Shown: positions 1 to 21,519 of the stretch, piece by piece
Layout: each line of letters starts with the position of its first letter
Numbering within the stretch: the first letter of the stretch is position 1
Virus record (IMG/VR): IMGVR_UViG_3300043420_001465
Span: 1 to 21,519 of that record
Direction: 5' to 3' (one strand)
Origin: a virus
DNA length: 21,519 bases
Position numbers and translations under genes: made by a program
The notes under the pieces: generated by a model
Told to the model about the DNA's origin: nothing
Seen by the model: only the letters and a program-made list of their open reading frames with translations
Databases searched by the model: none

Positions 1-1
1 T

Positions 2-790
2 ACCACAATAGCCTTAAAAGTATTGGGTTTAGCAGAATCACGACAAGATTGCATAGCTATTTTATCTCCAGAAAAAGATGACGTAGTATCGGCCCCAGGA
101 AGAGAAGTTGATAATGTAATTAATTTTAGAAATACTCTTCTGTCCACTTCTTATGGAGTGATGTCGTCGAATTGGCTTTACATTTACGATAAGTACAGAG
201 ATACGTTTGTGTGGGTGCCCGATAACGGCGATTTAGCAGGAATTGTTGCTAGATCAGATGTTCAGAGCTTCCCGTGGATTCCTCCGGCCGGATATAACAG
301 AGGAGTTCTAAACGAAGTTGTTAAACTTGCATGGAACCCCCGCAAGGCGGCCAGAGATGACCTCTACTTGGCAGGTGTTAATTTTGTCATTTCTCAGGCC
401 GGAAGCGGTCCAGTTTGGCTTGGGGATAAGACTCTGCTGAATAGACCATCGGCATTTGATCGAATCAACGTGCGAAGATTGTTTATAGTTCTTCGTAAGT
501 CGATTTCAGAAGTCGCTAAGGGCTTGATACATGAACTAAACGATGATATCACTCGCAATTCGTTCAAGAATCAAGTGGAGCCTTTTTTAAAGACGGTTCA
601 AACTCGACGAGGTATTATTGATTCCAGAGTAATCTGTGATGGGACTAACAATACTGGCGATGTAATAGATCGAAACGAATTCGTTGCCGATATTTATATC
701 AAGCCGTCTAAATCAATCAATTTCATTACACTTAATTTTGTGGCCACTCGTTCCGGAGTGTCATTTAATGAAATAGTTGGAAGATTGTAG
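2..790 (+). CDS. 18: Tail sheath protein gp18, C-terminal part (5' truncated by window edge)
   Basis: This is the contractile sheath subunit that polymerises around the tail tube and shortens on infection. The frame is already open at base 2, so the gene starts outside the window; the TTG at 23 is not the real start. About 262 C-terminal residues are present. The segments DCIAILSP, YGVMSSNWLYIYD, FPWIPPAGYNRG, LAWNP, INVRRLFI and the end NFVATRSGVSFNEIVG match the conserved C-terminal sheath region in tailed phages (Pfam Phage_sheath family). The tail tube gene follows on the same strand after 79 nt, the usual 18-19 order. The identification rests on family knowledge; the truncation is seen directly. 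Confidence 0.95.
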   Translation, partial: TTIALKVLGLAESRQDCIAILSPEKDDVVSAPGREVDNVINFRNTLLSTSYGVMSSNWLYIYDKYRDTFVWVPDNGDLAGIVARSDVQSFPWIPPAGYNRGVLNEVVKLAWNPRKAARDDLYLAGVNFVISQAGSGPVWLGDKTLLNRPSAFDRINVRRLFIVLRKSISEVAKGLIHELNDDITRNSFKNQVEPFLKTVQTRRGIIDSRVICDGTNNTGDVIDRNEFVADIYIKPSKSINFITLNFVATRSGVSFNEIVGRL

Positions 791-792
791 TG

Positions 793-822
793 GCATAGGG
801 GGGCTTTGGTCCCCTTATATGC
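793..822 (+). other. Hairpin between sheath and tube genes
   Basis: Just after the sheath stop, GCATA (793-797) can pair with TATGC (818-822) around a G-run/CCCC stem (G-run 798-803, CCCC 811-814). No T-run follows, so it looks more like an RNA processing or stabilising hairpin than a strong intrinsic terminator. Confidence 0.35.
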
Positions 823-830
823 TTGGAAAC

Positions 831-838
831 CATAAATA
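831..838 (+). promoter_or_regulatory. T4 late-type promoter element upstream of gene 19
   Basis: CATAAATA is one base off the T4 late consensus TATAAATA and lies 31 nt before the gene 19 start. The phage carries its own gp33 late coactivator at 3946-4188, so late sigma-type recognition is expected. The role is inferred from match and spacing. Confidence 0.5.
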
Positions 839-869
839 AACGAGAAATGTTTTTTAATAGATTTGAACT

Positions 870-1427
870 ATGGCATTTAGAATAGACGAATTCACCGAAA
901 CGATGCGCTACGGTGGCGCACGACCTCATCTCTTTAAAGTTGAAATGGTATTGCCAATCAACCTATTATCTCTAGCTGGTATTACATTGGCTCGAGATCT
1001 TCCAGTTAAAGCAACAGCAACTCAAATACCCGCATCAAACGTTGACGCTATTCCTGTGTTCTATCAGGGAAGAGCAGTAAACTTTTCAGGCAATCGAACC
1101 TATGGTCCGTGGGCAATTTCAGTAATTAATGATGAAGATTTCAGAATTTATGATGCTTTTATTTCCTGGCTGTCTGCTCTTAACGAGCCGCTTGAAAACG
1201 TAAGAAACAGCGGACTTAGTAGTAGACCAGAGCAATATAAATCACGGGCTACTATCTTCCAGTATGGTCAAGATGAAAGTATCATTAAGATCTGGCAGGT
1301 AAATGGACTATTTCCGACAAGCGTATCTGATATAGCATTAAACTGGCAGGACGTTAATCAGATTGAGCGATTCCAAGTGACCTTCGCAATAGATTCAGTT
1401 CAGCCTCTTCCAACTGTAAACCGATAA
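870..1427 (+). CDS. 19: Tail tube protein gp19
   Basis: This is the major tail tube subunit, stacked in hexameric rings inside the sheath as the DNA channel. At 185 aa it is close to the usual length of gp19-family proteins (T4 gp19 is 163 aa). The opening FRIDEFTETMRYGGARPHLFKVEM and later LPVKATATQIPASNVD, FSGNRTYGPWAISVINDEDF and FQVTFAIDSV fit the Phage_T4_gp19 family (PF06841). The ATG at 870 is preceded by a late-type promoter element rather than a strong Shine-Dalgarno. It follows the sheath gene and is closed by a terminator at 1450-1473. Confidence 0.93.
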   Translation: MAFRIDEFTETMRYGGARPHLFKVEMVLPINLLSLAGITLARDLPVKATATQIPASNVDAIPVFYQGRAVNFSGNRTYGPWAISVINDEDFRIYDAFISWLSALNEPLENVRNSGLSSRPEQYKSRATIFQYGQDESIIKIWQVNGLFPTSVSDIALNWQDVNQIERFQVTFAIDSVQPLPTVNR

Positions 1428-1446
1428 AAAGCTTATAAGCGGTTTA

Positions 1447-1782
1447 TTAGGCTCTCTTCGGGGAGCCTTTTTTATTGGAGCGCCTCACTTTAAGTAAACG
1501 CTTTGCTTTGACGATGGGCAATTCCATTAAACTGCTATCTTCTTTTAGTCTCTTTAAAAAAGAATTTGCTTCTGAGTAGTATTTAAATTTACGAAGCGAT
1601 TTTGTCTCTAGCTGATAAACTGTAATCTCGATAGTTGAATGCCTGGGGGAGATTCCAACCGCAATAGGATCTAGCTTATAATATTCTTTAGGGATGTACT
1701 TGTGTATGTCGCCTTTTGGCGCAAATTTCCTGAAGCCTAGCTTTCGAAGTTGCTCTGTAAACGCTTTCCTACTACCCGACAT
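1447..1782 (-). CDS. Small basic protein of unknown function, downstream of the Ntn hydrolase
   Basis: The product is a 111-aa, Lys/Arg-rich protein. The frame stays open back to 1902, but a start there would lie inside the upstream Ntn hydrolase gene. The ATG at 1782, 10 nt after that gene's stop at 1793, fits a compact operon better. The segment RKAFTEQLRKLGFRKFAPKGDIHKY is faintly like small double-stranded-RNA-binding or HicA-type folds, but that is too weak to name it. The tail KRLLKVRRSNKKGSPKRA is strongly basic and is encoded through the gene 19 terminator hairpin. It is third and last in a minus-strand cassette. A nucleic-acid-binding or protease-substrate role would be guesswork. 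Confidence 0.65.
   Translation of the reverse strand: MSGSRKAFTEQLRKLGFRKFAPKGDIHKYIPKEYYKLDPIAVGISPRHSTIEITVYQLETKSLRKFKYYSEANSFLKRLKEDSSLMELPIVKAKRLLKVRRSNKKGSPKRA
1450..1473 (+). terminator. Intrinsic terminator after gene 19 (UUCG tetraloop)
   Basis: GGCTCTC (1450-1456), TTCG loop (1457-1460), GGGAGCC (1461-1467): a 7-bp stem with one G-T wobble and a very stable UUCG loop, followed by TTTTTT. It ends the sheath/tube transcript and lies within the last codons of the convergent minus-strand gene. Confidence 0.9.
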
Positions 1783-1792
1783 AACAGGTAGC

Positions 1793-2419
1793 CTACTTTT
1801 TACGCTTGGTGGTTTTGGATGTCTTTTTAGAGACTTTTTTAACTTGCTTTTTAGAAGCTTTTGAAACTCGGGGCTTTTTAGTAACGGTCTGTAGAAATTC
1901 AAAATTAAATGGCTTGGCTACTGTTTGGCAAAATGAGCTGGATGCTTCAAGGGCTAAGGTTATACGCTGAGTTGGATTGAATATTGACTTAGTAGCATAC
2001 ATTACACCAAGCGCATAGTCGCATCCGCTCCCAATTGACTGGTATCTGTTAGGGGTTTCCACCACGGAAAAATCGTCGGATATTACAAATATGCTCTTGT
2101 GAATTCCTATTAACAAGTCAAATGAGCCCGGCTCGATTTTATTATATCCCGCATCTATAAAAAACTTTTGCAAGTCGGGTAAAAATTTTGTGTGGAGAAA
2201 TAGCTCTATGTCTTTATTTCTGCCTGGAGATGGAGGATTAAATCTATGTTTGATAAGTTGCCCGAATCTCAGGTCGCCACAAAACCCAAAAAGAATGTTA
2301 TTTTTGAGAAATACTTTTTTGTCTGAAAGTGTAAGTTTTGATCCGGATTCAGTTGTAACTAGCGAATCGGCCCCAAACATTATTCCATTATCTGTTATTA
2401 AGCCGACTACGCATGTCAT
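1793..2419 (-). CDS. HslV/proteasome-type Ntn hydrolase
   Basis: The 208-aa protein looks like an N-terminal-nucleophile peptidase of the proteasome beta/HslV class. After removal of Met1 the chain starts T-C-V-V-G. Counted from there, Thr1, Asp17 (in FGADSL) and Lys33 (in LSDKKVFLKN) fall exactly at the HslV catalytic positions. Later SIGSGCDYALGVMYA matches the GSGGPYA region of HslV. The core ends near residue 175 and is followed by a Lys-rich tail of about 35 residues not typical of HslV. No HslU-like ATPase is visible in the window, so it may use a host partner or act alone. It starts 3 nt after the 115-aa gene stop with AGGA upstream. The fold is well supported; substrate and role are unknown. 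Confidence 0.8.
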   Translation of the reverse strand: MTCVVGLITDNGIMFGADSLVTTESGSKLTLSDKKVFLKNNILFGFCGDLRFGQLIKHRFNPPSPGRNKDIELFLHTKFLPDLQKFFIDAGYNKIEPGSFDLLIGIHKSIFVISDDFSVVETPNRYQSIGSGCDYALGVMYATKSIFNPTQRITLALEASSSFCQTVAKPFNFEFLQTVTKKPRVSKASKKQVKKVSKKTSKTTKRKK

Positions 2420-2422
2420 ATC

Positions 2423-2770
2423 TTACATCCTCGAGAAAATAAGTCCAGCTACGTGACTTTTAGTTACTGTTTTATCGCCCATTTGCAAACACTTAATTAC
2501 ATTAGAAACGTGAACATGAAAATCTTGTGGAACGTGAGCCGCAATAACTCCAAATTCCCGCAAAATTTCATACAAAACGTCTAATTCGGAGGCTATAAAT
2601 TTTTCATTATTGTAACAATAAATCCTAGCCATATCTTGAGCTTTTACTATTACTTTTTGATTACTGGGAGAAAGATTGGCAGATTGCTTTTTAAACTCAG
2701 AACGAATATGCACAGCCAATTCGACTAGCGACGGGGATGTAAAATTTGAATCATTTTCTAACGGCATCAT
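2423..2770 (-). CDS. Unknown 115-aa protein, first gene of the Ntn hydrolase cassette
   Basis: I do not recognise this protein. It looks soluble and mostly helical, with a central stretch ARIYCYNNEKFIASELDVLYEILREFGVIAAHVP and a His-rich QDFHVHVSN. It has no signal peptide or membrane segment. Two ATGs lie in tandem (2770 and 2767); the GAGAG upstream is better spaced from the second. The gene is followed 3 nt later by the Ntn hydrolase, so the two are probably co-translated. Its promoter region is the gap shared with the FmdB/phoH operon. Confidence 0.7.
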   Translation of the reverse strand: MMPLENDSNFTSPSLVELAVHIRSEFKKQSANLSPSNQKVIVKAQDMARIYCYNNEKFIASELDVLYEILREFGVIAAHVPQDFHVHVSNVIKCLQMGDKTVTKSHVAGLIFSRM

Positions 2771-2784
2771 AAACTCTCTACTAA

Positions 2785-2793
2785 CTATTTATC
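2785..2793 (-). promoter_or_regulatory. Late-promoter-like GATAAATAG upstream of the Ntn cassette
   Basis: On the minus strand GATAAATAG lies about 15 nt before the ATG at 2770. It resembles TATAAATA and the TAAATAG elements found before other genes here. The spacing to the start is short, so the call is tentative. Confidence 0.3.
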
Positions 2794-2877
2794 TGTCGCT
2801 GCCCTATTTCCAAAAAACTACTTTTATTTGTCATATCAAGTTGTGTTAAAATCACTATAAAATGTTAAAAAATGTCA

Positions 2878-2885
2878 TATAAATA
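2878..2885 (+). promoter_or_regulatory. Exact T4 late promoter consensus TATAAATA
   Basis: TATAAATA matches the T4 late promoter -10 box exactly, and the FmdB gene start is 30 nt downstream. The surrounding gap (2771-2915) is very AT-rich and separates divergent transcription units, so earlier promoters may also be present. Confidence 0.6.
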
Positions 2886-2915
2886 TCATATAACTAATTT
2901 AGTAAAGGTTAATGT

Positions 2916-3185
2916 ATGCCCTCATATAATTACAAGTGCGAGTCTTGCAATCACGAATTTGAAGCTATTAAGAGTATGTCTGAGAGACACTCACCCGAAA
3001 CATTACCATGTTCAAATTGTAATAAAATTACAGTAATGTTGCAGATGGCAGCTCCTGCTATATGCTCATCACATAGGATTACAGGAACAAAATCGTCAAA
3101 ACCGCAGGGCGATTTCGTAGAAAGGATGAAGCAAATTAAACAAAACATGAAAAAGGATAGGCACTCAAATATCCCGGATTTTTAA
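2916..3185 (+). CDS. FmdB-type zinc ribbon protein
   Basis: This 89-aa protein opens MPSYNYKCESCNHEFE, the classic start of the FmdB/CxxC putative regulatory family (PF09723). One pair of metal ligands is CESC (Cys8/Cys11) and the second is CSNC around residues 32-35, forming a zinc ribbon. The C-terminal half is hydrophilic and helical. The family is common in bacteria and phages but its function is not settled; binding nucleic acid or protein through the ribbon is likely. It is first in the operon, and its stop overlaps the phoH start as TAATG (3183-3187), implying translational coupling. Confidence 0.88.
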   Translation: MPSYNYKCESCNHEFEAIKSMSERHSPETLPCSNCNKITVMLQMAAPAICSSHRITGTKSSKPQGDFVERMKQIKQNMKKDRHSNIPDF

Positions 3186-3949
3186 TGGAAGAAAAAAACA
3201 ATACTAATCAAAGCTTTGACGGCGAGATAAATTGTGATAAGGATAAAAAGGTAGAAAAGGTAAAACGTCGCAGACAGAAAAAGCTTCTCAACTATAAAGA
3301 TAAAATTAAAGACGTACAGCCCAAAACAAAAAATCAAGAGCAGCTTTTTCACTCATTTTTTAATGAAAAACATATATTACTCCACGGTTGTGCCGGCACT
3401 GGAAAGTCGTACTGTGCGCTATTCTTAGCCTTAAAAGATTTGTTTGATGGGTATTACGATAGGATAATAATACTTCGATCTATAGTTCCGACTAGAGATG
3501 TTGGATTTTTACCAGGTACATTACAAGAAAAAATAGCAATGTATGAAGAGCCTTATGCTGAAATTATTGATGACATCCTCGGCAGAAAAGGTGCGTATGA
3601 TGAGTTAAAAAGAGATGAAGTGTTAAACTTCAAAAGCACTTCATTTTTGCGAGGATTAACTTGGACTAATAGTTTAGTTATTGCGGATGAAATTCAAAAT
3701 TATACATGGCATGAGATATGCAGTTTGATAACTCGCATAGGAGATAATTCAAGATTAATGCTTTTAGGAGATAGAGATCAAAACGATTTATCTCAACTAC
3801 GAAAAAGTGAGCAAAGTGGATTGGAGAACGCAATCAAAGTTTGCTATAATGTAAAAAGTTTCGATGTTGTTGAATTTGGCGTACAGGATATTCTCAGAAG
3901 TAAAATAGTTAAGGAGTTTTTAAGCGCCAAGAAACGTTTAGGTTTATGA
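3185..3949 (+). CDS. phoH: PhoH-like P-loop ATPase
   Basis: The 254-aa protein belongs to the PhoH family (PF02562). Walker A is GCAGTGKS at residues 68-75 and Walker B is LVIADE at 164-169, followed by IQNYTW. LGDRDQ at 194-199 is the conserved sensor-like motif. The block IIILRSIVPTRDVGFLPGTLQEK matches the PhoH consensus VVTRPAVPVG..LGFLPGTLEEK. The N-terminal 40 residues are highly charged and not part of the family. phoH is common in T4-like marine phages; an RNA-linked ATPase role is suggested for the family but not settled. The stop overlaps the gp33 start as ATGA. Confidence 0.92.
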   Translation: MEEKNNTNQSFDGEINCDKDKKVEKVKRRRQKKLLNYKDKIKDVQPKTKNQEQLFHSFFNEKHILLHGCAGTGKSYCALFLALKDLFDGYYDRIIILRSIVPTRDVGFLPGTLQEKIAMYEEPYAEIIDDILGRKGAYDELKRDEVLNFKSTSFLRGLTWTNSLVIADEIQNYTWHEICSLITRIGDNSRLMLLGDRDQNDLSQLRKSEQSGLENAIKVCYNVKSFDVVEFGVQDILRSKIVKEFLSAKKRLGL

Positions 3950-4188
3950 TTGGTCTTATAGAAATGTTAGAATCTAAAGCATCTTTTACCGAAAAGGTTC
4001 TAAAATTTATTAAACAAAATGATCTATCATATATAGATGGCCTTTCAGATTATTGCAAAAATAAGTCAATAGAACTAGAAGAGGTTGCGTCATTACTTAC
4101 GAATGAGTTTAAAGCCCTCTTACATAAAGAGGCCGTAGACATGAACATGTTTAGATACAAGTCAAATAAAGTAAAATTTGACGATTAA
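3946..4188 (+). CDS. 33: Late transcription coactivator gp33
   Basis: The 80-aa protein matches the short gp33 family of T4-like marine phages (Pfam Trans_coact): FTEKVLKFIKQNDLSYIDGLSDYC, then an acidic ELEEVASLL and LLHKEAVDMN. In T4, gp33 binds the RNA polymerase beta flap and couples the late sigma factor gp55 to the sliding clamp. Genes 33, 59 and 32 are neighbours in T4, and the same order holds here with two extra genes inserted. It overlaps phoH by 4 nt. Length and pattern are strong; the T4 protein itself (112 aa) is longer. Confidence 0.8.
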   Translation: MIGLIEMLESKASFTEKVLKFIKQNDLSYIDGLSDYCKNKSIELEEVASLLTNEFKALLHKEAVDMNMFRYKSNKVKFDD

Positions 4189-4206
4189 GCTCGCCTACAG
4201 CCTTTC

Positions 4207-4260
4207 TAAACCATATATTAAAAAGTAATCCCAAAGAAGACTCCATATGGTTTATTATTT
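4207..4260 (+). terminator. 10-bp inverted repeat with T-rich tail between gene 33 and the next gene
   Basis: TAAACCATAT (4207-4216) is the exact reverse complement of ATATGGTTTA (4245-4254), with a 28-nt loop and TTATTT after it. It could be a partial terminator, an RNA-stability hairpin or a protein-binding palindrome. The stem is AT-rich, so termination would be weak. Confidence 0.4.
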
Positions 4261-4282
4261 CATATAAAACTACGGAGTAGAT

Positions 4283-4657
4283 ATGCCTAGAAAAAGCACC
4301 AAAGCGCCCAGCTCAACCGAAGAAAAACCAAAGCGCAAGCCTGGAAGACCTGCTAAGAAAAATGCCGTAAAGGTTGGACAAGTTGATGAAAAACAAGTTG
4401 TTCAGGAGTCTGAGTTGCCAGAGGATTTGACAACATTAGATGAAATTGGCGAGGGCAAAAACAGCACTATTAATCAACAGCTTGATGAGGCCAGGCGAGA
4501 ACTTAGCCAGCTAAAAAAGATAAATGATGATTTGTTGAATTCCCTGGAAAATTATAAGTATAGGGTAAAAGAACTGTCCGCTCAAGTTAGAAAGTCTTCG
4601 GCTCAAAATCATCAATTACATGTTGAAAATACAATGCTTAAATCTAGGATTAGGTAA
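4283..4657 (+). CDS. AT-hook and coiled-coil protein of unknown function
   Basis: In this 124-aa protein the N-terminal 30 residues are basic and contain KRKPGRPAKK, an AT-hook core (R/K-P-G-R-P) that binds the minor groove of AT-rich DNA. Residues about 60-124 form a predicted coiled coil with regular leucines (LDEARRELSQLKKINDDLL). This suggests an oligomeric DNA-binding protein. GGAG 7 nt before the ATG sets the start. It sits between gene 33 and gene 59, where T4 has none, so a link to replication or late transcription is plausible but inferred. The AT-hook is seen directly; no named family is recognised. Confidence 0.75.
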   Translation: MPRKSTKAPSSTEEKPKRKPGRPAKKNAVKVGQVDEKQVVQESELPEDLTTLDEIGEGKNSTINQQLDEARRELSQLKKINDDLLNSLENYKYRVKELSAQVRKSSAQNHQLHVENTMLKSRIR

Positions 4658-4659
4658 TT

Positions 4660-4965
4660 ATGAATTTCAAAAAATTTACGCAGCCGGAATTGCAGGAGGC
4701 ATTAACTCAAGCAAACTTACGTATAAATCAATTGGAAAATGAAGTTCATCAACTTAAATGTCAATTGGCAGAGCATGAAGTTACACACTGGCCACGGATT
4801 AAGGATTTGCCCGAGGAGGAAAGAGTTCCATTTAGAAATTGGTTAGCCGGGCAAACTGTTCCTCTTATTCCCACTCTGCCATATGAACAGCAAGATGCTT
4901 ATTATCAATGGGATTATGATAGATGGAAGCTAAGTCTTAAAAATAAAAGTATATTTTGGGATTGA
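4660..4965 (+). CDS. Unknown 101-aa protein with N-terminal coiled coil
   Basis: This gene starts 2 nt after the AT-hook gene stop, so it is likely co-translated. Residues 8-42 look like a short coiled coil (LTQANLRINQLENEVHQLKCQL). The rest is aromatic and proline-rich, with THWPRIKDLPEEERVPFRNWL and an end crowded with Tyr/Trp (DAYYQWDYDRWK). I do not recognise a family. Both this and the preceding protein carry coiled coils, so they may pair with each other. Gene 59 follows after 3 nt. Confidence 0.75.
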   Translation: MNFKKFTQPELQEALTQANLRINQLENEVHQLKCQLAEHEVTHWPRIKDLPEEERVPFRNWLAGQTVPLIPTLPYEQQDAYYQWDYDRWKLSLKNKSIFWD

Positions 4966-4968
4966 TAA

Positions 4969-5640
4969 ATGACGGGCAAGTCTGATATCGAAGAGTCCGA
5001 ATGCACGGAAGATTCAGATATTGGGTTTTCTGCATATTCTCAATATATTAGCCTAAAAAATCACTTTAATTGTTCGTACGATTGGAAAAAATACAAAGGA
5101 AAAAGTTCAACAAATAAAGAGGCGTTTTACAAACGAAAAGATCAAAAGTTTTTTCAAATACTCGAAGGCAAGTATACCTCTCAGGAAATTAATCAGATAT
5201 TTTTAGCCAATCTAGTTTACAATAAACATCTGTGGATAGGTGAGCTGCTCAGTGAAGATTGCGTAGCTATATGGCATGAGTGGAAAGGTAGGCTAAGTCG
5301 CATAGACTATCAATTTGAAGAGGATATGAAAAATTGCATATTTCAAGTCCAAAGCAAAAAAGAGTTAAACAAAAAGGATAGTTTAAAATTTTTAATACAC
5401 AAGCCTAAAGATACTCACCCATTAGTCTTGCGATTTCTATGGGGAGGAATGTTTAGCATCGAATCTTATATGCTACTATCGTCTGTGTTGAATCTCAAGA
5501 AAGTGTATCGACCTTTTTTACAAGAAGACCGGCTTTGGTTCGATTTTCAATTTAAGGTAGAAAAGTACGAAGTATTTTTGAGACCAAAATTAAATATGCA
5601 AAAAGCAAAAGAAACAATAAAAATGGTAACGATGGAGTAA
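4969..5640 (+). CDS. 59: Loader of replicative helicase gp59
   Basis: The 223-aa protein aligns over most of its length with T4 gp59 (217 aa), which loads gp41 helicase onto gp32-coated forked DNA. Shared features include YSQYISLKNHFNCSYDWKKY near the start, AFYKRKDQKFFQILEGKY, FLANLVYNKHLWIGE and the RLSRIDYQFEEDMKN helix. The N-terminal 20 residues are acidic and extra. It lies directly upstream of gene 32, as in T4, with a 2-nt gap, and the two proteins interact in T4. The identification is from pattern memory of the T4 sequence. Confidence 0.88.
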   Translation: MTGKSDIEESECTEDSDIGFSAYSQYISLKNHFNCSYDWKKYKGKSSTNKEAFYKRKDQKFFQILEGKYTSQEINQIFLANLVYNKHLWIGELLSEDCVAIWHEWKGRLSRIDYQFEEDMKNCIFQVQSKKELNKKDSLKFLIHKPKDTHPLVLRFLWGGMFSIESYMLLSSVLNLKKVYRPFLQEDRLWFDFQFKVEKYEVFLRPKLNMQKAKETIKMVTME

Positions 5641-5642
5641 CT

Positions 5643-6563
5643 ATGTCATTCAAAGAAATGATGGAGCGAATGAAAAAGAAAGACGCCGTTAAAACGATTG
5701 TCAATAAGGTACAATCGAGTTATGTGGCAGATCAAAGATACTGGACCCCCACCTTTGCTAAAAATAAAGATGGTAGGGAAGAGTCTAAAGCAATCCTAAG
5801 ATTCCTGCCTGCCCCAGAAGGAGAAACTGACGACTTTGTAAAGTTCTTTACGCATTACATTAACGGCCAAGGTAAGAAGAAATACATCGAAAGATGTAGA
5901 ACTACTTTGGGCGAAGCCGATCCTGCCGAAGAGCTTGCTAAGAGGGTTGGCGGCTCTGATAAGAGTGCATATTTAAGATATGGAAGAACTCCAAGATTTG
6001 CAGCCAACGTTCTTGTTATTCAAGACGGTAATAAGCCTGAAAATAACGGAAAAGTAATGCTTCTTGAATTTGGAAATAAAATCATGAAGAAGATTACTGC
6101 TGTTATGAATGGCTCGGATGATCCAATTGACCCAAGAGATCCGATAAATGTTTTAGATCCCCTTGAAGGTGCTAATTTTAAAATTGTTGTTAGCAAACAA
6201 GGAGGTCAAAATAATTATGACGAATCACAGTTTATGAGGCAGAGTGCCTTATTCGATGGAGATCTGGCTAAGATTGAGCAGGTATGGAAAACTGCACATA
6301 AACTTAGACCTCTTGTTGCACCTGAAACATTTAAGAGCTACGATGAGCTAGCGGAGCATCTTAAAAACGTAGTTGGTGAGGATGTTGTAAGTTCAGGGAG
6401 ATCTACTACATCTCGTTCAACTGCAAGGAATACAGCATCAGCTTCTACTAATAGTACAGTAGAGACTGATGATGATGACCCAGATAAGATTTTTGCGGAT
6501 TTAGTCAGCGGAACTGAAACTCTTTCAGGAGATGATGCCGTTGATGCCCTATTTAACGAATAG
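5643..6563 (+). CDS. 32: Single-stranded DNA-binding protein gp32
   Basis: At 306 aa (T4 gp32 is 301), it has the same three-part layout. The basic N-terminal cooperativity region is MSFKEMMERMKKK. The OB-fold core includes LRFLPAPEG, FAANVLVIQDGNKPENNGKV, EGANFKIVV and NYDESQFMRQSA. The C-terminal tail is Ser/Thr-rich and acidic, ending DDAVDALFNE, the part that recruits other replication proteins in T4. Of T4's zinc ligands only a His (71) and one Cys (85) remain; the CxxC is replaced by Ala95/Leu98, so this gp32 probably lacks zinc or binds it differently. It is last in the operon, followed by a terminator. Confidence 0.93.
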   Translation: MSFKEMMERMKKKDAVKTIVNKVQSSYVADQRYWTPTFAKNKDGREESKAILRFLPAPEGETDDFVKFFTHYINGQGKKKYIERCRTTLGEADPAEELAKRVGGSDKSAYLRYGRTPRFAANVLVIQDGNKPENNGKVMLLEFGNKIMKKITAVMNGSDDPIDPRDPINVLDPLEGANFKIVVSKQGGQNNYDESQFMRQSALFDGDLAKIEQVWKTAHKLRPLVAPETFKSYDELAEHLKNVVGEDVVSSGRSTTSRSTARNTASASTNSTVETDDDDPDKIFADLVSGTETLSGDDAVDALFNE

Positions 6564-6588
6564 GAAGTTGTTAATATAGGTTTTCCGG

Positions 6589-6619
6589 CCCCATCTGGCG
6601 TATGTCAGGTGGGGTTTTT
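6589..6619 (+). terminator. Intrinsic terminator after gene 32
   Basis: CCCCATCTG (6589-6597) pairs with CAGGTGGGG (6606-6614), a 9-bp stem with one G-T wobble and an 8-nt loop, followed by TTTTT. It closes the 59-32 operon. The convergent 812-aa gene ends inside the T-run. Confidence 0.92.
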
Positions 6620-9056
6620 ATGTTAATGGGGATAATATATGTCTTAATGCTAAAAGAAAGCTAGACTCTGATGCCCCATTAGAGGGAGCGCCTACGGTCT
6701 TAGTTGATATTGTGGATTGTTCTGCTGCTGCTTGCTGAACCGGAACGTTCTGTGAAATGATAATTGGCTGGCTTTTTACAGCATCATTTTGTCGAGATAG
6801 ATTACTTACGGTATTTTGAACCATCTCCTGTCCTGTGGGCTTCATCTCAACCTCACTTCGAGTAAGAACCATTTGTTGATTTTTTCTTGCGTTTAAATCA
6901 ACATCAGCCTGTTCGAAAAATTCATTTGCTTTTTTAGCATACTGCAATCGCTTTCCGTAATGTTTGATCCCAGCTCTTTCAAAAGATTGCTCAAATGCTA
7001 TAGTTTTATTTTCAATTCCTTCGGCATTCTTAATTGCCTCTAGGGAACCCTTTTCTGTTGTTTTTAATTCATGAACTAAGAATTGGTAATTTGCCTCATC
7101 TGAGGTAATGTCAAGGTTGTTTTCTTTAGCAAACTGTTCAAATTGCTTACGACGAGAGCCTGTCCATTGAGCCCAACCGTATCCTCCTCGACTTCCAGGC
7201 ACTACGGGGTTAGCTTCATTAATATCTGGCCTTAAACCGGCACTCTCATGTCCTAAATTGCCTAAGATGGCCGCTGCGTCTTCCTGGCTAATATTTAAAT
7301 CACGCATTAAACGCTCCATTACGCTAGGAGCTTTATCTCTAAATGAGCTAAGTGATTTAGCTGAAATTTTATTTGATGATCTATCAGGAGACGGGCCAGC
7401 TATAGGCGGAACCATCTTCGCACGGATTGATGCTTCCTCAGCAGCTTTATTTTTAATATCTAATAGCTCCTCTTTGCTATAGAGAGGATTTGAATACTGT
7501 TTACCTTCGGAATTAGTAAATTCTGATATGCCCGTTAGCCCTCCTTGCTTTTGCTTTTCATCTACATACTCTTTGTATTGCAGATACATGCTTTTGGACC
7601 TTTCAACATCGCCTGCGGCTTCGTCCATTGTTGTAGATTTGTTGTTAATTCTGTAACTCCCATCCCCAAAAACACTTCCATTTTGAAACGCCTTCTTAAA
7701 TAGCTCGTTCTTTGTTTTAAACGTTTTCTCTAGGAATTCTAATGCTTTAGCCTCCGACTTTTCCAAATCCTCCGGAGTAAGTGAATTTTGAAATAAATCT
7801 TTGTAGTAATCAACTCCCTTTGTTTTTTCCCCTATGGTTCTCGACAAAGATTTGAATCCTTCTATTGCCGCTGGAAATACTGCATTTGCTCCCTGGTATC
7901 CGAGTGTAGCTCCAGTAATGGCCAGTCCGATTGGGGACGTTGGGGCTTTAGCGACACGTCCTATAGTGGCTAAAGATGGTGCCTTGCTTGCTATATTACG
8001 TAGCAGAGGGGCGACTTTACTAATACCTCTCTTTAAAACGGGGCCAGTTTTTTTAGTAATTTCCTTAACTAGGTATAAATCAAGTAGGGTATTGGTTATT
8101 TGCTCTATTGTTCCAGAACCCTCAGAACCTCCAGAACCTCCAGAACCTCCAGATTCTGCTCCCTCTCCTTTAGAGTTTAAAATTTTTCCAATTAAATCTT
8201 TTGTGATATCTCTCTTATTTGCAACTTCCATTTCTGAAGTTGCACTTTCTTGAGCCTTTTCCAAACTTTTTAAAGCTTCAATATCAGATTTGTCATCATT
8301 TTCTATTGTTTGTGCGGTAAGAAATTTTTTAATGTCTTTTATATCTTGATTGGTCTCTTTAGATACCGTTAAAAGATTGTTTAGTACTTTATTTTGAACT
8401 GTGTTAGTACCAATAAGAGTATCATCTTTAACTGGTAAAGTGTTTTTATCCGTGGGAAGTTGTGGTAGAAGAGTTGGGGTTTGCCCAAGCGTAGGAGCAT
8501 TGCTGTACTGGCCAGCATTACCATATTGGCCAACATTACCTTTAATCAAATCGTTAATTCGCCTTTGTTCTTCTTGATCCACTTTTGGCTTAATAGTCCC
8601 GGCGAGACCCCCAAATCTTGTGCCCATCTCGTATGCACGTTCTTGTAGATTAATTACTTCCTGTCCAATTGATGTTAGTCCCGCAATGTTTCTGGCGGTT
8701 AATGCGCTCATGTATTTGATGCGTTGGTAAAAGCCCCATCTTTCGTTCACTTTCTGGTCTAATAGTTCTTTGGACTTTTTCAAATCGTCTTGAAATAGCG
8801 GATCGGAAAGGGCGGGCTCATCTTTAGACGCAAGTAAAATATATTCTAATCGCTGCTGGTATTTTGGTAAATCTTGGGCTTCGTATTCATCAAAAGCCTC
8901 TGATAATAAATCGGCAACTTCTTTATAAAAACGAGATATTTCAGCTGTGGGTGAATCCAATCGTGCTGACTTTTTAAGCTCGTCTATAAATGCCAAATAC
9001 TTAGCATCTGAGGTGCTAAGTGCATTTCTATTTTTACTTTTTCTTCGACGTGCCAT
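6618..9056 (-). CDS. Tail protein with C-terminal lysozyme domain, candidate tape measure
   Basis: This 812-aa protein is the longest in the window. Residues 1-150 are helical and charged; then come the repeat GQYGNAGQYSNA, a Ser/Gly linker (GGSGGSGGS, near residue 305), a hydrophobic stretch APTSPIGLAITGATLGY (about 370-400), and a lysozyme-like domain at about 575-716. That domain, with AILGNLGHESAGL, GGYGWAQWTGSRR and FLVHELKTTEKG, fits the Phage_lysozyme2/tail lysozyme family (PF18013), with the Glu in GHESAG as likely catalytic acid. The gene overlaps the end of the gp26 frameshift extension (TAATG), the position of the tape measure gene in many tailed phages. Tape measure and baseplate lysozyme are both possible; the enzyme domain is firm and the ruler role inferred. 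Confidence 0.75.
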   Translation of the reverse strand: MARRRKSKNRNALSTSDAKYLAFIDELKKSARLDSPTAEISRFYKEVADLLSEAFDEYEAQDLPKYQQRLEYILLASKDEPALSDPLFQDDLKKSKELLDQKVNERWGFYQRIKYMSALTARNIAGLTSIGQEVINLQERAYEMGTRFGGLAGTIKPKVDQEEQRRINDLIKGNVGQYGNAGQYSNAPTLGQTPTLLPQLPTDKNTLPVKDDTLIGTNTVQNKVLNNLLTVSKETNQDIKDIKKFLTAQTIENDDKSDIEALKSLEKAQESATSEMEVANKRDITKDLIGKILNSKGEGAESGGSGGSGGSEGSGTIEQITNTLLDLYLVKEITKKTGPVLKRGISKVAPLLRNIASKAPSLATIGRVAKAPTSPIGLAITGATLGYQGANAVFPAAIEGFKSLSRTIGEKTKGVDYYKDLFQNSLTPEDLEKSEAKALEFLEKTFKTKNELFKKAFQNGSVFGDGSYRINNKSTTMDEAAGDVERSKSMYLQYKEYVDEKQKQGGLTGISEFTNSEGKQYSNPLYSKEELLDIKNKAAEEASIRAKMVPPIAGPSPDRSSNKISAKSLSSFRDKAPSVMERLMRDLNISQEDAAAILGNLGHESAGLRPDINEANPVVPGSRGGYGWAQWTGSRRKQFEQFAKENNLDITSDEANYQFLVHELKTTEKGSLEAIKNAEGIENKTIAFEQSFERAGIKHYGKRLQYAKKANEFFEQADVDLNARKNQQMVLTRSEVEMKPTGQEMVQNTVSNLSRQNDAVKSQPIIISQNVPVQQAAAEQSTISTKTVGAPSNGASESSFLLALRHILSPLT
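8128..8154 (-). repeat. 9-bp tandem repeat encoding the Gly-Gly-Ser linker
   Basis: Three tandem 9-bp units (cctccagaa on the + strand, last unit with one change) with degenerate copies just before them encode GGSGGSGGS in the 812-aa tail protein. Such microsatellites can change length by slippage, altering linker length. Confidence 0.7.
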
Positions 9057-9978
9057 TAAACTTCACCAGTTTGTTTTATTCTTTCCAATTCTTGTAAATG
9101 ATTCACCAATAAAATTTTGTAAGCATCCAATTCGAATGGATACATACTTTCAATATCCCTTAGACTCCACTTATGAAAGTGCATTAAGTCAAAGCATGTT
9201 TTGTAGTACCCCGCTAGGCTATCATCACCTAGCGTTATACGAAAAAATCGGATAGCCCCACTAGTTTATGAATCGCTTCAAATTTACACTTAGGGCATTC
9301 AATTTTTATCTCCAATATCAACTTGGGTATATTACTTACAAAATTTTCTAATTCGTCCATTACCTTTGGCGAAATCCCATCTAGCCAAGCAATTTTTTCT
9401 TTGTAGGAGTAGTCGGCAAATACAAATGTCTTATCATTATCAAAAACACTTTCAATCGACACTGCTATTATATCAATTAGCTTTTCTATTTCTTTTTTAT
9501 CAGAAGAGTCAAGCTCAAGTGCTTCCAGGTCTGAATCGAATGGATATTTAAGCTTTAACCCAAGTCCATTTCCTATATCGATAATCATTTCCTTTTTCGA
9601 CTTGATAGACCCTTCAATTTTTGCTTTTCGTAAATCAGCTTTAACAATCTTGGTCTTTGCACACTCGCTGCACTCGTCGCCTCGCTTTGGAATTCTAACT
9701 TCAAGGTCTATTGTCTCTCGCAATGAGTTAATTACGAGTTGCAAAAATATCCATTCGAGATCGAACGTAGTAAGATGTTCACAATTTAATTCAGATACGC
9801 ACGCTCCGCATATTTTTCTTACGGCCTGACTTATTTCAGTCGGGGAATTAGACTCCATTGCCATTAATAGAACCTTTCTTTCTCGGGTTTCTATAGGTCT
9901 ACACTGGAATCGTTTACCATTTGAGGGTAAGGTTATCGTAAACGTTGGGTGTACGATTTGTGGTAATGGTATGCTCAT
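9056..9978 (-). CDS. gp26 -1 frameshift fusion (GT-like tail assembly chaperone), 307 aa
   Basis: It has the first 246 codons of gp26 as the zero-frame product, then a -1 shift on T TTT TTC (9247-9241) and 61 more codons (9241-9059) to TAA at 9058-9056. The extension starts RITLGDDSLAGYYKTC and includes FDLMHFHKWSLRDIESM and YPFELDAYKILLV, a small helical domain of the kind seen in the T part of tail chaperones. The -1 frame has no ATG until the LMHF methionine, so it is not well placed as a separate gene. The stop overlaps the next start (TAATG). In lambda and many other phages the G/GT pair binds the tape measure protein before tube assembly. Frame and stops are seen directly; use in vivo is inferred. 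Confidence 0.8.
9212..9247 (-). promoter_or_regulatory. Programmed -1 ribosomal frameshift signal
   Basis: On the minus strand: heptamer TTTTTTC (9247-9241) in the X XXY YYZ phase (GAT TTT TTC), 6-nt spacer GTATAA (9240-9235) holding the zero-frame stop, then stem CGCTAGG (9234-9228), 9-nt loop, CCTAGCG (9218-9212). Stem pairing is perfect. Heptamer, spacer length and hairpin all match known -1 signals. Confidence 0.85.
9235..9978 (-). CDS. 26: Baseplate hub/tail assembly protein gp26 (zero-frame product)
   Basis: The 247-aa protein belongs to the T4 gp26 family (PF12322, T4 baseplate): an N-terminal TFTITLPSNGKRFQCRPIETRERKVLLMA, a helical FDLEWIFLQLVINSLRE, and two CxxC pairs, Cys103/Cys106 (ECSEC) and Cys228/Cys231 (ECPKC), probably a zinc site. 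The chain ends GLSDFFV with TAA. The last Phe codons form a slippery heptamer, so a fraction of ribosomes should shift and make a 307-aa fusion. It follows the gp54-like gene and precedes the 812-aa tail gene. In T4, gp26 is a hub assembly protein; the frameshift design suggests it works here as a G-type tail chaperone. Confidence 0.85.
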   Translation of the reverse strand: MSIPLPQIVHPTFTITLPSNGKRFQCRPIETRERKVLLMAMESNSPTEISQAVRKICGACVSELNCEHLTTFDLEWIFLQLVINSLRETIDLEVRIPKRGDECSECAKTKIVKADLRKAKIEGSIKSKKEMIIDIGNGLGLKLKYPFDSDLEALELDSSDKKEIEKLIDIIAVSIESVFDNDKTFVFADYSYKEKIAWLDGISPKVMDELENFVSNIPKLILEIKIECPKCKFEAIHKLVGLSDFFV

Positions 9979-9992
9979 AATATTATCTCACA

Positions 9993-10655
9993 TTATGGTT
10001 CAAATGTCGGAACTTTTGGCGCTGGAGTTCCGGCAAATACATCTCCTGGGTTTACAACTTCCCCTGGTGGGGATGGGGTTAGATCTGTGCCATCAAATCC
10101 CGCCCTATTTGCTGCTGCAAGATCAAACTGACCTCTCCACCTTCGGTATGATAACTGAACGGTGATTCGTAGCCATTCATTACCTTGAGTGGAAAGCTCC
10201 TGTTCTAAAATTGCAACTGGAAATGCTTCCTCTACAAATAGTTGGTGTACTATTTTACCACTTTGATCAAGCTTTAGAATATATACATTTCCAATATATG
10301 TATCATAATAATTGACATAGTTAGATGTGGGATCTACTACCAATCTCCTCCATTCTTCAAACAATTTTCTCTGTGCCATACTATTGGTACAGATAAACTG
10401 TAAAGTTAGATCTTGGTAGAGTAAACCATAGGGCATTTTAATGGGGGGTCCGTATACTGGAAGCTCTGTAGTGGCAATTTGAGTACCCGGCAAAGTCGCC
10501 GCTTGACAATAAAAAGTCATATTTCGAGAATTAAAAGCGTCACTTTTAGCTCTTAAGGCTTGTGGAAATTCAATAATAACTTGAAATTGAGAAGATAGGG
10601 TAGGGCCGTTTCCTACTTCTATTGCCTGCTGTAGTTCTGATATTCGTAAAGTCAT
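9993..10655 (-). CDS. gp54-like baseplate tail tube protein
   Basis: This 220-aa protein has a gp19-type tube fold: FYCQAATLPGTQIATTELPVYGPPIKMPYG, LTLQFICTNSMAQRKLFEEWRR, NYVNYYDTYIG, then FPVAILEQELSTQ and ITVQLSYRRW. These are hallmarks of tail tube and tube-initiator proteins (PF06841-type). In T4, gp54 carries this fold and starts tube growth on top of the gp48-capped baseplate, and a gp48-like protein is encoded at the head of this operon. The C-terminal 40 residues are Pro/Gly-rich and probably disordered. It could instead be a hub tube ring; the fold is surer than the exact T4 counterpart. The downstream gp26 gene follows after 14 nt. Confidence 0.75.
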   Translation of the reverse strand: MTLRISELQQAIEVGNGPTLSSQFQVIIEFPQALRAKSDAFNSRNMTFYCQAATLPGTQIATTELPVYGPPIKMPYGLLYQDLTLQFICTNSMAQRKLFEEWRRLVVDPTSNYVNYYDTYIGNVYILKLDQSGKIVHQLFVEEAFPVAILEQELSTQGNEWLRITVQLSYRRWRGQFDLAAANRAGFDGTDLTPSPPGEVVNPGDVFAGTPAPKVPTFEP

Positions 10656-10660
10656 AATAC

Positions 10661-11314
10661 TTATTTATTTCTTAATTTCTTAATTTTCGACTCGATATCA
10701 AAATATACATTCGAGAAGGTTTGCTTTTGCCATTGCTCCATTGGTAAGTACATTGCCATAGGCCATTCGTCTGGTGCAATATATATAAATCGACTTCTCA
10801 CCTGACTTGTTAAGTATTCCTTAAATGCTACTTGAGCTAATGCCGAGTCCAAACTACCAAGTGCTTTTATGTACTTATACGTAAGTTTTAATCTTGTCGT
10901 TTCGTCGTAATTTTTATTATTCATTACCCTGTAAAGAACCTGCAAAAGCCTGGCTCGAAATTGAAGAGGTACGTAGTGTAAATTTAGGCCGTACCAACCT
11001 TTTCCAGTTAATGCTATTGGGAAAATAAGAGGAAATCTATCCCAATATGGAAGTTTGTCTTTTGTTTTGGCATCATACACATAGCAGTACATGCTGCCCA
11101 TTTTTATATTTTGCTTAAGTCTATCTCTTTTTGTGAAGTGAGATCTGTCGATTTGAGTTGGGGCAAGCCTTTTGACAAGTCCTAAATACCATTTTATTGA
11201 CATCTGAGTACGTTTGCGAAAAACGTCAGCATTTTGAGCCTCTTTAATACCAATTTCAAAAAGCTCTTCCGGAGACCTGGTAGTCCTTTTCCTGCGTGAA
11301 TCTCGTAAATCCAT
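10661..11314 (-). CDS. Conserved T4-like phage protein, possible gp2 (DNA end protector)
   Basis: The 217-aa protein has a strongly basic N-terminus and the conserved block YCYVYDAKTKDKLPYWDRFPLIFP then GWYGLNLHYVPLQFRARLLQVL, and a late ARSRFIYIAPDEWPMAMYLP-like stretch. I recall this pattern in proteins of marine T4-like phages annotated as DNA end protector gp2, which in T4 is encoded near genes 4 and 53; both are close by here. In T4, gp2 caps packaged DNA ends and shields them from RecBCD. T4 gp2 is larger (274 aa), and placement inside a baseplate operon also allows a baseplate role. Its ATG shares the A with the hub gene stop (overlap at 11314). Confidence 0.5.
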   Translation of the reverse strand: MDLRDSRRKRTTRSPEELFEIGIKEAQNADVFRKRTQMSIKWYLGLVKRLAPTQIDRSHFTKRDRLKQNIKMGSMYCYVYDAKTKDKLPYWDRFPLIFPIALTGKGWYGLNLHYVPLQFRARLLQVLYRVMNNKNYDETTRLKLTYKYIKALGSLDSALAQVAFKEYLTSQVRSRFIYIAPDEWPMAMYLPMEQWQKQTFSNVYFDIESKIKKLRNK

Positions 11315-12705
11315 TACATGTATTTTCCGATAGGATACTCTTCATGAGGATCTCGATGTTTAATGTCAGAAAAGAATGAGTCTTTGGCTAATGTGACGCC
11401 GCAAGTATATTCACCTTTAGCAATTCTGTGCATTACGCTAATAACTAGATACTTACCCTGTAAATAGGCGTCCATCTCTTCTGGCTCTTCCGGACTTACC
11501 TTTCCAAGGTGCTCTGGTAATTTGAAATTAATCGTAATTCCGGCTTTTATGTCGGGGGTTCCGGGAAGAACCGCATCGATTGTATTGCGCATCATTGTGT
11601 CTAATTGAGAACTTGTTCTCAACACATACTCTTCAAATTTAAAAGGATTTACTTCACTCTCTTTGGAGTTGATGTGATCTACGGTGTTGTGCTCCGCATT
11701 TGTCCAGTAAAGTGACATTCGACAATCTGGCGATGCTTTTGCTTTGTTATTTGGAGTAAAAGGCTTAGTTTTTTCGATGTGGGGTAAGGTCTCCCATTCC
11801 TCATCTATGTCGAATTCTTGAGTTTTAATTACTCTCCTTATAGGATCAAAAAAAATTGCCTTTTGGGAATAGCTTCCGGTAAGAATAGTCTTTATTAAAT
11901 CAAAACTTTGCTTGTGTTCCATGTATTCTACGGAATATACATCTCTCTCAAAATTTCGACTTTTTGGGTCGTTATCTGAACCTGCCTTAAGAATACCCTT
12001 AACAGCAAAGTTAAAATCCAAAGTTGTTGGCGCTTCAAACATTGAGCCTAAACTTCTAAAATTATATTTATCCCTATCTTCATAAAAAAAGTATAGACAT
12101 CCCCCATAGGTTGGACTAATAGAGCGGCCTGAAATATGTGAAATGAATCTAAATGGATTCATATTAGCAATGCAAAAATCTTGTGGATATTGTGTGGGCT
12201 CCACCTGAATTTCTTTGCTGATTTTAACGTATTCATTATAAACTTGCTCTACCATTTCTGAGTAAAGCCTTGACTTTAATCCCAATCGTACTTTGGTCTT
12301 TAAAGATTGCAACATTTCATCTGATGCTGCATGAAGGGTGTAAACTTGAGATTTCTTTCCTTTTGATTCCGGAGAGCGTTTGGTAATTTTATAAACTGGC
12401 ATGTCTAAAACTATTGGGTCTTTAAGACCTCCTCCGTCGGATATCTGTTTTTCATCTTGTCTAGTAAATGATATTTTTATTCTCTCTTCTCCTATCATAG
12501 GTAAAAGAGTTGGAAAGTCGACGGTATCAAAAAGAGTGATTGAAAGATATGTGCTAATCGTTGCTATGTTTTCGTGGTAGCACATTTCTATTATTTGAGA
12601 ATCAATAGGATATTCTTTGCCGTTAAAGGCGACAATTTTAACATAGTTTATGTAATAATCCCGCTCTACACGAATTAATTCGGGATTTCCACTATCATTA
12701 ACCAT
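11314..12705 (-). CDS. 27: gp27-like baseplate hub subunit
   Basis: At 463 aa it exceeds T4 gp27 (391 aa). The segment YGGCLYFFYEDRDKYNFRSLGSMFE is the marker of hub proteins in T4-like phages, and MPVYKITKRSPESKGKKSQVYTLHAASDEML fits the tube-like domains of the hub ring. The C-terminus GKYLVISVMHRIAKGEYTCGVTLAKDS also occurs in hub proteins. It should form the trimeric centre of the baseplate that joins tube and spike. It sits between gp53 and the gp2-like gene with very short gaps. The 27 symbol rests on motif memory, not on a full alignment. Confidence 0.78.
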   Translation of the reverse strand: MVNDSGNPELIRVERDYYINYVKIVAFNGKEYPIDSQIIEMCYHENIATISTYLSITLFDTVDFPTLLPMIGEERIKISFTRQDEKQISDGGGLKDPIVLDMPVYKITKRSPESKGKKSQVYTLHAASDEMLQSLKTKVRLGLKSRLYSEMVEQVYNEYVKISKEIQVEPTQYPQDFCIANMNPFRFISHISGRSISPTYGGCLYFFYEDRDKYNFRSLGSMFEAPTTLDFNFAVKGILKAGSDNDPKSRNFERDVYSVEYMEHKQSFDLIKTILTGSYSQKAIFFDPIRRVIKTQEFDIDEEWETLPHIEKTKPFTPNNKAKASPDCRMSLYWTNAEHNTVDHINSKESEVNPFKFEEYVLRTSSQLDTMMRNTIDAVLPGTPDIKAGITINFKLPEHLGKVSPEEPEEMDAYLQGKYLVISVMHRIAKGEYTCGVTLAKDSFFSDIKHRDPHEEYPIGKYM

Positions 12706-12711
12706 AACGAA

Positions 12712-13218
12712 TTACAAAAACAATCGTTTCATTTCATTAACAATTTGTCTTGAGTAAACTTCATCAATTAATTTAATATCTCGTTTAGCCTCATTAATTT
12801 GAAAATGGTGATCATATAGAGTAACAAGCGATTTTCTGTTAAAAGGTATATTCGGATTTAAAAACGTCTCACGATCTATTATGTATTCATTGTCTAGTAA
12901 GTAATGATGTGGAGTTTGTTGAGCAACTTGCAAGTTGCCGTATGTGTTAATCAGATGGGCATTTAATTGCTCACTTGTCATAGGCCAATCAAAAATCGGA
13001 TCAAAAATATCATTAGCATAAAATATCAGCCAGGTATAACTGGCATTACCATAGTACTTGGTTGCCAATGTGTCTGGCCTTTCTCCGTCCTCAATCCGAT
13101 GTAAATAATACACGGCGGCGTTGTTAAGCACGAAATCTCGAACCTTTGCTCTTACCATTATATTGGTTGCTGCAAGTTCTGAGTATTCGATTTCAGGGAG
13201 GTATTCAAAATATTTCAT
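12712..13218 (-). CDS. 53: Baseplate wedge subunit gp53
   Basis: This 168-aa protein (T4 gp53 is 196 aa) has the family signature GERPDTLATKYYGNASYTWLIFYANDIFDPIFDWPMTSEQLNAHL. The first part resembles a LysM-like module. In T4, gp53 bridges wedge proteins to the hub and helps wedges form the hexagon. It begins 3 nt after the gp48 stop and precedes the hub gene by 6 nt, all co-transcribed. Gene 4, its neighbour in T4, is the next gene to the right on the other strand. Confidence 0.9.
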   Translation of the reverse strand: MKYFEYLPEIEYSELAATNIMVRAKVRDFVLNNAAVYYLHRIEDGERPDTLATKYYGNASYTWLIFYANDIFDPIFDWPMTSEQLNAHLINTYGNLQVAQQTPHHYLLDNEYIIDRETFLNPNIPFNRKSLVTLYDHHFQINEAKRDIKLIDEVYSRQIVNEMKRLFL

Positions 13219-13220
13219 TA

Positions 13221-14120
13221 TTAGTACCCCTGCCTAATACGCTCACGAGTAAGCTGTTCAGTTTCCATGAACTCTATAGTCATCTTTACGGCTACGGGAG
13301 CGCCAGTGTCTGAAAAAAACGAGCGAATTCCTCCTGGTGTATAATTTACTGAAATGTTTGTTATGTGAGATGTAGACACTGAATAAAGATATTTTCTGGC
13401 GGGGGAGTATAATCCTATTTGCCAAGCAGATGGCCAGTAAAAAAATGAGTTTTCAGAGTCTGGATTTCCAGCTTCAGGGTGTGCATGAACCTTAAATGTT
13501 CTAATAATATTGTTAATAGTTTCAGACTCTGCTGAATTTCTGGCAATCAAATCAAATTGAAATACATGTCTTCGAAAGTTAACTCCTTCAAATATTGCGG
13601 CTTTATTTGGATTTAAAGTTCTTTTTTGATTGGCTTTAACAGTTTGCCCAATTCGCCCAGATCCCAATGACGTTACAACTCCCAAGGCAGCTCCAGTTGC
13701 TCCTCCCAGTACTCTACCTCGAATTCCCGCTCCTGCGGCTCTAGCTCCTAATGCTCCCGTAATTGCACCAGCGGCGGCTGTTGCACCTGTAATTGGATTC
13801 ATTGCGGCGTCAACGGCACCTAAAGCACTTGCTTCTGTTAAATATTCAACATAATTTGTAGCCTCTCCGTAATTTAGCCCATAATTGACTTGAATGTCTC
13901 GAGGCATATAAAGAGCAATCTTATCTAACAAAACGTCAGGCTTGGTAGCATCGACTGCAAAAAATAAAATAAAAGGAGCAGAATCGGCGGAAAAAAGATC
14001 TTGGGGGTAGAAAAGTTGTTGTATTAATCCAGATCTTTTCAACTGGGCTCCGGCTTGGGTTAGTAGCTCAGTGGCCCTTTGCTGATTGACTTTTCTTTGA
14101 TACTCGAGATATCCAGACAT
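13221..14120 (-). CDS. 48: Baseplate tail-tube cap protein gp48
   Basis: The 299-aa protein (T4 gp48 is 364 aa) matches the T4 tail cap family (PF11091): ALYMPRDIQVNYGLNYGEA in the first third, FEGVNFRRHVFQFDLIARNSAESETINNIIRTFKVHAHPE in the middle, and HITNISVNYTPGGIRSFFSDTGAPVAVKMTIEFMETEQLT near the end. Residues 99-156 are a Gly/Ala-rich insert with GxxxG-like spacing and a possible membrane-active or glycine-zipper character. In T4, gp48 sits on the completed baseplate and primes tube polymerisation with gp54. It is first in the minus-strand tail operon, with a late-like element about 40 nt upstream. Confidence 0.82.
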   Translation of the reverse strand: MSGYLEYQRKVNQQRATELLTQAGAQLKRSGLIQQLFYPQDLFSADSAPFILFFAVDATKPDVLLDKIALYMPRDIQVNYGLNYGEATNYVEYLTEASALGAVDAAMNPITGATAAAGAITGALGARAAGAGIRGRVLGGATGAALGVVTSLGSGRIGQTVKANQKRTLNPNKAAIFEGVNFRRHVFQFDLIARNSAESETINNIIRTFKVHAHPEAGNPDSENSFFYWPSAWQIGLYSPARKYLYSVSTSHITNISVNYTPGGIRSFFSDTGAPVAVKMTIEFMETEQLTRERIRQGY

Positions 14121-14134
14121 TTGAAGGTGGTCCT

Positions 14135-14142
14135 CTAAATAG
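14135..14142 (+). promoter_or_regulatory. Late-promoter-like CTAAATAG upstream of gene 4
   Basis: CTAAATAG lies 37 nt before the GTG start of gene 4. The same word occurs at several gene fronts here and resembles the T4 late box. It faces a similar element on the other strand at 14169-14161. Confidence 0.4.
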
Positions 14143-14160
14143 AAGTGTAATTTTCAATGA

Positions 14161-14169
14161 TCTATTTAG
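14161..14169 (-). promoter_or_regulatory. Late-promoter-like CTAAATAGA upstream of gene 48
   Basis: On the minus strand CTAAATAGA ends 41 nt before the gene 48 ATG at 14120. Together with 14135-14142 it makes two promoter elements pointing at each other, so the two transcripts would start over nearly the same bases. Confidence 0.4.
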
Positions 14170-14178
14170 TGGGCGTTC

Positions 14179-14631
14179 GTGAAAACATTTCATCAGGGGC
14201 TTTACAGACCTAAAAATCCTACAAAATACCGAGGAGATATTTCAAATATTCAATATAGATCCTCATGGGAAGCCGCTTTAATGTACTGGCTCGATATGAA
14301 TGAAAAAATAAAGCACTGGTCTTCTGAAAGCGTAGTCGTGCCCTATGTTTCTCCTTTAGACGGAAAAGTCCACAGATATTTCATTGATTTTATGATTGAG
14401 ACAACTGCCGGGGTAATTTTAGTTGAAGTTAAACCTCAAAAGGAGTGTATGCCGCCTAAAATGGGTCGGGGGCGCAAGAAACACATCGTTGAGTCTGAGG
14501 CATTGACTTATGCAAAAAACAACGCCAAATGGCAAGCAGCGGAGCAATACGCCAATTCTATGGGGTATAAGTTTCAAGTATGGGATGAAGTTACACTAAA
14601 ATCGCTGGGAGTTGTAATCCCAGCGAAATAG
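14179..14631 (+). CDS. 4: Head completion protein gp4 (TnsA-like nuclease fold), GTG start
   Basis: At 150 aa it is the same length as T4 gp4. The opening TFHQGLYRPKNPTKYRGD and SNIQYRSSWEAALMYWLD are the family signature, followed by KHWSSESVVVPY, YFIDFMIETT and VILVEVKPQKE. The D...EVK pattern is a PD-(D/E)xK nuclease-like core related to TnsA; in T4, gp4 finishes heads after packaging. The start is GTG at 14179: an in-frame stop lies at 14167 and the next ATG would delete the family N-terminus. The last codons also form a 9-bp hairpin that is a terminator for the opposite strand. It is a lone plus-strand gene between two minus-strand operons. Confidence 0.92.
   Translation: MKTFHQGLYRPKNPTKYRGDISNIQYRSSWEAALMYWLDMNEKIKHWSSESVVVPYVSPLDGKVHRYFIDFMIETTAGVILVEVKPQKECMPPKMGRGRKKHIVESEALTYAKNNAKWQAAEQYANSMGYKFQVWDEVTLKSLGVVIPAK
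14598..14626 (-). terminator. Minus-strand intrinsic terminator inside the 3' end of gene 4
   Basis: TCGCTGGGA (14602-14610) and TCCCAGCGA (14618-14626) form a perfect 9-bp stem with a 7-nt loop. Read on the minus strand it is followed by TTTT (14601-14598). It should stop transcription of the fibre operon coming from the right. The same bases encode the last residues of gp4. Confidence 0.75.
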
Positions 14632-14648
14632 TGTGACTTCATAATTAT

Positions 14649-14750
14649 CTATGGTGCGGCAACGGGAGGTGCTTCTGTAGGTTTCTGAGTAGCATTAGAA
14701 ACCTCTTTTGGCTCTTCTGTAACTGGTTTTGGTTTAGGTAAGTTATTCAT
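14649..14750 (-). CDS. Small Pro/Glu-rich peptide (33 aa), hypothetical
   Basis: A short open frame starts with ATG at 14750 and reads MNNLPKPKPVTEEPKEVSN, then TQKPTEAPPVAAP and a stop. It lies between the fibre-like gene and its terminator, 33 nt after the fibre stop. Proline is highly enriched, so the product would be unfolded. A purine-rich AAAGAGTAG upstream may be a weak ribosome site. It could be a short linker-like virion peptide or a chance frame. Confidence 0.45.
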   Translation of the reverse strand: MNNLPKPKPVTEEPKEVSNATQKPTEAPPVAAP

Positions 14751-14783
14751 TATATCTACTCTTTTGTATCATTAATGTGTTAA

Positions 14784-16739
14784 TTAAGGAATTTCATTTC
14801 CTAATTGAATTTTCAAAGCCGCTGCTATTCGATCAATAGCTTCTTTTAATGTTGTAGGAGCTGGCGCTGCCCAGTCAGAAGCGTTTCCTGGAGTAAAAGT
14901 TGCATTTTCACTTCCATCCAGAAGAGCATCAAGCTGCCCTTTATTAACTGCATCAGTTGCTTCTGTGCCATCTGCAACATTTACAATTTTAGTATTATTA
15001 ACGTCGACTCTGCGAGCATTGAGGGTAATTTCTCCCCTTAATCCTGTTCCTGATACAGATGAAGTCGAAAGAGAAATGTTACCTCCGTCAACGTCAGGTA
15101 AAAGTCCTGCACCATCTGCGATTATTACGATATTTTTCCCTGAAGAATCGGCTCCGTAAGATTCTGGATAGCTAATTAAATAACAATCAGACCCGGTCGA
15201 CGCATGTACATAACCAAAACTCCACATCCATTGTTTGCCCCAATCACCAAAGTTTGTGGCATTTGAATTGGCTGGAATAATAGGATTATTAACCGCTGTC
15301 GGAAATGTTAAGTTTGAAAGAGATTGATTTGCCCCTTCTCCCGATTGATTTATGTAAATGATATTTCCGCCATTTTCTACAGTCGGCCCACCAACTGGTA
15401 TACTACTGGATGTCAAATCTGCGTAAGAACTTTGACCATCTACAGTTAAATCTCTCATCCAAAAGTTCTTAGCGAATAAGGAACATCGTCTATTAAAATC
15501 ATTAACTGTTGTAGTTAAAGTAACTCCTTCGCTACAAGAACCCCCAACTGCATGTAGGATAGTTGCCATTCCTCCATTTGGATGTTGATTCATTGTAATA
15601 CTTGACCAGTGATGATTGTTCAAGTGAAGTCCAATGTTTATTCCCGAGACCGTAAATGGTCCGAAAAATACACAGCTGTAAAAAGCAGCCTGAGCTATGG
15701 CATTGTTGTGACCATTTAGCGTAACTGCTTGCCCAAACAATACTTCACTGAAATATAATTTTCCTGCTGCTGATGTAACTTCAGCCCAATCAAAATCACA
15801 TGCACTTAGTACACTAACGTTTGACAATCCAGAGCGATTATCAGCACCGCTATCTGCTGCAAATGAGGAATCCATTTTAACAGCTGTTGCCGATATTCTA
15901 ACAGATTCTTTAGAGTCTCCGATAATAAAGACGTTTGGCTTAATGTTTAAATTTGAGGATTCTGTATAATTTCCTGCGCTAACACGAATAACATATCTTT
16001 TGGTAGGAGCCGCATCAGTTATAGCTTCTAATGCCTTTGATATAGTTGCAAATGGCTTATGCTGACCGCCAGTACCCGATACATCATCTCCAGATTTATC
16101 GACATAAATTATTTGGGCATTTTGCAATGATTCTAATAGATCGAGTCTAGTTTCTAAATCACCTTCAGCAGTCAAAGCTCTTGCTTCTTCTGCATCAATA
16201 TCAGCTTGAAGAGCAGTATCGGCATCAGCACGAGCTACAGCTTCAGCATCGATATTAGCTTGTAATGTCGAATCTGCACTTGCTCTTGCACTTGCTTCTG
16301 CATCTATATTAGCTTGTAATACACCTTCAGCAGCCAAAGCTCTTGCTTCTTCTGCATCGATATTACCTTGAAGAGTTGCGTCAGCATTAGTTCTTAATGT
16401 AGCTTCTGCATCAAGATTGGTTTGTACTGAGGCAACTTGAGTTGCTACTGTTGTTGCAAAATTTGGATCATCTGCCAATGCAGATGCCAATTCATTAAGG
16501 GTATCTAAAACTTCAGGAGCTGAATCCACTAAACCTGCGACTTTATCGTCTACATATTCCTGAGTTGCAGCACCGACATCAGATGCGTCTAGTACTAAGC
16601 TATTAACGGTTAAATCTACAATATCCGAAACATTTGACTTTTTAGTAACACCATTTTGAACTAATGGAATTAATTCACTTCCGTCGAGTGGAGTAGATTG
16701 TTCTAATTGACTAATTTTTTTATCATTGTTGTTTGACAT
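14784..16739 (-). CDS. Tail fibre/tailspike-like structural protein
   Basis: This 651-aa protein starts KKISQLEQSTPLDGSELIPLVQNG, an N-terminal module common in phage fibre and neck-associated proteins. Residues about 105-194 are five 18-residue helical repeats (consensus LQANIDAEAxARAxAD) forming a stalk. From about residue 207 (IIYVDKSGDDVSGTGG, PFATISKALEAI) it looks like a right-handed beta-helix of the pectin-lyase type, with IKPNVFIIGD. Near the end IVNVADGTEATDAVNKGQLD matches the YadA head/neck motif of trimeric adhesins. The whole layout suggests a trimeric receptor-binding or decoration fibre. No enzyme motif is evident. It is first in its operon; which tail part it joins is unknown. 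Confidence 0.78.
   Translation of the reverse strand: MSNNNDKKISQLEQSTPLDGSELIPLVQNGVTKKSNVSDIVDLTVNSLVLDASDVGAATQEYVDDKVAGLVDSAPEVLDTLNELASALADDPNFATTVATQVASVQTNLDAEATLRTNADATLQGNIDAEEARALAAEGVLQANIDAEASARASADSTLQANIDAEAVARADADTALQADIDAEEARALTAEGDLETRLDLLESLQNAQIIYVDKSGDDVSGTGGQHKPFATISKALEAITDAAPTKRYVIRVSAGNYTESSNLNIKPNVFIIGDSKESVRISATAVKMDSSFAADSGADNRSGLSNVSVLSACDFDWAEVTSAAGKLYFSEVLFGQAVTLNGHNNAIAQAAFYSCVFFGPFTVSGINIGLHLNNHHWSSITMNQHPNGGMATILHAVGGSCSEGVTLTTTVNDFNRRCSLFAKNFWMRDLTVDGQSSYADLTSSSIPVGGPTVENGGNIIYINQSGEGANQSLSNLTFPTAVNNPIIPANSNATNFGDWGKQWMWSFGYVHASTGSDCYLISYPESYGADSSGKNIVIIADGAGLLPDVDGGNISLSTSSVSGTGLRGEITLNARRVDVNNTKIVNVADGTEATDAVNKGQLDALLDGSENATFTPGNASDWAAPAPTTLKEAIDRIAAALKIQLGNEIP
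16158..16427 (-). repeat. Five 54-bp repeats encoding an 18-residue helical stalk
   Basis: Five in-frame units of 18 residues (starting VQTNLDAE, LQGNIDAE, LQANIDAE, LQANIDAE, LQADIDAE) within the fibre-like gene. The protein repeat is clearer than the DNA repeat, so the copies are old or under selection. An 18-residue period is 5 helical turns (11+7), fitting a nearly straight coiled coil. Confidence 0.85.
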
Positions 16740-16768
16740 TACATTATCCTATAAAAATTTCTTAAATT

Positions 16769-17008
16769 CTACTCGTCTAAAAGAAGATAATTATTTGTTG
16801 TGTCTGGATTTGATTGCTCCAGCATAAAAAGGCCGTCACTCTCAGTTCGTAAGTTTAATGAAGATTCATCCAACTTTTCCCTGCGGCGTAATATTAATTG
16901 TCTACATGCTGCTAATATTTCACCCGTTTTTGGATGTGCCCATCCTCCGTCTGTTGCGACGGCATCTTTTCTCCATGTAGGAGGTTGATCATATTTCCAC
17001 GTTCCCAT
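16769..17008 (-). CDS. Unknown 79-aa protein upstream of the fibre gene
   Basis: A short soluble protein beginning MGTWKYDQPPTWRKDAVATD and GWAHPKTGEILAACRQL. The Trp-rich start followed by a GW.HPxTGE motif recalls small proteins next to virion fibres in marine phages, but I cannot name the family. The second half is basic then acidic, ending NYLLLDE. It is co-directional with the fibre gene, 29 nt upstream of it, so a virion role is plausible. Confidence 0.65.
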   Translation of the reverse strand: MGTWKYDQPPTWRKDAVATDGGWAHPKTGEILAACRQLILRRREKLDESSLNLRTESDGLFMLEQSNPDTTNNYLLLDE

Positions 17009-17038
17009 GTAACTATCCTAAAATATAAATGCGCTGTG

Positions 17039-17047
17039 TCTATTTAG
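17039..17047 (-). promoter_or_regulatory. Late-promoter-like CTAAATAGA before the 79-aa gene
   Basis: CTAAATAGA lies 30 nt before the ATG at 17008. It overlaps the TAG stop of the upstream membrane-protein gene, so part of the match comes from the stop codon; hence low confidence. Confidence 0.28.
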
Positions 17048-17339
17048 CGTCGAAATTTACTAAGCAGGGAGCCCTTACCTTTAATGTCGAGCCGTCTGTG
17101 GTAGTAATTAAAAATGTATTTATATTTAGTGTTTGAAACTTGACAAATTCTGTAGTAATGTAAACTTCTTCATTCTCGATATAACATAATGCCATGCCCG
17201 GCCCGTCATATTCATAGGAAGTTGTCTTTTCACGGAGAAGGTAGGTACAAACTAGAAGAATTAAGGCAATGCAAAGCAGGCAAAGTTCTCTAAGTAGTCT
17301 AATCCGATTTGCGAGTTCTCTTAATTGATTTATTTTCAT
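17040..17339 (-). CDS. Small single-span membrane protein, unknown
   Basis: The 99-aa protein has a positively charged N-terminus (KINQLRELANRIRLLREL) and one hydrophobic segment at about residues 18-36 (LCLLCIALILLVCTYLL). A mostly beta-like soluble domain follows (YEYDGPGMALCYIENEEVYI). Positive residues before the span predict the N-terminus in the cytoplasm and the domain in the periplasm. It is directly downstream of the tRNA and has a weak ribosome site. Lysis or membrane-associated roles are conceivable, but nothing identifies it as a holin or spanin. Confidence 0.6.
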   Translation of the reverse strand: MKINQLRELANRIRLLRELCLLCIALILLVCTYLLREKTTSYEYDGPGMALCYIENEEVYITTEFVKFQTLNINTFLITTTDGSTLKVRAPCLVNFDAK

Positions 17340-17355
17340 ATTAACTTATTAAAAA

Positions 17356-17430
17356 TGGCTGGCGAGGTAGGGATCGAACCTACGACGAGCTGATTAACAG
17401 TCAGCCATTCTACCACTGAATTACTCGCCA
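17356..17430 (-). tRNA. tRNA-Asn (anticodon GTT), CCA encoded
   Basis: On the minus strand: acceptor TGGCGAG/CTCGCCA (7 bp), D-stem ATTC/GAAT, anticodon stem GCTGA/TCAGC with loop CTGTTAA (anticodon GTT), T-stem GTAGG/CCTAC with loop TTCGATC, discriminator G and encoded CCA. U1-A72 and G73 are features of bacterial tRNA-Asn. All stems pair fully, so it looks functional. It lies between two minus-strand genes and is probably cut from their transcript. Confidence 0.97.
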
Positions 17431-17463
17431 AGATAATGTTACACATTTCGATTTACGTATATT

Positions 17464-17850
17464 TCAAAACTTAGCAACTCTAGCTAAAGATGTCACTATA
17501 CTTCTAACTGTGGTTAGTGGGTCTTCCTCCATAGCCTGCCTAACAATCTCATGTACAGCGGCAACTCGTGCCTCTTTGACTTTTTTAGTCGCCTCTGTCT
17601 GTTGGATCATATCCTCAATGTATCTAATGGGGTTTTTCATAAAGGACGATTGATGAACCAGGGTTGTGCTGTCCTTGACTTCAGATGCGCCGTATTTTAA
17701 TCCCAAATCCTTACTTGCCCTATTAATTGTCATCGTTAGGGTTGAGGGACCATCCTTAAAGCGAATGTATTCTTTATCCTTTACTAGCTTAAATTCGGCA
17801 ATAAATCTTTCAGCCAGTGTTTTTGGTTTGCTTTTTTTAACTGAAGGCAT
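17464..17850 (-). CDS. Unknown 128-aa basic protein
   Basis: A hydrophilic protein with a lysine-rich start (MPSVKKSKPKTLAERFIAEFK), a central STLTMTINRASKDLGLKYG, and a long C-terminal helix region (ATKKVKEARVAAVHEIVRQAMEEDPL). No membrane segment, metal site or named domain is seen. It lies 7 nt after the ribbon-helix-helix gene and 34 nt before the tRNA, so it shares their transcript. Its function is unknown; a DNA-associated role fits the charge but is not shown. Confidence 0.65.
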   Translation of the reverse strand: MPSVKKSKPKTLAERFIAEFKLVKDKEYIRFKDGPSTLTMTINRASKDLGLKYGASEVKDSTTLVHQSSFMKNPIRYIEDMIQQTEATKKVKEARVAAVHEIVRQAMEEDPLTTVRSIVTSLARVAKF

Positions 17851-17857
17851 AAAGACT

Positions 17858-18100
17858 TTACGAGTTTATAAGCTCCCTAATTGCTGAACGAACTACTTCC
17901 TGCTCATTGACAAAATGCCCCTTTTTTACCCCTTCCCTTAGCAGCTTAAATACATTAGGGCTAAGGTCTAGCTCAACTTCTCCCGTCTTACCGGTTATCT
18001 TTTCATACACAACACCATTGACTTCGATATATGAGGGTAGAGTCTTTTTAGTGTACTTCTTAGTGGTAAATTTTAGTCGTTTTTTAGTCTTAGAACTCAT
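17858..18100 (-). CDS. Ribbon-helix-helix-like DNA-binding protein
   Basis: The 80-aa protein has a basic N-terminal arm (SSKTKKRLKFTTKKYTKK), then from about residue 40 a pattern typical of ParD/CopG ribbon-helix-helix proteins: a strand VELDLSP, helix NVFKLLREGVKKG, turn HFVNEQ, helix EVVRSAIRELI. Such proteins dimerise and bind DNA with the strand. No toxin partner is next to it, so a transcription regulator is more likely than an antitoxin. Its ATG overlaps the stop of the LSm-like gene (TAATG), meaning coupled translation. Confidence 0.65.
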   Translation of the reverse strand: MSSKTKKRLKFTTKKYTKKTLPSYIEVNGVVYEKITGKTGEVELDLSPNVFKLLREGVKKGHFVNEQEVVRSAIRELINS

Positions 18101-18456
18101 TAGTTTGCCTCTCCTTCAGTTTCAAAACCAAACATTGACATTTGCAGTAAATCAGTGAAACACCCGAGCAAGTTGTCATCTGGCATAGCTATTGCAATAA
18201 TGTTTCTCTTTTGAAGTATTAGGGCGTCGTCCTGAATATAGGGCATCCACCTAAAAAGATTTATCTTAAATGACATTTCACCGTCATCGCCTTCTACCGG
18301 ATCACATTCAATTTGATGTGCGTATCGAATGATTATGTAGTTATCTAGCTCTGGAGTTTCATGTAATTCATTTGTCGCAAGCTCTTGAAACCCTATAATT
18401 GTTTCTCCAGTAACCAACTTAATAGTGCGAACATCATCTAGCTCTAGCTCACTCAT
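18100..18456 (-). CDS. LSm-like conserved phage protein
   Basis: This 118-aa protein begins with DDVRTIKLVTGETIIGFQEL, followed by YIIIRYAHQIECDP, FKINLFRWMPYIQDD and a C-terminal LLQMSMFGF. The V/L-TGE-x-I-IG start, a middle strand pair and the W-MP motif resemble a short Sm/LSm-like protein frequent in marine T4-like phages and usually left as hypothetical. An RNA-binding ring is possible by fold analogy only. It starts just after the metallophosphoesterase stop and overlaps the next gene. Confidence 0.6.
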   Translation of the reverse strand: MSELELDDVRTIKLVTGETIIGFQELATNELHETPELDNYIIIRYAHQIECDPVEGDDGEMSFKINLFRWMPYIQDDALILQKRNIIAIAMPDDNLLGCFTDLLQMSMFGFETEGEAN

Positions 18457-18458
18457 TT

Positions 18459-19997
18459 CTATTTACCTTTATGCAAAACCTCATAAATCTTTCCACGGTA
18501 CATAAAGGTAGAACGATTCCCAGCTTTGTTCATAAGAACTACTCTAGGGTGTTTGTCGGTCACGCCTTTATACTTTGAAAATGTAGTAATGTTCCACTGC
18601 CAAGCCGTGTTATTTCCACGTAGGTAGCCTGGGTCTAGTTTTGCCGCACATCCAACTCGCACGGAGTCTCCCAGCTCTTGATAAGAATGATAATGCCCAG
18701 CTACGTAATTTCTGTATGAAAGGTGGGCGTCCATTAGGGTATTTTCCTGGTCGCCGTGTCTGATTGCCAAGTCGCCAAACCATATTGCGGCTGAATTGCC
18801 AGTACGAAGAATCATGTCAAAATCGGCAAAGAATCCCTCAGATAGAGTCTTCCAATCTAACATTCCTTTTAATGCTGGATTCTTCTCAACAAAAAGTGAA
18901 AGCCACTCAGCGTGATTGGAATCTAAAACCTTTATGTTCTTTACAGAGTTTGAGGCGTTTTTATATCCTTCAAGAATTTCCAGCATAGAATAGAGATCGT
19001 CTTTTAGTCGAAGATTCTCTCTTGCTCCTGGAATAAACTCGGTATGTCTTGATACTGAAGCAAAATCGCAAGTGTCTCCTCCATCTATAACCAACTCAGG
19101 TTTATGGAGTTTAATTAACTGATGAAAGCAGTCAATAACGTTCTCGGCATGATGTGGGGCATGAACGTCAGTTATGTAGCAAGCCTTATCATTTGAACTT
19201 AACTCAATAGGCTTCTTAGCTCCGTACTTAAACAGTAGCCCATCAAAGGTTATGTGGGGCATCTGTTTGTGGTGAACTTCATCCCTGTGGAACTTGACTC
19301 TAACTCTCTGACAGTGAAACTCTTCAGTTTTCTCGTCAATACCAACAAGCAAACATGCGGGTTTTAATATCTGTTTGTAAATGTCACTTACTCGCTTGCA
19401 CTTCTCAGGAAAAATCAAACTTCCTGTAGTCGCAAACATATAAGCACAATTAACCCCCTCTTTTTTATACATTTTAGTAGACGGAATGGGGTGTGCCATA
19501 AGTACAGATGCGTTATATTCACGCATGGCAAGCATACACTTAGAAGTAATTGGGTCTCCTGTAATCCTATCTCCATTGGCTGGAATTGAACTTAGTACAA
19601 GATACTTTGATAGCTTATGCTGCTCTCCCAATATAGGAAGATTCTCGTCTGGAATCATTTGCTCGTTATTAGCAACAAAAGAAATCTTCCCAAAAGCTTC
19701 CTCTAAAGTACTCACTCGCTTTCGCTGCATTCCTAGTAAAGCTGATGCTTCTTTTTGATATCTCTGAAAAAGCTCTTCTATCTGAATGTTTCTATCAGTA
19801 AGCTTTTCCCAAGTTCTGATTCTCTGAATTCTGTTTTCATACATTCTCCGCTCTTCTACGGTACAGAGGGGGCCGACGTGTATAACTTCAGCTTTGAAAT
19901 GCTTTGCGAAATCAGATATTACTTTGAGGATGTGACTGGATAATCCTAAGTGAGCTGTACCAATAATCACATAGGGTCTTGTAGAGACAGTTTTCAT
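18459..19997 (-). CDS. Calcineurin-like metallophosphoesterase with degenerate N-terminal repeat domain
   Basis: The C-terminal half of this 512-aa protein carries the full motif set of the two-metal phosphoesterases: Asp277-x-His279 (ITDVHAPH), GGDTCD (Asp308), Asn361-His362 (DSNHAEWL), His414 (IRHGD) and GHYH at 434-437. The N-terminal half (about 1-215) seems to repeat this layout with lost ligands: GTAHLG, HVGPLC, VANNEQ, NGDRITGD, MAHPIPS. It may be a pseudo-domain used for binding. The substrate could be nucleic acid or a phosphoester; the sequence does not tell. It starts from an ATG with AAGG about 10 nt upstream, after a late-like promoter at 20030-20021. Confidence 0.8.
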   Translation of the reverse strand: MKTVSTRPYVIIGTAHLGLSSHILKVISDFAKHFKAEVIHVGPLCTVEERRMYENRIQRIRTWEKLTDRNIQIEELFQRYQKEASALLGMQRKRVSTLEEAFGKISFVANNEQMIPDENLPILGEQHKLSKYLVLSSIPANGDRITGDPITSKCMLAMREYNASVLMAHPIPSTKMYKKEGVNCAYMFATTGSLIFPEKCKRVSDIYKQILKPACLLVGIDEKTEEFHCQRVRVKFHRDEVHHKQMPHITFDGLLFKYGAKKPIELSSNDKACYITDVHAPHHAENVIDCFHQLIKLHKPELVIDGGDTCDFASVSRHTEFIPGARENLRLKDDLYSMLEILEGYKNASNSVKNIKVLDSNHAEWLSLFVEKNPALKGMLDWKTLSEGFFADFDMILRTGNSAAIWFGDLAIRHGDQENTLMDAHLSYRNYVAGHYHSYQELGDSVRVGCAAKLDPGYLRGNNTAWQWNITTFSKYKGVTDKHPRVVLMNKAGNRSTFMYRGKIYEVLHKGK

Positions 19998-20020
19998 GTA
20001 ATAAACCTTACCTCGATATC

Positions 20021-20030
20021 TCCTATTTAG
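20021..20030 (-). promoter_or_regulatory. Late-promoter-like CTAAATAGGA upstream of the phosphoesterase gene
   Basis: On the minus strand this box ends 23 nt before the ATG at 19997. A mirror copy on the plus strand (20050-20059) lies 20 bp away, forming a back-to-back pair around an inverted CTATTTA/TAAATAG repeat. Confidence 0.4.
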
Positions 20031-20049
20031 AAGAGCATTCTAGTAGCAG

Positions 20050-20059
20050 TTTAAATAGA
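20050..20059 (+). promoter_or_regulatory. Late-promoter-like TTTAAATAGA facing the gene-free island
   Basis: It contains the same TAAATAG core as the elements at gene fronts, but no protein gene follows. A rightward terminator lies about 150 bp downstream, so the pair could frame a small RNA. Confidence 0.33.
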
Positions 20060-20101
20060 GATTACTTCAGTAGGGTGTTACTAAAACATTACCAAACGAT
20101 C

Positions 20102-20217
20102 TTTTTTTTTTTATTTGTCTATTGACTTATTGAATTACTCAATTTTTTTTGTTTACTCTACAGTCTTAGTTATTTTTTTTTGTTCTAGGGTTTTCTGTCG
20201 AAAACCTTCTTTTTTTT
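20102..20217. repeat. Cluster of four T-tracts (A-tracts on the minus strand)
   Basis: Runs of 11, 8, 9 and 8 Ts at 20102-20112, 20143-20150, 20173-20181 and 20210-20217, with centres 30-40 bp apart. They lie 105-220 bp upstream of the phosphoesterase gene. Such A-tracts bend or stiffen DNA and may serve as UP-type elements or an unwinding region. Confidence 0.75.
20189..20217 (+). terminator. Rightward intrinsic terminator with no upstream gene
   Basis: GGTTTTC (20189-20195), loop TGTC, GAAAACC (20200-20206), then TTC and eight Ts. Stem pairing is perfect. No plus-strand gene precedes it for over 5 kb, so it must serve an unannotated transcript or be a coincidence of the T-rich area. Confidence 0.6.
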
Positions 20218-20296
20218 ATTTGAAGTAATACCAACTCTGAAGAGTAAACATCCATAATGAATATTACATATCAGTATAAGCAAATCCTTCATCTGT

Positions 20297-20344
20297 ATTG
20301 ATATTGATTCATATCAATCCACTTGATCTATCCATATATCAATC
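20297..20344. repeat. ATTGATAT hairpin and repeated ATATCAATC words
   Basis: ATTGATAT (20297-20304) pairs with ATATCAAT (20311-20318) across a 6-nt loop. ATATCAATC recurs directly at 20311-20319 and 20336-20344. Short AT-rich words in both orientations resemble binding sites or iterons, though only a few copies exist. Confidence 0.5.
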
Positions 20345-20482
20345 AATGTGTCCTCCAATAGTATCTTGCTTTTATAGTATTCATATTGAAACATTAAATA
20401 TCAGCTAATCCATGGTAAAAATCACTAAATTTACATGCTGTGGACTATAAGATGTAAGGTGAGTCTATTGGTAAGAGTCAAT

Positions 20483-20534
20483 TTGCTTTAAAAATGGCAT
20501 GAGTGGTGTGTGAATGTGCAGTATTTTAAAGCAA
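20483..20534. repeat. Perfect 11-bp inverted repeat with 30-nt loop
   Basis: TTGCTTTAAAA (20483-20493) is the exact reverse complement of TTTTAAAGCAA (20524-20534). The second arm's GCAAT (20531-20535) can instead pair with ATTGC (20566-20570) around another hairpin CTGAG/CTCAG (20552-20564), so two alternative structures compete. It sits just after the stop of the helix-turn-helix gene. Confidence 0.6.
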
Positions 20535-20584
20535 TAGATACACGTTTGCCGCTGAGAGTCTCAGAATTGCTCTGTAATGAAGTT

Positions 20585-21519
20585 TTAGGTTAAACCTATG
20601 CTATGAGACTTGGAAAGCTTTGTAAGCCATTTCTCGAAGCCTACAGCCTGTTGTAGGCGGTCTTTTTTATTCCATCCGGGAATTGATTTAAACCAGGACA
20701 TAAATGCCTTGGGGTTTCTTCTAAAAAACTTAGTGGTCGATACCATAGTTGAGTGCCATCGCCCATCGGAAATTCTCTTAGGAAGTTTGAAATTTTCCCC
20801 GGTTTTAATTTTACTTTTCAGAAATTTGAGCAATTTACCTTCAGCCCGATACCGCTTAGCCTTCTTATCCGGAATGTACTTATCGTCTTTAAGTGACAAT
20901 AAACCTAATTTTATCGCTCGATTAATGTATCTGGAAGTTGTCGTTTGACTTATCCCTAAAGTTCGAGCGAGCATTTTCTGAGAAATTGCAAATCCCTTTC
21001 TTTTAGCTAGAGCGGACATTGCACAAAGACATTGAAGAAAAAGGCGAAATCTCCTGCTGTATTCCCTCCTGCACGTGAAATCCGGACTTGTGCTACATAT
21101 AAAGTACTTAAGATTTAAATTAAGCTCAAATTCAGTCGTACCAGCCTTAACGCTTAAGACCTGAGAGTTTCTTTTAATTTTGAAAGGAATCAAATTTTGC
21201 ATTCCTTCCCGTATTGCATCCCTTTTTTGCCACGGAATAAAGGAGGTACAGAAGGCGTTTGTTGATAAATCTATACAATCGTTAGCAACATATTCAGGAA
21301 GAAGCTTTTTTATTAACGCAATAATATCATTCTTGTACGGTCGTTTAACAACCTGATCATATTCAATAACGATTAATATCTTAGGCAATCCTGACTTGTT
21401 AGTTGTGAATACGTATCCCGTATTACCCATTCGCTCTTGAAGTTCTTCGGCAAGAACCTCGCCCGCCTTTTTATAGATTTCCATTTCATTGCCAGGCTGA
21501 TCTGTTCGGAAGGAGCCTA
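20585..21519 (-). CDS. Helix-turn-helix protein, possible replication or regulatory factor (5' end may lie outside window)
   Basis: Counted from the ATG at 21484 this is 299 aa, but that ATG has no ribosome site and the frame stays open to the right edge (upstream residues FRTDQPGNE look coding), so the gene may begin beyond the window. Residues about 141-205 form a winged-helix or HTH region: RRFRLFLQCLCAMSAL, then FAISQKMLARTLGIS, TTTSRYINRAIKLGLL. The N-terminal part (VFTTNKSGLPKILIVIEYD, then CIDLSTNAFCTSFIPW) has a faint look of primase-polymerase-like replication proteins, without clear catalytic residues. The C-terminus is very basic. A DNA-binding role is well supported; initiator versus regulator is open. 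Confidence 0.65.
   Translation of the reverse strand, partial: GSFRTDQPGNEMEIYKKAGEVLAEELQERMGNTGYVFTTNKSGLPKILIVIEYDQVVKRPYKNDIIALIKKLLPEYVANDCIDLSTNAFCTSFIPWQKRDAIREGMQNLIPFKIKRNSQVLSVKAGTTEFELNLNLKYFICSTSPDFTCRREYSRRFRLFLQCLCAMSALAKRKGFAISQKMLARTLGISQTTTSRYINRAIKLGLLSLKDDKYIPDKKAKRYRAEGKLLKFLKSKIKTGENFKLPKRISDGRWHSTMVSTTKFFRRNPKAFMSWFKSIPGWNKKDRLQQAVGFEKWLTKLSKSHSIGLT

Follow-up and report, generated by a model that had tools for sequence, protein, structure and literature searches.

A probable -1 programmed frameshift joining a gp26 homologue to a gp51-type domain in T4-type phages

The window analysed here, a stretch of viral DNA of 21,519 bases, carries T4-type genes, including those for the C-terminal part of a tail sheath protein, gp32, PhoH, gp19-like tube proteins, gp53, a gp2-like end protector and baseplate proteins. 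The locus of interest lies on the minus strand at the 3' end of a gp26 homologue, and its features are collected in Table 1 together with others found in the window.

Table 1. Coordinates of the features at the gp26 locus and elsewhere in the window.
Feature	Position	Strand	Basis
gp26 homologue, putative short chaperone form (TAC-N / G-type), 247 aa	9235..9978	-	PF12322 E=7.5e-47; PHROG 150 E=4.6e-47
Slippery heptamer T TTT TTC, 0-frame codons TTT TTC	9241..9247	-	read directly
6-nt spacer GTATAA, includes 0-frame stop TAA (9237-9235)	9235..9240	-	read directly
Predicted stimulatory hairpin, 7-bp perfect stem and one closing G-U pair	9212..9234	-	RNA folding
-1 frame extension, 61 new codons and stop, putative gp51 C-terminal domain (TAC-C / T-type)	9056..9247	-	PHROG 634 match
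Next gene, 812 aa, tape measure position, tail lysozyme domain	6618..9056	-	Phage_lysozyme2 E=3.7e-28; PHROG 9570 tape measure 1.6e-09 over lytic region
tRNA gene	17359-17430	-	Rfam RF00005, 66.7 bits
TnsA-like endonuclease N-terminal domain, single gene facing the tail genes	14179-14631	+	PF08722 E=2.2e-18
Two reading frames overlapping by about 110 bases, weak proteasome/Ntn-hydrolase-like match	1793-2419 and 1447-1902	-	PF00227 E=0.008, below cut-off

Direct reading of the minus strand gave GAT TTT TTC GTA TAA as the 3' codons of gp26 in the 0 frame, which places T TTT TTC in the phase required for a tandem -1 slip. The stem, which starts 6 nt past the heptamer, is formed by CGCTAGG (9234-9228) pairing with CCTAGCG (9218-9212), and the 81-nt stretch was predicted to fold with a minimum free energy of -19 kcal/mol (z -2.4). 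The predicted -1 product continues after FF with 61 new residues, giving a fusion protein of 307 aa, and the stop codon of the -1 frame (TAA, 9058-9056) overlaps the ATG of the next gene as TAATG. The first-pass annotation had described the phase of the heptamer, the stop within a 6-nt spacer, the perfect 7-bp stem and an open -1 frame of 61 codons ending in TAATG, and all of these were borne out when the sequence was read directly.

A profile search matched the extension to positions 56-112 of the 121-position profile of PHROG 634, annotated as "baseplate hub assembly catalyst" (E=1.5e-18). In T4 gp51, the first two hundred residues match PF12322 and the C-terminal hundred match PHROG 634, both in one frame, whilst T4 gp26 matched PF12322 only. 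These profile matches identify the extension as the C-terminal domain of T4 gp51. The only matches to a structural model of the -1 domain (pLDDT 79) were gp51-type proteins and small, uncharacterised proteins of phages, and no match reached E<0.001.

Conservation was assessed across 181 loci, comprising the window, phage records and viral contigs, which were retrieved mainly via the gp51 domain rather than via the heptamer and were scanned with profiles for the gp26 part and for the gp51 domain. The viral-contig searches that yielded loci used narrower alignments, and a direct viral-contig search using the gp26 protein returned no matches. With gp26 taken as the 0 frame, the gp51 domain fell in the -1 frame in 180 of the 181 loci, the sole exception being T4, where it is in frame. 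A search of relatives for the same heptamer and an open -1 extension, as the first-pass annotation had proposed, located both in every one of these 180 loci; the heptamer lay in frame within the overlap as T TTT TTC (130 loci) or T TTT TTT (50 loci), most loci having come from extension alignments that start with FF, so that the search favours FF itself, though neither its codons nor the preceding T. The heptamer was also present in all 58 representatives left after clustering at 80% identity, and the slippery form was found in only one of 50 other Phe-Phe pairs of the same genes (Fisher exact p=3e-30). The distance between the heptamer and the 0-frame stop varies among the loci (L097, L098, L119, L125, L128, L149, L161, L010, L046 and L074), being 0 bases in a subgroup and 9 or 24 in others.

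The slip site is a run of six T, a homopolymer prone to sequencing errors, and an assembly or sequencing indel might in principle have split a single in-frame gene. This we regard as exceedingly improbable, as the -1 layout recurs across unrelated isolates and metagenomes, 180 loci in all, finished reference genomes included. The match of the extension to PHROG 634, together with a layout common to 180 of the 181 loci, likewise excludes chance; the relatives thus rule out both assembly error and chance as the origin of the layout.

Sequence 3' of the heptamer was also found to be structured. Folding z-scores in sliding 50-nt windows were lowest just 3' of the heptamer (-1.6 to -1.75), with values elsewhere between 0.3 and -0.7. 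The 58 representatives were also compared with synonymously randomised sequences, in which codon usage and the protein of the -1 frame were left unchanged; their mean z was -2.05, with 53% at p<0.05, and a control stretch 75 nt further on gave a z of 0.01. No clearly significant hairpin was present in about half of the 58 representatives; downstream structure is common among them, and a claim of universality would go beyond this evidence. In G/GT-type frameshifts generally, a stimulatory RNA structure shortly after the slip site is frequent but not a constant feature. Stem length differed by lineage, from 7-8 bp in the window to about 11 bp in P-SSM2 and 14 bp in S-PM2. Within the window's own clade (L013, L177 and L179), the stem letters were identical, with variation in the loop and flanks. 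One stem register common to all the cyanophages was tested and rejected: 73.6% of cells were paired at the best register and about 29-56% at others, and the best register fitted only part of the set. An Rfam scan of the window retrieved only a tRNA, with no model for a frameshift element.

The gp51 domain could alternatively be made as a separate small protein through coupled re-initiation after the gp26 stop, with no fusion. An ATG, GTG or TTG lies near the junction in 25 of the 58 representatives, and gp51 is annotated as a gene of its own in S-PM2, P-SSM2, PX29 and phiM7. In the window, however, the -1 frame opens at 9265 and the earliest ATG, GTG or TTG is at 9184, corresponding to extension residue 22, inside the conserved domain; ordinary initiation could not yield the complete domain. 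A -1 frame without a start codon between its opening and the conserved core was found in 33 of the 58 representatives (the window and 32 others). Re-initiation would moreover not select an in-frame T TTT TTY, and T4 and six relatives have the gp51 domain fused in frame, all of which makes re-initiation a very unlikely account. The -1 domain lacks a start codon, and for this reason public records for some of the loci (L002:2564-2698, L003:1501-1698 and L008:1501-1680) have gp51 either too short (S-RSM4) or uncalled (S-CAM1 and Cronobacter LPCS28).

The gp26 model produced with AlphaFold2 had a pLDDT of 93. The top three of 599 aligned chains were RBSTP2171 (3fgx, Z 8.0), the HK97 tail assembly chaperone gp13 (2ob9, Z 7.3) and YqbN (3klu, Z 7.1); Z-scores of 7-8 fall in the range where the tool warns of a merely common arrangement, yet each of these three is a tail chaperone and scores above the chains ranked next (Z 5.1 and 2.9). 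Their alignments span 84-86 residues and lie within residues 1-95 of the gp26 model. A Foldseek search with the gp26 model gave no significant E-value, and PDB sequence searches with the gp26 and gp51-domain profiles gave only chance-level matches. The modelling provides good, though not conclusive, indications that the N-terminal part of gp26 folds like the three solved tail assembly chaperones. The first-pass annotation had read the locus as a G/GT-like -1 frameshift, a reading now backed by the conserved heptamer and -1 frame, the RNA structure and the predicted chaperone fold of gp26; judged on these sequence-based grounds, it is very probable that a tail assembly chaperone gene undergoes a programmed -1 frameshift of the G/GT type here.

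A long gene was found within 30 nt 3' of the chaperone and extension in 169 of the 180 loci. In the window, the 812-aa product of this gene is a candidate tape measure protein by gene position, and comparison with T4 gp29 by phmmer and by profile gave no significant match. The long gene is 33-38% identical among close relatives (L013, L177 and L179), and the copy in the window carries Phage_lysozyme2, whilst that of L177 has no PHROG match of any kind. These differences suggest exchange of the lytic part.

It might also be that frameshifting occurs and that its products are components of the baseplate hub, not chaperones of the tape measure protein. T4 gp26 and gp51 are both listed as hub assembly chaperones, gp26 also as a possible hub constituent (PMC3004832), and the link to the tape measure in the window is one of position only. 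Nonetheless, the predicted gp26 fold matches HK97 gp13 and YqbN-type chaperones, the order of chaperone, extension and long gene with a lytic domain is the usual order of chaperone and tape measure genes, and gp51 has been reported absent from the virion (PMC3004832). We therefore consider a hub role for the products unlikely.

For a tail chaperone made in two forms, the following course of events is proposed. Most ribosomes would stop at the gp26 stop codon, yielding the short G-like form of 247 aa. A minority would pause at the hairpin and shift one base backwards at the T TTT TTC heptamer, with both Phe-tRNAs re-pairing with TTT, and the slipped ribosomes would read on into the gp51 domain to produce the long GT-like form of 307 aa. 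During assembly of the tail tube, both forms would probably coat the tape measure protein, the putative product of the large gene that follows, and keep hold of it. T4 and its near relatives obtain these two products from a pair of genes instead: gp26, short and lacking a slip site, and gp51, long and in frame. We infer the slippage itself, its frequency and the action of the chaperones on the tape measure.

It had been noted at first pass that T4 has separate genes where the window has a fusion, and this holds more strongly than was stated, since gp26 and gp51 of T4 are paralogues (BLASTP E=2e-06, with PF12322 in both) and gp51 is the in-frame long form. In all seven two-gene phages (T4, PG7, a Jiaodavirus, a Lazarusvirus, AhMtk13a, Whisky and EC-F2), the short copy was without the heptamer and the long copy carried the gp51 domain in frame. 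The C-terminus of T4 gp26 still reads EFFELL, but its Phe codons are TTC TTT. No locus examined combined a slip-site gene with the two-gene arrangement. We accordingly favour, as somewhat more than an even prospect, the view that T4-type phages have either one gene with a selected slip site or two paralogues with the slip site erased, the two states being mutually exclusive; that the hairpin is kept as a structure whilst its sequence and register shift by lineage; and that T4 gp51, the classical hub assembly catalyst, is a duplicated in-frame GT form, duplication having replaced recoding within the Straboviridae.

If true, the replacement of recoding by gene duplication would be a clean and testable case of a protein ratio fixed in two ways. 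The single locus of the window shows a probable way in which the tail chaperone is made by hundreds of T4-type phages whose hosts are marine bacteria, Vibrio, Aeromonas and rhizobia. The frameshift reading also corrects a widespread mis-annotation of gp51, and gives T4 genes 26 and 51, an odd pair, a simple shared role.

In the G/GT systems of lambda and other tailed phages, the ribosome likewise slips by -1 at a heptamer close to where the chaperone gene ends (G GGA AAG in lambda), a C-terminal domain lies in the -1 frame and the tape measure position comes next. These G/GT-type frameshifts were reportedly described by Xu, Hendrix and Duda in 2004. The proteins of the window differ from those of lambda in belonging to another family (PF12322). 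The first-pass annotation had likened the extension to a T-type domain; the kinship found for it is to gp51, and one to lambda gpT is at most a possibility.

T4-like chaperones have themselves been treated in earlier work, as relayed by passages of two citing papers. The PRFect paper (PMC10885494), citing Vladimirov, Gautam and Davidson (Virology 2022, 566:9-15), refers to T4-like phages in which a short gene and a long fused gene take the place of frameshifting, and the Adele paper (PMC12846349), citing the same study, mentions poly-T slip signals for TAC-N genes in T4-like phages. The chaperones of that study, as so relayed, likewise have a short form and a long form, the latter made of the short form plus a downstream part, and poly-T slip sites; judged by profile, the genes concerned in T4 are gp26 and gp51. 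The frameshift of the window is therefore, on the strength of these citing passages, a known kind of device, and the first-pass remark that none had been described for a T4 gp26 homologue does not stand, as T4-like chaperones and poly-T slip sites were already published according to both papers (PMC10885494, PMC12846349). Three points may go beyond the earlier work, so far as the citing passages convey it: how widely the signal is conserved, an RNA structure under selection, and a slip site and a duplication that strictly alternate. T4 and its close relatives use two genes for the two forms, whereas the window has one gene with a slip site. For Pakpunavirus / Vandenendeviridae and Andersonviridae, the Adele paper (PMC12846349) likewise describes a myovirus chaperone in which the poly-T -1 site is conserved and the -1 frame is open, though these are other phage families and their slip motif is GTTTTT, in contrast to the T TTT TTC of the window.
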